This document shows, one piece after another, positions 1-64,000 of a stretch of 64,000 nucleotides of DNA. The translations under genes and the position numbers were made by a program. Where the stretch lies: assembly GCF_000009765.2 (NCBI RefSeq), contig NC_003155.5, forward strand, positions 8,432,001 through 8,496,000. Reading direction: 5' to 3'. The notes beneath the pieces were generated by a model. That model searched no databases, was not told the DNA's origin, and saw only the letters and a list, made by a program, of their open reading frames with translations. The stretch comes from Streptomyces avermitilis MA-4680 = NBRC 14893 (GTDB lineage Bacteria > Actinomycetota > Actinomycetes > Streptomycetales > Streptomycetaceae). Numbering within the stretch: position 1 is the first letter of the stretch; every line of letters starts with the position of its first letter.

Positions 1-719
1 GGCATCTCAAGACCGTGCTCAGTGAGGCACTCGACTCCGAGTTCTCGGTGGGCGAGATCCTGCCGAACGAGCGTGACCTCGCGGCCCGCTTCGGCGTCGC
101 CCGCGCCACGCTCCGCCAGGCTCTGGAACAGCTCGAACTGGAAGGCCGGCTCCAGCGCCGCCGGGGTGTGGGCACCACGGTCGCCCCGCCCCGCATGGGG
201 GTGGCCGTCGGGTCCGAGCAGCACACCTGGCCGGGCGCGGCCGGTGACGCCTGGCAGCCCGTGGACTGCACGGTGGCGGCCCCGCCCCCCGCGGTCGCCG
301 GCGTCCTGGAGACCGGCCGGAACGAGCAGGTGCACACCGTACGCCGCTCCCGCGTCACTCACGGACACCCCGTCGCCGCCGAACTGCTCTACATCCCGGA
401 CTTTTCGGTGCCCGACCTGTCGGCCATCGACGCACCCTCCGGCGCCGCACGCGCGCGTGCCGTGCTGCGCGAGTTGCAGCGCCTGGAGCTGGAGGGCCAG
501 GACCGGGCCGTGGAGCTGGGCTCGGCCCGCGCCGAGGACGCCAAGGAACTCGACCGGCTGCCCGGCGCGCCCGTCCTCGTCGTCACGACCCGCTTCTTCG
601 CCGAGGGCCGTGCGGCGGCGGTCTCCGTCGCCACGTATCGCGCTGACACATGCCGACTGACCTTCGGTGACTCGGGGGGCGTGGAGATACACCACGACCC
701 GGAGCGCCGGGCTTCCTGA
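1..719 (+). CDS. GntR/HutC-family transcriptional regulator, 5' end cut by window
   Basis: Frame is open from base 3, and the reading H-L-K-T before the GTG at 15 looks like the usual GntR beginning, so the true start lies left of the window. A winged helix at about residues 10-60 contains the family signature (LPNERDLAARFGVARATLR). It is followed by a roughly 150-residue UTRA-like effector domain ending in the VSVATYRAD stretch typical of HutC/DasR members, which sense phosphosugars or amino-acid metabolites. Effector and targets cannot be read from the sequence because the upstream neighbour is missing. The gene is followed by an intrinsic terminator and faces the ROK regulator. Confidence 0.85.
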   Translation, partial: HLKTVLSEALDSEFSVGEILPNERDLAARFGVARATLRQALEQLELEGRLQRRRGVGTTVAPPRMGVAVGSEQHTWPGAAGDAWQPVDCTVAAPPPAVAGVLETGRNEQVHTVRRSRVTHGHPVAAELLYIPDFSVPDLSAIDAPSGAARARAVLRELQRLELEGQDRAVELGSARAEDAKELDRLPGAPVLVVTTRFFAEGRAAAVSVATYRADTCRLTFGDSGGVEIHHDPERRAS

Positions 720-811
720 ACGGTCCGCGGGACCGGCCACCGAGCCCGCCCGCACCCGCGGCGCCCCGGACAGCCGGACACCCGGTCAGCCGGACAATCC
801 AAGCCGCACCC

Positions 812-847
812 GTCGCGCCCCGGACAACCCGGGGCGCGACGCTTTTT
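812..847 (+). terminator. Intrinsic terminator after the GntR gene
   Basis: A perfect 10-bp stem (812-821 with 831-840, GTCGCGCCCC/GGGGCGCGAC) has a 9-nt loop and is followed by GCTTTTT. The T-tract is on the plus strand, so it ends transcription of the GntR gene. It lies between two convergent genes. Confidence 0.85.
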
Positions 848-854
848 CCGGACG

Positions 855-945
855 CGCCGCCTCTTACCCGTGGGGCCTACCCATACGGCTTACCCACAGG
901 GCTTGTCCGAGCGGCCTGGCCAAAGGGCTTACCCCAAGGGCCCGT
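855..945. repeat. Degenerate short repeats between convergent genes
   Basis: Several imperfect copies of a GGCTTACCC-like word (TTACCCGTGGGGC, CTACCCATACGGC, TTACCCACAGGGC, TTACCCCAAGGGC) follow each other at intervals of about 15-40 bp up to the ROK stop codon. No coding frame fits. The function is unknown. Confidence 0.4.
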
Positions 946-2103
946 TCAGCGCCGCGCCGTCACCGTGCCCTCCACCGCGAACAGCTGCTCCTCCACGTGG
1001 TCGAGGGCCAGACGCAGCGCCCCGGTCGCCACCGCCGCCTCGCCCAGCATCGACAGGGTCACCTTCGGCGGGCGCAGACAGTAGCGGGCCAGCTCGCGCC
1101 GCAGCGGGTCCAGCACGCCGTCCAGGCCCGCCGCCCAGCCGCCGATCACGACCAGTTCGGGGTCGAGGGCCAGGGCGAGGGCCGCCACGTCGTGCACAAG
1201 GCGCTGGATGAAGCGGTCGACGGCCGCACGGGCCCGCTGATCCCCCTCGCGCGCGTGCGCGAAGACCTCGGCGACCGCCCGCTCGTCGAGCGGATGCAGG
1301 GGCTCGTCGGTGGTCGACAACAGCGTCTCCGGGGTCGCCCCGCGGCCCAGCAGATGCAGCGCGCCGATCTCCCCGGCCGCGCCCCCGTAGCCCCGGTGCA
1401 GCCGCCCGCCGATCAGTGCGCCGGCCCCCGGGCTCAGCCCGGCCAGCACGAACACGAGGTCGTCGGACTCGGTCGCCGCGCCCTTCCAGTGCTCGGCGAC
1501 CGCCGCCGCGTTGGCGTCGTTCTCCACCAGCACCGGGCACTTGAAGGAACGGTTCAGCCGCTCGCCGAGACGCAGCCCCGTCCACTCCGGCAGCGCCGTC
1601 CCCAGCCGTACGGTGCCGTCCGCCTCGATGATGCCCGGGCTGCCGACCCCGACGGCGCGCAGGGAGCTGCGGGCGACGCCTGCCCGGCGCAGCAGCTCGG
1701 CGACCGCCGTACGCAGCCGCTCCAGCCGCTCGTCCGCCGAGGCGGTCTCGTCGACGTCCTTGGCCATGGCGCCCAGGACCCGGCCGTCCAGGTCCGCGAG
1801 GAGCGCGGCCACCCGGTGCGGGCCGATCTCCAGACCCAGCAGATGACCCGCCTCGGCCCGGAACCGGAAGCGGCGGGCGGGCCGCCCCTGGCGCCGGGCG
1901 GCACCTTCCTCGGCGGCCTTCTCGACCACGAGCCCGGCCTCGATCAACCCCTCCACGACACCCTCGACGGTGGGCCGGGACAGTCCGGTCACCCGGGTGA
2001 CCTCGGTGAGCGTCGCGCAGTCGGCGGCACGCAGCGCGTGCAGCACCACCGCGGAATTGATCCTTCGAAGCAGAGAGGGGTCCCCGCCGGTCAGCCGCCC
2101 CAA
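946..2103 (-). CDS. ROK-family transcriptional regulator
   Basis: This 385-residue protein has an N-terminal MarR-like helix-turn-helix at about residues 20-65, then an actin-fold ROK domain with GSPG at 154-157, ENDANAA at 194-200 and GAAGEIG at 241-247. Family members are sugar-responsive repressors or sugar kinases. The HTH and the lack of the zinc motif CxCGxxGCxE (here GRGATPETL) argue for a regulator with altered effector binding and not a kinase. It is monocistronic, convergent with the GntR gene, and 99 bp downstream of the response-regulator gene on the same strand. Its target is not evident. Confidence 0.88.
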   Translation of the reverse strand: MGRLTGGDPSLLRRINSAVVLHALRAADCATLTEVTRVTGLSRPTVEGVVEGLIEAGLVVEKAAEEGAARRQGRPARRFRFRAEAGHLLGLEIGPHRVAALLADLDGRVLGAMAKDVDETASADERLERLRTAVAELLRRAGVARSSLRAVGVGSPGIIEADGTVRLGTALPEWTGLRLGERLNRSFKCPVLVENDANAAAVAEHWKGAATESDDLVFVLAGLSPGAGALIGGRLHRGYGGAAGEIGALHLLGRGATPETLLSTTDEPLHPLDERAVAEVFAHAREGDQRARAAVDRFIQRLVHDVAALALALDPELVVIGGWAAGLDGVLDPLRRELARYCLRPPKVTLSMLGEAAVATGALRLALDHVEEQLFAVEGTVTARR

Positions 2104-2202
2104 CGTCCGTCCTCCCAGCTCGTGCGCGTGTTGGCCGGATCGTACTCGGCGCGGCGGACCCCGGCGAGTGCCGGGCCCGGCCTTCCTGCCGCCGGGCCGC
2201 CG

Positions 2203-2865
2203 TCAGCCCGGCGCCACGAACCCCGACTCGTACGCCGCGATCACCGCCTGGGTACGATCGCGCGCCCCCAGCTTGGCCAGGACGGCGCTCACATGCGACT
2301 TCACCGTCTCCGTCCCGACGACCAGCTGCCCGGCGATCTCCGCGTTCGACAGCCCCCGGGCCATCAGCCGGAGTACCTCCCCTTCACGGTCGGTCAGCGC
2401 GGCCCGCTCCATCACCGCGCGGGCCGCCCGGTTCCCGCCGCCGTCCCCGTGCTCGGCGGCCAACTGCCGTACCGAGGCCGGGAACAGCAGGGACTCGCCC
2501 TCGGCGACCAGCCGCACCGCGTGCACGATCTCGGCCGGCCGCGCCCGCTTCAGCAGAAAACCGTCCGCTCCCGCGCGCAGCGCCTCGTACACGTACTCGT
2601 CGTTCTCGAAGGTCGTCACCACGAGGATCTTCGGCGGCCGGTCGACGGTGCGCAGCACGGCGCGGGTGGCCTCGATCCCGTCCATCAACGGCATGCGTAC
2701 GTCCATGGCGACGACGTCGGGCCGCAACTGCCGCACCAGGGGAATCACCGCCGCACCGTCCGCCGCCTCGCCGACGACCTCGATGTCGGGCTGCGCCTCC
2801 AGGACGGCGCGCAGACCCGCGCGGACGAGGGGCTCGTCGTCGACGAGCAGAACGGTGACCGGCAC
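2203..2865 (-). CDS. NarL/LuxR-type response regulator
   Basis: The 220-residue protein has a receiver domain at 1-120 with the acidic pocket DD at 9-10, phospho-acceptor Asp55 in AMDVRMP, and the conserved Lys106. A LuxR-type HTH at about 152-218 begins LTDREGEVLRLMARG. The histidine kinase ends just 14 bp upstream, so the two form a kinase-then-regulator operon. An ABC exporter is divergent from the kinase. In streptomycetes this arrangement commonly means the two-component system controls the neighbouring exporter, which is an inference here. Confidence 0.92.
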   Translation of the reverse strand: MPVTVLLVDDEPLVRAGLRAVLEAQPDIEVVGEAADGAAVIPLVRQLRPDVVAMDVRMPLMDGIEATRAVLRTVDRPPKILVVTTFENDEYVYEALRAGADGFLLKRARPAEIVHAVRLVAEGESLLFPASVRQLAAEHGDGGGNRAARAVMERAALTDREGEVLRLMARGLSNAEIAGQLVVGTETVKSHVSAVLAKLGARDRTQAVIAAYESGFVAPG

Positions 2866-2879
2866 CCGGCCAGCGTAGA

Positions 2880-4058
2880 TCAGCGCAGCGGCAGCTCGAC
2901 ATGCACCTGCCAGTCACCGTCGGCCGGACCCGTCCGGGCCCGGCCGCCGAGCAGTGCGGCCCGCTCCCGTATGCCCCGCAGCCCGCTGCCCCGCAGTCCG
3001 CCGCCCGGGCCGGGCCCGGGCGGCCTCGTGGTGAGCGGATTGCGGATCTCCAGGGTGACGTCGGCGTCCTGGACCGCGATACGGACGTGCACCGGGACGC
3101 CGCCCGCGTGCCGGATCACATTGGTCAGGGACTCCTGGAGGATGCGGTAGCCCTCGCGGGAGACCGGGCCCGGGACCGACTCCACGGGGCCGGACCACTC
3201 GGCCTCGACCTTCGCTCCCGAGGCGCGCGCCGACTCGAGGAGCCGGTCGGCCTCGGCCAGCGTCGGGCGGCTGCTCGCGGGCCGCTCCGCCTCGCGCAGC
3301 ACGCCGAGCACCCGCTCCAGGTCCTCCAGCGCGGCCCGCCCGGTCTCCTCGATGGCGTCCAGCGCCCGGTCGGTGAACCGCGGATCGCCCGCCGCGCGCG
3401 CGGCGCCCGCCTGCACCACCGCCACGGTCAGGGCGTGACCGATGGAGTCGTGCAGCTCGCGGGCGATACGCGTGCGCTCCAGGAGGTGCTCGGTGCGCTC
3501 CTCGAGGGCGGCGAGTCGCTCACCGGCCGAGGGGCCGAGCAGACCGCGTGCCACGGCGGTGATCAGCTCACCCAGGCCCACCACCGCCCCGTACAGGACG
3601 AGCAACGTCAACGGGATCAGCAGCGCGTACGCCCAGTGGGGATCCGACACCCGGAACAAAGGGTTGTCGACCGGTGCCGGGCCGGTGGCGGACCTGACCA
3701 GATCCACGGCGATCGTCGGCAACCAGACGGTCGCTCCCAAGGTCACCGCTCCGAGCGCCATACGCACCTCGAGCCACAGCACCGTCCGCAGCCGGTCGCC
3801 CCAAGTCGCCGAGGGCGCGGCCGAGATGGCGGCGTTCCGGCCGCCCCGGTCGCCCGGAGCCAGCAGCAACTGCGCCTGCACGCCCTCGCCCAGCCGCACC
3901 GCCGGGATCAGGCCCAGCGGAATGAGCACGAGCGCGGGCATCCACCACCGCCGCATGTCGATGAACAGCCACACGCTTTCGAACAGCATCGGCACCCACA
4001 GGTGCAGCAAGCGCGTGTACGTGGTCCCCCGGCTCAGGGGGCGCAGGAAGCGGCCCAT
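2880..4058 (-). CDS. Sensor histidine kinase, HisKA_3 type
   Basis: The start is ATG at 4058 (MGRFLRPLSRG). The frame is open further upstream, but that part overlaps the divergent ABC gene and has no kinase character. The 392-residue protein has about four hydrophobic segments in residues 20-170, a dimerisation/phospho-acceptor helix with His203 in RIARELHDSIGH, and a C-terminal HATPase with the GSGLRGIRERAALLG G-box. It would phosphorylate the regulator 14 bp downstream. No extracellular sensor domain is visible, so sensing is probably through the membrane region, as in DesK-like kinases, or by the exporter. Confidence 0.9.
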   Translation of the reverse strand: MGRFLRPLSRGTTYTRLLHLWVPMLFESVWLFIDMRRWWMPALVLIPLGLIPAVRLGEGVQAQLLLAPGDRGGRNAAISAAPSATWGDRLRTVLWLEVRMALGAVTLGATVWLPTIAVDLVRSATGPAPVDNPLFRVSDPHWAYALLIPLTLLVLYGAVVGLGELITAVARGLLGPSAGERLAALEERTEHLLERTRIARELHDSIGHALTVAVVQAGAARAAGDPRFTDRALDAIEETGRAALEDLERVLGVLREAERPASSRPTLAEADRLLESARASGAKVEAEWSGPVESVPGPVSREGYRILQESLTNVIRHAGGVPVHVRIAVQDADVTLEIRNPLTTRPPGPGPGGGLRGSGLRGIRERAALLGGRARTGPADGDWQVHVELPLR

Positions 4059-4166
4059 GGGGGCATCGTGCCAGCCGCCCCCGACCACGGACCTCCCCCG
4101 GGCGGGGGAGACGATCTCCACCGGCGGGGGAGGCCCCGGCCCCCCGACCGAGGCCACGCTGAGGCC

Positions 4167-5093
4167 ATGACCAGCATCGACGTCCAAGACCTCACCAAGG
4201 AGTACGGCACCGGACGAGCCGTGGACCGGCTCACCTTCCAGGTGCTTCCGGGGCGCGTCACCGGCTTCCTCGGCCCCAACGGCGCAGGCAAGTCCACCAC
4301 CATGAGGCTCGTGCTCGGACTCGACCGTCCCACGTCCGGCACCGCCACCGTCGGTGGCCGCCCCTACGCCGCGCTCCATGAACCCCTGCGTCAGGTGGGA
4401 GCGTTGCTCGACGCACGGGCCGCCCACGGGTCACGTACCGCCCGGGCCCACCTGAGGGCACTGGCCGCGAGCAACCGCATCCCCGACCGCCGCGTCGACG
4501 AGGTGCTGGAGGAGACCGGGCTCGCGTCGGTGGCGCGGCGCCGGGTGAAGACGTACTCGCTGGGCATGCGGCAGCGGCTCGGCATCGCCGCAGCCCTCCT
4601 CGGCGACCCGCCCGTCGTGCTGCTCGACGAACCGTCCAACGGCCTCGACCCCGAAGGCATCATCTGGATCCGCGAGCTGCTGCGCCGCCTCGCCCGCGAG
4701 GGCCGCACCGTGCTGGTCTCCAGCCATCTGATGAACGAGACCGCGTCCTTCGCCGACCAGCTCGTCGTCCTGGGACGCGGCCGGCTGCTCGCCGACCTGC
4801 CGATGCGGGAGTTCATCGACGCGCGCGTGCAGCCCCGGGTACGGGTGCGCACCAGCGACGGCGCCGTGCTGGGCGCACTGCTCGCCCGGCACGGATACGA
4901 GGCGGCCGAGGCCGAGGACGGACGGTGGACCGTGCGGCACGCGCGCGTGGCGGACATCGGGCGCCTCGCCTCGGACGCGGGCGTCTCCATCCTCGAACTC
5001 GCCGCGGAAGAGGGCACCTTGGAGCAGGCCTATCTCGACCTGACGGCCGCCGAGGCCGAGTTCACGACCCCGACGCAGCCGCAGGAGGCCTGA
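4167..5093 (+). CDS. ABC exporter ATP-binding protein (DrrA-like)
   Basis: The start is ATG at 4167 (MTSIDVQDLTKEYG); the longer open frame upstream runs antisense to the kinase and is ignored. The 308-residue protein has Walker A GPNGAGKS at 36-43, signature SLGMRQ at 131-136, Walker B VVLLDE at 150-155 and the H-loop His at 187. A C-terminal accessory region of about 90 residues is like that of drug- and lantibiotic-type exporters. The permease gene follows after 3 bp. The pair is transcribed divergently from the histidine kinase (108-bp spacer), which likely holds the controlled promoter. Confidence 0.93.
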   Translation: MTSIDVQDLTKEYGTGRAVDRLTFQVLPGRVTGFLGPNGAGKSTTMRLVLGLDRPTSGTATVGGRPYAALHEPLRQVGALLDARAAHGSRTARAHLRALAASNRIPDRRVDEVLEETGLASVARRRVKTYSLGMRQRLGIAAALLGDPPVVLLDEPSNGLDPEGIIWIRELLRRLAREGRTVLVSSHLMNETASFADQLVVLGRGRLLADLPMREFIDARVQPRVRVRTSDGAVLGALLARHGYEAAEAEDGRWTVRHARVADIGRLASDAGVSILELAAEEGTLEQAYLDLTAAEAEFTTPTQPQEA

Positions 5094-5096
5094 GCC

Positions 5097-5819
5097 ATGC
5101 CCTTCGCACCCGCACTCCACGCCGAGTGGATCAAGATCCGTACGCTGCGGTCACTGGTCGGCGGACTGCTCGCCGTCTTCCTGGTGACCGTCCTCTTCTC
5201 CGCGCTCGCCGGGCTCGACTCCGAAGGCCCGGACTTCGACCCCCTGTTCTCGGCGTTCTTCGGCGTCAACTTCGGGCAGATCGCCGCGATCGCGTTCGGT
5301 ACGACGGCCGTTTCGGCCGAGTTCGAGGGCGGGGCCCTTCAGGTGTCGCTGGCCGCGATGCCCCGTCGCGGCCGCTGGTTCGCGGCCAAGGCCGTCGCGA
5401 TCGGCGTCCCCGTCCTCGCCGTCGGCCTGGTCACGGGGTTCGTGAGCCTCGCGGTGGGCAAGGCCGTCCTCGGGGCCGAGGCGAGCGGGCTGACCTGGGA
5501 CGAAGGGCTGCGTGGAGCTCTCGGCTGCGCCCTCTACCTCACGTTGATGGCGCTGTTCGCCGCGGGACTCGCGGCCCTGCTGCGCAGCGGAGTCGCCACG
5601 CTGAGCGTGCTCGTCCCGTTCCTTCTCATCGTGTCGTTCGTGGTCGGGGGAGCCTCGGGCACCGCCGCCGACCTGCTGCCCGACCAGGCGGGCCGGCTCG
5701 TCCTCCACGAGACGTCCGACAGCGTCCTCGGACCCTGGACCGGTCTGGCGGTGACCGCGCTGTGGGCGGCGGCCGCGCTGTTCGCCGGGGCATGGAGCGT
5801 ACGCCGCCGGGACGCCTGA
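5097..5819 (+). CDS. ABC exporter permease (ABC-2 type)
   Basis: This 240-residue hydrophobic protein has about six membrane spans. It begins with the conserved amphipathic start of ABC-2 permeases (ALHAEWIKIRTLRS). Its ATG follows the ATPase stop codon by 3 bp, so the two are translationally linked and should form a dimeric exporter. The substrate is unknown. The setting beside a NarL-type two-component system is typical of systems that detoxify cell-envelope-active compounds. Confidence 0.88.
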   Translation: MPFAPALHAEWIKIRTLRSLVGGLLAVFLVTVLFSALAGLDSEGPDFDPLFSAFFGVNFGQIAAIAFGTTAVSAEFEGGALQVSLAAMPRRGRWFAAKAVAIGVPVLAVGLVTGFVSLAVGKAVLGAEASGLTWDEGLRGALGCALYLTLMALFAAGLAALLRSGVATLSVLVPFLLIVSFVVGGASGTAADLLPDQAGRLVLHETSDSVLGPWTGLAVTALWAAAALFAGAWSVRRRDA

Positions 5820-5876
5820 CCTCACGCACCTGGTGACGCCACACCCATTGTCAGAGGCGACGGGTTTACTGGATCC

Positions 5877-6317
5877 ATGACCATCGAGCAGTGCCTCGCC
5901 ACGATCGACCTGCTGTGCGCCCGCCCGTTCCCGGCGGAGCACGGCAGGACGGACGTGGGCTCGGGGGGACCGGGCTATCACATCGCCGAGTTAGGGACGA
6001 GCGACGGTTACGGGGCGGAGGACTGCTGGGACCGGGCCGAGACGGCGGAGGAGTGCTACGAGCGCGGAGAGGAGGTACGCGATCAGCTGACCGGCCGGTG
6101 GGGGCCGTCCGACCACATCGGCCTCCAGACCGTCCAACTGCGCACGGAGACCGAGGACATACCCGAGCCCTGGGTGCACCTCAGCGCACGCGTGGGCGAC
6201 ATCCACCTCTGGCGGACGGAGGGGAACGGCCGCTGGATCGCCCTCGGAGTCGCCGACCGCGACGAGGCGGACGAGATACGGCTCCTGGTCGTCGTCACGG
6301 AGATCGACCCTCCCTGA
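5877..6317 (+). CDS. Conserved hypothetical protein, 146 aa
   Basis: This is a soluble acidic protein with no recognised domain. It starts at ATG 5877 and is preceded by a 57-bp spacer after the exporter permease. Codon use matches its neighbours (strong G/C at third positions), supporting a real gene. Tryptophan- and acid-rich segments are spread through the sequence (DCWDRAE, EPWVHLSARVGDIHLW). It is convergent with mug. I recognise no function. Confidence 0.75.
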   Translation: MTIEQCLATIDLLCARPFPAEHGRTDVGSGGPGYHIAELGTSDGYGAEDCWDRAETAEECYERGEEVRDQLTGRWGPSDHIGLQTVQLRTETEDIPEPWVHLSARVGDIHLWRTEGNGRWIALGVADRDEADEIRLLVVVTEIDPP

Positions 6318-6342
6318 CGCCGGCTCACGAGCCGATGCCGGC

Positions 6343-6891
6343 TCACGCGTCCCGCGCGGCCTCCCGCAACCGTCCGAACTCCTCCGCCATCGTCGCCGCC
6401 GTCCAATGCGCGTTCAGCCCGCTGGGGTTGGGCAGCACCCACACCCGACTGGCGCCGATCGTCCGCTCCTGCGGTCCCACCCGCGCCTTCCGGTCGTCGA
6501 AGGCCGCCCGGTACGCGGTCACCCCCACCACCGCGAGCCACCGAGGACGCAGCCGCTCCACCTTGGCACCGAGCAGCCGCCCGCCCTCCCGGTACTCCTG
6601 CGCGGTCAGCTCGTCGGCACGCGCGGTCGCGCGCGCCACCACGTTCGTGATCCCGAGGCCGTACGAGAGCAACTCGCCCTGTTCCGAAGGCTTCAAGAGC
6701 CGCGGGGTGAAGCCGGACAGGTGCAGCACGGGCCAGAAGCGGTTGCCGGGGCGGGCGAAGTGATGGCCCGTCGCCGCCGTCATCAGGCCCGGATTGATAC
6801 CGCAGAACAGAACACTGAGGCCGTCCGCGACGACGTCCGGTACCAGACGGTCGCGGGCGGCCTCCAGCTCCGCCGGGGTGAACCGGGTCAG
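6343..6891 (-). CDS. mug: Mismatch-specific (G/U, G/T) DNA glycosylase, probable CTG start
   Basis: This belongs to the Mug/TDG family of uracil/thymine glycosylases that remove U or T from G mispairs. The active-site motif GINPG lies upstream of the first ATG (6783). It is reached only by reading back to a CTG at 6891, which gives LTRFTPAELEAARD and a normal length of 182 residues. GINPG is then at 31-35 and the minor-groove motif NPSGLNAHW at 155-163. No ATG, GTG or TTG exists in frame between 6783 and the purB end. The CTG overlaps the purB TGA as CTGA, and GGGGGCGA upstream could serve as ribosome site. The product is sure; the start is inferred. Confidence 0.85.
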   Translation of the reverse strand: MTRFTPAELEAARDRLVPDVVADGLSVLFCGINPGLMTAATGHHFARPGNRFWPVLHLSGFTPRLLKPSEQGELLSYGLGITNVVARATARADELTAQEYREGGRLLGAKVERLRPRWLAVVGVTAYRAAFDDRKARVGPQERTIGASRVWVLPNPSGLNAHWTAATMAEEFGRLREAARDA

Positions 6892-8327
6892 AGGATCGCC
6901 CCCGGGGTGTAGGCCGCCGCCTCGGGGTGCTGCTTCACGATCTCCTCGATGCGGCCGACGACCACGGCGACCTGGTCGGCGGCGGCGCCCGTGAAGGACA
7001 GCTTGTCCGCCATCAGCTCGTCGAGCTGGGCACGGTCCAGCGGGATGCGCCCGTCGGCGGCGAGCTTGTCCAGCAGCTCGTTGCGCTCGGCGCCCTGCTC
7101 GCGCATGGCGAGGGCGGAGGCCACGGCGTTCTCCTTGATGGCCTCGTGCGCGACCTCACGGCCGACACCCGCACGCACCGCGCCCATCAGCACCTTGGTG
7201 GTCGCGAGGAACGGCAGGTAGCGGTCCAGCTCACGGGCGACGACCGCCGGGAACGCGCCGAACTCGTCGAGCACCGTCAAGAACGTCTCCAGCAGACCGT
7301 CGAGCGCGAAGAACGCGTCGGGCAGCGCGACCCGGCGCACCACCGAGCAGGACACGTCGCCCTCGTTCCACTGGTCGCCCGCCAGCTCGCCCGTCATCGA
7401 GGCGTAGCCGCGCAGGATGACCATGAGGCCGTTGACGCGCTCGCAGGAGCGGGTGTTCATCTTGTGCGGCATCGCGGAGGAACCGACCTGGCCCGGCTTG
7501 AAGCCCTCGGTCACCAGCTCGTGCCCGGCCATCAGCCGGATCGTCTTCGCCAGCGACGAAGGCGCCGCGGCCAGCTGCACCAGCGCGGTCACGACCTCGT
7601 AGTCGAGCGAGCGCGGGTAGACCTGGCCGACCGAGGTGAACGCCTGGGAGAAGCCCAGGTGGCGGGCGATCCGCTGCTCCAGCTCCGCGAGCTTGGCCGC
7701 GTCGCCGCCGAGCAGGTCGAGCATGTCCTGAGCGGTGCCGACCGGGCCCTTGATGCCGCGCAGCGGGTAGCGGCCGAGGAGCTCCTCGACGCGGCCGTAC
7801 GCGACGAGCAGCTCGTCGGCAGCGGTCGCGAAACGCTTGCCGAGGGTGGTGGCCTGCGCGGCGACATTGTGCGACCGGCCGGCCATGACCAGCTCGGCGT
7901 ACTCGCCCGAGAGCTTGCCGAGCCGGGCGAGGACGGACACCGTGCGGTCGCGCATCAGCTCCAGCGAGAGCCGGATCTGCAGCTGCTCCACGTTCTCGGT
8001 GAGGTCACGGGACGTCATGCCCTTGTGCACGTGCTCGTGCCCGGCGAGGTCGTTGAACTCCTCGATCCGCGCCTTGACGTCATGCCGGGTGACCTTCTCG
8101 CGCTCCGCGATCGAGGCGAGGTCGACCTGGTCGAGGACGCGCTCGTAGTCGGCGATCGCCGCGTCCGGCACCTCGATCCCCAGGTCCTTCTGGGCCCGCA
8201 GTACGGCGAGCCAGAGCTGTCGCTCCAGCTTCACCTTCTGCTCGGGGGACCATAGCGTGGCGAGCTCGGCGGAGGCGTAGCGTCCGGCGAGGACGTTGGG
8301 GATACGGGGCTTGGCAGGCGCAGTCAC
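6888..8327 (-). CDS. purB: Adenylosuccinate lyase
   Basis: PurB catalyses two fumarate eliminations in purine synthesis: SAICAR to AICAR and adenylosuccinate to AMP. The chosen start is GTG 8327 (MTAPAKPRIPNVLAGRYAS), giving 479 residues, normal for the actinobacterial long form. The fumarase/aspartase signature GSSAMPHKMN is at 282-291, and the catalytic His region TSRDLTEN is at about 105-112. It is the first gene of a two-gene unit with mug, whose start overlaps the purB stop. The coupling of purine synthesis and base repair is positional only. Confidence 0.95.
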   Translation of the reverse strand: MTAPAKPRIPNVLAGRYASAELATLWSPEQKVKLERQLWLAVLRAQKDLGIEVPDAAIADYERVLDQVDLASIAEREKVTRHDVKARIEEFNDLAGHEHVHKGMTSRDLTENVEQLQIRLSLELMRDRTVSVLARLGKLSGEYAELVMAGRSHNVAAQATTLGKRFATAADELLVAYGRVEELLGRYPLRGIKGPVGTAQDMLDLLGGDAAKLAELEQRIARHLGFSQAFTSVGQVYPRSLDYEVVTALVQLAAAPSSLAKTIRLMAGHELVTEGFKPGQVGSSAMPHKMNTRSCERVNGLMVILRGYASMTGELAGDQWNEGDVSCSVVRRVALPDAFFALDGLLETFLTVLDEFGAFPAVVARELDRYLPFLATTKVLMGAVRAGVGREVAHEAIKENAVASALAMREQGAERNELLDKLAADGRIPLDRAQLDELMADKLSFTGAAADQVAVVVGRIEEIVKQHPEAAAYTPGAIL

Positions 8328-8386
8328 GTGTATGGATTCTACTGGCGATTCGTGCAGGCCAGCGCCGCGGGGTTGTTTGTCGGAAG

Positions 8387-8737
8387 CTACGAAGGCGGCG
8401 CGGCCCCGTCCGCGATCTCCGCCAGCACGTCCCCGTGGCACAGCTCGGGTGCGCACCAGCACGCCAGCGTCCTGCCCCGCAGCGCCGGCACCTGGGCCAG
8501 CAGCTCGGGGTGCTCCACGAGGTACGCCCGGTACTTGGCCATCACTTCGGCGCGGGTGCCGTCGCGCTTCCGCGTGGGGGTGTCAGGGGCGAACGGGTTG
8601 TACAGCGGGTGCTGCGGCAGGTCCCAGTGGCCCATGGTCCAGCGGCGGCCGATGTACACCAGGTCCTCGGGCGCGTCCTCCAGCCGGGGGCCGAAGTCGT
8701 GGATGCGGCCCTTCAGGTTGATCACCACGGTGGTCAC
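8387..8737 (-). CDS. DUF4326 domain protein
   Basis: This small 116-residue protein carries the DUF4326 hallmark near the C-terminus: LACWCAPELCHGDVLAE, a Cys/His cluster that could bind metal. The N-terminal half holds the conserved VYIGRRWTMGHWDLPQHPLYNPF segment. Members occur in phages and bacteria without a defined role. It lies between the SGNH hydrolase and purB on the same strand, and its stop TAG at 8387 lies 59 bp before the purB GTG. Confidence 0.82.
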   Translation of the reverse strand: MTTVVINLKGRIHDFGPRLEDAPEDLVYIGRRWTMGHWDLPQHPLYNPFAPDTPTRKRDGTRAEVMAKYRAYLVEHPELLAQVPALRGRTLACWCAPELCHGDVLAEIADGAAPPS

Positions 8738-8758
8738 GCCGGGCTCCCTCCGGAGTGG

Positions 8759-9541
8759 TTATGCCGCCGGTCCCTCGTACGGCAGCAGCTCGGCCCGCTT
8801 GGCCGGGAGCCCGTCACCGGACGAGCGCCCCGTCAGCCGCCGTACGATCCACGGCAGCAGATGCTGCCGGGCGAAGCGGACGTCCACGATCCGGCGCGCG
8901 GCCCATCCCGGCGGCAGTGTGGCCGGCATGGGTGTGTGCCACTCCGTATCCTCCGCCTCGTACCCGAGGGTCTGCCACACGGCCTCGGCGACCCGCCGGT
9001 GCCCCTCGGCCGTGAGGTGCAGCCGGTCGAAGTCCCACAGGCGGGGATCGGCGAGCGAGGGCGCTCCGTAGAGGTCGACGACGAGTGCGCCGTGTCGGGC
9101 CGCGAGGTCGTCGACGCACGCGAACAGCTCCTCCATGCGAGGCCGGAAGCGCTCGAGGACCGGGCCCTGGCGGGCCGGGCTGCGCATCAGGACCAGCTGC
9201 TTGCAGGAGGGGGCCAGCCGCTCGACGGCCTCCTCCAGGAGACCGCGTACGCGGCCCATGTCGCACTTGGGCCGCAGCGTGTCGTTGAGGCCGCCGACCA
9301 GCGTGATCACATCGGGCTGCATGGCGGCCGCCACGTCCACCTGCTCGGCGACGATCTGGCCGATCAGCTTGCCCCGCACGGCGAGGTTGGCATAGCGGAA
9401 ACCGGGCGTCCGCGCGGCCATCCGGCCGGCGAGGACATCGGCCCAGCCGCGGTAGGAGCCGTCGGGCAGCAGGTCCGACATGCCCTCGGTGAAGGAGTCG
9501 CCGATCGCGACAAGACTGGTGTGGTTGGCGTTCGTCTGCAT
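8759..9541 (-). CDS. SGNH/GDSL hydrolase
   Basis: The start is ATG 9541 (MQTNANHTSLVAIG); the frame stays open upstream but runs into repetitive DNA. The 260-residue protein has block I GDSFTEG with nucleophile Ser16, block II AVRG, block III GGLND, and the C-terminal DRLHLTAEGH catalytic Asp/His. No signal peptide is visible, so this is probably a cytoplasmic esterase or lipase-like enzyme. Substrate is unknown. A block of direct repeats lies immediately upstream of the start. Confidence 0.9.
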   Translation of the reverse strand: MQTNANHTSLVAIGDSFTEGMSDLLPDGSYRGWADVLAGRMAARTPGFRYANLAVRGKLIGQIVAEQVDVAAAMQPDVITLVGGLNDTLRPKCDMGRVRGLLEEAVERLAPSCKQLVLMRSPARQGPVLERFRPRMEELFACVDDLAARHGALVVDLYGAPSLADPRLWDFDRLHLTAEGHRRVAEAVWQTLGYEAEDTEWHTPMPATLPPGWAARRIVDVRFARQHLLPWIVRRLTGRSSGDGLPAKRAELLPYEGPAA

Positions 9542-9574
9542 GGCGTAGGAGATGGTAACCCGCGCCCATACCCG

Positions 9575-9692
9575 CCGGTCGGTCGGCCGCCGCGAACGCC
9601 CTGCCCGGGCATGCGTGGCTGCGACCGGTCGGTCGGCCGCCGCGAACGCCCTGCCGGGCATGCGCCGTCGGGAACGTCCTGCCGGGCATGCG
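9575..9692. repeat. Three direct repeats of about 40 bp
   Basis: Copies lie at 9575-9615 (41 bp), 9625-9664 (40 bp, nearly identical) and 9665-9692 (28 bp, shorter). The core reads GGTCGGCCGCCGCGAACGCC and then CTGCCGGGCATGCG. They sit upstream of the SGNH gene start and downstream of the CNNM gene promoter side. No protein frame with normal codon bias spans them. Confidence 0.8.
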
Positions 9693-9838
9693 CCGCCGCG
9701 CACGCCCCGAGGCTCTCGGCCTCGCTCGCGCAGGGAGGGATCCCCTTGCCCCCCGCCCGGCCCCGCTCACCCGTGCCTACAGGATTCCGCCGGCTTCCTC
9801 CGGCCTGATCCGCGGACCGGCCCCGGCCCCGGGACCCC

Positions 9839-10852
9839 TCACGCGGGCTGCCCGAACAGCTGCCGCAGCACGTCCTCCATCGTCACCATCCCCGCCAGCC
9901 GTCCGTCCGACCCGAGGACCGCCGCCAGATGCGTACGGCTGCCGCGCATCGCCGTGAGTACGTCGTCCAGCGGCGTGGTCTCCCGGACGCGGGCGATCGG
10001 CCGCATGTCCCGCACCGCGAACGGCACATCGCGGGGCGTGGCGTCCAGCGCGTCCTTCACATGCAGATAGCCGACGATCCGGCGGCCCTCGTCCACCACG
10101 GGAAAACGCGAGAAGCCGGACTCGGCCGAGAGCCGCTCCAACTGCTCGGGCGTGATGCCCACGCGCGCGTAGACCACGCGCTCCAGCGGAAGCACGACGT
10201 CGCGCACGGGCCGGCGGCCCAGCTCCAGTGCGTCGTGCAGGCGCTCCTGGGCGCGGTCGTCGAGGAGCCCGGCGTCGACGGAGTCCTTGACCAGCCGGGC
10301 CAGTTCGTCGTCCGAGAAGGTCGCCGTGACCTCGTCCCTCGTCTCCACACGCAGCAGCTTGAGCAGCCCGTTCGCGAAGGCGTTCACGGCGAAGATCACC
10401 GGTCGCAGCGTCCGGGCCAGGGTGACCAGCGGCGGGCCGAGCAGCAGCGCGGAGCGCACCGGCTCGGCGAGCGCGATGTTCTTCGGCACCATCTCGCCCA
10501 GCAGCATGTGCAGATAGGTCGCCAGGGTGAGCGCGATGACGAACGACACCGCGTGGCCCGCACCGGCCGGCACGCCCACCGCGTGGAACACCGGCTCCAG
10601 CAGATGCGCGATCGCAGGCTCCGCGACGACACCGAGGACCAGGGTGCACAGGGTGATACCCAGCTGCGCCGCCGCCATCAGCGCCGACACGTGCTCCAGC
10701 CCCCACAGCACGCTGCGGGCCCGCCGGTCGCCCTCCTCGGCGTACGGCTCGATCTGGCTGCGGCGCACGGAGATCAGCGCGAACTCGGCCCCCACGAAGA
10801 AGGCGTTCACGACCAGGGTCAGCAGGCCGATCAGCAGCTGTACGGCAGTCAT
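9839..10852 (-). CDS. CNNM/CorC-type membrane protein with CBS pair (short form)
   Basis: This 337-residue protein has an N-terminal CNNM/DUF21 transmembrane domain of about four spans (residues 1-170, including the GEMVPKNIALAEP motif) and a CBS-domain pair at about 205-330. The C-terminal CorC_HlyC domain of the upstream paralogue is absent. Family members are implicated in magnesium/cobalt export or Mg homeostasis. Its ATG overlaps the stop of the longer paralogue (ATGA at 10849-10852), so both are made from one transcript and may form a hetero-oligomer. Confidence 0.88.
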   Translation of the reverse strand: MTAVQLLIGLLTLVVNAFFVGAEFALISVRRSQIEPYAEEGDRRARSVLWGLEHVSALMAAAQLGITLCTLVLGVVAEPAIAHLLEPVFHAVGVPAGAGHAVSFVIALTLATYLHMLLGEMVPKNIALAEPVRSALLLGPPLVTLARTLRPVIFAVNAFANGLLKLLRVETRDEVTATFSDDELARLVKDSVDAGLLDDRAQERLHDALELGRRPVRDVVLPLERVVYARVGITPEQLERLSAESGFSRFPVVDEGRRIVGYLHVKDALDATPRDVPFAVRDMRPIARVRETTPLDDVLTAMRGSRTHLAAVLGSDGRLAGMVTMEDVLRQLFGQPA

Positions 10853-12195
10853 CGCTCCCTCTCATGGGACACCGAAGAGGCTTCGTCCTGCGCGCCGGGC
10901 GCGTGCAGCAGTACCCGCGCCGCCCGCCGCCCCGACGCGTCCACCACGTCGAGCCGCCAGCCGGCGACCTCGACGGTGTCGCCCTCGGCCGGGATACGGC
11001 CCAGCTCGGCCGCGATCAGGCCGGCGAGTGTCTCGTACGGCCCGTCCGGCGCCCGCAGCCCCACCCGCGCGAGCTGGTCGATGCGGGTCGCGCCGTCGGC
11101 CGAGTACAGCGCGCGGCCGTCGTCGTCCGTGCCGGCCGGGGCCAGGTCCGGTGTCTCGTGCGGGTCGTGTTCGTCGCGGACCTCGCCGACCACCTCTTCG
11201 ACGATGTCCTCCAGCGTCGCGACCCCGGCCGTGCCGCCGTACTCGTCGATGACGATGGCCATGGTCCGTTTCCCGCCGAGGCGGTCGAGGAGCCGGTCGA
11301 CGGTGAGGGACTCCGGTACGAAGAGGGGCTCGCGCATCACGCGTGAGACAGGGCGGCGGGTCCGCTCTTCGGCGGGGACGGCCACGACGTCCTTGATGTG
11401 CGCGATACCGACGACCGAGTCGAGGTTGCCGCGGTAGACGGGGAAGCGGGACAGCCCGGTCGCCCGGGTCGCGTTCGCCACGTCCTCGCAGGTCGCCTGG
11501 ACGTCGAGCGCGACGACCTGGACACGCGGGGTCATCACGTTCTCCGCGGTCAGGTCGGCGAGATTGAGGGTGCGGACGAACAGCTCGGCGGTGTCGGCCT
11601 CCAGCGCGCCCGCCTTCGCGGAGTGCCGGGCGAGTGCCACCAGCTCCTGCGGCCCGCGCGCGGAGGCGAGCTCCTCCGCCGGTTCGAGTCCGAAGCGGCG
11701 TACGACGTGGTTCGCCGTGTTGTTGAGATGCGTGATGAACGGGCGGAACGCGGAGCTGAACAAGCGCTGCGGAGTTCCCACCCGCTTGGCCACGGCCAGC
11801 GGCGAGGAGATCGCCCAGTTCTTGGGCACCAGCTCGCCGACCACCATCAGGAACACCGTCGACAGGGCCGTACCGATGACCAGGGCCACCGAGTTGGACA
11901 CGGAGGGCGAGACGCCGACCGACTCCAGCGGGCCCGCGATCAGTTTCGCGATCGACGACTCCGAGAGCATGCCGACCACCAGGTTGGTGACGGTGATCCC
12001 GAGCTGTGCCCCGGACAACTGGAACGTCAGGTTGCGTACGGCCTTGAGGGCGCCCGCCGCGCCGCGCTCGCCGCGCTCCGCGGCCCGCTCCAGCTCGCTG
12101 CGCTCGACCGTGGTCAGCGAGAACTCCGCCGCTACGAAGGCGCCGCAGGCCACCGAGAGCAGGATCGCCACCAGCAGGAGGAGCACTTCGGTCAT
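10849..12195 (-). CDS. CNNM/CorC-type membrane protein with CBS pair and CorC_HlyC domain
   Basis: This 448-residue paralogue has a CNNM transmembrane domain (1-200, with GELVPKNWAISSP), a CBS pair at about 215-335 and a C-terminal CorC_HlyC domain at about 350-435 (RIDQLARVGLRAPDGPYETLAGLI). It is the first gene of a two-gene operon, and its final codons overlap the start of the short paralogue. Predicted role is Mg2+/Co2+ efflux or regulation at the membrane. Older databases call such proteins haemolysins, a name with little functional basis. Confidence 0.9.
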   Translation of the reverse strand: MTEVLLLLVAILLSVACGAFVAAEFSLTTVERSELERAAERGERGAAGALKAVRNLTFQLSGAQLGITVTNLVVGMLSESSIAKLIAGPLESVGVSPSVSNSVALVIGTALSTVFLMVVGELVPKNWAISSPLAVAKRVGTPQRLFSSAFRPFITHLNNTANHVVRRFGLEPAEELASARGPQELVALARHSAKAGALEADTAELFVRTLNLADLTAENVMTPRVQVVALDVQATCEDVANATRATGLSRFPVYRGNLDSVVGIAHIKDVVAVPAEERTRRPVSRVMREPLFVPESLTVDRLLDRLGGKRTMAIVIDEYGGTAGVATLEDIVEEVVGEVRDEHDPHETPDLAPAGTDDDGRALYSADGATRIDQLARVGLRAPDGPYETLAGLIAAELGRIPAEGDTVEVAGWRLDVVDASGRRAARVLLHAPGAQDEASSVSHERER

Positions 12196-12343
12196 CGGGT
12201 CACCTCCGTCCCATGGTCGGCCAGGGAGGCGGAGACCGCGCGATGTCGGCTACGGGGAGGTTCGCCCATGGGCGGACGCTCACACCCTTCCAAAGGGGGG
12301 ACGGCTGGATCTTCTTCCCATGGTAAAGGATCGGCAAAGTGGT

Positions 12344-12769
12344 TCAGTCGGCGAGCGGCTTCACCCACCGTCGCCACTGCTCCTCGGGCGTGTACCCCGC
12401 CGCCCGCCAGGCATGGTGCGCGGTCTCGTTCCGGCGCAGCACCATCGCGTCCCCGCGGCGCCCCCCGAGCCGTACGAACCGTTCCTCCGCGGCGGCGAGC
12501 AGCGCGGACCCGATGCCGAGGCGGCGGCGCTGAGGATGGACCGCCAGCCGGTACAGATGGCAGCGCCATCCGTCGAAGCCCGCGATCACCGTGCCGACCA
12601 GCTCCCCGTCCCGCTCGGCGAGGATCAGCGCCTCCGGGTCGCGGGCGACCAGTCGCTGCACCCCGTCCCGGTCGTCGCTGATGCTCGTGCCCTCGGCCGC
12701 CGTCTTCCAGAAGGCCAGCACGGCGGAGAGGTCCTCGGGGGCGGCGGCCCGCATGCGCAGCTCAGTCAT
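12344..12769 (-). CDS. GNAT-family N-acetyltransferase
   Basis: The start is ATG 12769 (MTELRMRAAAPEDLSAVLAF), giving 141 residues, normal for a single GNAT domain; the upstream open frame lacks homology. The acetyl-CoA binding motif A is RLAVHPQRRRLGIGSALL, and motif B follows with AHHAWRAAGY near the C-terminus. The acceptor substrate is unknown. It lies between the CNNM operon (148 bp away) and the oxidoreductase gene, all on the same strand but with gaps that suggest separate promoters. Confidence 0.88.
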   Translation of the reverse strand: MTELRMRAAAPEDLSAVLAFWKTAAEGTSISDDRDGVQRLVARDPEALILAERDGELVGTVIAGFDGWRCHLYRLAVHPQRRRLGIGSALLAAAEERFVRLGGRRGDAMVLRRNETAHHAWRAAGYTPEEQWRRWVKPLAD

Positions 12770-12890
12770 ACGGCGATCCCAGCACGCACGCCGGACCGGG
12801 ACGCGGAATTCCACCATCCGGACGGCGCCGGCCCACCCCTCGTCGGCCGCTTGCCCGCGCCGTGCGGCGCCGCCCGGCACCGACCCGCCC

Positions 12891-13781
12891 CTACGCGCCC
12901 CGCAACGCCTCGATCACCGGCGCGAACGCCTCCATGTACGGCTCCAGGACCGTCAGATACGAGAACCCGTACCGCTCCCGTTGTGCCAGCACCTGCGCCG
13001 TGATCTGCGCCGGCGTCCCGACCAGGACGATCGGCAGCTCCAGTACCTGCTCCTCGGTCAGCTGCGGTACGCGCTCGCGCAGGCCCTGGACGGCGGCGGC
13101 GCGGTCCTCGGTGACGGCGACCATCTGCACCAGCAGGTTCAGCTCGGCCGGCTCCGCGCGGTCCGCCGCCAGCCGCCGGTATCTGGCGACCCGCTCGTCC
13201 AGTTCCCCGGCCGTGACCGGCGCCAGCTTCCCCGTCGTGCTGCCCGGTACCAGATGCGCGCCCGCGAAAGCCGCGATGTCGGCGTGCTCGGCGGTGAGCC
13301 GCAGCATCCGGTCGCCGTTGCCGCCGATCAGCAGCGGCACCCGGGGCTTCTGCACGATCCCCGGCCGGTGCTCCGGGGAGCCGAGCAGCCGCTCCAACTC
13401 CTCGACCGTGCGCACGAGATGGTCCACCCGCTCGCGCGGCGAACCGTAGGGAAGGCCCGCCGTGTCGTGTTCCGCCTGTACGTACCCGGTGCCGAGACCG
13501 AGTTCGAGGCGTCCGCCCGTCAGCGCGTCGGTGGTCGCCACCTCGCGCGCCAGCAACGCAGGGTTCCAGAAGCCGGCGTTGAGCACGAATGTGCCGAGGC
13601 GCACCCGCTCCGTGGCCTCGGCCGCCGCGACGAGCGCGGGGAACGGCGCCGGCATGCCGAGGTGGTCGGGGACCAGGATCACGTCGTAGCCGAGTTCCTC
13701 GGCCCGGCGGCACTTGGCGCGCCACTCCTCGGCGGGTGCGGGGTCGAGCAGGTTGACGCCGAAACGGAACGGGCGTGCCAT
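12891..13781 (-). CDS. LLM-class F420-dependent oxidoreductase
   Basis: This 296-residue luciferase-like TIM-barrel protein starts MARPFRFGVNLLDPAPAEEW and includes LVPDHLGMPAPFPALVAAAE and LELGLGTGYVQAEHD, typical of the F420-using subfamily annotated as TIGR03621. Such enzymes use reduced F420 or flavin to reduce or oxygenate small molecules. The substrate cannot be deduced. It lies 47 bp downstream of the FtsX-type permease on the same strand and could be co-transcribed. Confidence 0.88.
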   Translation of the reverse strand: MARPFRFGVNLLDPAPAEEWRAKCRRAEELGYDVILVPDHLGMPAPFPALVAAAEATERVRLGTFVLNAGFWNPALLAREVATTDALTGGRLELGLGTGYVQAEHDTAGLPYGSPRERVDHLVRTVEELERLLGSPEHRPGIVQKPRVPLLIGGNGDRMLRLTAEHADIAAFAGAHLVPGSTTGKLAPVTAGELDERVARYRRLAADRAEPAELNLLVQMVAVTEDRAAAVQGLRERVPQLTEEQVLELPIVLVGTPAQITAQVLAQRERYGFSYLTVLEPYMEAFAPVIEALRGA

Positions 13782-13828
13782 GAACTCTCCTCGGCGGGAC
13801 GGCTACTTGGGCGCGTGACGGGAGTACA

Positions 13829-16396
13829 TCAGTCGTGCGCTATGGCCGCCAGCACATTCATGCGGGATGCACGCAACGCCGGGAGCAGTGCCGCCACGAT
13901 GCCCACGACCGCCGAGCCCACCACGACCGCCACGATCGTCGTCCACGGGATCGCGAGTACCCGCATGCCCTGGAGGGCGAGCACCTGCTGCACGCACACG
14001 CCCCACACCAGCCCCAGCGCAAGGCCCAGAACCGCGCCGAACACGGCGATCACCACCGACTCCAGGCGGATCATCCGGCGCAGCTGCCGCCGGGCGAGCC
14101 CGATCGCGCGCAGCAGCCCGATCTCCCGGGTGCGCTCCACGACCGACAGGGCCAGGGTGTTGACCACGCCGAGCACCGCGATGACGATCGCGAGGCCGAG
14201 CAGCGCGTACACGAGGTAGAGCAGGACGGCGATCTGGTCGTGCACGAGCTTCTTGTAGTCGGCCTGGTCGCGGACCTGGACCTGCGGATACGGGTCGAGG
14301 GTCCGCTCCAGCCGCGGGCGCAACCGGTCCGCGCCGGTGCCCGACCCGGCGTTCACGTACAGCGCGGAGTCCTGGCCGCCGGGCAGGTACTTCTCGACCG
14401 TCGCGATCCCGAAGTACAGCCCGCCCTGCATGCCGAAGCCGTCGGAGCCCTCCTGGTCGGTGAGCGCGGCAACCTTCAGTTCGGTCTTTCGGCCGCCCGG
14501 GAACTCGACGGCGACCGTGCTGCCGATCCGTGCGTCGTGCTTCTTCGCGAAGTCCGCGTCCATGGCGATGCCGCCGCCCGCGAGCGCCGCCGCCGTATCG
14601 CCCTGGGTGTACGTGATGTGGGCGACGTCGTCGAGCCGGTTGTCGTAGCCCGCGGCGGTCGTCTCGACGCGCTTGTCGTCCGGCAGCCGGACCGCGACGG
14701 GGGTGAACCGCTGCCGTACGACGAGTCCGACGCCGTCGGTGGCCCGCACCTTGTCGGTGACCTCCTGCGGGAACGGCAGGAAGTTGCTGTTCTGCACCAC
14801 GAAGTCGGCGCCCAGCGTCTTGTCGATCTGCTGGTCGAAGGACGCGGACATGGACGCGCTCGCCACCGACATCCCGCCGACCAGCGCGAGGCCGACCATC
14901 AGGGCGGCCGCCGTGGCACCGGTGCGGCGCGGATTGCGCAGGGCGTTGCGCTGACTCATCCGTCCGACCGGGCCGAACAGCGCGGGGAAGGCCGCGCCCA
15001 GCACCCGGATCACCGGCCGCACCAGCAGCGGGCCCGCGATCACGGTCGCGATGAGCGTGAGGACGACGCCGAGTCCCAGCAGGGACGCCGCCGACGCGGT
15101 CTTCGACGAGGTCGCGCACCCCGCGAGCGCGGCCGCCCCGAGCACGCCGACGACGGTGCCCACCACGCCGCGCACCTTCAACGGCCGCCCCACCCCGGCG
15201 ATCTCGGCGTCCGCGAGGGCCGCCATCGGGGAGACCCCGGCGGCGCGCCTGGCCGGGAGGTACGCCGCGAGGAAGGTGACGCCGACCCCGACGACGTAGG
15301 CCGTGACGGGCGTCGCCCAGCCGATGACCATCTCGGTGGACTTGAGGTTCATGCCGAACGCGCCCATGAGCTTGATGAGTCCGGCCGCGAGCCCGATGCC
15401 CGCGGCGAGCCCGAGCGTCGAGCCGACCAGCCCGAGCAGCAGCGCTTCGGTGAGCACGGAGCGGCGCACCTGCCGCCGGTCGGCGCCGAGGGCACGCAAC
15501 AGGCCGAGTTCGCGGGTGCGTTGGGCGATCAGCATCGAGAAGGTGTTGACGATGAGGAAGACGCCGACCAGGACGGCGATTCCGGCGAAGCCGAGCATCA
15601 CGTACTTGATCACGTCGAGGAATCCGCCGAGGTCGGCCGCGTCGGAGGTGGCCTGTTCGTCCGCGGTCTGCACGTCGTAGGTACCGGAGCCGAGTTCGGC
15701 GGCGATGCGCCGTTTGAGCTGGGCGTCGCTCACCCCCTTGGCGGCGTCCACGGAGATGCTCGTGGCGGCGTCGGCCCTGCCGAGCAGTTTGGTCTGCGCG
15801 GTCGGGGTGTCGAGGAAGACGAGCGCGGCCCCGGGGTTGGTGGTGGTGAACGTGGCGATGCCGACGATCCGCACCTTGAACGACCCGGGCTGCGCCAGCA
15901 CGGTCAGCGTGTCGCCGATGCGTACGTGCTTCTTCTCGGCGGTGTCCGCGTCCAGGAGTGCCTCACCGCTGCCGTGCGGGGCGTGTCCTGAGGTCAGCCG
16001 CACCGGGCTGCGGTCGGTGGGGTCCCAGTTGGTGGCGATGGTGGGGGCGCCTGTGGTGGACCCGACCGGCTCGTTCCTGACGTCCACGACCGTGATGTTC
16101 TGGACCGCCGCGTCCACATGGGTGGCGGCCACGCCGTCGACGCTCTTCAGGCGCTCCGCGAGCGCGGCGGGCACGGTCTCGGTCGCCCCGGTCGGGACCT
16201 GCGAGGTGAGGTCCTCCTTGGGCTGCACGGTGACATCGGCCGCTGTCGAGGCGAACAGCCGGTCGAAGGTGCGGGTGACCGTGTCCGAGAAGATCAGGCT
16301 GCCCGCGACGAACGCCACGGACAGGACGACGGCCAGCGCCGACAGGAGCAGCCGCCCCTTGTGCGCGAGGAAGCTGCGGAGAGTCGCTTTGAGCAC
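13829..16396 (-). CDS. ABC transporter permease with two FtsX domains (MacB-like)
   Basis: The start is GTG 16396 (MLKATLRSFLAHKGR); the frame is open to 17503 but that part overlaps the ATPase gene. The 855-residue protein has one N-terminal span, a large extracytoplasmic domain at about 45-250, an FtsX domain of three spans near 260-400, a central pair of spans, a second extracytoplasmic domain, and a C-terminal FtsX domain ending LPALRASRMNVLAAIAHD. This architecture matches MacB/LolE-like mechanotransmission exporters that move lipoproteins, peptides or antibiotics. The ATPase is 11 bp upstream. Confidence 0.92.
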   Translation of the reverse strand: MLKATLRSFLAHKGRLLLSALAVVLSVAFVAGSLIFSDTVTRTFDRLFASTAADVTVQPKEDLTSQVPTGATETVPAALAERLKSVDGVAATHVDAAVQNITVVDVRNEPVGSTTGAPTIATNWDPTDRSPVRLTSGHAPHGSGEALLDADTAEKKHVRIGDTLTVLAQPGSFKVRIVGIATFTTTNPGAALVFLDTPTAQTKLLGRADAATSISVDAAKGVSDAQLKRRIAAELGSGTYDVQTADEQATSDAADLGGFLDVIKYVMLGFAGIAVLVGVFLIVNTFSMLIAQRTRELGLLRALGADRRQVRRSVLTEALLLGLVGSTLGLAAGIGLAAGLIKLMGAFGMNLKSTEMVIGWATPVTAYVVGVGVTFLAAYLPARRAAGVSPMAALADAEIAGVGRPLKVRGVVGTVVGVLGAAALAGCATSSKTASAASLLGLGVVLTLIATVIAGPLLVRPVIRVLGAAFPALFGPVGRMSQRNALRNPRRTGATAAALMVGLALVGGMSVASASMSASFDQQIDKTLGADFVVQNSNFLPFPQEVTDKVRATDGVGLVVRQRFTPVAVRLPDDKRVETTAAGYDNRLDDVAHITYTQGDTAAALAGGGIAMDADFAKKHDARIGSTVAVEFPGGRKTELKVAALTDQEGSDGFGMQGGLYFGIATVEKYLPGGQDSALYVNAGSGTGADRLRPRLERTLDPYPQVQVRDQADYKKLVHDQIAVLLYLVYALLGLAIVIAVLGVVNTLALSVVERTREIGLLRAIGLARRQLRRMIRLESVVIAVFGAVLGLALGLVWGVCVQQVLALQGMRVLAIPWTTIVAVVVGSAVVGIVAALLPALRASRMNVLAAIAHD

Positions 16397-16407
16397 GGCG
16401 TCCTGCC

Positions 16408-17292
16408 TCAGTCCTGGTCGGGGGTGCCGTCGGCGGAGTCGCCGCCGGGCGGGACGGCGCCGGGCGGGACGGCGCCGTCGGAGGCGGCGTGGTTCGTGTC
16501 GGACTCGGGCGTCTGGGAGGGTCCCCCGGAGAAGAGGCGCATCCGCTCCAGCACCGCCTCCGCCGTCGGCCGTGCCATCTCGTCCACGATCCGCCCGTCC
16601 CCGAGGAAGAGCACCAGGTCGGAGTGGGCGGCCGCGCCGGGGTCGTGCGTGACCATGACGACGGTCTGCCCCAGTTCGTCGACCGCCTCGCGCAGGAAGC
16701 CCAGCACTTCGAGGCCCGCCCGGGAGTCGAGGTTGCCGGTCGGCTCGTCGGCGAAGATCAGCTCGGGGCGGGAGGCCAGGGCCCGGGCGCAGGCGACGCG
16801 CTGCTGCTGCCCGCCGGACAGCTGCGCGGGCCGGTGCCTCAGCCGGTCCCGCAGGCCGAGGGTGTCGATCACCTGGTCCAGCCACTTCTGGTCGGGCTTC
16901 TGGCCGGCGATGTCCATGGGCAGGGTGATGTTCTCGACCGCGTTGAGCGTCGGGATCAGATTGAACGACTGGAACATGAAGCCGATCCGGTCCCGCCGCA
17001 GCCGGGTCAGCTCGCCGTCCTTCAGCCCCGTGATCTCGGTGTTGCCGAGCCACACCTGTCCGGCCGAGACGCTGTCGAGCCCGGCCAGACAGTGCATGAG
17101 GGTGGACTTTCCGGAGCCCGAGGGCCCCATCACCGCGGTGAAGCGGCCGCGCGCGATGTCCACGTCGACCGAGTCGAGGGCGAGCACGGTCGTCTCGCCC
17201 GAGCCGTACGCCTTCGTCAGGCCGCGGGTGCGGGCGGCGAACCCGTCCGCCTCCGGGCGGCCGGGGGCGTGCTCCGCAGCAGGTGTGGACAA
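16408..17292 (-). CDS. ABC transporter ATP-binding protein (MacB/LolD type)
   Basis: This 294-residue ATPase has Walker A GPSGSGKST at 56-64, LSGGQQQRVACARAL signature, Walker B LIFADEPTGNLDS and H-loop VTHD. The N-terminal 22 and C-terminal 45 residues are Pro/Gly/Asp-rich extensions beyond the usual 230-residue LolD core. It precedes the FtsX-type permease by 11 bp and forms the exporter with it. A 228-bp spacer separates it from the divergent toxin-antitoxin genes. Confidence 0.93.
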   Translation of the reverse strand: MSTPAAEHAPGRPEADGFAARTRGLTKAYGSGETTVLALDSVDVDIARGRFTAVMGPSGSGKSTLMHCLAGLDSVSAGQVWLGNTEITGLKDGELTRLRRDRIGFMFQSFNLIPTLNAVENITLPMDIAGQKPDQKWLDQVIDTLGLRDRLRHRPAQLSGGQQQRVACARALASRPELIFADEPTGNLDSRAGLEVLGFLREAVDELGQTVVMVTHDPGAAAHSDLVLFLGDGRIVDEMARPTAEAVLERMRLFSGGPSQTPESDTNHAASDGAVPPGAVPPGGDSADGTPDQD

Positions 17293-17462
17293 CGCCGCCT
17301 CCTAGGTCGTGGACGTCCCGATTACCTTGTGTTCCCCGTCCGGGCCGATGTCTCCCCGGTCCGGGCCGAGGGTAGTGTGACGCAGGGCACACCCGATATC
17401 CCCCTGAGGTGCCGGACCTTCTCCACCCCAGGTCGGGCCCCTGATACCGGTGTAAGGGACAC

Positions 17463-17482
17463 GCTCCATCCCGGGGTGGAGC
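17463..17482. promoter_or_regulatory. Inverted repeat in the ABC/antitoxin spacer
   Basis: GCTCCA at 17463-17468 and TGGAGC at 17477-17482 form an inverted repeat around TCCCGGGG. It lies between the divergent ABC exporter and antitoxin genes. It may be an operator or a short hairpin; there is no T-tract. Confidence 0.4.
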
Positions 17483-17490
17483 CCTTGCCG

Positions 17491-17512
17491 GTGCTAGCAC
17501 CACGGCGCTAGC
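17491..17512. promoter_or_regulatory. Candidate antitoxin operator: paired GCTAGC palindromes
   Basis: The palindrome GTGCTAGCAC (17491-17500) is followed by a second GCTAGC at 17507-17512, with centres about 14 bp apart. The pair ends 8 bp before the antitoxin ATG. Ribbon-helix-helix proteins bind tandem short palindromes, so autoregulation by the antitoxin is likely but inferred. Confidence 0.55.
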
Positions 17513-17520
17513 TTCGAGGT

Positions 17521-17760
17521 ATGGCGAAGACTCAGCTGAACGTGAGGGTCGACGAGGGCACCGCCCGCGCCGCCCGCGAGCGAGCCCTGGAGCGCGGCAT
17601 GAGCGTGAACCGTTACATCGAAGAACTGGTCCGACAGGACACCGGGGAAGCGGGCCACACCTTCGTGGAGGCCGCCGCAGACTTCATGAAGCAGTACGAG
17701 ACCGTCTTCGCCGAGGAGTTCGGCGCGGACCGCGAGGGCACGCGCGAAAGTCGTCGTTGA
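17521..17760 (+). CDS. Ribbon-helix-helix antitoxin
   Basis: This 79-residue protein has the RHH/CopG pattern: a beta strand KTQLNVRVD at the N-terminus followed by helices with GMSVNRYIEELVRQ. The acidic C-terminal tail (about residues 45-79) would wrap the toxin. The downstream gene begins 4 bp after the stop and encodes a Fic-like toxin. Paired palindromes directly upstream are a likely operator. RHH proteins of this kind both repress their promoter and neutralise their partner. Confidence 0.82.
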   Translation: MAKTQLNVRVDEGTARAARERALERGMSVNRYIEELVRQDTGEAGHTFVEAAADFMKQYETVFAEEFGADREGTRESRR

Positions 17761-17764
17761 TCCC

Positions 17765-18139
17765 TTGGAGAATCTCAGAATCGACCTCGCCTGGCTCCTC
17801 ATGATCGCCGAGCAGAAGACGCCCGGAGATCCCCAGGTCACCGACTGGGGAGCCCTCGTCGCCGCCGTCAGCCGGCACGAGGCGGAGATATTCGGCATCC
17901 CCGTCTACGACACGCCGCACGCCCGCGCCGCCGCCCTGCTCCAGCTGCTGTTGCACGTGCCGGCCCTCGAACGCTCCAACGCCCTGTTCGCGTCCGCCGT
18001 CGCCTACGCCTATCTCGTCGCGGGCGGCGCCAAGGTCGTCACCTCGCCCGAGCAGGTGCGCGAGCTCGCCCGGCTGGTGAAGAGCGGGGAGGCCGGCGTC
18101 GACGACATCGCGCGCGAACTGCGGCAATGGAGCCTGTGA
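17765..18139 (+). CDS. Fic/Doc-like toxin component with degenerate Fic motif
   Basis: This 124-residue protein is predicted all-helical and comparable in size to Doc. The start is TTG 17765 (MENLRIDLAWLLMIAEQ), 4 bp after the antitoxin stop. Where Doc has HPFxxGNKRTA, this protein reads HVPALERSNALFASAVAYAYL: His and the acidic residue are kept, but the glycine-asparagine anion loop is replaced. Doc phosphorylates EF-Tu; whether this form is catalytic is unclear. Databases call such Streptomyces proteins Fic-family toxin components. It is convergent with the methyltransferase gene. Confidence 0.75.
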   Translation: MENLRIDLAWLLMIAEQKTPGDPQVTDWGALVAAVSRHEAEIFGIPVYDTPHARAAALLQLLLHVPALERSNALFASAVAYAYLVAGGAKVVTSPEQVRELARLVKSGEAGVDDIARELRQWSL

Positions 18140-18155
18140 GCACCCGCGGGCACGC

Positions 18156-18842
18156 TCAGTCCGCGGACCCGGGCCGCCACGCGGTGCCGAGGACGCAGTA
18201 CGAGGTGGGCAGCCGCGGCCCCTTCTCCGGCAGCAGCATCCGCCGGTAGGGGCCCAGCTCGAACCCGGCCTCGCGCACCGCGCTGACGGCGTCCCGCGTG
18301 AGGTGACAGCCGCCGTTGAGACGCGGCCACACCGTGCGGTCGAGGGCGCGCTGGGTTGCGGCCATCGCGCGCCCGCCGCCCGCGCCGTGCTCGAAGAACC
18401 GCAGCGTGCCCCCGGGCCGCAGCACCCGCCGCAACTCGCCGAGCGCCCGCGACACGTCCCGGACGCTGCACAGCACCAGGGAGACGACGGCCGCGTCGAA
18501 GGCCTCGCTCTTGACCGGCAGCGCCTCCGCCGCACCCGGCACCACGTCGACCGGCACATCGCAGCGCAGCGCCGCCTCGACCGCCAACTGCCGCAGCAGC
18601 CGCTCGGGTTCGATCGCGACGACCTCCGAGACGGCCCCGGGATAGTGCGCGAAGTTGAGACCGTTGCCCGCGCCGATCTCGATGACCCGGCCGCTGAGCC
18701 CGGCCAGCAGCCGGTCGCGTACGCCGCCCATCCCGAGCCGGGTCTCGGCGGTGACGCTGATCCGGGCGTAGGAGCGGGCGAACAGCGGATGGTGCACGGC
18801 GTCCCGCGACGCCTTGCCCGATCCGGCGGACCGCAGCGGCAT
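18156..18842 (-). CDS. Class I SAM-dependent methyltransferase
   Basis: This 228-residue protein has a Rossmann-fold methyltransferase domain with motif I VIEIGAGNGLNFAHYP at about residues 55-70, the acidic post-I residue in VVAIEPE, and motif IV VVSLVLCSV. It resembles the UbiE/Methyltransf_11 group. The substrate is unknown; C-terminal LLPEKGPRLPTSYCVLGTAWRP is conserved-looking but uncharacterised. The gene is alone between a toxin gene that faces it and the lipase gene. Confidence 0.85.
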   Translation of the reverse strand: MPLRSAGSGKASRDAVHHPLFARSYARISVTAETRLGMGGVRDRLLAGLSGRVIEIGAGNGLNFAHYPGAVSEVVAIEPERLLRQLAVEAALRCDVPVDVVPGAAEALPVKSEAFDAAVVSLVLCSVRDVSRALGELRRVLRPGGTLRFFEHGAGGGRAMAATQRALDRTVWPRLNGGCHLTRDAVSAVREAGFELGPYRRMLLPEKGPRLPTSYCVLGTAWRPGSAD

Positions 18843-18908
18843 GAGGACCTCCCTGGAGGACGGGCCTTACCCGCATTGTCCCCCGTACGGGCTGCGCCCA
18901 CCCCCGCT

Positions 18909-18937
18909 GTGCGGCCCCCGTCGCGCGGGGGCCGCAC
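18909..18937 (-). terminator. GC-rich hairpin after the lipase gene
   Basis: A perfect 11-bp stem (GTGCGGCCCCC at 18909-18919 with GGGGGCCGCAC at 18927-18937) has a 7-nt loop and begins 18 nt downstream of the lipase stop. There is no T-tract, as is common in Streptomyces terminators. Confidence 0.7.
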
Positions 18938-18954
18938 CGGGCGCTGCCGGCGGC

Positions 18955-19641
18955 TCAGCCGACGAAGGTCCGCACCTGCTGGTAGACGCCGTAGTCGTTG
19001 TTCATGTCGGTGTGCGAGACGCACCCGACCTCGACATTGGTCGCGCCGCTCAGGATCGCGCTGGTGTCCGGGGTGAGCAGGTCGTCGCAGTTCGACCAGT
19101 AACTGGCGTACGCCACGCCGCCCGGCGTCTCGTCACCGGAGTTGAGGGAGGTCAGGAACGAGCTTCCGGTGTACATCTCCGAACAGGACGTGTAGAGCCA
19201 CTTGCACCACGAGGCGACGGTCGTCCCGTGGTTCACCCCGGCGGTGGAGACGAAGTCGTCGACGTACGACGTCCCGCCGAGGTTCTTGAGGTAGTAACGG
19301 GCACTCAGCGCGCCCATGGAGTGCACGACCAGGTCGACCTTGGACGCGCCGGTCCTCGCGAGCACGCTCCTGACCTCGGTGGCCAGTTGCTGCGCGGTCG
19401 TCACATTCGACTGGGACCAGTCGTACGACCACGCGTCCAGCTCGGAGGCGGTGTAGCCGTCGGCCTCGAAGTCGGCGATCCAGTCGTCCCAACTGCTCGC
19501 CGAACTGCTGATGCCGTGGACGAAGATGACGGGGTCGTGGGTCGCGGCTCGAGCGGGGACCGCGGCCAGGGAGAGCGACAGAAGGATCGAAGCGACCGCG
19601 GCCGAGAAGACCGCGGTGACGCGCCGCACGCGGCGTTGCAT
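18955..19641 (-). CDS. Secreted lipase/esterase (Lipase class 2, alpha/beta hydrolase)
   Basis: An N-terminal signal peptide (arginines, hydrophobic core to about residue 30, AxA site near PARAA) marks secretion. The mature part has the oxyanion segment [14 protein letters not shown], nucleophile Ser108 in VVHSMGAL, a probable catalytic Asp at 187 or 192 and His210 in VSHTDM. Cysteines 146, 153, 185 and 207 could make two disulfides. At 228 residues it fits Lipase_2 proteins that hydrolyse short- to medium-chain esters. It is followed by a hairpin and is divergent from the LuxR gene. Confidence 0.9.
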
Positions 19642-19755
19642 GGTGCCTCCTGAAACGGGTGGGGTCTCTGGAGTGTCAGCCGGGTTCTACGCGCGCCGCA
19701 TCGGTGAAATCGCCGGTCTTTACGGACCAGTTAACCCGCCAGTAACGTCAAACGC

Positions 19756-21981
19756 GTGGTGACTTCGGTGAACCCCTCGCCCCTTCCGCGGACTTCGACA
19801 CCGCAGGTCACGCACGCGTGGCCGCGCCTGGACCCGCCCCTTCCCGAAGGCGTACGGGTACGGGTGCTGCGCGCCGCCCACGGAGACCCGCGCGCCGCCC
19901 TGGAACTCGCCTCCGTACTGAGCACCCGTCAGCTGACCGGCCTCGACCCGCTCCCGGCCGACCCCGCCTCCCTCGTCCCCGCAACTCTGCGGGCCCACCG
20001 CCGGGAGATCCGCGCCCTGCCCGACGACACCCGGCTGCTGCTCCTGCTCGCCGCCGCCGACCAGTACCCGGTCGCCACCCACGCCTTCCTGCGGGCGGTC
20101 GCCGCGGCCCGGCTCGACACCCGGCCCCTGGACGCCGCCGAGACCGCGCAGCTCGCGCACACCACGCCCGGCGGGATCGTCTTCCGCGACCCGTGGACCA
20201 GGATCGCCGCATACGAGACCGCCTCCGCGGCGGACCGGCGCGAGGCCCACCAGCTGCTGGGCCGGGTCCTGAGCGGCGCGGGTGAGGCACCCCGCCGGTT
20301 CTGGCACCGGGGCGCCGCCGCGCTCGGCCCCAGCAGACGGCTCGCGGCGCAGCTGGGACCGGCCGCGGCCCAGGCGCGCCGGGCCGGCGAACACGCCCTG
20401 GCCTGCGCCCTCGCGGAACGCGCCGCCGCACTCACCCCGGACCCGCACGAGCGGCCCCGGCTGCTCGCCCGCGCGGCGGCCGACGCCTGGCAGTCCGGCG
20501 ACGGCGACCGGGCCCGCCGGCTGATCGCGGCCACGGACAACGACGCGCTGGGCGGTCTGCTGGCGCTCCGCGCGGGGAACGCCGGCGACGCCTTCGACGC
20601 GCTGCTCGCGGCGGCGGCCCGGCACGCGGCCGCCGCCCACGCCCTGCCACCGGGCGCCCCCGACCCCGCCGTCCACCTCCTCGCCCGCGCCACCGAAGCC
20701 GCCATCTACACCGGGGACCTGCGCCGCTGCCGGGAGGCGGCCGCCGTGGCGGACCGGCTCGGGATCGTGCCATCGGGCACGCTCGGCGGACTGGCGGCCG
20801 CGTTCGAGGGCCGCTACGCCGACGCCCGCGACCTGCTCCAGGCCGCCGCCGGGCGCTGCGGTCCCGGCGGCGATCCCACCCTGCTCATCCATTCCGGCAT
20901 CGCCGCGCTGCTCCTCGGCGACCACACCGGCGCCGCCACCGCCACCGCGCGGGCGGCCGCCTCCGCCCGCACCAGGGGCGAGACGGTCACCGTCCCGCAG
21001 GCCATGGAGTTCCGGGCCTACGCCGAGTTCTGGACCGGGCGCCCGCGGGCCGCCGAGGCGGGCGCCCTGGAGTCGCTGCGCCAGGCGTACACCACCGGGC
21101 AGGACAACGGCGCCTGCCATCTGCAGGCCGCCCTCGCCATGTTCGCCGCCCTCACCGGCGACGCGGAGGTGTGCCGCGACCGGGCCGAGGCCGCCCGCTC
21201 CTACGCCCTGCCACGCGGCCTCGGTCTGCCGGCCGCCCTCGCCCTGTTCGCCCTGGCCTTCCTCGACCTCAGTACCGGCCGCTTCGCCGCCGCCGCGGCC
21301 CGGCTGCGCGCCCTGGCCGCTTTCGGCCCCGGCCACGGCCACCGCGCCATCCGGCACCTGGCCACCCCCCACTACGTGGAGGCGGCCGTCCGCACCGGCG
21401 ACACCCGGGTCGCCCGCGCCGCCCACGCCGACTACGACCACTGGGCGCGCACCATCCGCAACCCCGACGAGCTGGCCCTGAGCGCCCGCTGCCGAGCCCT
21501 TTTGGCCGGCGGCCCCGAGGCCGTGGACCACTACCGCACGGCCCTCGACCTGCACGCCTGCGGTACCCGGGACTTCGAACGCGCCCGTACGGAGCTGCTG
21601 TTCGGCGGCGCACTGCGCCGGCTGCGCCGCCGGGCGGAGGCGCGTGACCGCCTGCACAGCGCCCTGGCGGCCTTCGAGCACTTCGGCGCCCCGCAGTGCG
21701 CGGCGCAGGCCCGGGCGGAACTCCGTGTTCTCGGCGGTCTGGGCGGTCTCGGCGAACCGTCCGCACCCGCCCGCGGCGCGGACGACCTGGCCGCCCGGTT
21801 GACCGCCCAGCAGCTGATGGTCGCCCGCATGGCCGCCGAGGGAGCCACCAACCGGGAGATCGCCGCCCGCCTGCTCCTCAGCCCACGCACCATCGACCAC
21901 CACCTCCGGGGCGTCTTCGCCCGGCTGGGGATCCGGTCGCGCATCGAGCTGGTACGGCTCCTGGGCGAGACGGACGTGTGA
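19756..21981 (+). CDS. Large LuxR-family regulator lacking the ATPase domain
   Basis: This 741-residue regulator has a C-terminal LuxR HTH at about 680-738 (LTAQQLMVARMAAEGATNREIAARL) and a long helical, alanine-rich TPR-like body, as in LAL/MalT proteins. No Walker A motif exists in the first 150 residues, which begin directly with helical repeats, so this is a LAL relative without the AAA ATPase part. The start is one of several GTG codons (19756, 19759, 19768). It is divergent from the lipase gene (114 bp), which may be a target. It is convergent with bioD. Confidence 0.85.
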   Translation: MVTSVNPSPLPRTSTPQVTHAWPRLDPPLPEGVRVRVLRAAHGDPRAALELASVLSTRQLTGLDPLPADPASLVPATLRAHRREIRALPDDTRLLLLLAAADQYPVATHAFLRAVAAARLDTRPLDAAETAQLAHTTPGGIVFRDPWTRIAAYETASAADRREAHQLLGRVLSGAGEAPRRFWHRGAAALGPSRRLAAQLGPAAAQARRAGEHALACALAERAAALTPDPHERPRLLARAAADAWQSGDGDRARRLIAATDNDALGGLLALRAGNAGDAFDALLAAAARHAAAAHALPPGAPDPAVHLLARATEAAIYTGDLRRCREAAAVADRLGIVPSGTLGGLAAAFEGRYADARDLLQAAAGRCGPGGDPTLLIHSGIAALLLGDHTGAATATARAAASARTRGETVTVPQAMEFRAYAEFWTGRPRAAEAGALESLRQAYTTGQDNGACHLQAALAMFAALTGDAEVCRDRAEAARSYALPRGLGLPAALALFALAFLDLSTGRFAAAAARLRALAAFGPGHGHRAIRHLATPHYVEAAVRTGDTRVARAAHADYDHWARTIRNPDELALSARCRALLAGGPEAVDHYRTALDLHACGTRDFERARTELLFGGALRRLRRRAEARDRLHSALAAFEHFGAPQCAAQARAELRVLGGLGGLGEPSAPARGADDLAARLTAQQLMVARMAAEGATNREIAARLLLSPRTIDHHLRGVFARLGIRSRIELVRLLGETDV

Positions 21982-21984
21982 GGC

Positions 21985-22701
21985 CTACGGCACGAACGCC
22001 GAGGCGAACGTGTCCGCGTCCCACGTTCCGCCCAGTCGGGGCGCCAGCCAACCCGGCGCCCCCGCACGGAAGCCGACGGGCGAGTGCGCGCCGGCCCCCG
22101 CCGGAATCGCGCCGAGCAGACCGGCTCCGGCCACGGCCGGCAGGTCGGCGAGGTTGCAACGGGAGGCGAGGTCGGGCGACTCGGGCCAGCTCCCGATGAC
22201 GACACCCGCGAAGCCGATCTCCCGGCGCCGCAGTTCACGTGCCGTCAGCTCCGTGGTGTTCAGCGTGCCCAGTCCCGCCGACGCCACGACCAGCACCGGC
22301 GCGTCCAGCAGCCGGGCCGCATCCGCCAGGGTGCCGTCCGCGTCGTCGAAGCGCACGAGCAGCCCGCCCGCCCCCTCGACCAGCACGAGATCGTGCTCCA
22401 CCGCCAGCTTCGCCGCGGCCTCGGCCACCTCGTGCGGCCCCACGGGCGGCAGACCGGCCCGCCGGGCGGCGGTCGCGGGCGCCAACGGCTCGGGATAGCG
22501 GGCGAGTTCGAGCGTCGTCACCGCACCCGCGAGACGGGCCACCTCGTCGGCGTCCCCGCGCTCGTCGGGCCGTACGCCCGTCTGCGCGGGCTTGAGCACG
22601 GCCACGGACCGCCCGGCCGCGACGGCGACCGCCGCGACGGCGGCCGTCGTGACCGTCTTGCCGACCTCCGTGCCGGTCCCCGTGATCACCAGTACCGACA
22701 T
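21985..22701 (-). CDS. bioD: Dethiobiotin synthetase
   Basis: BioD closes the ureido ring: 7,8-diaminopelargonic acid plus CO2 and ATP gives dethiobiotin. Start ATG 22701 gives 238 residues; the upstream open frame overlaps bioA and is not used. The P-loop GTGTEVGKT is at 8-16, and [10 protein letters not shown] contains the conserved substrate loop. It is the last gene of bioB-bioA-bioD, 1 bp after the bioA stop. Only 3 bp separate its stop from the convergent LuxR gene. Confidence 0.95.
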
Positions 22702-22702
22702 G

Positions 22703-23992
22703 TCACCCTTCCCTTGCCGCCGCGCACACCGCGCCGGCGATCCGTGCCACATCCGCGTCACCCGTGACGTACGGCGGCATCGTGTAGACGAGGTCGCGGA
22801 ACGGCCGCAGCCACACGCCCTCGCGCACGGCGGCCCGTGTCGCGGCCGCCATGGCCGCCTCGTCGAGGGGGCGGTCGAGCTGAACGACACCGATGGCCCC
22901 GAGGACCCGTACGTCCCGCACTCCGGGCAGGTCGGCCGCGGCGGCGAGCCCCTCGCGCAACCCCGTCTCGATCCGCTTGACCTCGGTCTGCCAGTCCTGC
23001 CCGAGCAGCAGGTCGATCGAGGCGTTCGCCACCGCGGCGGCGAGCGGGTTGCCCATGAAGGTGGGCCCGTGCGCGAGCACCGGCACCTCCCCCCGGGAGA
23101 TCCCGTCGGCCACCCGCGCCGTGCACAGCGTCGCCGCCAGCGTCAGATAGCCGCCGGTCAGCGCCTTGCCCAGACACATCACGTCCGGCGTCACCCCGAC
23201 GTGGTCCGCCGCGAACAGCGCGCCGGTGCGCCCGAAACCGGTGGCGATCTCGTCGAACACGAGCAGCACGTCGTGCGCGTCGCACGCCTCGCGCAGCACC
23301 CGCAGATAGGCGGGGGAGTGGAACCGCATCCCGCCCGCGCCCTGCACCACCGGCTCCACGATCACCGCGGCCAGTTCGTCGGCGTGCCGCTCGATCAGTT
23401 CGCGCAGCTGATCCGCGTACGACTCCTCGTAGGCGACCGGCGGCGCGTCGGCGAACACCTGGCGCTGGAGCACGCCCTGCCACAGCTCGTGCATCCCGCC
23501 CTGGGGGTCGCACACGGACATCGGCTGCCAGGTGTCGCCGTGGTAGCCGCCGCGCCAGGTCAGCAGCCGCTGCTTGCCGGGACGGCCGAGCGACCGCCAG
23601 TACTGGAGGCACATCTTGACCGCGACCTCGACCGAGACCGAGCCGGAGTCGGCGAGGAAGACGTGCTCCAGACCCTCGGGCGAGATGTCGACAAGACGCT
23701 TCGCGAGGCGCACGGCGGGCTCGTGGGTGAGCCCGCCGAACATGACATGGCTCATCCGCGACAGCTGCTCGCGCGCCGCTTCGTTGAGCACGGGGTGGTT
23801 GTAGCCGTGGATCGCCGACCACCACGACGACATGCCGTCGATCAGTTCGCCCGTTCCGTCGGCCATGCGCAGCCGCACCCCGCTCGCCGCCTCGACGACG
23901 AGCGGTTCCTGACGGCCGGGCATCGGCCCGTACGGGTGCCAGACGTGCCGCCGATCGAGGTCGAGCAGCTCGGCCAGGGACAGGTCAGGCAT
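22703..23992 (-). CDS. bioA: Adenosylmethionine--8-amino-7-oxononanoate aminotransferase
   Basis: BioA is a fold-type I PLP enzyme that aminates 8-amino-7-oxononanoate using S-adenosylmethionine as donor. The chosen start ATG 23992 ([22 protein letters not shown]) gives 429 residues; an earlier ATG at 24016 adds eight atypical residues. The active-site Lys276 is in [10 protein letters not shown], and Asp247 in [13 protein letters not shown] contacts the pyridine nitrogen. The ATG lies within the last codons of bioB (8-bp overlap), so translation is coupled. Confidence 0.95.
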
Positions 23993-25151
23993 TGGGCGCG
24001 AGGTCCGTTCCGGCACCCCGGCGGCGTACGGCGACCAGGTCCGTACGGGCCTCGTCGGTCCGCGGCGCGGGAGCGGAACCGCAGGCTCCGCCGCCCTCGT
24101 GCGACCCGCACCCCGCGCTCTGCTCAGACCCGCAGCCGCCGGCCGGCGCCCGGTGCTCCGGCAGCGTCACCTGGTCGGCCCCCTCCACCTCGAACCCGGC
24201 GTCCGCGATCATCTCCAGGTCCGCCTTGCCCGCCTGGCCCTCGCTGGTGAGGTAGTCGCCGAGGAAGATCGAGTTGGCGAGGTGCAGCGCGAGCGGCTGC
24301 ATCGTACGGAGGTGGACCTCGCGGCCGCCCGCGATGCGGACCTCGACGTCCGGGCAGACGAACCGGACCATCGCGAGGATGCGCAGACACCGCTGAGGCG
24401 TCAGGTTCCACTCCTTGGCGAGCGGGGTGCCCTCGAACGGGATCAGGAAGTTGACCGGAACGGAGTCCGGGTCCAGCTCGCGCAGCGAGTAGACCACGTC
24501 GACCAGGTCCTCGTCCGTCTCGCCCATGCCGGCGATCAGCCCCGAGCAGGCCGACAGGCCCGCCGCGTGCGCCTTCTGTACGGTCTCCACCCGGTCGGCG
24601 TACGTGTGGGTGGTCGTGATGTCCCCGTACGTCCCCTCGGACGTGTTGAGGTTGTGGTTGTAGGCGTCCGCGCCCGCCTCGCGCAGCCGGTCGGCCTGGC
24701 CGTCGGAGAGCAGACCGAGGCAGGCGCACACCTCGACGCCCTCGTTCTGGTCCTTGATCGCCTTGATGGTGTCGGAGACCCGGTCCACGTCCCGGTCCGT
24801 CGGGCCGCGGCCGCTGGCCACCAGGCAGACCCGCTTGGCGCCGCCGGCCAGCCCGGCCGCCGCGGCCTGCGAGGCCTCGTCCGGCTTGAGCCAGGTGTAC
24901 TTCAGGATCTCGGCCTTGGAGCCGAGCCGCTGGGAGCAGTAGGAGCAGTCCTCGGGGCACAGGCCCGACTTGAGGTTGACGAGATAGTTGAGTTTCACCC
25001 GTCGGCCGAACCAGTGCCTGCGCACCTTGCCGGCCGCGGCCACCACATCGAGCACGTCGTCGTCGGAGGTGGCAAGGACGGCGAGCGCCTCGGCTCGGCT
25101 CGGCAGCTCGCGCCGAAGCCCCTTTTCCACCAGCGTGTTCAGCAGGTCCAT
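23985..25151 (-). CDS. bioB: Biotin synthase with Cys/Gly-rich C-terminal tail
   Basis: BioB is a radical-SAM enzyme that inserts sulfur into dethiobiotin. The start is ATG 25151 ([19 protein letters not shown]), giving 388 residues. The [4Fe-4S] motif CPEDCSYC supplies Cys65, Cys69 and Cys72; the second-cluster region follows. The last ~55 residues form an extension with [20 protein letters not shown], rich in Cys and Gly, beyond the usual BioB core. It heads the bioB-A-D operon and is divergent from bioF across a 160-bp spacer. Confidence 0.95.
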
Positions 25152-25220
25152 GAGAGCCGATCCTGTCCTATGCGACGGGCCCGGGCCAAGGAGAGTTTGC
25201 ACAACAGAGACGGTTCAACG

Positions 25221-25236
25221 TGTGGGTATTGCCACA
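25221..25236. promoter_or_regulatory. Inverted repeat in the bioB/bioF divergent spacer
   Basis: TGTGG at 25221-25225 and CCACA at 25232-25236 are separated by GTATTG. The element is centrally placed, 70 bp from bioB and 76 bp from bioF starts, in the only promoter space of both biotin transcripts. It is a candidate operator for a biotin-responsive regulator; the regulator is not in this window. Confidence 0.5.
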
Positions 25237-25311
25237 TCCTGGGCGGCCGACGGTCCCGCTAGGGTCTGTGCACTGCCTACAAAACACCCGTCACTACGGT
25301 CCGGAGGACAC

Positions 25312-26469
25312 ATGGCGTTCGGCTGGATCGACGAGCAGGCGCACACGCGCCGCCGGGCCGGTCTCGTACGCACCCTGCGCCCGCGCCCCGCCGACTCGCC
25401 CCTCCTCGATCTCGCGAGCAACGACTACCTCGGCCTCGCCCGCCATCCCGAGATCACCGAGGGCGCGGCCGAGGCGGCCAGGACGTGGGGCGGCGGCGCC
25501 ACCGGCTCCCGCCTCGTCACCGGCACCACGGAACTGCACGGCGAACTCGAACGCGAGCTGGCCGACTTCTGCGGCTTCGAGGCGGCCCTGGTCTTCTCCT
25601 CCGGGTACGCGGCCAATCTCGCCGCGGTCACCGCGCTCGCCCCGCACGGCTCCCTGATCGTCTCCGACGCGGGCAACCACGCCTGGCTCATCGACGGCTG
25701 CCGGCTGGCGCGGGGCACCACCCAGGTCGTCGCGCACGCCGATCCGGACGCCGTGCGCAAGGCGCTGGGGACGCACGAGGGCCAGGCCGTCGCCGTCTCG
25801 GACACGGTCTTCTCGGTGGACGGCGACGCGGCCCCGTTGGCGGACCTCGCCGAAGCCTGCCGGCAGTACGGTGCGGGGCTGGTGATCGACGACGCGCACG
25901 GGCTCGGCGTCCTCGGCGACGGCGGCCGGGGCGCCCCCTGGGCGGCGGGGCTCGCGGGCGCGCCGGACGTGGTCGTGACGGTCACGCTGTCCAAGTCGCT
26001 CGGCAGCCAGGGCGGCGCCGTGCTCGGTCCGGCCCGGGTGATCGACCACCTGATCAACGCGGCCCGTACGTTCATCTTCGACACCGGGCTGGCCCCGGCG
26101 GCGGCGGGCGCGGCCCTCGCGGCGCTGCGGCTGCTGCGCCGCGAACCGGAGCGTGCCGCACGGGCCCGTACGGTGGCGAAGGAACTGCACACCCGGCTGA
26201 CGGCGGAGGGCCACGAAGCGGTACGGCCGGACGCCGCCGTCGTCTCCGTGCGGGCGCCCTCCCCCGAGCAGGCGGTGCGGTGGGCGGCGGACTGCCGGGC
26301 GGCGGGTCTCGCCGTCGGCTGTTTCCGCCCACCGTCCGTGCCCGACGGCATCTCCCGGCTGAGGCTGACCGCTCGCGCGGACCTCACCGACGGTCAGATC
26401 GACCGTGCCGTGCGGGTGATCGGCGAGACGCGGCCATACGTCGGCGTAACGGCCGTGCATCGCACCTAG
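25312..26469 (+). CDS. bioF: 8-amino-7-oxononanoate synthase
   Basis: BioF condenses pimeloyl thioester with L-alanine, using PLP, as the first step of ring assembly in biotin synthesis. The start is ATG 25312, preceded by GGAGG at 25303-25307. The 385-residue protein has the substrate-aligning LASNDYLGLA segment, IDDAHGLGV (193-200) contacting PLP, and the Schiff-base Lys228 in TLSKSLGSQGG. It is divergent from bioB. The frame is open far upstream to 24988, but that part is antisense to bioB. Confidence 0.95.
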   Translation: MAFGWIDEQAHTRRRAGLVRTLRPRPADSPLLDLASNDYLGLARHPEITEGAAEAARTWGGGATGSRLVTGTTELHGELERELADFCGFEAALVFSSGYAANLAAVTALAPHGSLIVSDAGNHAWLIDGCRLARGTTQVVAHADPDAVRKALGTHEGQAVAVSDTVFSVDGDAAPLADLAEACRQYGAGLVIDDAHGLGVLGDGGRGAPWAAGLAGAPDVVVTVTLSKSLGSQGGAVLGPARVIDHLINAARTFIFDTGLAPAAAGAALAALRLLRREPERAARARTVAKELHTRLTAEGHEAVRPDAAVVSVRAPSPEQAVRWAADCRAAGLAVGCFRPPSVPDGISRLRLTARADLTDGQIDRAVRVIGETRPYVGVTAVHRT

Positions 26470-26490
26470 TGCGGGACGAGCGGTCGGCTG

Positions 26491-26716
26491 TCAGTCCAGT
26501 CCGGCGACGAATCCCTCCCAGGCCTCGGGGGCGAACAGCAGGGCGGGGCCGCTCACGTTCTTCGAGTCGCGGACGGCGACCAGGCCGGCCCAGGGGCCGG
26601 GGCCCGGCCGGGCCGTCTCGACGCAGTTGTTCATTCCCCGTGCTGCGGCTGCTGCGCAGCCACCGCACACCTGGCAGAGAGGTACTTGAGGATACGCACC
26701 GAGGCAGTGCAGTCAT
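26491..26716 (-). pseudogene. DUF397 protein broken by a one-base frameshift
   Basis: From ATG 26716 the frame gives MTALPRCVSS... then VRWLRSSRSTGNE, the N-terminal DUF397 pattern. The continuation NNCVETARPGPGPWAGLVAVRDSKN...EGFVAGLD and a stop at 26491 lies in another frame. Removing one base, for example one G of the GGGG run just before AATGAACAAC (near 26632-26636), joins them into a normal ~75-residue DUF397 protein. DUF397 genes usually sit beside an XRE/DUF5753 gene, as here (19 bp downstream of it). It may be a real pseudogene or a sequencing error in a homopolymer. Confidence 0.75.
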
Positions 26717-26735
26717 GGTGCCTCCTTACGAGCCG

Positions 26736-27587
26736 TCACCTAATGCGGCGCATGTAATCCAACGTGTCCTTGGGTGAAAGGGCGTGGAACCGAAGGGTGT
26801 CGAAGGCCTCGCTGTAGGCCTGGAGGTCTTCTTTCCGCTCGAGATAGAGGCTACTCGTCAGGTGGTCGAGAACAACCACATCCAGATCAGATCTGCTCGG
26901 AAAGGAGAAGATAACGAAAGGCCCGGTGATTCCGATGTGGGCCCCCGCGGCGAACGGCAGTACCTGAAGCCGCACTTGAGGCAGCTTGGCCGCCTCCAGC
27001 AGCCGTTCCAGCTGCTGCGTCATGACCTCCGGGCCGCCGACCTCCCGGCGCAGCACCGCCTCGTCGAGGACCGCGGTCAGTTCCAGCGGCGGGTTCGAAC
27101 GCAGGACGTCCTGCCGGGCCAGCCGCACCTCCACCAGAGTGTCCAGCTTGGCGTCCTCCGCGCTGCCGACCGCGGCCCGGGTCACCGCCCGGGCGTACTC
27201 GGGCGTCTGGAGCAGGCCCGGCACCACCGAGGTCTCCAGCGTGCGCATCGCGCTGGCCTGCGACTCCAGACTGATGAAGTCGCGGTACGTCGGCGGCAGC
27301 ACCCCGCGATAGGCATGCCACCAGTTCTGCCGGACGCCGCCGTCGTCGGAGCCCGCCAACACCAGCAGCAGCTCGCGCAGTTCGGGATCCTCGACGCCGT
27401 ATACGTCCAAAAGCAGCCGTACGTCGGGCGGTTTCACCCCGCTGGAGCCCGTCTCGATCCGGCTCACCTTGGACTGGTGCCAGCCGACGAGACCGGCCGC
27501 CTGGCCACTGGTGAGGCCCGCCCGGGCGCGTAGGGAGCGTAATTCGGCGCCGAGTTTGCGGCGGCGCACTGCTGGTCCGTACTGCAT
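26736..27587 (-). CDS. XRE-family regulator with DUF5753 domain
   Basis: This 283-residue protein has an N-terminal helix-turn-helix at about 10-65 (GLTSGQAAGLVGWHQSKVSRIE) and a C-terminal DUF5753 domain at about 95-275. In Streptomyces these are paired with small DUF397 proteins and often with a HATPase-like gene; some act in toxin-antitoxin-like or developmental control. Here the DUF397 partner downstream is frame-broken, and the ATPase gene is divergent. Lost counterbalance by DUF397 could alter the regulator's activity, an inference. Confidence 0.9.
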   Translation of the reverse strand: MQYGPAVRRRKLGAELRSLRARAGLTSGQAAGLVGWHQSKVSRIETGSSGVKPPDVRLLLDVYGVEDPELRELLLVLAGSDDGGVRQNWWHAYRGVLPPTYRDFISLESQASAMRTLETSVVPGLLQTPEYARAVTRAAVGSAEDAKLDTLVEVRLARQDVLRSNPPLELTAVLDEAVLRREVGGPEVMTQQLERLLEAAKLPQVRLQVLPFAAGAHIGITGPFVIFSFPSRSDLDVVVLDHLTSSLYLERKEDLQAYSEAFDTLRFHALSPKDTLDYMRRIR

Positions 27588-27834
27588 GGCCGACTCCTTT
27601 CGCCCGGGAAGCGGGCTCGCGGCGACGGTAGAGGATGGGCCGAATGCCCACCCAAATACGGTCGGTCGTCGGAGAGTTCACCGCTTCGGGCGACAGATAT
27701 ATGCATATCTTGGTGGATCGGCACCGAGGCCGCCCTGGTGATGGCAGTCTGGCGCGAAGCACCAGTCCGGGACCGTACTCGAACCCTCCGCTCCGTGTCG
27801 GGCCCCGGTCCCGTGGGAAAGGGACGACGTCGCC
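27588..27834. promoter_or_regulatory. Divergent spacer between XRE and HATPase genes with AT-rich palindrome
   Basis: This 247-bp spacer holds both promoters. A locally AT-rich segment contains the perfect palindrome ATATGCATAT at 27699-27708 within GATATATGCATATC, unusual in this G+C-rich DNA. It is a plausible operator for the XRE protein. Confidence 0.45.
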
Positions 27835-28293
27835 ATGGCAGATCACCAGGAAGCATCCGTCACTCTGCCGAGCGATCCCGCCTCGGTCTCCGCCGCCCGA
27901 AAATACGTCGCGAGTGTGCTGGCCGAATGGGGCCTGCCGGGCGACGCGGAAGTCGCGGACACCGTGCGCCTGATCGTGTCCGAGCTCGCCACCAACGCGG
28001 TCCAGCACACCTTCGGGCAGTCACCCACGTTCACGGTTGACATCGCGCTCGACCGCGACGAACACCTGCACATCGGTGTCACCGACAGCCATCCACGCTT
28101 CCCGAAACGACTGCCCGCGGCCGTCCAGCAGGACAACGGCCGCGGAATGGTCATCATCCGCTGGCTGACCGCCGAGTGCGGCGGCAGGATGCGGGTCCGG
28201 CCCACCCGGGAGGGCGGCAAGACGGTACTGATCGAACTCCCGTGGGCGGTGTCCGCGCAGCCGGTGACGGCAGGGGGGCAGCAAGAACCCTGA
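27835..28293 (+). CDS. HATPase-domain protein (anti-sigma-factor-like)
   Basis: This 152-residue protein is a single HATPase_c_2 domain with N-box VSELATNAVQHT at about 46-57 and G-box IGVTDSHPR plus QQDNGRGMVIIRWL. Such stand-alone kinase-like ATPases include RsbW/SpoIIAB anti-sigma factors and many Streptomyces orphans that accompany DUF397/XRE genes. No sigma factor or anti-anti-sigma gene is nearby. Start ATG 27835 follows a GGGAAAGGGACG stretch. It is divergent from the XRE gene. Confidence 0.85.
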   Translation: MADHQEASVTLPSDPASVSAARKYVASVLAEWGLPGDAEVADTVRLIVSELATNAVQHTFGQSPTFTVDIALDRDEHLHIGVTDSHPRFPKRLPAAVQQDNGRGMVIIRWLTAECGGRMRVRPTREGGKTVLIELPWAVSAQPVTAGGQQEP

Positions 28294-28551
28294 CCGCGCT
28301 GAACTGTGCCGCACGGCTGCTTGAACCGGCCACCGGGAGAGCGCGGGCGCGGTGCGGCCGAGGTGTTCGGCCGTCCGGGTGATCGAGCCGGCCCCGGCGA
28401 CCGCCGTCAGCGCCACGGGTCGGGGCGGGTCGGGGCGCAGGCATGGTCGCCGTGCCGCGTGTGGACGTCTGTCACGGCGTACGGACGCTGCGGTCGCCGC
28501 GCACGGCGCCGCGTGCAGCCCGGGCCGTCGTGGCCGTCACCGGCGCCGTTC
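28294..28551. other. 258-bp stretch without a recognisable gene
   Basis: It lies between the HATPase gene and the convergent DUF6328 gene. Frames here lack normal third-position bias, and I see no strong hairpin with a T-tract. Confidence 0.6.
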
Positions 28552-29073
28552 TCAGGGTTCTCGGCGTGGTTCTGCTTCCGGGCCGGCCGGCCGCGCGAGA
28601 GCCGAACGCTGCGCCATCAGCGGCAGTACGACCCACAGGGCCACGCACACGGCCAGCGTCCCCGCGCCGGCGGCGATGCCGGCACCCCGGCCCAGGGCCA
28701 CGTCCACCACGAGCAGCACCGACCCGGTGAAGGCCAGCATCAGCACTCCGAGGCCGATCGAGGCCAGGCGGGAGGAGAGCCGCACGATGGTGGGCTTGGC
28801 GTTCTGCTGGAACAGCCCCCGGTGCACCGCGGCGGGCGCCGTGAACAGCGCCGCGGCCAGCATGGAGAGCAGCAGCGTGGTGACGTACGTGGCGCGCTGC
28901 ACCGTGTCGAGGGCCGGGAAGCGGGGGGTGAAGGCCAGGGTCAGCAGGAAGGCGAACAGGATCTGGACGCCCGTCTGGGTGACCCGCAGTTCCTGGAGCA
29001 GCTCCGCGAAGTTGCGGTCGGCGCGTTCCAGGGATGTCTCGTCGCGCAACGCTCGGGCAGGTCGGTCGGCCAT
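28552..29073 (-). CDS. DUF6328 family membrane protein
   Basis: This protein of 173 residues from ATG 29073 (MADRPARALRDETSLERADRN; an alternative GTG at 29106 adds 11 residues) has a soluble N-terminal segment with the family motif NFAELLQELRVTQTGVQILFAFLL and about four membrane spans. The C-terminus is a basic/Pro-rich cytoplasmic tail. The function is unknown. A 42-bp perfect palindrome lies just upstream, between it and the NlpC/P60 gene, so it likely has its own promoter. Confidence 0.8.
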   Translation of the reverse strand: MADRPARALRDETSLERADRNFAELLQELRVTQTGVQILFAFLLTLAFTPRFPALDTVQRATYVTTLLLSMLAAALFTAPAAVHRGLFQQNAKPTIVRLSSRLASIGLGVLMLAFTGSVLLVVDVALGRGAGIAAGAGTLAVCVALWVVLPLMAQRSALARPAGPEAEPRREP

Positions 29074-29108
29074 GGGTGAACGAGTAACCGTTTCGGCCCG
29101 TGTCACGC

Positions 29109-29150
29109 CCCGTCGGGGTGACGGCGCGGCCGCGCCGTCACCCCGACGGG
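29109..29150 (-). terminator. 42-bp perfect palindrome, terminator of the NlpC/P60 gene
   Basis: Left arm 29109-29129 is the exact reverse complement of right arm 29130-29150 (21 bp each, no spacer), starting CCCGTCGGGGTGACGG. It begins 4 bp after the NlpC/P60 stop. In RNA it would form a very stable hairpin that probably ends that transcript. No T-tract follows. Confidence 0.8.
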
Positions 29151-29154
29151 TGGG

Positions 29155-29634
29155 TCAGCTGACCCGGCCGTACCACACGCTCTTCGTCCAGATCTTCTGG
29201 AGCTTCACCACTTCCCCGGTCTTCGGGGAGTGCCAGATCTTTCCCTTCCCGGCGTAGATGCCGACGTGGTACACGCTCCGGCCCGAGTGGAAGAACACCA
29301 GGTCCCCTGCCTTGCGGTGGGACGCGGAGACATGGTGGGTCTTGTTGTACTGCGCCGCAGCCGTACGGGGCAGGCTCTTGCCCGCCTTCTTGAACGCGTA
29401 GAGCGTGAGCCCGGAGCAGTCGAAGCGGCGCGGCCCCGCGGCGCCCCACTTGTAGGGGGAGCCCTTCTTGGACGCCGCGATCTGGAGTGCCTTCGTCGCT
29501 GGTGTCGCGGCCGCGGCGTCGGAGGCGACGCCCGGGACCGCGATGCTGCCGCCCACGGCAGCAAGGGTGAGAGCTGAGGCCGTACCGGCCCTGGTCAGCA
29601 GCGAGGGGACACGATTGAGCGCAGACATGCGCAA
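29155..29634 (-). CDS. Secreted NlpC/P60 peptidoglycan endopeptidase
   Basis: This 159-residue protein has a signal peptide (hydrophobic 18-34, AxA near residue 43) and a compact NlpC/P60 domain. Catalytic Cys73 is in RRFDCSGLTLYAF and His123 in VYHVGIYAGKG; His135 in KIWHSPKTG is the likely third residue. Such enzymes cut D-Glu to meso-/LL-Dpm bonds in stem peptides. The 5' leader contains a likely c-di-AMP riboswitch, consistent with cell-wall hydrolases being its main actinobacterial targets. Start ATG 29634 or 29628. Confidence 0.92.
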   Translation of the reverse strand: MRMSALNRVPSLLTRAGTASALTLAAVGGSIAVPGVASDAAAATPATKALQIAASKKGSPYKWGAAGPRRFDCSGLTLYAFKKAGKSLPRTAAAQYNKTHHVSASHRKAGDLVFFHSGRSVYHVGIYAGKGKIWHSPKTGEVVKLQKIWTKSVWYGRVS

Positions 29635-29636
29635 CC

Positions 29637-29795
29637 CTTCGTCAGCCGCCTGTGAAGGATGACCTGTCGGATTCGGACTGGCGAAGTAGCCCGGCCGCGT
29701 ACTGCGGCTTCACCCCAAGGACCTTCCGGATCTCTCCGGAGGCCCGCCTTGCTGGGTCCTCCACTCCTGCCGATCCACTCCTGTCGACCAGTCAT
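29637..29795 (-). ncRNA. ydaO-yuaA (c-di-AMP) riboswitch upstream of the NlpC/P60 gene
   Basis: Read on the minus strand, the leader contains the conserved blocks in the right order: GGAGGACCCA, then CTTGGGGTGAAGCC, a variable GC hairpin with CCGCAGTACGCGG, GGGCTACTTCG, and AGTCCGAATCCGACAGGTC followed by ACAGGCGGCTGACGAAGG. These match the ydaO-yuaA consensus (GGGACC, GGGGTGAAT, CCGAATCCGACAGCTAACC, AGGCG). It ends a few bases before the start codon, so it probably turns expression off when c-di-AMP is high. Boundaries are approximate. Confidence 0.8.
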
Positions 29796-30163
29796 CCGGG
29801 CGGCGGCAGGACTCGGCGTCCGCCCGGACCGCCCCGCCGCTGTGGCGGGGGCTTGCCGTCAGGAAGGGATCTTCACCCACAGGTGTCCGAAAATCCCAAC
29901 GGAACGGGGAGTTTGTGTTGTTACTCACCACTCACCCGTTCGGGTGGACACCCCTTGTTTTCGAACGGTGTTGGGAGCACCGAGGAGGCCCGGACCTGCA
30001 CTGGAATGCTCTATTCCGCTTTTGGCTTACGCGCGTTGCGCAACTTGTACGGGCCTGAAAAATTGGGGCTTCTACGCTGATCGGGGGTACGCCATTTGGT
30101 TCGTTTGGAACCCGGGCCGGACGCTCGTGGCGCGCGGTGGGCGCCGGCCCGGGTGTGGGTGCG
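29796..30163. other. 368-bp stretch without a recognisable gene, less G+C-rich
   Basis: It presumably contains the promoter of the riboswitch-NlpC/P60 transcript. Bases 29890-30110 are clearly richer in A+T than the surroundings (for example TTGTGTTGTTACTC and GCCTGAAAAATTGGGG). Open frames here lack Streptomyces codon bias. The stretch is downstream of the small gene that follows clpP. Confidence 0.6.
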
Positions 30164-30472
30164 TCAACTGTCGGATCGCGGCGGCACGGTGACCCGGGCC
30201 GCGCGCCGCTCGCCGTCGAGGACGCGCAGGGCCTGCGCGAGGGTCGGGGCGTGCAGCTCGCTCTCGCCGCGCTGGTGCATCAGCGTCAGCGCGTCGCGCA
30301 GCGCGGTCGCCTTGCCCACCAGTGCCTGGGCGGCGCGCAGTCCGCGGTAGGTGTCTCCCGGGCGCGCGGGGTTGATACGGCCGAGGAGGTCGACCACGTC
30401 GAGGTAACGGTCGATCAGCTCGGCCTCGGCGCGGGTCAGTGCGGGCAGCGGAGGCAGTTCGGGCGGCAGCAT
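30164..30472 (-). CDS. Hypothetical protein, 102 aa, downstream of clpP
   Basis: This small helical, charged protein starts MLPPELPPLPALTRAEAELI and has no signal peptide or membrane span. It follows the ClpP-like gene after 7 bp and is surely co-transcribed with it. Codon use fits the genome. Helical segments such as GLRAAQALVGKATALRDALTLMH could mediate interaction. I recognise no family; a role linked to the protease is suggested only by position. Confidence 0.7.
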   Translation of the reverse strand: MLPPELPPLPALTRAEAELIDRYLDVVDLLGRINPARPGDTYRGLRAAQALVGKATALRDALTLMHQRGESELHAPTLAQALRVLDGERRAARVTVPPRSDS

Positions 30473-30479
30473 CGGCGGC

Positions 30480-31115
30480 TCACCTCGCGCCGGGCGCGGC
30501 GGCGGACGACTTGCGGCTCGGGACGACCCGGTCGACCAGGCCGTACGCCACGGCCGCCGGCGCGTCCAGGATCTTGTCCCGCTCGATGTCGGCGGCGACG
30601 CGCTCGGGGCTCTGCCCGGTGTGCCGTACGAGCAGTTCCTCCAACTGCTCGCGGGTACGCGCCAATTCCGCGGCCTGGATGACCAGATCGCTCGCCTGGC
30701 CCTGGACCGGCGCGGGCAGCGACGGCTGGTGGATCAGCACGCGTGCGCCGGGCAGCGCGAGCCGCTTGCCCGGTGTGCCACCGGCCAGCAGCACGGCGGC
30801 GGCCGATGCCGCCTGCCCCAGGCAGATGGTCTCCACGTCGCAGCTGACGAACTGCATCGTGTCGTAGACCGCGGTCATCGCGCTGAACGAGCCGCCGGGG
30901 GAGTTGATGTACAGCGAGATGTCCCGGTCCGGGGCCAGGTGTTCGAGGTGCATGAACTGGGCCATCACATCGTTCGCCGACGTGTCGTCGATCGGTGTCC
31001 CGAGAAACACGATCCGTTCGTCCAGCAGCTTCGAGTACGGATCCAGTGTCCGGAGCCCGGTACTGAGGCGCTCGGTGAACTCGGGCAGGGCGTAGCGGGC
31101 GGACGGTCGGTTCAT
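30480..31115 (-). CDS. clpP: Additional ClpP-type protease subunit
   Basis: This 211-residue serine protease subunit keeps the whole triad: Ser104 in [14 protein letters not shown], His129 in VLIHQPSL and Asp180 in [21 protein letters not shown] forms the oxyanion loop. GQAAS replaces the usual GMAAS and the chain has an extended N-terminus (residues 1-24) and C-terminal tail. Streptomycetes have several clpP genes, usually in pairs; this one is alone, without a partner clpP or clpX, and is followed by a small unknown gene. A candidate ClgR box lies upstream. Confidence 0.9.
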
Positions 31116-31150
31116 GGCTTGCCCCTCCTCGGAATGACTCCTGTCGAAAA

Positions 31151-31165
31151 TGTACAGGACGTACA
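31151..31165. promoter_or_regulatory. Inverted repeat TGTAC-N5-GTACA upstream of clpP
   Basis: TGTAC at 31151-31155 and GTACA at 31161-31165 lie 36-50 bp upstream of the clpP ATG. They may be a regulator site or part of the promoter. Confidence 0.4.
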
Positions 31166-31182
31166 GACTGTGGGGAGGTCTC

Positions 31183-31195
31183 TCGCTGACAGCGA
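31183..31195. promoter_or_regulatory. Candidate ClgR box upstream of clpP
   Basis: TCGCTGACAGCGA is a 13-bp inverted repeat fitting the CGC-N5-GCG core recognised by ClgR, the activator of clp and lon genes in actinobacteria. It lies 68-80 bp upstream of the clpP start, a usual activator position. Confidence 0.6.
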
Positions 31196-31197
31196 AA

Positions 31198-31227
31198 ATC
31201 CCCGTGGGGCAAGGGCTCCACGGGGAT
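31198..31227 (-). terminator. Hairpin with T-tract in the clpP leader region
   Basis: A 10-bp stem (31198-31207 with 31218-31227, ATCCCCGTGG/CCACGGGGAT) has a 10-nt loop. On the minus strand it is followed by TTTTCG. It lies 83 bp upstream of clpP, next to the candidate ClgR box. It may terminate an antisense transcript or act as an attenuator. Confidence 0.55.
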
Positions 31228-31349
31228 GCGCGGCGGCTCGGAGCTCAGGGAAGAGGGGCGGGGCGGCGGCCGAAGTGTCTCGGAAGGGGACACGTCAACG
31301 GGATCCTCCACTCCGGGAGGCCCCCTGAGCCCGGTCTAAGCTGGAGGAC

Positions 31350-31625
31350 ATGGCCTACGAGATTCCCGTGACGCAAGCCAGGGCTGAGCTCGCCGATCTG
31401 ATCAACCGTGTGGTGTACGGCGGCGAGCGCGTCGTCGTGACGCGGCACGGGAAGCCCCTCGTCGCCCTGGTCTCCGCGGCCGATCTGGAGCGGCTCGACA
31501 AGCTGGACGCGGCGGAGGAGCAGGTGGTCAGCGCGGTGTCCAGCGTCCGCGAGGTCGCCGCCGCACCCCGCGAGCGACAGCGCTTCGGCATCGCGGCCGA
31601 GCATCGGGGCCCGAATGCCTCGTAG
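31350..31625 (+). CDS. Phd/YefM-family antitoxin without adjacent toxin
   Basis: This 91-residue protein has the Phd/YefM fold in residues 1-50 (EIPVTQARAELADLINRVVYGGERVVVTRHGKPLVALVS) and a C-terminal helix-rich tail of about 35 residues that would bind a toxin. No RelE, Doc or PIN gene follows; the next 900 bp hold no convincing gene. It may act only as a DNA-binding regulator or serve a distant toxin. It is divergent from clpP. Confidence 0.88.
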   Translation: MAYEIPVTQARAELADLINRVVYGGERVVVTRHGKPLVALVSAADLERLDKLDAAEEQVVSAVSSVREVAAAPRERQRFGIAAEHRGPNAS

Positions 31626-31788
31626 GGCGTAGAAGAGTGCCGTAGACGAAGGGCACCGGGCGCAGTGGCGAGGTGCTCGGACCGGGTGGCGGCCAGTGAG
31701 TGGCCGAGAGCCCCGACCGGCCGCGGCCCCGGCTGCGTCTGTGGAGCTCAAGTCCAGCCCGGGAACGGATTGCCGAGCGACATGATCA

Positions 31789-31828
31789 GCAGTGCAGTGC
31801 AGTGCAGTGCAGTGCGGCGCGGCGCGGC
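31789..31828. repeat. Pentanucleotide tandem repeat: five GCAGT then three GCGGC
   Basis: GCAGT is repeated five times at 31789-31813 and continues as GCGGC three times at 31814-31828, ending in GCGCC. Perfect short tandem repeats of this length are rare in Streptomyces DNA. It is not within a supported gene. Confidence 0.85.
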
Positions 31829-32356
31829 GCGCCGAGCCTGACGCCGGCCGGCCCGGGGCGCGGCACGAGCCCGGTGGCGGCCGTGCTCACCGTCGGCGCC
31901 GGCGGCCCTGCGTGCCCGTCTCGGCGGCTCACCGGTCCTGTCGGCGCCCAGGCTGACCGTGTGCGAGACCGGCCGTCGCAAGTTTCACCAGGTGGCGGGT
32001 GACGGATAGGACGCCTGCGGCCGAAGTGGTCGGCGGCTGGGGCTCCTCTGCGGTGACGATGACCGCGCCGTATACGGTCCGGTCCTCGACCACCTCTCGC
32101 GCCGTGCCCACATGGGGGTGGCGGTCGGTCTCGAACGCGCCCTCGTGCCGCTCCCGTTGCCGCCGCATGCGGCCGGTCGCGGCCGCCGGGCCCGGCATGC
32201 CGAGCGGGAGGCCGCCGGGCGGACACGGCAGGCGGGTGCGGGTGGCGGGGCGGCCGACGGCGACGGGGGCACCGTTCTCCCCGGTGCGGGACCCCGGGGC
32301 TGGAGGTCACCAAAAAGAGCGGGCGTTCGGGCCGTCATGAGTGGATCAAGGGCTGG

Positions 32357-32372
32357 TTAACGTAGTTGAAAC
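32357..32372. promoter_or_regulatory. Candidate GlnR box upstream of urease
   Basis: TTAAC-GTAGTT-GAAAC at 32357-32372 fits the GlnR half-site pair (gTnAC-n6-GaAAC). It lies 160 bp upstream of ureA. GlnR is known to control urease genes in S. coelicolor; here the site is read only from its sequence. A further GTTAC occurs at 32453-32457. Confidence 0.55.
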
Positions 32373-32531
32373 TCCGGCGAACTAGCCTGCCGATCCATGC
32401 CACCAGGGGTTTTCGTATCCGGAGTGCGCATGATCGCGCAATCTGTCTGTATGTTACATCTATCCCCGCCGCGGTGGCTGCGGCAGCCGGACCCCGCACG
32501 GTCCGGAGCGAGGACTGTGAGGTGGGACGCC

Positions 32532-32834
32532 GTGCAACTGACCCCGCACGAGCAAGAGAGGCTGCTGATCCATGTGGCAGCCGACGTGGCCGAGAAGCGC
32601 CGGGCCCGCGGGCTCAAGCTCAACCACCCCGAGGCGGTCGCGCTCATCACGTCGCACATCCTCGAAGGCGCGCGTGACGGCCGTACGGTCGCCGAACTCA
32701 TGTCCTCCGGGCGCAAGCTGCTCACCCGGGACGACGTCATGGAGGGCATCCCCGAGATGATCCACGACGTCCAGGTCGAGGCGACCTTCCCGGACGGCAC
32801 CAAGCTCGTCACCGTCCACGACCCGATCGTCTGA
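32532..32834 (+). CDS. ureA: Urease gamma subunit
   Basis: Urease splits urea into ammonia and carbamate. Start GTG 32532 ([20 protein letters not shown]) gives 100 residues, the standard gamma length, with GAGGTGGGA upstream as ribosome site. [31 protein letters not shown] is the conserved core, and VTVHDPI the C-terminus. It is the first gene of ureABCFGD. The frame is open further upstream but that part has no homology. Gamma, beta and alpha assemble as a trimer of trimers. Confidence 0.95.
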
Positions 32835-32851
32835 CGGGGGGAGAGCGCGCC

Positions 32852-33163
32852 ATGATTCCCGGAGAGATCCTCTTCGCCGACGGACCCGTCGCCTACAACG
32901 AGGGCCGCGAGGTCACCCGGCTGACCGTCCTCAACGCCGCCGACCGGCCCGTCCAGGTCGGCTCCCACTACCACTTCGCCGAGGCCAACCCCGGTCTGGA
33001 CTTCGACCGCGCCGCCGCCCGCGGCAAGCGGCTCAACGTCGCCGCCGGCACCGCCGTGCGCTTCGAACCCGGAATCCCCGTCGACGTCGAACTCGTTCCG
33101 CTCGCCGGCGCCCGCGTGGTGCCCGGGCTGCGCGGGGAGACCGGAGGTGCCCTCGATGCCTGA
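32852..33163 (+). CDS. ureB: Urease beta subunit
   Basis: This 103-residue beta subunit begins [21 protein letters not shown] and contains the diagnostic [39 protein letters not shown] segment. It starts 17 bp after ureA, and the ureC start lies within its last codons. It is structural and packs on the alpha subunit near the active-site flap. The length is normal for the separate-beta organisation found in most bacteria. Confidence 0.95.
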
Positions 33164-34877
33164 GATCTCGCGTCCCGCCTACGCCGACCTGTTCGGCCCG
33201 ACCACCGGCGACCGCATCCGGCTCGCCGACACCGATCTGCTGATCGAGATCGAGGAGGATCGTTCCGGCGGTCCCGGACTCGCCGGTGACGAGGCCGTCT
33301 TCGGCGGCGGCAAGGTCATCCGCGAATCCATGGGCCAGGCGCGCGCCACGCGTGCGGACGGCACCCCGGACACGGTCATCACCGGTGTCGTCATCGTCGA
33401 CCACTGGGGCATCGTCAAGGCCGACGTCGGCATGCGCGACGGCCGGATCACCGGCATCGGCAAAGCGGGCAACCCGGACACCATGGACGGTGTGCACCCC
33501 GACCTGGTCATCGGTCCGGAGACCGAGATCATCGCGGGCAACGGCCGGATCCTCACCGCGGGCGCCATCGACGCGCATGTGCACCTGATCTGCCCGCAGA
33601 TCGCCGACGAGGCGCTCGGCTCCGGGATCACCACCCTCGTCGGCGGTGGCACCGGCCCCGCCGAGGGCTCCAAGGCCACCACCGTCACACCCGGCCCCTG
33701 GCACCTGGCGCGGATGCTGGAGGCGATGGAGGAGTACCCGCTCAACTTCGGGCTCCTCGGCAAGGGCAACACCGTCTCGCACGACGCGATGCTGTCGCAG
33801 ATCCGCGGCGGAGCACTCGGTCTCAAGCTGCACGAGGACTGGGGATCCACGCCGGCCGTCATCGACGCCGCGCTGACCGTCGCCGACCGGACCGGCGTCC
33901 AGATCGCCATCCACACGGACACGCTGAACGAGGCCGGCTTCGTGGGCGACACGCTCGCCGCGATCGGCGGCCGCGGCATCCACGCCTACCACACCGAGGG
34001 TGCGGGCGGCGGGCACGCGCCGGACATCATGAGCGTGGTCTCCGAGCCGCACGTGCTGCCCAGCTCCACCAACCCGACCCGGCCGTTCACCGTCAACACC
34101 GCCGAGGAACACCTCGACATGCTGATGGTCTGCCACCACCTCAACCCGGCGGTCCCCGAGGACCTCGCCTTCGCCGAGTCCCGCATCCGGCCGTCGACGA
34201 TCGGGGCGGAGGACATCCTGCACGACCTGGGCGCCATCTCGATCATCTCGTCCGACGCCCAGGCCATGGGACGCGTGGGCGAGGTCATCATGCGGACGTG
34301 GCAGACGGCCCATGTCATGAAGCGGCGGCGCGGCGCGCTCCCCGGTGACGGCCGCGCGGACAACCACCGCGTACGTCGCTATGTCGCCAAGTACACGATC
34401 AACCCGGCACTCGCGCAGGGCCTCGCCCGCGAGATCGGCTCCGTCGAGACGGGCAAACTCGCCGACCTGGTGCTGTGGGAGCCCGCGTTCTTCGGGGTCA
34501 AGCCGCACCTCGTCATCAAGGGCGGACAGATCGCGTACGCGCAGATGGGCGATGCCAACGCGTCCATCCCCACGCCGCAGCCGATTCTGCCCCGGCCGAT
34601 GTTCGGGGCGATCGGGCGCGCGCCGGCCTCGAACTCGTTCAACTTCGTGGCGCCGCTCGCCATCGAGGACGGGCTGCCGGAGCGGCTCTCGCTCGGGAAG
34701 CGGTTCGTGGCGATCGAGTCGACGCGCGGTGTGACCAAGGCGGACATGCGGGAGAACGACGCACGGCCGCGGGTACGGATCGACCCCGACAGCTTCGCCG
34801 TGCACATCGACGGGGAGCTGGTCGAGGCCACTCCGGCCGCCGAACTGCCCATGGCCCAGCGCTACTTCCTCTTCTGA
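33156..34877 (+). CDS. ureC: Urease alpha subunit (catalytic)
   Basis: The start is ATG 33156, 8 bp after GGAGG, overlapping the ureB end; the GTG at 33147 is too close to that site. The 573-residue protein has all nickel ligands: His141 and His143 (DAHVHLICP), carbamylated Lys224 (LKLHEDWG), His253, His279 and Asp367 (SSDAQAMG). The flap Cys326-His327 (MVCHHLNPA) is intact. The enzyme should be active once Ni is loaded by UreD, UreF and UreG encoded downstream. Confidence 0.97.
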
Positions 34878-35551
34878 TGTCCCGCGCAGCACTGCTCGTC
34901 CTGGCCGACGGCCGCTTCCCCGCCGGAGGGCACGCCCACTCCGGCGGCGCCGAGGCGGCCGTCAAGGCCGGGCGCATCACGGACGCGGCGAGTCTGGAGA
35001 ACTTCTGCCGGGGGCGGTTGCACACGGCGGGGCTGGTCTCGGCCGCACTCGCCGCCGCGGCCGCCCTCGGGATCGATCCGGTGACGCTGGACTCGGCCGC
35101 GGATGCCCGTACGCCCTCGCCCGCCCTGCGGGTTGCCGCGCGCAGGCTCGGGCGGCAGCTGATGCGGGCCGCCCGGGCGACCTGGCCGTCCACCGAACTG
35201 GACGCGCTGGCAAGGGAGTTCCCCAAGGGAGCCCATCAACCCGTGGTACTCGGAATGGCCGCCCGCGCCGCCGGCCTCGCGCCCGACGACGCCGCGTACT
35301 GCTCGGTGTACGAGAGCGTCAGCGGTCCGGCGACCGCGACGGTACGCCTGCTGAGCCTCGACCCCTTCGACGCCACGGCCGTTCTGGCCCGGCTCGCGCC
35401 CGAGCTGGACCGCATCGCACACCAGGCGGCCGGAGCCGCTCGCCAGGCACTCGACGACGGCGTCGACATGCTGCCCGCGGCCTCCGCTCCGCTGCTGGAG
35501 ATCAGCGCGGAGGCACACGCGGCCTGGCCGGTGCGCCTCTTCGCCTCATAG
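34877..35551 (+). CDS. ureF: Urease accessory protein UreF
   Basis: UreF acts with UreD and UreG to load nickel into apo-urease, probably as the checkpoint for GTP hydrolysis. ATG 34877 shares its A with the ureC TGA (TGATG). The 224-residue protein has the helical UreF fold: LLVLADGRFPAGGHAHSGG at the N-terminus and REFPKGAHQPVVLGMAARAAGL in the middle. UreE, the nickel-delivery protein of many clusters, is absent from this operon. Confidence 0.93.
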   Translation: MSRAALLVLADGRFPAGGHAHSGGAEAAVKAGRITDAASLENFCRGRLHTAGLVSAALAAAAALGIDPVTLDSAADARTPSPALRVAARRLGRQLMRAARATWPSTELDALAREFPKGAHQPVVLGMAARAAGLAPDDAAYCSVYESVSGPATATVRLLSLDPFDATAVLARLAPELDRIAHQAAGAARQALDDGVDMLPAASAPLLEISAEAHAAWPVRLFAS

Positions 35552-35569
35552 AAACCCTGGAGCCGCTCC

Positions 35570-36249
<680 letters not shown>

Positions 36250-36253
<4 letters not shown>

Positions 36254-37008
36254 CCGCGGCAGGGGTGCGGGCGACCGCGCGGATCGGGGCCCGGGGCGAC
36301 GGACGCGGCGGTACGTCGCTGCCCGTACTGGAGGGTGAGGGGCCGCTCGCGCTGCGGCGCACCCGGGCGAGCGGCTCCGAGGCGCGGGTCATGCTCGTCG
36401 GGGCGATGAGCGGCCCGCTGGGCGGCGACCACTTCACCGTCGAGGCGACGGTCGCCGCAGGTGCCCGGCTGCACGTCGGGTCGGCGGCCGCCACCATCGC
36501 GCTGCCCGGCCAGGCCAAGGGCGAGGCCCGTTACGACGTGCTGCTCGACGTCGCCGCAGGGGGCGAGCTGCGCTGGCTGCCCGAGCAGTTGATCTCGGCG
36601 GGCGGCAGCGAGCTGTATGTCTCCACGCGCATCGATCTCGAACCCGGCGCCCGGCTCGTCTTCCGCGAGGAACAGGTGCTCGGGCGCGTCGGCGAGGAAC
36701 CCGGGCGCCTCACCAGCCGTCTCACCCTGCGCATCGGGGGGCGTGCGGTGCTCGACCAGGAGCTGGCCTGCGGACCGGGGGCGCCCGGCGGCTGGGACGG
36801 GCCCGCCGTGCTCGGAGGACATCGCGCTCTGGGACAACTCGTCGTCGTGCGGCCGGAGTTCGAGCGGGAGCCGGTGCGGGCCCGGCTGCTTGGGGAGTCC
36901 GCCGCGCTGACCCCGCTCGGCGGGGCCGCGGCGCTCGTGACCGCGCTCGCCCCGGACGCGCTTTTGCTGCGCCGCGTGCTGGACGAGGCACTGAGCAGCC
37001 TCGGCTGA
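36250..37008 (+). CDS. ureD: Urease accessory protein UreD
   Basis: The start is ATG 36250, in an ATGA overlap with the ureG stop; the longer open frame is antisense-like and has no homology. The 252-residue protein has the UreD/UreH beta-helical pattern, including [28 protein letters not shown] and [16 protein letters not shown]. UreD is the scaffold on apo-urease to which UreF and UreG bind. It is the last gene of the operon; the Tap gene starts 139 bp on with its own leader. Confidence 0.93.
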
Positions 37009-37146
37009 ACCGGCCCCTCTCCGCTCAACGGACAAGCGCGTACCGGTTATCGGATTGGCAAAGAAGCCACGTCACCCCTGTTCTCAGGGACCTCACAGCC
37101 GAAAGGATCCCCGTACCATTCGCAACGATGTACGGGGAGGCCCCAC

Positions 37147-38742
37147 TTGAGGGGTATGAGACCGACGAGACGGGTCACGGCACTGGGTTCGGCCGGAGCG
37201 CTCGTGACGGCGACTCTGATAGCCGGTGCCATGGCGGCACCGTCGGCCACCGCCGACTCGCGTCACGGTCAGGACCGGGAGGCCCGCGGCGCCGCGATCG
37301 CCGCCGCGCGGGCCGCCAAGGCCGGGATCGACTGGCAGGACTGTCCGGCCGACTGGGGCTTCGCCAAGCCGATCCAGTGCGGCTGGGTCACCGTCCCGCT
37401 CGACTACGCCCGCCCGAACGGCAAGAAGATCAAGCTTGCCGTCGACCGCATCGGGAACACGGGTACCAAGGAGGAGCGCCAGGGCGCCCTCGTCTACAAC
37501 CCGGGCGGCCCCGGCGGCTCCGGCATGCGCTTCCCGACCCGGGTCACCAACAAGAACCCGATCTGGACCAACGTCGCCAAGGCGTACGACTTCGTGGGCT
37601 TCGACCCGCGCGGTGTCGGCCACTCGGCGCCCATCTCCTGCATCGACCCGCAGGAGTTCGTGAAGGCGCCCAAGGCCGATCCGGTCCCGGGCTCCGAGGC
37701 GGACAAGCGTGCCCAGCGCAAGCTCGCCGCCGAGTACGCGGACGGCTGCGCCGAGCGCAGCGGCGACATGCTGCCGCAGATGACCACGCCCAACACCGCG
37801 CGCGACCTGGACGTCATCCGCGCCGCCCTCGGTGAGAAGAAGCTCAACTACCTGGGCGTCTCGTACGGCACCTACCTCGGTGCCGTCTACGGCACGCTCT
37901 TCCCGGGCCACGTCCGCCGCATGATCGTGGACAGCGTCGTCAACCCGTCGCGGGAGAAGATCTGGTACGAGGCCAACCTCGACCAGGACGTCGCCTTCGA
38001 GGGACGCTGGAAGGACTGGGAGGACTGGGTCGCCAAGAACGACGCGACCTTCCACCTCGGCGACACCCGTGCCAAGGTGCAGAAGCAGTGGCTGACGCTG
38101 CGCGCCACGGCCAAGAAGAGCCCCCTCGGCGGTGTGGTCGGTCCGGCCGAGCTGATCTCCTTCTTCCAGAGCGCTCCGTACTACGACTCCTCGTGGGTGC
38201 CGGTCGCGACGACGTTCAGCAAGTACGTCGCCGGTGACACGCAGGCGCTCGTGGACGCGGCCGCACCGGACCTGTCGGACACCGCGGGCAACATCGCCTC
38301 GGAGAACAGCAACGCGGTCTACACGGCCGTCGAGTGCACCGACGCCAAGTGGCCCACCAGCTGGAAGAAGTGGGACAAGGACAACACGCGGCTCAACAAG
38401 GACTACCCGTTCATGACGTGGGCCAACGCGTGGATGAACCTGCCCTGCGCCACCTGGCCGGCCAAGCAGCACACGCCGGTGAACGTGAAGACCCACAAGG
38501 GCCTGCCCGCCGTGCTGATCGTGCAGTCCGAGAATGACGCCGCCACCCCGTACGACGGCGCCGTCGAGCTGCACAAGCGCTTCAAGGGCTCCCGCCTGAT
38601 CACCGAGAAGGACGCGGGCTCGCACGGTGTCACCGGTCTGCTCAACCCCTGCGTCAACGACCGGGTGAACACCTACCTGCTCACGGGCGGGACGGACGGC
38701 GCCGACGTGACGTGCGCCCCGCACGCCACGCCCAAGCCGTAG
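37147..38742 (+). CDS. tap: Secreted tripeptidyl aminopeptidase (Tap type, alpha/beta hydrolase)
   Basis: TTG 37147 follows GGGGAGG by 5 bp; ATG 37156 is an alternative. The 531-residue precursor has a signal peptide (basic, then AGALVTATLIAGA to about residue 30) and a propeptide region. The hydrolase part has YNPGGPGGSG, nucleophile Ser239 in LGVSYGTYLG, Asp in SENDAATP and His in AGSHGVTG. It is very like the Streptomyces tripeptidyl aminopeptidase Tap as I remember it, which removes tripeptides from extracellular proteins. Paired cysteines suggest disulfides. Confidence 0.93.
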   Translation: MRGMRPTRRVTALGSAGALVTATLIAGAMAAPSATADSRHGQDREARGAAIAAARAAKAGIDWQDCPADWGFAKPIQCGWVTVPLDYARPNGKKIKLAVDRIGNTGTKEERQGALVYNPGGPGGSGMRFPTRVTNKNPIWTNVAKAYDFVGFDPRGVGHSAPISCIDPQEFVKAPKADPVPGSEADKRAQRKLAAEYADGCAERSGDMLPQMTTPNTARDLDVIRAALGEKKLNYLGVSYGTYLGAVYGTLFPGHVRRMIVDSVVNPSREKIWYEANLDQDVAFEGRWKDWEDWVAKNDATFHLGDTRAKVQKQWLTLRATAKKSPLGGVVGPAELISFFQSAPYYDSSWVPVATTFSKYVAGDTQALVDAAAPDLSDTAGNIASENSNAVYTAVECTDAKWPTSWKKWDKDNTRLNKDYPFMTWANAWMNLPCATWPAKQHTPVNVKTHKGLPAVLIVQSENDAATPYDGAVELHKRFKGSRLITEKDAGSHGVTGLLNPCVNDRVNTYLLTGGTDGADVTCAPHATPKP

Positions 38743-38767
38743 TCGTAGCCGCTAGGTGTGCGATGGA

Positions 38768-38793
38768 GGGGTGGCCGGGATTCCGGTCACCCC
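38768..38793. terminator. Hairpin between tap and the acyltransferase gene
   Basis: An 11-bp stem (38768-38778 with 38783-38793, one G-T pair) has a GATT loop. It lies between convergent genes, 26 bp after the tap stop, and can serve both. Confidence 0.75.
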
Positions 38794-38812
38794 TTCGTCA
38801 TGCCGACAGCCG

Positions 38813-39538
38813 TCAACTCAGCGGGATCCGGGGAAACTTGCGGGCCTTCGCCGCCTTCTCGGCGGCCTCCTCGGCCTTGACGACCGCCGCGTACCGGTCG
38901 ACGTACTCCTGTTCGGAGAGCGTGAGGATGGCGTACATGATCTCGTCGGTGATGGCGCGCAGGACCGCCTTCTCGTTCTCCATACCGGCGTAGCGGGAGA
39001 ACTCCAGGGGCTTGCCGAAGCGGATCACGACGGGGTGGATGTTCGGGATGACCTTGCCCGGCGGCTGGGCCTCGAAGGTGCCGATCATCGCGCAGGGAAT
39101 CACCGGGACCCCGGCCCGCAGGGCCATCACCGCGACGCCCACCTTGCCCTTGTAGAGGCGGCCGTCGTGCGAGCGCGTGCCCTCCGGGTAGATGCCGAGC
39201 AGCTCGTCCTTGCGCAGCACGCCGAGGCCTTCGCGGATCGCGGCCTGGCCCGCGTCCTTGCCGGAGCGGTCCACCGGGATCTGTCCGGCGCTGCGGAAGA
39301 ACGCGGCCGTGAGCCGGCCCTTGATGCCGGGGCCCGTGAAGTACTCGGCCTTCGCCAGGAAGGTGATGCGCCGTTTGAGGATCGCGGGCATCAGGAAGTG
39401 GTCCGAGAACGACAGATGGTTGCCCGCCACGATGGCCGGGCCCGACGACGGTACGTGTTCGAGACCCTCGATCCGAGGCCGGAACACCAGCTTCAACAGC
39501 GGTCCGAGAATCACGTATTTGAGCACGTAATAAAACAC
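38813..39538 (-). CDS. 1-acyl-sn-glycerol-3-phosphate acyltransferase (PlsC type)
   Basis: The start is GTG 39538, 7 bp after AAAGGAG; the earlier ATG in frame lacks a ribosome site. The 241-residue protein has an N-terminal hydrophobic segment and the acyltransferase motifs: NHLSFSD (HX4D, His41-Asp46), the block II/III region and YPEGTRS at 118-123. It should acylate lysophosphatidate or a related lipid at the membrane. The C-terminal AEEAAEKAAKARKFPRIP tail is helical and basic. It is convergent with tap. Confidence 0.92.
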   Translation of the reverse strand: MFYYVLKYVILGPLLKLVFRPRIEGLEHVPSSGPAIVAGNHLSFSDHFLMPAILKRRITFLAKAEYFTGPGIKGRLTAAFFRSAGQIPVDRSGKDAGQAAIREGLGVLRKDELLGIYPEGTRSHDGRLYKGKVGVAVMALRAGVPVIPCAMIGTFEAQPPGKVIPNIHPVVIRFGKPLEFSRYAGMENEKAVLRAITDEIMYAILTLSEQEYVDRYAAVVKAEEAAEKAAKARKFPRIPLS

Positions 39539-39638
39539 GCCGACGCTCCTTTGGTCCCCCTCGGGAGCGATCAGTGTAGGCGTGGCCGTCGCCGGGCGTA
39601 ACCACCCGGTGTGACGCTGTGTCGTCACTTGGCTGGTA

Positions 39639-40865
39639 TCAGGCCTCTTGCGTCAACACCTTCTCCAGGGTCCCCAGAGCCGACGCCAGTTCCTCGCCGG
39701 TGATCGTGAGCGGCGGGGCCAGCCGGATCGTCGAACCGTGGGTGTCCTTGACCAGGATCCCCTCGCGCATGAGGCGTTCGCTGATCTCGCGCCCGGTGCC
39801 GATCGCGGGGTCGATGTCGACGCCCGCCCACAGCCCGCGCGCCCGGAAGCCCACGACGCCCTTGCCGACGAGGGCGGCGAGTCCGTCCCGCAGCACCACA
39901 CCCAGCTCGGCCGCCCCGCGCTGGAATTCACCGGTCTCCAGCAGCCCGACCACCGCCGAGCCGACCGCGGCGGCCAGCGGATTGCCGCCGAACGTCGAGC
40001 CGTGCTCCCCGGGCCGCAGTACCGCGAGGACGTCCCGGCGGGCGACCACCGCGGACACCGGCACGATGCCGCCGCCGAGCGCCTTGCCGAGCAGCAGCAT
40101 GTCCGGGACGACACTCTCGTGCTCCACGGCCAGCGTGCGGCCGGTGCGCCCGAGGCCCGACTGGATCTCGTCCGCGATGAACAGACACCCGGTGCGGCGG
40201 GTGAGCTCGCGTACGCCGGCCAGATAGCCGTCGTCCGGGATGACGACGCCAGCCTCGCCCTGGATCGGCTCGATCAGCACGGCCGCCGTCGTCTCGTCCA
40301 CGGCGGCCTCGAGCGCGGCCAGGTCGTTGTACGGGACGATCCGGAAGCCCGGCGTGAAGGGGCCGAACCCCGTACGGGCGGTGTCGTCCGTGGAGAAGCT
40401 GACGATCGTCGTCGTACGGCCGTGGAAGTTGTCGGCGGCCACGACGATCGTCGCCTGGTCCGGGGCGACGCCCTTCACCTCGTACGCCCATTTGCGGGCC
40501 ACCTTGATGGCGCTCTCCACCGCCTCGGCGCCCGTGTTCATCGGCAGCACCATGTCCAGGCCCGTCAACTCGGCCAGGGACTCGGCGAATTGGGCCAGTC
40601 GGTCGTTGTGGAAGGCGCGGGAGGTCAGGGTCAGCTGGTCGAGCTGGCGGTGTGCGGCCTCGATCAGCACCGGGTGACGGTGGCCGAAGTTCAGGGCCGA
40701 GTAGCCCGCCAGCATGTCGAGATAGCGGCGGCCCTCGACGTCCTCCACCCAGGTGCCCTCGGCCCTGGCCACGACCACGGGCAGCGGGTGGTAGTTGTGC
40801 GCGAGGACCGGCGCCTCGGCACGGATCAGGTCGGCGGACGAACGCGTACGGGCGGGAGCGGTCAT
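39639..40865 (-). CDS. rocD: Ornithine aminotransferase
   Basis: RocD moves the delta-amino group of ornithine to 2-oxoglutarate, giving glutamate semialdehyde, a step of arginine/ornithine breakdown. Start ATG 40865 (MTAPARTRSSADLIRAEAP) gives 408 residues. This class III PLP aminotransferase has LFIADEIQSGLGRTG, the Schiff-base Lys in LLLGKALGGGIVPVSAV and STFGGNPLA. Its ATG overlaps the stop of the upstream dimethylargininase gene, so the two act in one catabolic unit. Confidence 0.94.
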   Translation of the reverse strand: MTAPARTRSSADLIRAEAPVLAHNYHPLPVVVARAEGTWVEDVEGRRYLDMLAGYSALNFGHRHPVLIEAAHRQLDQLTLTSRAFHNDRLAQFAESLAELTGLDMVLPMNTGAEAVESAIKVARKWAYEVKGVAPDQATIVVAADNFHGRTTTIVSFSTDDTARTGFGPFTPGFRIVPYNDLAALEAAVDETTAAVLIEPIQGEAGVVIPDDGYLAGVRELTRRTGCLFIADEIQSGLGRTGRTLAVEHESVVPDMLLLGKALGGGIVPVSAVVARRDVLAVLRPGEHGSTFGGNPLAAAVGSAVVGLLETGEFQRGAAELGVVLRDGLAALVGKGVVGFRARGLWAGVDIDPAIGTGREISERLMREGILVKDTHGSTIRLAPPLTITGEELASALGTLEKVLTQEA

Positions 40866-41683
40866 GAACGGATCTCCTGAGTGCAGCACTTGATGCCGCC
40901 GCCGGCCTTGAAGAACTCCGAGAGGTCGACGGGGACGGGGACGTATCCGTGGCGTACGAGCTGGTCGGCGAGGGCCGTCGCCCCCGGTGAGATGAAGACG
41001 TGACGGCCGTCGGAGACGGAGTTGAGGCCGAAGGCCAGCGCGTCCTCGCGGGTGGCGAGCACCGCGTTGGGGAAGAGCCGCTGGAGCACCTCGCGGCTGC
41101 CGGGCGAGAACGCCTCCGGGTAGTACACGATGTTCGCCTCGTGGCCGTCGTCGAGGACGAACAGCGCGGTGTCCAGGTGGTAGAAGTACGGGTCCACCAG
41201 CCGCAGGCTGATCACCGGGACGCCGAAGAACTCCTGCACCTCGCGGTGCGCCTCGACCGTCGTACGGAAGCCGGTGCCCGCCAGGACGTAGCGGCCCGCC
41301 GGGACGAGGTCGCCCTCGCCCTCGCACACCGACTCCGGGCGGTACACGTCGAAGCCCGCCGCCTTGAACCAGGAGTCGTACACGGTGGACTCGGGGCGGC
41401 GCTGGGGCGCGTGGAAGTACGAGCCGAAGACACGGCCCGCGAGGACGAGGGCGGAGTTCGCCGCGAACACCATGTCCGGGAGGTCCGCGACCGGCTGCAC
41501 GGTGTCCACGGTGTGGCCGTGGGCGCGGTAGGCGTTGATCAGCGCCTGCCACTGGCCGCGGGCGAGATCGACGTCCACCGAGGTGTCGGGATGCATCCAG
41601 GGGTTGATGGCGTACTGCACGCCGAAGTGGCTCGGCTCGCAGACGAGAAAGCGCCGGGGGCGCGGCACACGGCTTTCGGCCAC
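40862..41683 (-). CDS. ddaH: Dimethylarginine dimethylaminohydrolase / amidinotransferase family
   Basis: The start is GTG 41683 (MAESRVPRPRRFLVCEPSHFG), 9 bp after GGAGG. The 273-residue guanidine-modifying enzyme has catalytic His169 in FYHLDTALF and nucleophile Cys266 or Cys267 in GGIKCCTQE, the pattern of DDAH and arginine deiminase relatives. It would hydrolyse methylarginine (or arginine) to citrulline plus amine. It overlaps rocD by 4 bp. Exact substrate, dimethylarginine or another guanidino compound, is not decided by sequence. Confidence 0.85.
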   Translation of the reverse strand: MAESRVPRPRRFLVCEPSHFGVQYAINPWMHPDTSVDVDLARGQWQALINAYRAHGHTVDTVQPVADLPDMVFAANSALVLAGRVFGSYFHAPQRRPESTVYDSWFKAAGFDVYRPESVCEGEGDLVPAGRYVLAGTGFRTTVEAHREVQEFFGVPVISLRLVDPYFYHLDTALFVLDDGHEANIVYYPEAFSPGSREVLQRLFPNAVLATREDALAFGLNSVSDGRHVFISPGATALADQLVRHGYVPVPVDLSEFFKAGGGIKCCTQEIRS

Positions 41684-41807
41684 AGAGGGGTACCTCCGCT
41701 TCCTGCGGTGTCGACTGGGGGTTGACACCAAGGTAGGAACTAACGGAGGTGGTCGACAAGCGACAAAAGCTGCGTGTGTGCGCAGGAATGCTGCGTTGCT
41801 GGCCGAG

Positions 41808-42311
41808 TCAGCGCAGGTCTGATGCGTCCTGCGGTGCCGGCTGGCTCGCGCCCGCTTCGGGGCTTTCCGGGAGGAGGTGGGACAGCACCATGTAGCTGAC
41901 CGTCTTCCGGATGAAGGGCTCCGCCCGGATCCGCTCCAGCACCTCCTCGAAGTGCTCCACGTCCGTCGCCCGCACGTGCAGCAGGGCATCCGCGCCGCCC
42001 GTCACCGTCATCGCCGCGGTGATCTCCGGATGGTTGCGCACGACCTCCGCGAGCCGCCGGGGCGGCGCCGCGCCCTCGCAGTACACCTCGACGTACGCCT
42101 CCGTGCGCCAACCCAGCGCCGACGGCTTCACCGTGGCCGTGAACCCCGTGATCACCCCGGTCTCGCGCAGTCGGTCCACCCGGCGCTTGACCGCCGTGGC
42201 CGACAGCCCGATCGCCGCGCCGATCTCGGCGAAACTGCTCCGGGCATGTGCCGTCAGAGCGGTGATGATCTTGCGGTCGAGGTCGTCGAACGTCGTCGGC
42301 TTGCTGTTCAT
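41808..42311 (-). CDS. Lrp/AsnC-family transcriptional regulator
   Basis: Start ATG 42311 (MNSKPTTFDDLDRKIITAL) gives 167 residues; an ATG at 42341 is possible. An HTH at about 10-60 (SFAEIGAAIGLSATAVKRRVDRL) is followed by the RAM effector domain at about 70-150. Lrp/AsnC proteins sense amino acids. Being 124 bp upstream of ddaH-rocD on the same strand, it probably responds to arginine or ornithine and controls that pair. It is divergent from the LytTR regulator. Confidence 0.9.
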   Translation of the reverse strand: MNSKPTTFDDLDRKIITALTAHARSSFAEIGAAIGLSATAVKRRVDRLRETGVITGFTATVKPSALGWRTEAYVEVYCEGAAPPRRLAEVVRNHPEITAAMTVTGGADALLHVRATDVEHFEEVLERIRAEPFIRKTVSYMVLSHLLPESPEAGASQPAPQDASDLR

Positions 42312-42388
42312 GTCGGCACTGTATCCAGCGGCAACGTCCATGCCCCGGACATGTCCAGGCGTACGAAATGCTCTTACACTCCACGTTC

Positions 42389-43144
42389 ATGCTGCGCGCG
42401 CTCGCCGTCGACGACGAACAACCCTCCCTCGAGGAACTCCTCTATCTGCTGAACGCCGACCCACGGGTCAGCAGTGCCGAGGGCGCGAGCGACGCCACCG
42501 AGGCGCTGCGCCGGATCAACCGGGCACTGGAGTCCGGGCCCGGCGGGCCCGAGGCGATCGACGTCGTCTTCCTCGACATCCACATGCCGGGTCTCGACGG
42601 ACTCGACCTGGCCCGGCTGCTCACCGGGTTCGCCAAGCCACCGCTCGTCGTGTTCGTCACCGCCCACGAAGGCTTCGCCGTGCAGGCCTTCGACCTCAAG
42701 GCCGTGGACTACGTGCTGAAGCCCGTCCGCAGGGAGCGGCTCGCCGAGGCCGTCCGCCGGGCCGCCCAGCTGACGGACACCGCTCCGCTGATACCGGTGC
42801 ACGAGCCCGACCCCGACCACATGTCCGTCGAACTCGGCGGAGTGACCCGGTTCGTCCCCGTCGAGGACATCACGCACGTCGAGGCGCACGGCGACTACGC
42901 CCGCCTGCACACCGCCCAGGGCAGCCACCTCGTCCGCATCCCGCTGTCCACCCTGGAGGAGCGCTGGCGCGCCCGCGGGTTCGTCCGCATCCACCGCCGC
43001 CACCTGGTCGCCCTGCGCCACATCGACGAACTCCGCCTGGACACGGGCACGGTGAGCGTCCTGGTCGACTCCGTCGAACTCCAGGTCAGCCGACGGCACG
43101 CCCGCGAACTGCGCGACCTGCTGATGCGCCGGACCACGAGCTGA
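42389..43144 (+). CDS. LytTR-family response regulator
   Basis: Start ATG 42389 (MLRALAVDDEQPSLEELLYLL) gives 251 residues. The receiver domain has Asp63 in FLDIHMPGLDG and Lys111 in DYVLKPV; the LytTR DNA-binding domain at about 150-248 has DITHVEAHGDYARLHT and GFVRIHRRHLV. It is the first gene of a four-gene set with a small membrane protein, a symporter and a LytS-type kinase, on the same strand with almost no gaps. It should bind the symporter operon or another transport promoter. Confidence 0.93.
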   Translation: MLRALAVDDEQPSLEELLYLLNADPRVSSAEGASDATEALRRINRALESGPGGPEAIDVVFLDIHMPGLDGLDLARLLTGFAKPPLVVFVTAHEGFAVQAFDLKAVDYVLKPVRRERLAEAVRRAAQLTDTAPLIPVHEPDPDHMSVELGGVTRFVPVEDITHVEAHGDYARLHTAQGSHLVRIPLSTLEERWRARGFVRIHRRHLVALRHIDELRLDTGTVSVLVDSVELQVSRRHARELRDLLMRRTTS

Positions 43145-43157
43145 GGAGCCCCTGCCC

Positions 43158-43517
43158 GTGCCCCAGGATCCGACGGAACGGCGCGTGGTCGTCACCGGAC
43201 CGCCCCGGCGCGCCCGCCGGGCCTTTGACTACTACCGCCCGCGTACCGAGATCGACGAACAGACCACCCTCGGCCACACCTATGTCCGCTCCCTGATGCG
43301 CTCCCAACTGCGCGCCGGACTCGCCGTGTTCGCGGTCCTCGTGCTGCTCGTCGGCCCGCTGCCCCTGGTGTTCGCGGCGATCCCGGACGCCCGCCGCCTC
43401 ACCTGGGCGGTGCTCGGCTTCTGCCTCTACGCGCCGCTGGTGCTGCTCGCCCGCTGGTACGTGCGGCGCGCCGAACGCAACGAGCGGGACTTCGTCCGTC
43501 TCGTCGAGGACCGCTGA
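43158..43517 (+). CDS. Small two-span membrane protein, symporter partner (DUF485-like role)
   Basis: This 119-residue protein starts at GTG 43158, 13 bp after the regulator. A soluble arginine-rich N-terminus of about 50 residues is followed by two hydrophobic spans (residues 53-75 and 82-102) and a charged C-terminus (RRAERNERDFVRLVEDR). Its position directly before an acetate-type symporter is that of YjcH/DUF485 next to ActP. Sequence similarity to DUF485 is weak by eye, so the family call is inferred from layout. Confidence 0.75.
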   Translation: MPQDPTERRVVVTGPPRRARRAFDYYRPRTEIDEQTTLGHTYVRSLMRSQLRAGLAVFAVLVLLVGPLPLVFAAIPDARRLTWAVLGFCLYAPLVLLARWYVRRAERNERDFVRLVEDR

Positions 43518-43521
43518 GGCC

Positions 43522-45249
43522 GTGAACTCCAGCTACGCCGTTCCCGCGGTCGCCCTCGTCGTCCTGGCGACCGTCCTCGTCGGCGCGTTCGGCCTGCGCA
43601 TCTCCCGGACCACCTCCGACTTCTACGTGGCCTCCCGCACGGTCGGCCCCCGGCTCAACGCGGCCGCGATCAGCGGCGAGTACCTGTCCGCCGCCTCGTT
43701 CCTGGGCATCGCCGGACTCGTCCTGGTCCAGGGCCCCGACATGCTCTGGTACCCCGTCGGGTACACGGCCGGCCATCTGGTGCTGCTGCTGTTCGTGGCC
43801 GCCCCGCTGCGCCGCTCCGGCGCGTACACCCTGCCCGACTTCGCGGAGGCGCGGCTCGCCTCGCAGGCCGTACGACGGCTCGCCGGGGCCTTCGTCGTCG
43901 GGGTCGGCTGGCTGTACCTCCTGCCCCAACTCCAGGGCGCCGGGCTCACCCTGGCCGTGCTGACCGGCGCGCCCGACTCGCTCGGCGGAGTCATCGTCGC
44001 GGTCGTCGTGGTCGCGACCGTCGCCGCGGGCGGCATGCGCAGCATCACCTTCGTCCAGGCCTTCCAGTACTGGCTCAAGCTCACCGCCCTCCTGGTCCCC
44101 GCGCTCTTCCTGGTCCTCGCCTGGCAGGGCGCGGGCGCACCGCGCACCGCCTTCGACGAACCGGCGGCCTTCCGCGAACAGCGGGTCGTGACGGTCGACG
44201 AGAGCCTCGACCTCAAGCTGTCCCGCCCGCTCGACGTCACGGCGAGCGGCACGGTCGACGGGCGGCGGTACAGGGGGAAGCGGGTGGCCCTCGCCCCCGG
44301 CGTGCACCGCGTCGAGGGCGGCACCCGGCTGACCTTCGCCGAGGGCGATCCCGTCCCGGCCGCCGACCGCGGCGGCAACGGCGGCATGTCGACCTCCCTG
44401 GCGGCCGGCCGCGAGGAACGTCCGCTGTACGCCACGTACGGACTGATCCTCGCCACCTTCCTCGGCACCATGGGACTCCCGCACGTCGTCGTCCGCTTCT
44501 ACACCAGCCCGCACGGAGTGGCCGCCCGCCGTACCACCGTCGCCGTGCTCGGCCTGATCGGCGCCTTCTATCTGCTGCCGCCGGTCTATGGGGCGCTCGG
44601 CCGGCTGTACGCGCCCGAACTCGGCCTCGCCGGCGACGCCGACGCCGCCGTACTGCTGCTGCCCGACCGGCTGATCGGCGGGCTCGGCGGCGATCTGCTC
44701 GGCGCGCTGCTGGCGGGCGGCGCCTTCGCCGCGTTCCTGTCCACGGCCTCCGGGCTGACCATGGCGGTGGCCGGGGTGCTCACCCAGGACGTGCTGCCCT
44801 CGCGAGGCGTACGGCACTTCCGGCTCGGTACGGTGCTCGCGATGGCCGTTCCGCTGGCGGCGAGCGCGCTGGTGGGCGGGCTGCCGGTCGCCGACGCCGT
44901 GGGGCTCGCGTTCGCCGTGTCCGCCTCGTCCTTCTGCCCGTTGCTGGTGCTGGGCATCTGGTGGCGGCGGCTGACTCCGCCGGGTGCGGCGGCCGGGATG
45001 CTGGTCGGGGGCGGTTCGGCGCTGGTGGCGGTCGGCGCGACCATGGCGGGCTACCCGCGGGGCGGGGCGCTGCACGCGCTGCTGGCGTGGCCCGCGTTGT
45101 GGTCGGTGCCGCTCGGCTTTCTGACGATGACGCTGGTGTCCCTGGCGACACCGGGGCGGGTACCGGCGGGGACGGCGGCGATCCTGGCACGGTTCCATCT
45201 GCCGGAGGAACTGTCCGGCGGACCGGTGCGGGCGGAGGCCAAGGCGTGA
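43522..45249 (+). CDS. Sodium:solute symporter, acetate/pyruvate (ActP/MctC) type
   Basis: This 575-residue SSS transporter has about 13 spans and starts at GTG 43522. Hallmarks are FYVASRTVGPRLNAAAISGEYLSAASFLG at the N-terminus and TMGLPHVVVRFYTSPHG after the loop. A polar stretch of about 80 residues (around 215-300) is inserted between spans and is predicted outside the membrane; it is larger than in E. coli ActP. Such carriers take up short monocarboxylates. Its stop overlaps the kinase start by 4 bp (GTGA). Confidence 0.92.
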   Translation: MNSSYAVPAVALVVLATVLVGAFGLRISRTTSDFYVASRTVGPRLNAAAISGEYLSAASFLGIAGLVLVQGPDMLWYPVGYTAGHLVLLLFVAAPLRRSGAYTLPDFAEARLASQAVRRLAGAFVVGVGWLYLLPQLQGAGLTLAVLTGAPDSLGGVIVAVVVVATVAAGGMRSITFVQAFQYWLKLTALLVPALFLVLAWQGAGAPRTAFDEPAAFREQRVVTVDESLDLKLSRPLDVTASGTVDGRRYRGKRVALAPGVHRVEGGTRLTFAEGDPVPAADRGGNGGMSTSLAAGREERPLYATYGLILATFLGTMGLPHVVVRFYTSPHGVAARRTTVAVLGLIGAFYLLPPVYGALGRLYAPELGLAGDADAAVLLLPDRLIGGLGGDLLGALLAGGAFAAFLSTASGLTMAVAGVLTQDVLPSRGVRHFRLGTVLAMAVPLAASALVGGLPVADAVGLAFAVSASSFCPLLVLGIWWRRLTPPGAAAGMLVGGGSALVAVGATMAGYPRGGALHALLAWPALWSVPLGFLTMTLVSLATPGRVPAGTAAILARFHLPEELSGGPVRAEAKA

Positions 45250-46451
45250 GCGGATTTCTGGCGGGGCTGTGCGTGGCCGTCCTGCCCCTGCTCGCCGCCG
45301 GCTTCTGGCTCGGCCGGCGGACCGCGCGCCCCGAGAGCCTCGGCGGGCTCGGCACGCCCGTGGAGCACGCCACCTTCCAGACCCTGCACACCGCCTCGCT
45401 CGCCGCGCCGCCACTGCGCGCGGGTCTCACCGAGGAGACGGCCCGCAAGTCCACGCGGCGGCTGCGCACCCTGCTCGGCACGGACGCGCTGTGCCTCACC
45501 GACCCGGAGACGGTCCTCGCCTGGGACGGCGTGGGGGAGCACCACCGCACCGAGATCATGGAACGGCTCGCCGGGCCCCTGGAGTCCGGCCGCGGCGAGG
45601 CCTTCCGGCTGACCTGCGACATCCCGGACTGCCCCCTGCGCTGGGCCGTCGTCGCGCCCCTCACCGTCGACGAGCGGGTGCACGGCGCGCTCGTCGCCTG
45701 CGCGCCCCGCGAATCGGCCGTACTCGTCCGCGCGGCCGGCGAGGTCGCCCGCTGGGTCTCCGTCCAACTCGAGCTCGCGGACCTCGACCGGTCCCGTACA
45801 CGGCTGATCGAGGCCGAGATCAGGGCGCTGCGCGCGCAGATCTCCCCGCACTTCATCTTCAACTCGCTCGCGGTGATCGCGTCGTTCGTCCGCACCGACC
45901 CCGAGCGGGCCCGCGAACTGCTCCTGGAATTCGCGGACTTCACCCGCTACTCGTTCCGCCGGCACGGCGACTTCACCACGCTCGCCGACGAACTCCACGC
46001 CATCGACCACTACTTGGCGCTCGTCAGGGCCCGCTTCGGCGACCGCCTCTCGGTCACCCTGCAGATCGCGCCCGAGGTGCTCCCGGTCGCCCTGCCGTTC
46101 CTCTGTCTCCAGCCCCTCGTGGAGAACGCCGTCAAGCACGGCCTGGAGGGCACCGCCGACAAGCGGCACATCAGTATCACCGCGCAGGACGCCGGCGCCG
46201 AGGCGTGGGTCGTCATCGAGGACGACGGCGCGGGCATGGACCCCGAGGTGCTGCGCCGCATCCTCGCCGGAGAGGTCAGCCCGTCGGGCGGCATCGGGCT
46301 CTCCAACGTCGACGACCGGCTGCGCCAGGTCTACGGGGACGACCACGGCCTCGTCATCGAGACCGCGGTCGGGGCGGGTATGAAGATCACCGCCCGGCTG
46401 CCGAAGTACCAGCCGGGCGTGCACTCGGCGGGCCGGCTGCCCCGGGAATGA
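45246..46451 (+). CDS. LytS-type sensor histidine kinase
   Basis: GTG 45246 lies in a GTGA overlap with the symporter stop. The 401-residue kinase has one N-terminal span (4-23), a GAF-like domain at about 45-175, the His_kinase domain with His202 in ISPHFIFNSLAVI, and a HATPase with VENAVKHGLEG and GIGLSNVDDRL. It should phosphorylate the LytTR regulator encoded three genes upstream. With one span and a cytosolic GAF-like domain, it may read an internal metabolite or symporter activity. Confidence 0.92.
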   Translation: MSGFLAGLCVAVLPLLAAGFWLGRRTARPESLGGLGTPVEHATFQTLHTASLAAPPLRAGLTEETARKSTRRLRTLLGTDALCLTDPETVLAWDGVGEHHRTEIMERLAGPLESGRGEAFRLTCDIPDCPLRWAVVAPLTVDERVHGALVACAPRESAVLVRAAGEVARWVSVQLELADLDRSRTRLIEAEIRALRAQISPHFIFNSLAVIASFVRTDPERARELLLEFADFTRYSFRRHGDFTTLADELHAIDHYLALVRARFGDRLSVTLQIAPEVLPVALPFLCLQPLVENAVKHGLEGTADKRHISITAQDAGAEAWVVIEDDGAGMDPEVLRRILAGEVSPSGGIGLSNVDDRLRQVYGDDHGLVIETAVGAGMKITARLPKYQPGVHSAGRLPRE

Positions 46452-46472
46452 ACGGGGCAGCCGTGGTGGGCG

Positions 46473-46631
46473 TCAGGCGCTGCGCGACATCACCATGCCG
46501 AAAGTGATCAGACCCAGCACGACCCAGCCGAACCACAGCCAGCCGTTGCTGCCGAGCGCCACCGTGTAGGCCGTCACCACGACGAGCCCACCCATGGTGA
46601 GCACCCCCATGGTCTTCGTAGAACCGGGCAT
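46473..46631 (-). CDS. Small membrane protein, 52 aa
   Basis: ATG 46631 follows GGAGGG. The protein has a short polar N-terminus (MPGSTKTMG) and two hydrophobic segments (about 10-28 and 31-48). Its codon bias fits the genome, and the spacing to the upstream gene is 13 bp. The family is unknown. It lies downstream of the kinase/septum-formation gene, perhaps in the same transcript. Confidence 0.72.
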   Translation of the reverse strand: MPGSTKTMGVLTMGGLVVVTAYTVALGSNGWLWFGWVVLGLITFGMVMSRSA

Positions 46632-46644
46632 CGCAACACCCTCC

Positions 46645-47566
46645 TCATGGTTCGGTCCCCTCCATGGTGCCCCCGTTCTGCCGCTGGACGCTGCACACGA
46701 CGAGATGTGTGCCGGAGTGCCACGCTCCCTTTGCGGCCCACGAAGCCGCTTCGTAGACCCCCGGGTCGTACCCGTACTGGGCCGGCGGCACGTCCCGCGC
46801 GCAGGCGGCGTCCGATTGAGCGGCCGCCTTCTTAAGGGTGGTGCCGGCGCTGAGCCGGGTGAAGCCGAGCACTTGCTGATCGTGCGGTCCGGCACAGGAG
46901 ACCAGCTGGGCCCTGCGGAGGGAAGGGGCGTCCAGACAGTCCCGCTTCTGCATGTTCGCCGTGTCCACGAACCACATGCCGGGCGTGCGGTGACGGTCGA
47001 GCGGCCCGTACACCGCACCGTGCGCGCCCAGCACCAGACAGGCGGTGCGCCGCCCGGCCGCCTCGAATCCCGCCCGCGTCGGCACCACGGCGTAGCTGCG
47101 CACGTCGGCGAGCTTCTCCCGGATCTCCTGCGTGCGCTGCTCGCACGCGGCCGGACCGTGCTGCCGCGCCGCCTCGGCGGACGTCGCCGCGACGACCGCC
47201 ATGACCTGGCCGTCCGGCACCTTCTCGGCGCAGGTCGGGTCCACGGCCAGCTTCGGCGTGCCCTGGAAGGCGGCGCCGGGCCAGTCGGCGACGACGCAGT
47301 CGCCGTCCTTGAGCGGCGCGGCGAGGGCCACGGCCGCTCCGTAAGGCTTCGCGTCGCCGCCGCCGGGCGGCAGATGCGCCACCGCGTACCAGACACCGCC
47401 CAGCGCGAGGACGAGGCCGAGGGTGAAGGCGATGACGGACTGAAGGACACGAGGGCGCTTGCGACGCCGCCGACCGGAACCGAAACCAGCGGCACCGAAC
47501 GCCGCTCCGGCGGGCCGGCCGATGACATCCGAACCGTACGAGGAGGCACTGAGGCCTAGCCGTACG
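46645..47566 (-). pseudogene. Out-of-frame C-terminal part of the kinase: membrane span and Septum_form-like domain
   Basis: This frame is open from the kinase linker and reads SASSYGSDVIGRPAGAAF...RRRRKRPRVLQ, then a membrane span (SVIAFTLGLVLALGGVWYAV) and an extracellular domain with paired GDC...C and SCAGPHDQQVLGF...CARDVPP, resembling septum-formation domains. No ATG, GTG or TTG precedes the span; the first start, GTG 47382, would delete it. The kinase frame enters the same DNA in a different phase. A frame break around 47550-47570 therefore separates two halves of one receptor kinase. An alternative is a separate gene with a non-canonical start. Confidence 0.65.
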
Positions 47567-48910
47567 GGTCGCGGCCGGGCTCTGGCCGTACGGCGACGCG
47601 GTGGGGTCGTGGGCGTACGGGGTCGCGGCCGGGCTCTGGCCGTACGAGGGGGCGGTGGGGCTGCGGCCGTACGGCGAGGCGGTGGGGCCGGGTCCGGGTC
47701 GTGGCGCGCCCGGCTCCTGGCCGTACGAGGGGGTGGCGGGGTCGTGGGCGTACGGGGCGGCGTTCGGGTCCTGCCCGGACGGTCCGGCGGCCGGCCCCCG
47801 CACCGGCCCCGGCTCCGAGGGCGTGCCCCGCCCCGCCGTTCCCGCGGTCGCCCCCGGTGGCGGTGACCCCGGCGCGCTCCCCGCCCCGGACCCCGTGCCG
47901 CCCGGTCCGTACGCGCCCGACGTTCCGTTCCCGCCGGGACCGGCCCCCGGCCCGTGCCCCGGATACCCGGTCTCGGTGGTCCACCCGGCCTCCGCCCACG
48001 GCGGCTGCGACCCCAGGTCGAACTGGGTGCGCGGATGGGGCTGGGGCGTGACGATCGCCGACAGCGCGGCCTCCGTGTCCTCCGCCGTGATCCGCTGCCC
48101 GGGGTCCTTCGCGAGCATCGCGGCGAGCACCGGTTCCAGCGCCCCCGCCCGCACCGGCGGGCGCGGCTCCTCCAGCACCACGGCGGTGACCTCGGCGAGA
48201 TGCGTGTCCCGCTCGAAGGGCCCGCACCCCTCGACCCCGAAGTACAGCGTGCACCCCAGCGAGAACAGGTCGGCGGTCGCGGTCGGCGGCCCGCCGGTCG
48301 CCCGCTCCGGCGCCAGATAGCCGGGCGTGCCGACCAGCGCCGACGTGAGGGTGTACCGGGTCTCGCCCGCGTCCGGTTGCACGGAGATGCCGTAGTCGGT
48401 GAGCAGCACGCGCGCGTACGCCGCCCCCGTGCGGTCCGGCGCCAGCAGGATGTTCGCCGGCTTCACGTCCCGGTGCATGATGCCGCGCTCGTGCCCCGCG
48501 GTGAGCGCGTCGAGCACGGCGAGCCCGATGCGGGCGCACTCGGCGGGCGCCAGCGGGCCGCGCCGGCGCACGAGGTCCCGCAGGTCGAGCGCGCCCGCCA
48601 CGTACTCCATCACGATCCAGGGCAGGCCCTCGTGCTCCAGTACGTCGTGCACGGTCACCACATGCGGATGGCCGCGCAGCCCGGCGGCGTGCCGGGCCTC
48701 GGCCCGGGCACGTGCGACCCGGGCCGTGCGCTCCTGCCCGGCCTCCGCCGGACTGCGGAACACGATCTCCTTGAGCGCGACCTCGCAGGCCAGCCGCTGG
48801 TCATGGGCGAGCCAGACATGGCCCATGCCGCCGCTGCCGAGCCGGTTCAGCAGGAGGTACCGGCCGGCGATGACCCGGCCCACTCCCGACTGCGGTGATC
48901 CTGATGGCAT
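47567..48910 (-). CDS. Ser/Thr protein kinase with Pro/Tyr/Gly-rich linker, frame-broken at the end
   Basis: ATG 48910 (MPSGSPQSGVGRVIAGRYLL) follows GGGGAGA. The kinase domain covers about 15-275: GSGGMGHVW glycine loop, Lys47, HRDVKPANIL with Asp148, and DYG (172-174) in place of DFG. Residues 290-448 are a linker of repeated (A/S)PYG, PSYG and PYAHDP units. After about residue 448 the frame loses sense (RTARPQCLLVRFGCHRPAR) and continues open to 46832. The sensible membrane/extracellular half is in another frame. It is 13 bp downstream of the PASTA lipoprotein gene. Confidence 0.85.
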
Positions 48911-48923
48911 CGGGTCTCCCCGG

Positions 48924-50384
48924 CTAGGCCGTGGTGGTGGAGGTCGCTTCGCCGGCCACGGGACCGGAGGCGACCGGATCGGAGGCGACCGGATCCGACG
49001 TGACCGGCTGGGCGGTCGCCGGGGCACTCGTCACCGGAGCGGACGTCACCGGAGCGGACGTCACGGGCGCGCTGGTGACCGGCCGGCTCGTGGGCGGCGA
49101 ACTGCTCACGGCAGGCGGCGGGCTGCTCACGGCAGGCGGCGGCCTGGACGCGGACGCGCTGCTCGCCGGCGGCGGCTCGGAACTCTCGGAACTCCCGGAA
49201 CTCCTCGAGGCGCCAGGAGGGCCACCGCTCGTCGCGGACGAGGGCGGAGACGAAGCGGGCGGCGGGGACGAGGTCGTAGCGCCACCGGAGGACGGAGGCG
49301 GCTGGCCGCTCCCCCCGGGCGTCGTCGAGCCCGATGCCGGGGGAGCGCTCGTACCACCCGTGCGCCCCTCGCCGGTTTCGCCGGTGGTCCCGTCGCCGCT
49401 CCCCCTGCCCGTCTTGCCGGCCGTCCCCCGCTCCACGGACAGCGTCACGTACTCCCCGAACTCCAGCTCGGTGCCCGGCGCCGGGTCGGAGCCGGTGACC
49501 CGGGCGTCGTCGGGTGGCGGTCCCTTTTCGCCGTACGCCGCTGCGAGGCCCTTGTCCGCCAGTCGCTGACTCGCGTCGCCGAACCCCATACCGGCCACTT
49601 CGGGCACCTTGTGCCGCTCGTGGGTGTCGAACGGGGAGTCGTGTGCGCCGGTGGTGCCGGCCGGCCGGGTGATCCCCCGGTCCGGGTTGTCGACGTCGAC
49701 GAGCGCGAGTTGCTCGATGCGCCGCGGGGCGGGCTTGACGGCCACCAGAGAGGCACGGTCGTAGCCGTCCCACTTCTTGTTGCCGTTCTCGAACTTGACC
49801 GAAATCCTCGATGCGTCACCCGCGAAGGGCCGCAGCGGATTTCCGCAGGAACACTTCACCGCGGGAAGTCCCTGCTCATCCACCAATATCGCGATGCCCG
49901 CCTCGAGCAAGGAGTTGAAAGGGGCTGCCCTGCCCTTTTTGTAGTCGTGGTTCTGCACGAGAGTGTCGTGACGCAGCAGGACCGGTGTGAGCCTGTCGAG
50001 GTAGGCGGGAATCTCGTCCTGGGAAATCTTGAGCACCTGCGCCCAGACATGTGCCTTTCGGTCGTTCCTGGGATCGGTGAGGAATTTCTTGAGACGGTTG
50101 ACGTCGCAGATCGTCGGCTTCCGTGTGCCCCCGTACAGGCCTGGCGTGTTGCCGGCCTGTAGGCCGCTGTGCGGCTGTTGGCGACGGACCGTGGAGTCGT
50201 GGCCGAGGCCACTTTCCTCATCGAAGAAAGGTGCGAGTGAAGGAACTCGCGCGGCGACGGCTTTCACCGTCAACAGCTGCGGGCCTCTGTCGCACCCGCT
50301 CAGGACCAGAGCGCAGACCAGCAGAATGCCAAGCCTGCGGACCACCGATTTTCCTGCCCTTTGCATGGGCATGCAAAATGTCAT
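48924..50384 (-). CDS. DUF6777-type lipoprotein with PASTA domain and Ser/Thr/Pro-rich tail
   Basis: ATG 50384 follows GGGGGGAG. The 486-residue protein has a lipoprotein signal with lipobox LSGC (Cys31), a DUF6777 domain at about 40-245, one PASTA domain at about 262-326 (KVPEVAGMGFGDASQRLADKG), and a 155-residue Ser/Thr/Pro tail with repeated APVTS units. PASTA domains bind muropeptides or lipid II. The kinase gene follows after 13 bp, so this is probably the external sensing partner of that kinase. Confidence 0.85.
   Translation of the reverse strand: MTFCMPMQRAGKSVVRRLGILLVCALVLSGCDRGPQLLTVKAVAARVPSLAPFFDEESGLGHDSTVRRQQPHSGLQAGNTPGLYGGTRKPTICDVNRLKKFLTDPRNDRKAHVWAQVLKISQDEIPAYLDRLTPVLLRHDTLVQNHDYKKGRAAPFNSLLEAGIAILVDEQGLPAVKCSCGNPLRPFAGDASRISVKFENGNKKWDGYDRASLVAVKPAPRRIEQLALVDVDNPDRGITRPAGTTGAHDSPFDTHERHKVPEVAGMGFGDASQRLADKGLAAAYGEKGPPPDDARVTGSDPAPGTELEFGEYVTLSVERGTAGKTGRGSGDGTTGETGEGRTGGTSAPPASGSTTPGGSGQPPPSSGGATTSSPPPASSPPSSATSGGPPGASRSSGSSESSEPPPASSASASRPPPAVSSPPPAVSSSPPTSRPVTSAPVTSAPVTSAPVTSAPATAQPVTSDPVASDPVASGPVAGEATSTTTA
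48955..49100. repeat. 15-bp coding repeats for (PVTSA)n in the lipoprotein tail
   Basis: Units of about 15 bp encoding SAPVT occur four times in a row, followed by degenerate copies (QPVTSD, DPVASD, GPVAG). They are in frame, so number changes would lengthen or shorten the extracellular stalk without breaking the protein. Confidence 0.75.
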
Positions 50385-50494
50385 ACCGCTCCCCCCAGCG
50401 GTTCCCCCATCACCCCGCAGTACGGAAGCAGGGCTTCGCCCACCATGCTACTGAATGGAAAAGCCTTTCACGCAAGGCGAGTTGCAAAGTTAAT

Positions 50495-51448
50495 TCAGTT
50501 GCCGCGTGCGTTGAGTGAGGCCAGATAGGCGTTGTACGCCTCGAGTTCCTTGTCGCCGTCCCGGTCCGCGGCCCGGTCCGTGCGGCGGGCCTGGCGCTGC
50601 TCGGAGTTGTACCACTGGAAGAGCAGCGCGAGCAGGACGAGCACGGAGGGGATCTCGCTGAACGCCCAGGCGATGCCGCCGGCCGCGTTCTGGTCGGTGA
50701 GCGCGTCGACGGCGAGCGAGGCGGGGGGGTTCTTGTACGAGTTGACCATCGGCTCGGACGCCATCATCAACGCGATGCCGAAGAACGCGTGGAACGGCAT
50801 GCCCGCGAACAGCTCCAGCATCCGCAGGAGATAGCCGGGGCGGTGCGGGCCCGGGTCGACACCCATGATCGGCCAGAAGAAGACCACGCCGACGGCGAGG
50901 AAGTGCACCATCATCCCGATGTGCCCGACCTTGGATCCCATCAGGAAGTCGAAGAGCGCCGAGAAGTACAGCGCGTACAGGCTCGCGATGAACAGCGGGA
51001 TCGTGAACGCCGGATGGGTGACGATCCGCAGGTAGCGGCTGTGCAGCAGCATCAGGAGCAGCTCGCGCGGCCCCGTCCGGTCACGGCCGGCCGTCGGCAG
51101 CGCGCGCAGCGCCAGCGTGATCGGCGCGCCGAGCAGAATCAGGATCGGTGACAGCATGCTGATCACCATGTGCTGCACCATGTGCACGCTGAACATGACC
51201 ATGCCGTAGTCGTTCAGCCTGGTGCACATCATCAGCATGACGGTCAGTACGCCGATGACGTACGCGACGGTCCGGCCCACCGGCCACTTGTCGCCGCGCC
51301 GCACCAGGCGCACCACACCCCAGCCGTACAGGCCGAGCCCCAGCAGGCAGGCGACGAGGAAGAACGGGTCCGCGGACCACTCGAGCCCCCGCCCCAGCGT
51401 GAACGGCGGCAGATCCGTGGTCATGCCGTGCCCGCCGCTGTGATCCAT
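50495..51448 (-). CDS. Cytochrome c oxidase assembly (CtaG/Caa3-type) membrane protein
   Basis: This 317-residue integral membrane protein has about seven spans. MVQHMVISMLSPILILLGAP and MPFHAFFGIALMMAS match the CtaG_2 family associated with copper delivery and haem-copper oxidase assembly. The N-terminal MDHSGGHGM and histidines in the spans (SVHMVQHM) could bind copper. It lies alone between the lipoprotein gene and pfkA, with spacers of about 100 bp each side. Confidence 0.9.
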   Translation of the reverse strand: MDHSGGHGMTTDLPPFTLGRGLEWSADPFFLVACLLGLGLYGWGVVRLVRRGDKWPVGRTVAYVIGVLTVMLMMCTRLNDYGMVMFSVHMVQHMVISMLSPILILLGAPITLALRALPTAGRDRTGPRELLLMLLHSRYLRIVTHPAFTIPLFIASLYALYFSALFDFLMGSKVGHIGMMVHFLAVGVVFFWPIMGVDPGPHRPGYLLRMLELFAGMPFHAFFGIALMMASEPMVNSYKNPPASLAVDALTDQNAAGGIAWAFSEIPSVLVLLALLFQWYNSEQRQARRTDRAADRDGDKELEAYNAYLASLNARGN

Positions 51449-51550
51449 CCGTCGGCTCCTGATTCGTACGTTGTGCGCTGTCTGTCCGCACCAGAGTAGA
51501 ACTGCCCCCGGCCGCAGCCGCGACCGGGGGCAGGTGTGCTCACGTGTGCC

Positions 51551-52576
51551 TTACAGGACGCACTCCGCCTCGGCGTACCGCTCCTCGGGGACCGTCTTCA
51601 GCGTCTCGACCGCCTCGGCGAGCGAGACCATCACGATGTCGGTGCCGCGCAGCGCGGTCATCTTGCCGAACTCGCCCCGGTGCACGGCCTCCACGGCATG
51701 CCAGCCGAAACGGGTCGCGAGGACGCGGTCGTACGCCGTCGGAGTGCCGCCGCGCTGGACATGTCCGAGGATCACCGGCCGGGCCTCCTTGCCGAGGCGC
51801 TCCTCCAGCTCCAGGGAGAGCTGGCGGGCGATGCCGGCGAAGCGCTCGTGGCCGTAGACGTCCTTCTTGCCCTCGTCGAAGTCCATCGAGCCCGCACGGG
51901 GCTTGGCGCCCTCGGCGGCCACCACGATCGCGAACCGCTTGCCCGCCTCGAAGCGCTCGCCGACCTTGGCGGCCAGTTCCTCGATGTCGAAGGGGCGTTC
52001 CGGTACGACGATGGCGTGGGCGCCCGCCGCCATGCCCGAGTGCAGCGCGATCCAGCCGGTGTGGCGGCCCATGACCTCCACGATGAGGACGCGCTGGTGG
52101 GACTCGGCGGTGGTCTTCAGCCGGTCGAGCGCCTCGGTCGCGACGCCCACGGCGGTGTCGAAACCGAAGGTCACGTCGGTGACCGCGATGTCGTTGTCGA
52201 TGGTCTTCGGCACGCCGACGATCGGCAGGCCGGCGTCCGACAGGAGGCGGGCCGCCTTGAGCGTGCCCTCGCCGCCGATCGGGATGATCGCGTCGAGGCC
52301 GAGCTCCGCGACATGGCCCCTGGCCCGCTCCACGCCGTCACGCAGATGCGCCGGCTGGACCCGGGAGGAGCCGAGGATGGTGCCGCCGCGAGCCAGGATT
52401 CCGCTCACCGCGTCGAGGTCGAGCTTGAGGTAGTCGCACTCCAGGAGGCCCTTCCAGCCGTCCCGGAAGCCGATGACCTCGTCGCCGTGGTCGACGACGG
52501 CCCGGTGCACGACGGACCGGATGACGGCGTTCAGGCCGGGGCAGTCGCCACCGGACGTGAGGACACCAATGCGCAT
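51551..52576 (-). CDS. pfkA: 6-phosphofructokinase
   Basis: This 341-residue enzyme phosphorylates fructose 6-phosphate in glycolysis. The N-terminal GGDCPGLNAVIRSV is the nucleotide-binding start. GGEGTLKAAR at 101-110 and the catalytic region PKTIDNDI are present. GGEGT differs from GGDDT of PPi-dependent enzymes and fits the ATP-dependent actinobacterial forms. Streptomycetes have several pfkA paralogues; this looks like one of those. It is preceded by hairpins that end the murT-gatD transcript. Confidence 0.94.
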   Translation of the reverse strand: MRIGVLTSGGDCPGLNAVIRSVVHRAVVDHGDEVIGFRDGWKGLLECDYLKLDLDAVSGILARGGTILGSSRVQPAHLRDGVERARGHVAELGLDAIIPIGGEGTLKAARLLSDAGLPIVGVPKTIDNDIAVTDVTFGFDTAVGVATEALDRLKTTAESHQRVLIVEVMGRHTGWIALHSGMAAGAHAIVVPERPFDIEELAAKVGERFEAGKRFAIVVAAEGAKPRAGSMDFDEGKKDVYGHERFAGIARQLSLELEERLGKEARPVILGHVQRGGTPTAYDRVLATRFGWHAVEAVHRGEFGKMTALRGTDIVMVSLAEAVETLKTVPEERYAEAECVL

Positions 52577-52640
52577 CGCCCGAAATACCTTCTCAACGTG
52601 GGCCGGGACCGGACCACGCTGTCCGGCTGGATCCCCGCCA

Positions 52641-52657
52641 CCCTACCGGCGGTAGGG
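52641..52657 (-). terminator. Small hairpin between gatD and pfkA
   Basis: CCCTACC at 52641-52647 pairs with GGTAGGG at 52651-52657 around GGC. It is adjacent to a second hairpin and lies downstream of gatD. Confidence 0.45.
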
Positions 52658-52670
52658 GGCGGGGCCGTAC

Positions 52671-52695
52671 GGGGCGTCCGCCTGCTGGACGCCCC
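52671..52695 (-). terminator. Hairpin downstream of gatD
   Basis: GGGGCGTCC (52671-52679) and GGACGCCCC (52687-52695) form a perfect 9-bp stem with a 7-nt loop, 70 bp past the gatD stop. A terminator for murT-gatD is likely; no T-tract. Confidence 0.6.
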
Positions 52696-52765
52696 CGCAC
52701 ACGTGAGCGGAGGCCTGGTCAGACGGGCCTGTGCGGAACCGTTTCATGCGGCGCTGACATGGGCC

Positions 52766-53494
52766 TTACGCGGGCTGCTGCGCCGCGGCGATGCGCTCGC
52801 CCCGCAGCGCCTCGTACCACCGGTCGTCGATCGGCGGCAGCGCGTTCACATCGAGGGCCAGCTTCAGCAGCAGGTCCGCGATCAGCGGGTTGCGGGCGAG
52901 CACGGGACCGTGCATGTACGTACCGAAGACCGTGTCGTTGTACGCGCCCTCCGTGCCGTCACCCGTGCCGTTGCCCTTGCCGAGCCGCACCTGGGCCAAG
53001 GGGCGGGCGGAGGGGCCGAGGTGCGTGACGCCCTGGTGGTTCTCGAAGCCGGTCAGCTGGGGCAGGCCGAGGCGCGGGTCGATGTCCCCGAGGACGTCGC
53101 CGACGCACCGCTCGCCCTCGCCGCGCGTGGACACCACGTCGAGCAGGCCGAGGCCCGGCTCGCGCTGGCCGAGGTCGTTGATGAACTCGTGGCCGAGGAT
53201 CTGGTAGCCGGCGCACACCGAGAAGACGATCGCGCCGTTGCCCACCGCGCGGTGCAGACCGCCGTCACGGCGCAGCCGCTCGGCCGCGAGCCGCTGCGGA
53301 CGGTCCTCGCCGCCGCCGATCAGGTAGATGTCGCCGGAGGTGGGGATCGGCTGGTCGCTGCGCACGTCGAGGCGGGCCACGTCGAGGCCGCGCTGGCGGG
53401 CCCGGCGCTCCACGACGAGCGCGTTGCCCTGGTCGCCGTAGGTGCTCAGCAGGTCCGGGTAGATCCACACCAGCCGCAGTTGGTTGTCTGTCAT
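52766..53494 (-). CDS. gatD: Lipid II isoglutaminyl synthase, glutaminase subunit
   Basis: Start ATG 53494 (MTDNQLRLVWIYPDLLSTYG) gives 242 residues. This class I glutamine amidotransferase has nucleophile Cys94 in FSVCAGYQILG and His in GTYMHGPVLARNP. GatD releases ammonia from glutamine for MurT, which amidates the D-Glu of lipid II to D-isoglutamine, a modification needed for cross-linking and lysozyme resistance. Its start lies within the last codons of... the region just before the murT stop: the murT stop is at 53517, 22 bp upstream. Confidence 0.94.
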   Translation of the reverse strand: MTDNQLRLVWIYPDLLSTYGDQGNALVVERRARQRGLDVARLDVRSDQPIPTSGDIYLIGGGEDRPQRLAAERLRRDGGLHRAVGNGAIVFSVCAGYQILGHEFINDLGQREPGLGLLDVVSTRGEGERCVGDVLGDIDPRLGLPQLTGFENHQGVTHLGPSARPLAQVRLGKGNGTGDGTEGAYNDTVFGTYMHGPVLARNPLIADLLLKLALDVNALPPIDDRWYEALRGERIAAAQQPA

Positions 53495-53516
53495 CGGTCG
53501 TCCTCGTCCTCTGGGG

Positions 53517-54755
53517 TCAGTTGCCGACACGGCGCCGCAGGTCCTGGAAGGCGGTGTAGTTCGCGATGACCTCGATGCGGCCCGGCGGGGCCTGCTGGAC
53601 GCACTGGTCGAGGTTCTCGCAGACCTGGAAGGACTGGTTGGCGACCTCCAGACGCACGGCCAGGTCCAGCTTGCGGTCTCCGATGACGAAGATCGGGTGG
53701 CCGGTCAGCCGTGTGTAGTCGACGTCCCACAGCCAGGAGGTGTCGGTGCCGTCGGCGCCGCGCGCGTTCACCGACAGGATCACCGGGGTCGGCGGCGGGT
53801 CGATCAGCGAGAACGTCTCCAGCCAGCCCGCCGGGTTCTTGGCGAGCAGCAGGCGCAGGTCGCGCTGCATGAACTGGACGACGTCATAGCGCCCGGCCAC
53901 CGCCTGGACCGCGTACATGCGCTCCAGGGCGACCTGCGGGGGCACGCCGAAGACGGCGGCGACGGCGGCCGAGGAGGCGGCGTTCGCCTTGTTGGCGCGG
54001 CCCGGCAGCTGGAGGTGGATCGGCCAGGCGGAGCCGTGCGGGTCGAGGACGTGGTCGCCGGACAGCGCCCAGCTGGGCGTCGGCCGGCGGAAACCGCACT
54101 CGCCGCAGAACCAGTCGTCGCCGGGGCGCTGCATCACACCGCCGCAGGACGGGCAGGACCAGGCGTCGTCCTTCCACATCTGGCCGGCTGCGACCCAGAT
54201 CACATTGGCGGAGGACGACGCGGCCCACACGACCAGCGGGTCGTCCGCGTTGGCGATGACGACGGCCTTGGAACCGGCCAGGCCCTCACGCCAGTGCTCG
54301 GCGAGCATCCGGGTCTCGGCGGCGCGGTCGAGCTGGTCACGCGAGAGGTTGAGCAGCGCGATGCACTTCGGGTCCGTGTCCCGGGCCACACCGGCGAGGT
54401 ACTTCTCGTCGACCTCGATCACCGCGTACTTGGCGTCCGAGCCGCCCGCGAGCGCCGAGGTGATGCCGGCCGGCATGTTGGCGCCGAGCGCGTTGGACAC
54501 GACCGGGCCCGCGGCGCGCAGCGCCTCCGCGATCAGCCGGGTCGTGGTGGTCTTGCCGTTGGTGGCCGACACCAGGATCACGTCCAGGTGCTGGGCGAGC
54601 CGGGCGAGGAGGTCGGGGTCGAGCTTGAGTGCCACCCGGCCGCCGATCACCGATCCGCTCCCGCGTCCCGCGGCCCTCGATGCCGCCGCGACCGCCTTGC
54701 CCGCCGTCACGGCCAGCTTGGCCCGCGGCGTCAGCGGGTCCGAGTTGCCTGCCAT
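53517..54755 (-). CDS. murT: Lipid II isoglutaminyl synthase, Mur-ligase subunit
   Basis: This 412-residue Mur-ligase-like protein has the ATP loop SATNGKTTT at 63-71 and a four-Cys zinc ribbon (Cys201, Cys204, Cys217, Cys220) inserted in the central domain, the hallmark of MurT. The C-terminal DUF1727 region (WLWDVDYTRLTG) contacts GatD. MurT activates the D-Glu carboxylate of lipid II and receives ammonia from GatD, whose gene is 22 bp downstream. The pair is divergent from def. Confidence 0.95.
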   Translation of the reverse strand: MAGNSDPLTPRAKLAVTAGKAVAAASRAAGRGSGSVIGGRVALKLDPDLLARLAQHLDVILVSATNGKTTTTRLIAEALRAAGPVVSNALGANMPAGITSALAGGSDAKYAVIEVDEKYLAGVARDTDPKCIALLNLSRDQLDRAAETRMLAEHWREGLAGSKAVVIANADDPLVVWAASSSANVIWVAAGQMWKDDAWSCPSCGGVMQRPGDDWFCGECGFRRPTPSWALSGDHVLDPHGSAWPIHLQLPGRANKANAASSAAVAAVFGVPPQVALERMYAVQAVAGRYDVVQFMQRDLRLLLAKNPAGWLETFSLIDPPPTPVILSVNARGADGTDTSWLWDVDYTRLTGHPIFVIGDRKLDLAVRLEVANQSFQVCENLDQCVQQAPPGRIEVIANYTAFQDLRRRVGN

Positions 54756-54897
54756 CAGTTCTCGATCCTCCTTGCGTACAGCGCCGCGCCCTGTCCCGGC
54801 AACGTGTGGGCCTCAGCCTATCGAGATCCACTCACCGGCCCGAATCGCGGCACCACCCCGGTGCCCGCGCGACATTGAGGACCGTACCCTTGCCGCC

Positions 54898-55458
54898 ATG
54901 CGACACGGCTCCATCCCGGGCACCCGAGGGCACGTCAGACCCCTCGCTCTGCTCGGCGACCCCGTCCTGCACGCACCGTGCGAGGAGGTGACCGACCACG
55001 GCCCCGAACTGGCCCGCCTCGTCGAGGACATGTTCGCCACGATGTACGCGGCGAACGGGGTGGGCCTCGCCGCGAACCAGATCGGCGTGCCGCTACGGGT
55101 CTTCGTCTACGACTGTCCCGACGACGAGGATGTCCGTCATGTCGGACATGTGGTGAATCCGCGTCTGATCGAGGCGGACGGTGTGGTGTTGCGGGGGCCG
55201 GAGGGCTGTCTGTCGCTGCCTGGCCTGGAGGCGGGCACCGAGCGGTACGACCGTGCCGTCGTCGAGGGCTTCACGACGGACGGCGAGCCGGTGCGGGTGC
55301 TCGGGACGGGGTGGTTCGCCCGGTGCCTGCAACACGAGTGCGATCACCTCGACGGCGGGGTGTATGTGGACCGGGTCTCCGGCTGGCGACACCGAAGGGT
55401 GATGCGACAGGCGGCACGGGCCCCGTGGAATCGCCAAAGAGCCCCGGAGCCCCGCTAG
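54898..55458 (+). CDS. def: Peptide deformylase
   Basis: Def removes the formyl group from nascent proteins. Start ATG 54898 (MRHGSIPGTRGHVRPLALLG) gives 186 residues. All three metal-site motifs are intact: GVGLAANQ at 54-61, EGCLS at 102-106 with Cys104 as ligand, and HECDH at 146-150. The C-terminal 25 residues are basic. It is divergent from murT (142 bp) and convergent with the TetR gene. No fmt gene is adjacent, so this may be one of several deformylases. Confidence 0.94.
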   Translation: MRHGSIPGTRGHVRPLALLGDPVLHAPCEEVTDHGPELARLVEDMFATMYAANGVGLAANQIGVPLRVFVYDCPDDEDVRHVGHVVNPRLIEADGVVLRGPEGCLSLPGLEAGTERYDRAVVEGFTTDGEPVRVLGTGWFARCLQHECDHLDGGVYVDRVSGWRHRRVMRQAARAPWNRQRAPEPR

Positions 55459-55473
55459 GGGTGCGAGACCAAC

Positions 55474-55583
55474 CATGGACGACCGGAACCCGGGATCGGC
55501 CAGGGGCGACCAGAACCCGGGACCAGCCACGGACCACCGGGAAACCCGGGACCAGCCACGACGCCCCGAACCCGGGAGGCGGC
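55474..55583. repeat. Short direct repeats between def and the TetR gene
   Basis: The word AACCCGGGAYCRGCCA occurs at about 20-45-bp intervals (AACCCGGGATCGGCCAGG, AACCCGGGACCAGCCACG twice as imperfect copies, and a final AACCCGGGAGG). The embedded CCCGGG palindrome could make small hairpins. It lies between convergent genes and may function as terminator. Confidence 0.65.
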
Positions 55584-55585
55584 TC

Positions 55586-56233
55586 TCAGAACCCAGGGCC
55601 GCCGATCTTGTCGCCCGCCGCGGCGAGCCGTCCCCACAGCAGGTCGGCCAGACTCCGCACCAACTCGGCCCGCGAGCACGGCCGTTCGCCCAGCCACCAG
55701 TCGCCCGCCGCATGCATCATGCCGACGATCCCGTGCCCCCACACCCGCGCGAGCTGCTGGCTGCCGGGCCCGAGGTCGAGCCGTTCCTCGATGACCTGTG
55801 CCAGTTCCTCGCCCATGCGCCGCAGCACGGGAACGGAGTTCTTGCCCGTGTCGAAGCCCTGGTCGCTCTGCGAGCCGCCCTCCGACGGGTGCATCAGGAA
55901 CCGGTACACCTGCGGCCGTGCCTCGATCGCGGCGAGGTAGGTGTCGAGTGTGGACTCGACGCGCTCCCTGCGTTCCGCGGGTGCGTCGAGCGCGGCCCGC
56001 AGCGAGTCGAGCAGGGCGTCGGTGTGGCGCTTGGCGAGGGCGGCGTACAGGCCGCTCTTGTCGCCGAAGTGGCGGTAGAGGATCGGCTTGGTGATGCCGG
56101 CCTCCGCGGCGATGGCGTTCATCGAGGCCCCGGGGCCGTCGCGGAGCACCACTCTGTCGGCGGCCTCCAGCAGCTCGCGCCGACGGCGATCGGCGGACCG
56201 CTGTTGATCGGTCCGCTGCTGCGTGGTGTCCAT
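55586..56233 (-). CDS. TetR-family transcriptional regulator
   Basis: ATG 56233 (MDTTQQRTDQQRSADRRR) follows GGGGAGAG; an earlier start at 56284 lacks a site. The 215-residue protein has an HTH at about 20-65 (MNAIAAEAGITKPILYRHFGDKSGLY) and a C-terminal ligand domain with TetR_C-like helices (PEARPQVYRFLM, GHGIVGMMHAAGDWWL). It is divergent from the acyl-CoA dehydrogenase gene, so it probably represses fatty-acid or related catabolism, with an acyl-CoA as possible ligand. Two inverted repeats lie in the spacer. Confidence 0.9.
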   Translation of the reverse strand: MDTTQQRTDQQRSADRRRRELLEAADRVVLRDGPGASMNAIAAEAGITKPILYRHFGDKSGLYAALAKRHTDALLDSLRAALDAPAERRERVESTLDTYLAAIEARPQVYRFLMHPSEGGSQSDQGFDTGKNSVPVLRRMGEELAQVIEERLDLGPGSQQLARVWGHGIVGMMHAAGDWWLGERPCSRAELVRSLADLLWGRLAAAGDKIGGPGF

Positions 56234-56342
56234 GAGCCTCTCCCCACCCGTGCTGTTTTCGGTGACGCCTGCGCAAACTAACACCCACAGGCCTGCTCGT
56301 ATCGAACGGGCTGCCGAAGGAGGCCCGGGAGTTGACTTTCCC

Positions 56343-56354
56343 TACTGGTCAGTA
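56343..56354. promoter_or_regulatory. Candidate TetR operator
   Basis: TACTG-GT-CAGTA (56343-56354) is a 12-bp inverted repeat in the 171-bp spacer between the TetR and acyl-CoA dehydrogenase genes, about 50 bp before the latter's ATG. Confidence 0.55.
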
Positions 56355-56364
56355 ACAGACTCTG

Positions 56365-56379
56365 GTTACCGCAAGTAAC
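56365..56379. promoter_or_regulatory. Second inverted repeat near the acyl-CoA dehydrogenase promoter
   Basis: GTTAC (56365-56369) and GTAAC (56375-56379) flank CGCAA, 25 bp before the ATG. It may be a second half of the operator or a promoter-proximal site. Confidence 0.45.
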
Positions 56380-56404
56380 ACCTTAATGCAGCGCTGGAGG
56401 GGAC

Positions 56405-57634
56405 ATGGCCGAGTTCACCATGGAGCTCAACGACGAACAGAAGGAGGTCAGGGACTGGCTGCACGGCTTCGCCGCCGATGTGATCCGCCCCGCGGCCGCC
56501 GAATGGGACGAGCGTGAAGAGACGCCGTGGCCGGTCATCCAGGAGGCCGCGAAGGTCGGCATCTACTCCCTGGACTTCTACGCCCAGCAGTACTTCGACC
56601 CCACCGGCCTCGGCATACCCATGGCGATGGAGGAGCTGTTCTGGGGCGACGCGGGCATCGCCCTGTCCATCGTCGGCACCGGCCTCGCCGCCGTGGGCGT
56701 CCTCGCCAACGGCACCGAGGAGCAGATCGGCACCTGGATCCCCCAGATGTACGGCGATGCCAACGATGTCAAGGTCGCGGCGTTCTGCTCCTCCGAGCCC
56801 GACGCCGGCTCCGACGTGTCTTCGATGCGCACCCGTGCCGTGTACGACGAGGCCAAGGACGAGTGGGTCCTCAACGGCACGAAGACCTGGGCGACCAACG
56901 GCGGCATCGCCAATGTCCACGTCGTGGTCGCGGTCGTCGACTCGGAGCTGGGCTCCAAGGGCCACGCCTCCTTCATCGTCCCGCCGAACACGCCGGGCCT
57001 GTCCCAGGGGCAGAAGTTCAAGAAGCACGGCATCCGCGCCTCGCACACCGCCGAGGTCGTCCTGGAGAACGCGCGGATTCCCGGTTCCTGCCTGCTCGGC
57101 GGCAAGGAGAAGCTGGACGAGCGTCTGGCCCGGGCCCGCGAGCGGGCCAGGGCGGGGGGCGGCGAGCGCGTGAAGAACGCCGCGATGGCCACGTTCGAGG
57201 CGTCCCGCCCGGCGGTCGGCGCCATGGCGGTGGGCACGGCCCGGGCCGCGTACGAGGAGGCCCTGGAGTACGCGAAGACGCGCGAGCAGTTCGGCCGGCC
57301 GATCATCGACAACCAGGGTGTCGCCTTCCAGCTGGCCGACATGCGTACGTCCATCGACGCGGCGCGGCTGCTGGTGTGGCGGGCCTCCTGGATGGCGGTC
57401 AACGGCAAGCCGTTCACCGCGGCCGAGGGGTCCATGTCGAAGCTGTTCGCCAGCGAGACCGCGAAGAAGGTGACCGCCCAGGCGGTCCAGATCCTCGGTG
57501 GCAACGGTTTCACCCGGGAGTACCCGGTGGAGCGGATGCACCGGGATGCCGCGATTTATACAATCTTCGAGGGGACGAGCGAGATCCAGCGGCTGGTGAT
57601 CGCCCGCACCCTGTCGGGGATGCCGATCCGTTAG
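56405..57634 (+). CDS. Acyl-CoA dehydrogenase
   Basis: This 409-residue FAD enzyme oxidises acyl-CoA at the alpha-beta position. ATG 56405 follows GGAGGGG. The FAD/substrate signature AAFCSSEPDAGSD and the C-terminal catalytic region (YTIFEGTSEIQRLVIAR, catalytic Glu in FEGTSE) are intact. LAGFT-type motifs and QILGGNGFTREYPVERMHRD match the family. It is probably controlled by the divergent TetR gene. Chain-length specificity is unknown. Confidence 0.94.
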   Translation: MAEFTMELNDEQKEVRDWLHGFAADVIRPAAAEWDEREETPWPVIQEAAKVGIYSLDFYAQQYFDPTGLGIPMAMEELFWGDAGIALSIVGTGLAAVGVLANGTEEQIGTWIPQMYGDANDVKVAAFCSSEPDAGSDVSSMRTRAVYDEAKDEWVLNGTKTWATNGGIANVHVVVAVVDSELGSKGHASFIVPPNTPGLSQGQKFKKHGIRASHTAEVVLENARIPGSCLLGGKEKLDERLARARERARAGGGERVKNAAMATFEASRPAVGAMAVGTARAAYEEALEYAKTREQFGRPIIDNQGVAFQLADMRTSIDAARLLVWRASWMAVNGKPFTAAEGSMSKLFASETAKKVTAQAVQILGGNGFTREYPVERMHRDAAIYTIFEGTSEIQRLVIARTLSGMPIR

Positions 57635-57670
57635 TACGCCGCCTGGCGGGGCGCCGCGGTCGGCGGTATC

Positions 57671-58198
57671 TCAGTGGTGCTTCAGCCTCAGCGGTGTGAG
57701 CTGCTGGATGTCGTATCTCGCCCGCAGTTCCTCGATCGCCGCGTGGTCCGGCGGGCCGCCGCTGCCCAGGATCTCCAGGAGTTCGTCGAAGTACCGTTCG
57801 TGGTCCGGTGGCGGGGACGCCTGGAAGAACATCTTCGCCGGGGTGTCGGTGGGGTTCGCGAAGGCGTGCGGGCAGCCGGGCGGTACGACGATGACCGTGC
57901 CGGGAGTGGCCCGTACCACCCGGGTGCCCGAACGGGACTCCCAGTGCTTCCAGTTGTCGGGCGTGCGGACCCGCGGCTCGAAGGCGAGCACGTCCAGCTC
58001 GCCTTCGAGCACGTAGAACAGCTCCTCGCTGCGGGTGTGCACATGCGCGCCCACGTCGAAGCCGGGCGGTACGACCACCTCGAAGCTCGACGCCATCCGT
58101 GAGTGCGTGCCGGTCACCTTGAACGTCACGTGCTGGGCGGGCGTCCGGACGACGCGGCCGTGCCCCGGCGGCACGAGGAGTCCTTCGGTGGCCGTCAT
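57671..58198 (-). CDS. Cupin quinone-forming monooxygenase (MomA-type)
   Basis: ATG 58198 (MTATEGLLVPPGHGRVVRTP) gives 175 residues; the open frame beyond is antisense-like. A single cupin has GAHVHTRSEELFYVLEGELDV (metal His-His-Glu) and PPGCPHAFAN (second His). Position as third gene of rppA-P450-cupin, 8 bp after the P450, is that of MomA/SCO1208-type enzymes that oxidise 1,3,6,8-tetrahydroxynaphthalene to flaviolin. That activity is inferred from context and family. Confidence 0.88.
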   Translation of the reverse strand: MTATEGLLVPPGHGRVVRTPAQHVTFKVTGTHSRMASSFEVVVPPGFDVGAHVHTRSEELFYVLEGELDVLAFEPRVRTPDNWKHWESRSGTRVVRATPGTVIVVPPGCPHAFANPTDTPAKMFFQASPPPDHERYFDELLEILGSGGPPDHAAIEELRARYDIQQLTPLRLKHH

Positions 58199-58206
58199 GA
58201 GCCCGC

Positions 58207-59421
58207 TCACCAGGTCACGGGCAGGGCTTCGGGCCCGCGGATCAACGCACCCTTCTTGAAGGGCACCAGGCCCGGCGGGACCGCGAGCCGCAGCCCCGGC
58301 ACCCGGTCGAGCAGCGCCTCGACCAGCAGCTCGGACTCCAGCCGGGCCAGCATCCCGCCCACGCAGTAATGCGGTCCGAAGCCGAACGACACATGCGGGT
58401 TCGGGCTGCGCGTGAGGTCGATCCGTTCGGGATCCGGGAAGACGTCCGGGTCGCGGTTGGCGGCCAGGTACGACACGTACACCGTGTCGCCCTCCCGGAT
58501 GCGTACGCCCCGGATCTCGATGTCCTCCGTCGCGATCCGCGAGAGGCCGACCGCGTTGCGGTGCGGGATGTAGCGCAGCAGCTCGTCGATGCCCTGCGGA
58601 CGGATCTTCGGCTCGGCGCGCAGCCGTTCCGCGAGGTCGGGGCGGGTCAGCAGGATGTAGAACAGCTGCCCGCTGTTGTTGGTGACCGCCTCGCCGCCGA
58701 TCTGGATGAGCACGGCGAGCCCGACGGCCTCGTCGAGGGTGATCTCGCCGCTGCCCACGGCGGCGCCGAGCAGCGAAGTGACATCCTCGCCCGTGCTGCC
58801 GCGCCGCTCGCCGATGAGCCGCTCGAAATGCGCGCCCATGTCGTTCCTGGCCTTCTCGCTGACCTCGGCGCCGTGCGCGGAGGACAGGATCAGCTGGGTC
58901 CAGGTGTGCATGCTGTGCCGGTCGGCGGCCGGCACGCCCATCAGCTCGCAGACGACCGCGATCGGGAAGGGGCTCAGGACCGTCTCGACGAGGTCGGCGG
59001 GCGGCCCGCCCCGGAGCAGCTCGTCGATCAGCTCGTCGAGCATCCGGCGGGACTTCTCCCGCACCCGCTCCACCCCGCGCGCCGTGAAGGCGGCCGCCAC
59101 CGAGCGGCGCAGCCGGGTGTGGTCGGGCGGGTCGAGGAACCCGACCGCGCCCGCCGTGGGAATGAAGTGCGGGGCGAGCCGGGTGACCTGCCGCCCCATG
59201 ACCGCCGCGCGGCTGAACCGGGGGTCGTTGGCGACCATGCGTACGTCGTCGTAGCGGGTCACCAGCCACGCCCAGCCCTCGCCGTTGGGCAGCTGGATCC
59301 GGCTGACCGGACCCTCGCTCATCAGCTGGGACAGCACCGGGTCGAACTCCACGCCCGTCAGGTTGAGCGCGGGCCAGTGGCGGACGGGCGGCAGGGCCTC
59401 GGTGATCGTTTTCTCGGTCAT
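58207..59421 (-). CDS. Cytochrome P450, CYP158A-like (flaviolin coupling)
   Basis: This 404-residue P450 has the haem-binding region FGFGPHYCVGGMLARLESELL (cysteine at about 353), ExxR in DELLRYIPHR, and in the I-helix LIQIGGEAVTNNSGQ where GGEA replaces AGxDT. This pattern is that of CYP158A2, which couples flaviolin to biflaviolin and triflaviolin pigments. It lies 4 bp downstream of rppA and 8 bp upstream of the cupin. ATG 59421 is used. The substrate is inferred from these partners. Confidence 0.93.
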   Translation of the reverse strand: MTEKTITEALPPVRHWPALNLTGVEFDPVLSQLMSEGPVSRIQLPNGEGWAWLVTRYDDVRMVANDPRFSRAAVMGRQVTRLAPHFIPTAGAVGFLDPPDHTRLRRSVAAAFTARGVERVREKSRRMLDELIDELLRGGPPADLVETVLSPFPIAVVCELMGVPAADRHSMHTWTQLILSSAHGAEVSEKARNDMGAHFERLIGERRGSTGEDVTSLLGAAVGSGEITLDEAVGLAVLIQIGGEAVTNNSGQLFYILLTRPDLAERLRAEPKIRPQGIDELLRYIPHRNAVGLSRIATEDIEIRGVRIREGDTVYVSYLAANRDPDVFPDPERIDLTRSPNPHVSFGFGPHYCVGGMLARLESELLVEALLDRVPGLRLAVPPGLVPFKKGALIRGPEALPVTW

Positions 59422-59425
59422 CTCT

Positions 59426-60484
59426 CTACGCCTCGTCGGTGCGGTGCCAGCGGCCCAGCGACATCTCGGCGGTGATGCCGGGCCCGAAGCCGGCGAGCAT
59501 GCCGCGCGCCGCGTGCTCGGCGCCGCCCTCGTCGAAGAGCCGGCGCAGCGCGTCCAGGACGACGGCGCTCGCGATGTTGCCGTACTCGGTGAGCGTGGCC
59601 CGGCTGAACCGGAAGGCCTCCGGCGGCACTCGCAGGAACTTGCTCAGGTCGTCCAGGATGCGCGGACCGCCCGCGTGGATGATGTAGAAGTCCAGGTCGG
59701 AGGCGTCCCAGCCGTGCTGGCTCGCCAGCTCCTGGAGTGCCGGAGCGAGCGGCTCCATCGTGCCAGGCACCCGCTTGTCCAGCAGGAAGTGGAAGCCGGT
59801 GGCGCGGACGTCGTAACTGATCCACTCGTCGGTCTTGGGGATCAGGTACGACGCGTTGCGCTCCAGCGTGATGCCGGTGCCGCCCTTGCCGCGGACGGCC
59901 GCGGCGGCGATGCCGTCGCCGAACAGCCCGTTCGACAGGAGTGAGCCGACGCCCAGGTCGGTGGGCTGGTAGCACAGGGAGCAGAACTCGCAGGCCACGA
60001 TGAGCGCGTTGGCCTGGGGGTAGGCCGTGCAGAAGTCGTGTGCCCGGTTGATCGCCGAGCCGCCCGCGGCACAGCCCAGCTGGGCTATGGGTATCTGCCG
60101 GGTGTCGGAGCTGAAGTCCATCGAGTTGATCAGGTAGGCCGTCAGCGAGGGCATCATGAACCCCGTGCACGACACGTAGATGATCACGTCGATGTCGGTG
60201 GTGAGCAGCTCGGCCTCGTCCAGCGCCCGCTGCACCACCGCGGGGACACGGGCCTTGGCCTCGGCCTCGTAGACGTGGTTGCGCTCCTCGAAGCCAGGAT
60301 GCTTCAGCGTCTCCTCGATCGGCTGCACGATGTGCCGGGTGTGGACCCCCGTGTTCTCGATCAGCCGCAGCGCGAGCGGGAGTTGGGGGTGATCGGGGTG
60401 TCGGGAGCGCGCCAGTTCGAGCGTCTCCTCCATTGTGATCACGTGTTCCGGGACAGAGACCGCGGGTTTGCACAGCGTCGCCAT
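59426..60484 (-). CDS. rppA: 1,3,6,8-tetrahydroxynaphthalene synthase (type III polyketide synthase)
   Basis: RppA condenses five malonyl-CoA into 1,3,6,8-tetrahydroxynaphthalene. ATG 60484 (MATLCKPAVSVPEHVITMEE) gives 352 residues; the longer frame has no homology. The triad is Cys138 in QLGCAAGGSAIN, His270 in YIIHAGGPRIL and Asn303 in TEYGNIASAV. The TGFMMPSL and GSLLSNGLFGDG segments are typical. It is first in an operon with the P450 and cupin, giving flaviolin-type pigments or melanin-like polymers. Confidence 0.95.
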   Translation of the reverse strand: MATLCKPAVSVPEHVITMEETLELARSRHPDHPQLPLALRLIENTGVHTRHIVQPIEETLKHPGFEERNHVYEAEAKARVPAVVQRALDEAELLTTDIDVIIYVSCTGFMMPSLTAYLINSMDFSSDTRQIPIAQLGCAAGGSAINRAHDFCTAYPQANALIVACEFCSLCYQPTDLGVGSLLSNGLFGDGIAAAAVRGKGGTGITLERNASYLIPKTDEWISYDVRATGFHFLLDKRVPGTMEPLAPALQELASQHGWDASDLDFYIIHAGGPRILDDLSKFLRVPPEAFRFSRATLTEYGNIASAVVLDALRRLFDEGGAEHAARGMLAGFGPGITAEMSLGRWHRTDEA

Positions 60485-60684
60485 GGAGGACCTTCTTTCG
60501 CCTTCCGGAGGACTCTTCGTCCCCCGGGGGAAGTGGGGCTCACCCACGATCACCCGGGGGAGCGTGGATATCCCGTCGGACTACTCCGTTCCAGCGAGTG
60601 ACAGTGCGTGACCCCCGCCCGTGACCAGCACATGAGACGCTGGTGGGAGGGCAACAGAGCAGCGAAGCCGAAGGAGTGGCGGCG

Positions 60685-61359
60685 ATGGCGCGGACAGCAA
60701 GGGAACTGCTGGAGACGACCACCGGAAGACTCGCCCCCGACCCCCATGCCAACCGGCTGCTGCCGCTGATCGCCCGGGGTGCCGCCCGGCGCACCACACT
60801 CGCGGCGCTCGCCCTCGAACAGCGCCATGTGATCGCGGCGGACCGCCAGGCGTTCCTGCATCTGGCACAGCGGTCGGTGAACGAACCGGAGTGCGCCGCG
60901 TTCTTCGACATTCTCACGGAGAGTGAGGATCTGGCCGGGGACCGGCTCGCGGCGTACGCCGCCGCCTGCGGGGTGGACGAGGCGTGGACCGCCGCGTACG
61001 AGCCCCTCGCGGACTGCCAGACCTATCCGGCGTACGTCGCCTGGCTCGCGCTGAACGGCTCGCCGGCCGACGTGGTGCTCGCGCTGAGCGCCAACTTCGC
61101 CACGTGGGGCGGCTACTGCGCGACGATCGCCGAAGCCCTGCGCCGCCACTACGGCTTCGACGACGCGGCCTGCGGCTTCTTCGACCTCTTCGCCGAGCCC
61201 GCGCCGGAGCTGGAACAGAAGGCGCAGGCCGCCGTGCAGGCAGGCCTGGACTACGGGCTGGTCGACGAGGACGAGGCCCAGCGCTACGGGCGGCTGCTCC
61301 AGGGCTACGAGGCGAGGTTCTGGCACGCCCTGTGGGAGCTGGACCAGCGCACGGCCTGA
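60685..61359 (+). CDS. TenA/PqqC-superfamily (haem-oxygenase-like fold) protein
   Basis: ATG 60685 lies 8 bp after AAGGAG; an upstream start at 60643 lacks one. The 224-residue all-helical protein has PLADCQTYPAYVAWLALNGSPADVVLAL and LSANFATWGGYCATIAEALRRHYG, with a cysteine in the TenA-like position, and a C-terminal ARFWHALWELDQ. True thiaminase catalytic residues cannot all be assigned. It is divergent from rppA across 200 bp and could serve thiamin salvage or an oxidation in pigment formation; neither is proven. Confidence 0.75.
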   Translation: MARTARELLETTTGRLAPDPHANRLLPLIARGAARRTTLAALALEQRHVIAADRQAFLHLAQRSVNEPECAAFFDILTESEDLAGDRLAAYAAACGVDEAWTAAYEPLADCQTYPAYVAWLALNGSPADVVLALSANFATWGGYCATIAEALRRHYGFDDAACGFFDLFAEPAPELEQKAQAAVQAGLDYGLVDEDEAQRYGRLLQGYEARFWHALWELDQRTA

Positions 61360-61374
61360 GGGGCCGCCCGTACG

Positions 61375-61614
61375 TCAGCCGGCCGTCGTCCCGCTGCTGT
61401 GGGCGATGCAGGCCACGTCGATGCGGTCGGCGAGCTTGGCGAGTTCGATGGTGAGCGTCGCCACCGTGTCCTCGTCCAGCCCGTCCTGACCGGCCTCCAC
61501 CAGATGCAGCCACCGGCCGCCCACCGTGCGCAGCAGCTTGCTGACGTCGGCGGCCGAGACCTGCAACGTGCCGCGGTCGTCGACGATCAGAGGCAGGGTC
61601 ACTTCGCGGTTCAC
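61375..61614 (-). CDS. DUF6213 family protein, 79 aa
   Basis: GTG 61614 (MNREVTLPLIVDDRGTLQVS) starts a small soluble protein of 79 residues with the family segment AADVSKLLRTVGGRWLHLVEAGQDGLDEDTV and a helical C-terminus (TIELAKLADRIDVACIAH). The open frame upstream overlaps the aldehyde dehydrogenase end and is not used. The function is unknown. The stop is at 61375, convergent with the TenA-like gene. Confidence 0.75.
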   Translation of the reverse strand: MNREVTLPLIVDDRGTLQVSAADVSKLLRTVGGRWLHLVEAGQDGLDEDTVATLTIELAKLADRIDVACIAHSSGTTAG

Positions 61615-61639
61615 AGAGGGGATCGTAGCCGCGGAACGC

Positions 61640-63034
61640 TCACGCTCCGTGCCATACGGTGGTGATGTTGCAGAACTCGCGGATTCCGTGTCCGGACAGC
61701 TCACGACCGTAACCCGACCGCTTGACCCCGCCGAAGGGGAACGCGGGATGGGATGCCGTCATCCCGTTGACGAACACGCCACCGGCCTCCAGGTCGCGTA
61801 CGAACCGGTCGACCTCGGCGTCCTCGCGCGTCCAGACGTTGGAACTCAGTCCGAACGGCGTGTCGTTGGCGATGGCCACCGCCTCGTCGAGATCGGCCGC
61901 CCGGTAGAGCGTGGCGACCGGGCCGAACGCCTCCTCGAGGTGGATGCGCATCTCGGGGGTGATGTCGGTGAGGACGGTCGGCGCGTAGTAGTAGCCGCGC
62001 TCCGTGTACCCCTCGGGGCGCTCGCCGCCGCACAGCACCGTCGCGCCGTTCTCGACCGCGTCGTCGACCAGCTCCTCCAGATCGGTGCGGCCCTGCTCGG
62101 TGGAGAGCGGCCCGACCTCCGTGTCCTCGTCCAGCGGGTCGCCGACCTTCAGCGCCGCCATGCCCGCCGTGAAGCGCTCGGCGAAGGCGTCGAACACGTC
62201 CGTGTGCACGATGAACCGCTTCGCGGCGATGCACGACTGCCCGTTGTTCTGGACCCGCGCGGTCACCGCGGTCTTCGCGGCCCGGTCGATGTCGGCGGAC
62301 GGCATCACGACGAACGGGTCGCTGCCGCCGAGCTCCAGGACCGTCTTCTTGACCTGGTCCCCGGCGACCGAGGCCACGGCCCGGCCGGCCGGTTCGCTGC
62401 CGGTCAGCGTGGCCGCCCGGACGCGCGGGTCGCGCAGGATGCCCTCGACGGCGCCGGAGCCGATGAGCAGCGTCTGGAAGCAGCCGTCGGGGAAGCCGGC
62501 CCGGCGGAACAGGTCCTCCAGGTAGAGGGCGGTCTGCGGGACGTTCGAGGAGTGCTTGAGCAGGCCCACGTTGCCCGCCATCAGCGCGGGCGCGGCGAAC
62601 CGGACCACCTGCCACAGGGGGAAGTTCCACGGCATCACGGCCAGCACCGGGCCCAGCGGCCGATAGCGGACCAGGGCGCGCGAGGCCCCGGAGTCCTTCA
62701 CATCGGAATCGGCCGGTTCCTCGTCCGCGAGCAGCTCCTCGGCGTGGTCGGCATACCAGTGCATCGCCTTCGCGCACTTCGCGGCCTCGGCGCGGGCCTG
62801 CTTGACCGGCTTGCCCATCTCGGTCGTCATCACCCGGGCGATGTCCCGCTGGTCCTCGTCGAGCAGGTCCGCCGCCCTGTGCAGCAGCCGCGCCCGCTCG
62901 GCGAACGTGGTCGTGCGATGGGTCCGGAACGCGCTCTGTGCCGCCGCGAGCCTGCGCTCGATCGCCTCGGCGTCCAGGGCTTCGTACGTCTTGAGCGTCT
63001 CGCCGGTCGCCGGGTTCACCGTCGCGATGGGCAT
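61640..63034 (-). CDS. NAD(P)-dependent aldehyde dehydrogenase (succinate-semialdehyde type)
   Basis: This 464-residue ALDH starts MPIATVNPATGETLKTYEAL. The general base is Glu in VLELGGSDPFVV and the nucleophile Cys in NNGQSCIAAKRFIVH, with the cofactor loop MPWNFPLWQVVRFAAPALMAG. The overall pattern fits GabD/succinate-semialdehyde dehydrogenase but substrate choice is not assured. It stands alone between a NUDIX gene and DUF6213. A role in gamma-aminobutyrate or aldehyde detoxification is possible. Confidence 0.92.
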   Translation of the reverse strand: MPIATVNPATGETLKTYEALDAEAIERRLAAAQSAFRTHRTTTFAERARLLHRAADLLDEDQRDIARVMTTEMGKPVKQARAEAAKCAKAMHWYADHAEELLADEEPADSDVKDSGASRALVRYRPLGPVLAVMPWNFPLWQVVRFAAPALMAGNVGLLKHSSNVPQTALYLEDLFRRAGFPDGCFQTLLIGSGAVEGILRDPRVRAATLTGSEPAGRAVASVAGDQVKKTVLELGGSDPFVVMPSADIDRAAKTAVTARVQNNGQSCIAAKRFIVHTDVFDAFAERFTAGMAALKVGDPLDEDTEVGPLSTEQGRTDLEELVDDAVENGATVLCGGERPEGYTERGYYYAPTVLTDITPEMRIHLEEAFGPVATLYRAADLDEAVAIANDTPFGLSSNVWTREDAEVDRFVRDLEAGGVFVNGMTASHPAFPFGGVKRSGYGRELSGHGIREFCNITTVWHGA

Positions 63035-63107
63035 GGCCGACCTCCTGATGCGGGCTGTCCTTCGACCCTCCCGCGCGGCGCGGGGCGGCGCAACGCGAAG
63101 GGTGCTC

Positions 63108-63572
63108 TCAGCCCGAGTGCTCCGCCAGCCGGTCGAGAAACCCCGTCTGCCCCTTCACGATCACGGCGCGCGCCCGGTCCAGGCCGAACCACTCCACCCG
63201 GTCCAGCTCGGGGAACTCCTGACTTCGGCCCGACTTCGGCGGCCACTCCATCGTGAAGGTGCCGGGCACCACGGTCGCCGGGTCGAGGTCCGCCTCGATC
63301 GCCCACGCGGTGACGATCTTGCCGTTCGCCTGCCGGACCTCGCCGAGCGGCACGGCCTGCCCGTCGGGCGGCGCGAGCCCCAGCTCCTCCTGGAACTCCC
63401 GGCGCGCGGCGTCCCAGGCCGGCTCGTCGGGCTCGTACTCGCCCTTCGGGACGGACCACGCCCCGGCGTCACGGCGGGCGAAGAACGGGCCGCCCATATG
63501 GCCGAGCAACACCTCGATACCGTCGTCGGTGTGCCGGAACAACAGCAGCCCCGCGCTGCGCTTCCCGCTCAC
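63108..63572 (-). CDS. NUDIX hydrolase
   Basis: GTG 63572 overlaps the ligase stop (GTGA). The 154-residue protein has a complete NUDIX box: G-x5-E-x7-REFQEELG beginning at [11 protein letters not shown], which binds Mg2+ and hydrolyses nucleoside-diphosphate-linked substrates. The N-terminal [23 protein letters not shown] is typical. Translational coupling to a DNA ligase gene suggests nucleotide-pool or repair duty, an inference. Downstream, aldehyde dehydrogenase is 73 bp away. Confidence 0.92.
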
Positions 63573-64000
63573 CGGGTCACCTCCGGGTGCGCGGCGAGCA
63601 AGGTCTCGACCGTGTCGGCCTCGGCCGGGGTCTTGTCCTCGCGGTACCGGACGACGCGGGCGAAGCGGAGGGTGACGCCGGCCGGGTAGCGGGTGGACTT
63701 CTGGAGACCGTCGTACGCGATCTCGACGACGAGTTCCGGCCGTACGGTCACCACGGAGCCGTTCTCCTCGACGGCCAGCTCCGTCAGCCGCTCGGTCTGC
63801 CAGGTCAGCATCGCGTCGGTCATGCCCTTGAACGTCTTGCCGAGCATCGCGAAGGACCCGTCCGCGGCGCGCGCCCCGAGGTGCAGGTTGGACAGCTTGC
63901 CGGTGCGCCGCCCGTGGCCCCACTCGGCCGCGAGCACCACCAGGTCGAGGGTGTGCACGGGCTTGACCTTCAGCCAGGAGGCGCCGCGCCGGCCCGCGCT
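63569..64000 (-). CDS. ATP-dependent DNA ligase, C-terminal fragment cut by window
   Basis: The frame is open to the window edge (first residues read [14 protein letters not shown]), so only the last 143 residues are seen. WLKVKP is nucleotidyltransferase motif V. An OB-fold follows with [24 protein letters not shown] and [24 protein letters not shown], the motif VI region. Such actinobacterial ligases (LigB/LigC types) join nicks in repair. The stop overlaps the NUDIX start by 4 bp. Confidence 0.9.

Follow-up and report, generated by a model that had tools for sequence, protein, structure and literature searches.

Receptor-type Hanks kinases, such as the PknB/Stk1-like proteins and the Pka kinases of Streptomyces, have a kinase domain, a linker, a membrane segment and a further domain, an order shared by the intact relatives of the gene described here. 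PkaI, another Ser/Thr kinase of S. coelicolor, acts in spore-wall synthesis according to the accessible part of its description (PMC4416010); nothing shows a like role for the present kinase, and among the papers listed in literature searches no title concerns it. Frame breaks that are validated by homologues and occur as singletons are expected to be mostly sequencing errors, as the available portion of the GeneTack survey has it (Antonov et al. 2013; PMC3711429).

The window, which is the whole 64,000 bp stretch analysed (positions 8,432,001-8,496,000 of the 9.03-Mb contig in the 9.12-Mb, two-contig genome of Streptomyces avermitilis MA-4680), has a GC content of 67-79% per 2-kb bin and was found to carry on its minus strand a kinase gene that is split between two frames. 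With a probability of about 0.9, this is a single Streptomyces receptor-type kinase gene in which the frame was lost at the linker repeat by two base losses, neither programmed nor a switch, and arising from a recent mutation or a local error.

Two frames meeting in a linker repeat

The features of the locus, in window coordinates, are as follows.

46473-46619: frame of a small hydrophobic protein, downstream neighbour of the kinase gene
46645-47547, minus strand: membrane segment and Septum_form domain (PF13845), frame +1, ending at TGA 46647-46645; the C-termini of relatives match here
46832-47567, minus strand: kinase frame continued as a nonsense tail down to TAA 46834-46832
47539-47591, minus strand: interval with two 26-base spacings, that is two single-base losses against the 27-base register, for a net frame change of +1
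47559-47688, minus strand: 27-base tandem repeat array of 9-residue PYG/SYG/PYA units (TRF, 4.9 copies), its end coinciding with the frame break
47567-48910, minus strand: Ser/Thr protein kinase domain (Pfam Pkinase) and most of the PYG-repeat linker, frame 0, starting at ATG 48910
48924-50384, minus strand: gene of a DUF6777 and PASTA protein (Pfam), upstream neighbour of the kinase gene

The kinase frame matches Pfam Pkinase (E 3e-40, residues 20-278), and its start at ATG 48910 is supported by alignment from residue 1 in most relatives. GSGGMG, VALKE, HRDVKPAN, DYG and APE can all be read in its translation, and are taken by us to be the glycine loop, the VALK lysine, HRDxKxxN, DxG and APE of a catalytic domain. 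The linker that follows is rich in proline and glycine and closes in the 27-base tandem units, with sense kept down to ...ASPYGQSPAAT at about 47567. The original prediction placed the loss of sense at this point within the PYG repeat, with the C-terminal domain continuing in another frame, and both coordinates and frames were confirmed. It also had the kinase frame end at the break, where no stop codon is found; the frame runs on, and the product predicted from the record (692 aa) includes a nonsense tail of approximately 245 residues.

Shifted by +1 (mod 3) against the kinase frame, the C-terminal frame reads ASSYGSDVIGRPAG from about 47547, followed by a hydrophobic segment, called a membrane segment by eye, and the Septum_form domain (Pfam, E 1.5e-21, residues 108-285). 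As had been predicted, no usable start codon precedes the membrane segment: ATG, GTG and TTG are absent from this frame between 48663 and 47382, the latter position being the end of the hydrophobic segment. A sequence search of the PDB with the C-terminal part gave nothing credible (3 matches, best E 0.48). The best NCBIfam model, PknB_PASTA_kin, matched the kinase part only, at 206.6 bits against a cut-off of 450, and, unlike in the PASTA kinases PknB and Stk1, Septum_form was the only domain found in the C-terminal part, with no PASTA repeats. Judged by architecture, the intact gene would encode a receptor-type Ser/Thr kinase in which a Hanks-type kinase domain is joined through a low-complexity, fast-evolving linker to a single membrane segment and a Septum_form domain, the last being expected to lie beyond the membrane. 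The single polypeptide across the membrane segment (called by eye) that defines a receptor-type Hanks kinase is interrupted in this record, the frame being broken.

The DUF6777/PASTA gene stops 13 bases ahead of the kinase ATG and has a lipobox-like start, LSGC (by eye); DUF6777 was found in 37 of the 43 longer loci that hold both kinase and C-terminus. A PASTA lipoprotein adjoining a receptor kinase that lacks PASTA repeats could form a split sensor.

The GTACG cores of the array are spaced by 27, 54, 27, 27, 27, 26 and 26 bases. The rule is thus 27 (once 54), and, as the last two, consecutive spacings are 26, each of them is one base short of the repeat. Two bases in all, not one, are thus missing, and the frame changes by +1. 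The first loss is the ACCCG noted in the original prediction, where a sister unit has ACCCCG. It had further been stated that restoring the base would bring the kinase to a TAG; one added base does lead into the third frame, which stops at TAG 47558-47556, and for that reason it leaves the kinase and the membrane segment unjoined, two bases being missing against the repeat. The run of C at the break counts three or four, and at the same point the kinase frame reads AGG, a codon used 3.8 times per 1000. A classical hypervariable tract is longer than three or four C. The tetranucleotide CTAG occurs 10 times in the window, where base composition predicts 164 (GTAC has 286 copies), and its sole copy within the kinase gene lies at 47556, at the frame break.

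One gene in the relatives

In 71 of the 84 loci examined, a single uninterrupted frame without a stop spans kinase, linker and C-terminal domain. The nearest relatives by kinase are all intact, namely G244 (90% identical), G234 and G144 (both 89%) and G286 (88%), and in G244, with a C-terminus 72% identical, the joint reads SPSYGHDV where the window reads ASSYGSDV, placing the joint within one protein. With a single-frame gene in these 71 loci, the closest relative included, the comparison of orthologues shows one gene that is broken in the window, as the 'broken one-protein kinase' of the original prediction supposed.

The 71 intact rows comprise 69 genomes together with S. canus and sp. AC550_RSS872, two possible duplicates of species already present under G handles, and they include weak kinase matches (G195, 46%; G159, 64%). 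Of the 66 genomes matching the C-terminal part, those with the stronger matches were examined, the weaker ones being mostly paralogues; at least four loci belong to the scan of named genomes, and L009-L038 cover only part of the surroundings. Also left out of the 84 rows were L071 and L074 (taken as repeats of G144 and G177), shorter duplicates and the genome's own paralogue, L070. This paralogous kinase, outside the window at 5,637,968-5,640,139, is read in a single frame and has a C-terminal domain 38-39% identical to that of the window. Among 392 genus genomes the best DNA match was 88% in the kinase, closer species possibly falling outside this sample, and a search centred on G244, again over 392 genus genomes, turned up none nearer.

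From locus to locus, between 18 and 495 bases separate the kinase alignment from the C-terminal one. A tandem array of its own was detected in 17 of the 71 intact linkers (TRF score 50 or more), with differing units of 9 to 81 bases and periods that are mostly multiples of three; the GTACG array of the window was present in none of the 71.

Besides the window, the 13 non-intact rows are the following.

G153 (L032): syntenic locus with deletions inside the kinase and a broken frame in the linker, where TRF finds no tandem array
G124 (L056): syntenic locus with kinase and outer domain fused in different frames, the linker and the membrane portion being lost
G172 (L067): syntenic locus with a remnant of the outer domain; no kinase match
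G275 (L054): syntenic locus; no kinase match
G017 (two rows): syntenic locus (L182) reduced to a 61-residue remnant; a second contig has a kinase at its end
G285: frame break; neighbours not found
G240 and G109: second copies, the 1.2 kb upstream giving no kinase match
G139 (twice) and G362: ending at contig edges, and uninformative

None of the 13 shows the kinase and the C-terminal part as two intact neighbours, and the break of the window recurs in none of the other 83 loci. The decayed copies of G153, G124, G172, G275 and G017, each altered in a different way, sit between a CtaG-like gene and the genes of a small hydrophobic protein and a histidine kinase. With these five, and with 229 of 295 genus genomes lacking a match to the C-terminal part (E 1e-10), loss of the gene is tolerated and has occurred more than once.

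Recent mutation or local error

Frame loss at the end of the linker repeat, through two closely spaced single-base losses against the repeat, would then have had one of two origins: a very recent mutation, after which the kinase would carry a nonsense tail and lack its membrane anchor, or a consensus error confined to this spot in an intact gene. The odds of the two are nearly equal, and the sequence alone is unable to separate them.

A sequencing or assembly error in the GC-rich tandem repeat, the true gene being intact, has close to an even chance. It would account for one-base losses in two neighbouring units, one of them in a shortened C run, and for a break that the other 83 loci lack; singleton breaks validated by homologues are expected to be mostly errors, at least in the available portion of the survey (PMC3711429). 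The rare CTAG sits at the break as if the string were not normal coding sequence, a coincidence noticed post hoc.

Selection is also in keeping with an error. Pairwise dN/dS between the window and 12 orthologues was 0.12-0.24 in the kinase half and 0.32-0.47 in the C-terminal half; with the same set, the intact G244 and G286 gave 0.14-0.32 and 0.23-0.50. When only the five nearest relatives are considered, the C-terminal value is 0.32-0.39 for the window and 0.23-0.35 for G244 and G286 within the group, at identities of 68-74% and 78-84%, respectively. From these values the kinase half appears free of decay, and slight relaxation of the C-terminus is possible, a longer branch giving the same picture. 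Without clear relaxation, the break would be either very recent or an artefact.

What weighs against an error is the state of the assembly. In a protein-based frame test with queries from G234 (79 of 479 used, best match at least 60% identical), 79 genes or 24,220 codons in 464 kb were testable, and the window kinase alone was broken. The 78 other genes being unbroken, the assembly is not generally poor, though a local error could have escaped this test; by the rule of three, an absence of breaks in 78 genes leaves room for as many as about 300 in the whole genome. The reverse test, with 74 testable genes (of 318), gave one break in G234, this control genome's own (L140, about 1,497,800), in a long gene conserved with the present genome. 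A codon Viterbi scan for frame breaks (464 kb here and 400 kb of G234) returned mostly gene overlaps and noise, with 23 unexplained calls in the present genome (G000), that of the window included (47556 flagged), and 21 in G234. It was too noisy for a rate to be derived, and the protein-based test was relied upon instead.

One or more genuine recent indels, making the gene a young pseudogene or leaving a truncated, unanchored kinase, come somewhat short of an even chance. The clean frame test elsewhere in the assembly is on the side of this explanation, as are the decay of the same locus in five genomes, one of them (G153) also broken in the linker, the many genomes without a C-terminal match, and the frequent changes in linker length, seen both in the alignment distances and in the arrays of intact linkers. 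Against it, either half shows little or no other decay, and two losses at one spot with so little further damage are somewhat awkward for plain mutation. Relative to its intact orthologues the frame in this record is disrupted, as in a pseudogene. If the break is real, the strain would produce either a kinase without anchor and with an aberrant tail or no stable product at all, and would be a natural mutant in a kinase lost by several Streptomyces lineages.

A broader form of the same idea is very unlikely: the recurrent linker arrays would mark a fragile joint between kinase and sensor, at which lineages occasionally release a receptor kinase from its anchor, the window being a snapshot in which the soluble kinase is still active.

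The original prediction also raised slippage in the repeat as a switch between soluble and membrane-bound kinase. A tandem repeat and a short C run do lie at the break, yet the run is below the length of a classical hypervariable tract, the one-base variant runs into TAG and yields no membrane-bound form, and gain or loss of a 27-base unit, a multiple of three, keeps the frame. With the array shared by none of the 71 intact linkers, no second phase is seen, and the broken linker of G153 has no array by TRF; phase variation is very improbable. Still less credible is a programmed +1 ribosomal frameshift joining the two frames, which would have the required direction and the infrequent AGG at the break in its favour, but which is not conserved, 71 of the 84 loci needing no shift, and has at its site neither a stop codon nor, by eye, a known slip sequence. 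Two abutting proteins, the second with an unusual start as had also been proposed, are just as hard to credit: both frames are open across the joint, yet the C-terminal frame lacks a start codon there and the domains are fused in the relatives. Comparison of the loci lends no support to a switch, a programmed frameshift or a two-gene design.

For annotation, the reading preferred here, a single gene whose frame was lost by mutation or error, means that both frames belong in one receptor-kinase entry marked as frame-broken, and not in those of a soluble kinase and an orphan Septum_form protein.

Comparison with known frame-broken genes

The locus shares a repeat near the break with slipped-strand phase-variable genes, and differs from them in a unit that preserves the frame, in a short C run and in the single phase observed. 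Genes with programmed frameshifts have a conserved frame transition, whereas most loci of this kinase are read straight through. The locus also resembles the singleton frame-broken genes of the GeneTack survey, in which, as far as its available portion describes them, the break is likewise validated by fused homologues and not conserved there, the one difference being the repeat at the break site of the window (PMC3711429). The observation is an ordinary one, a known kind of kinase gene broken in a single genome sequence, most likely by recent mutation or by sequencing error.
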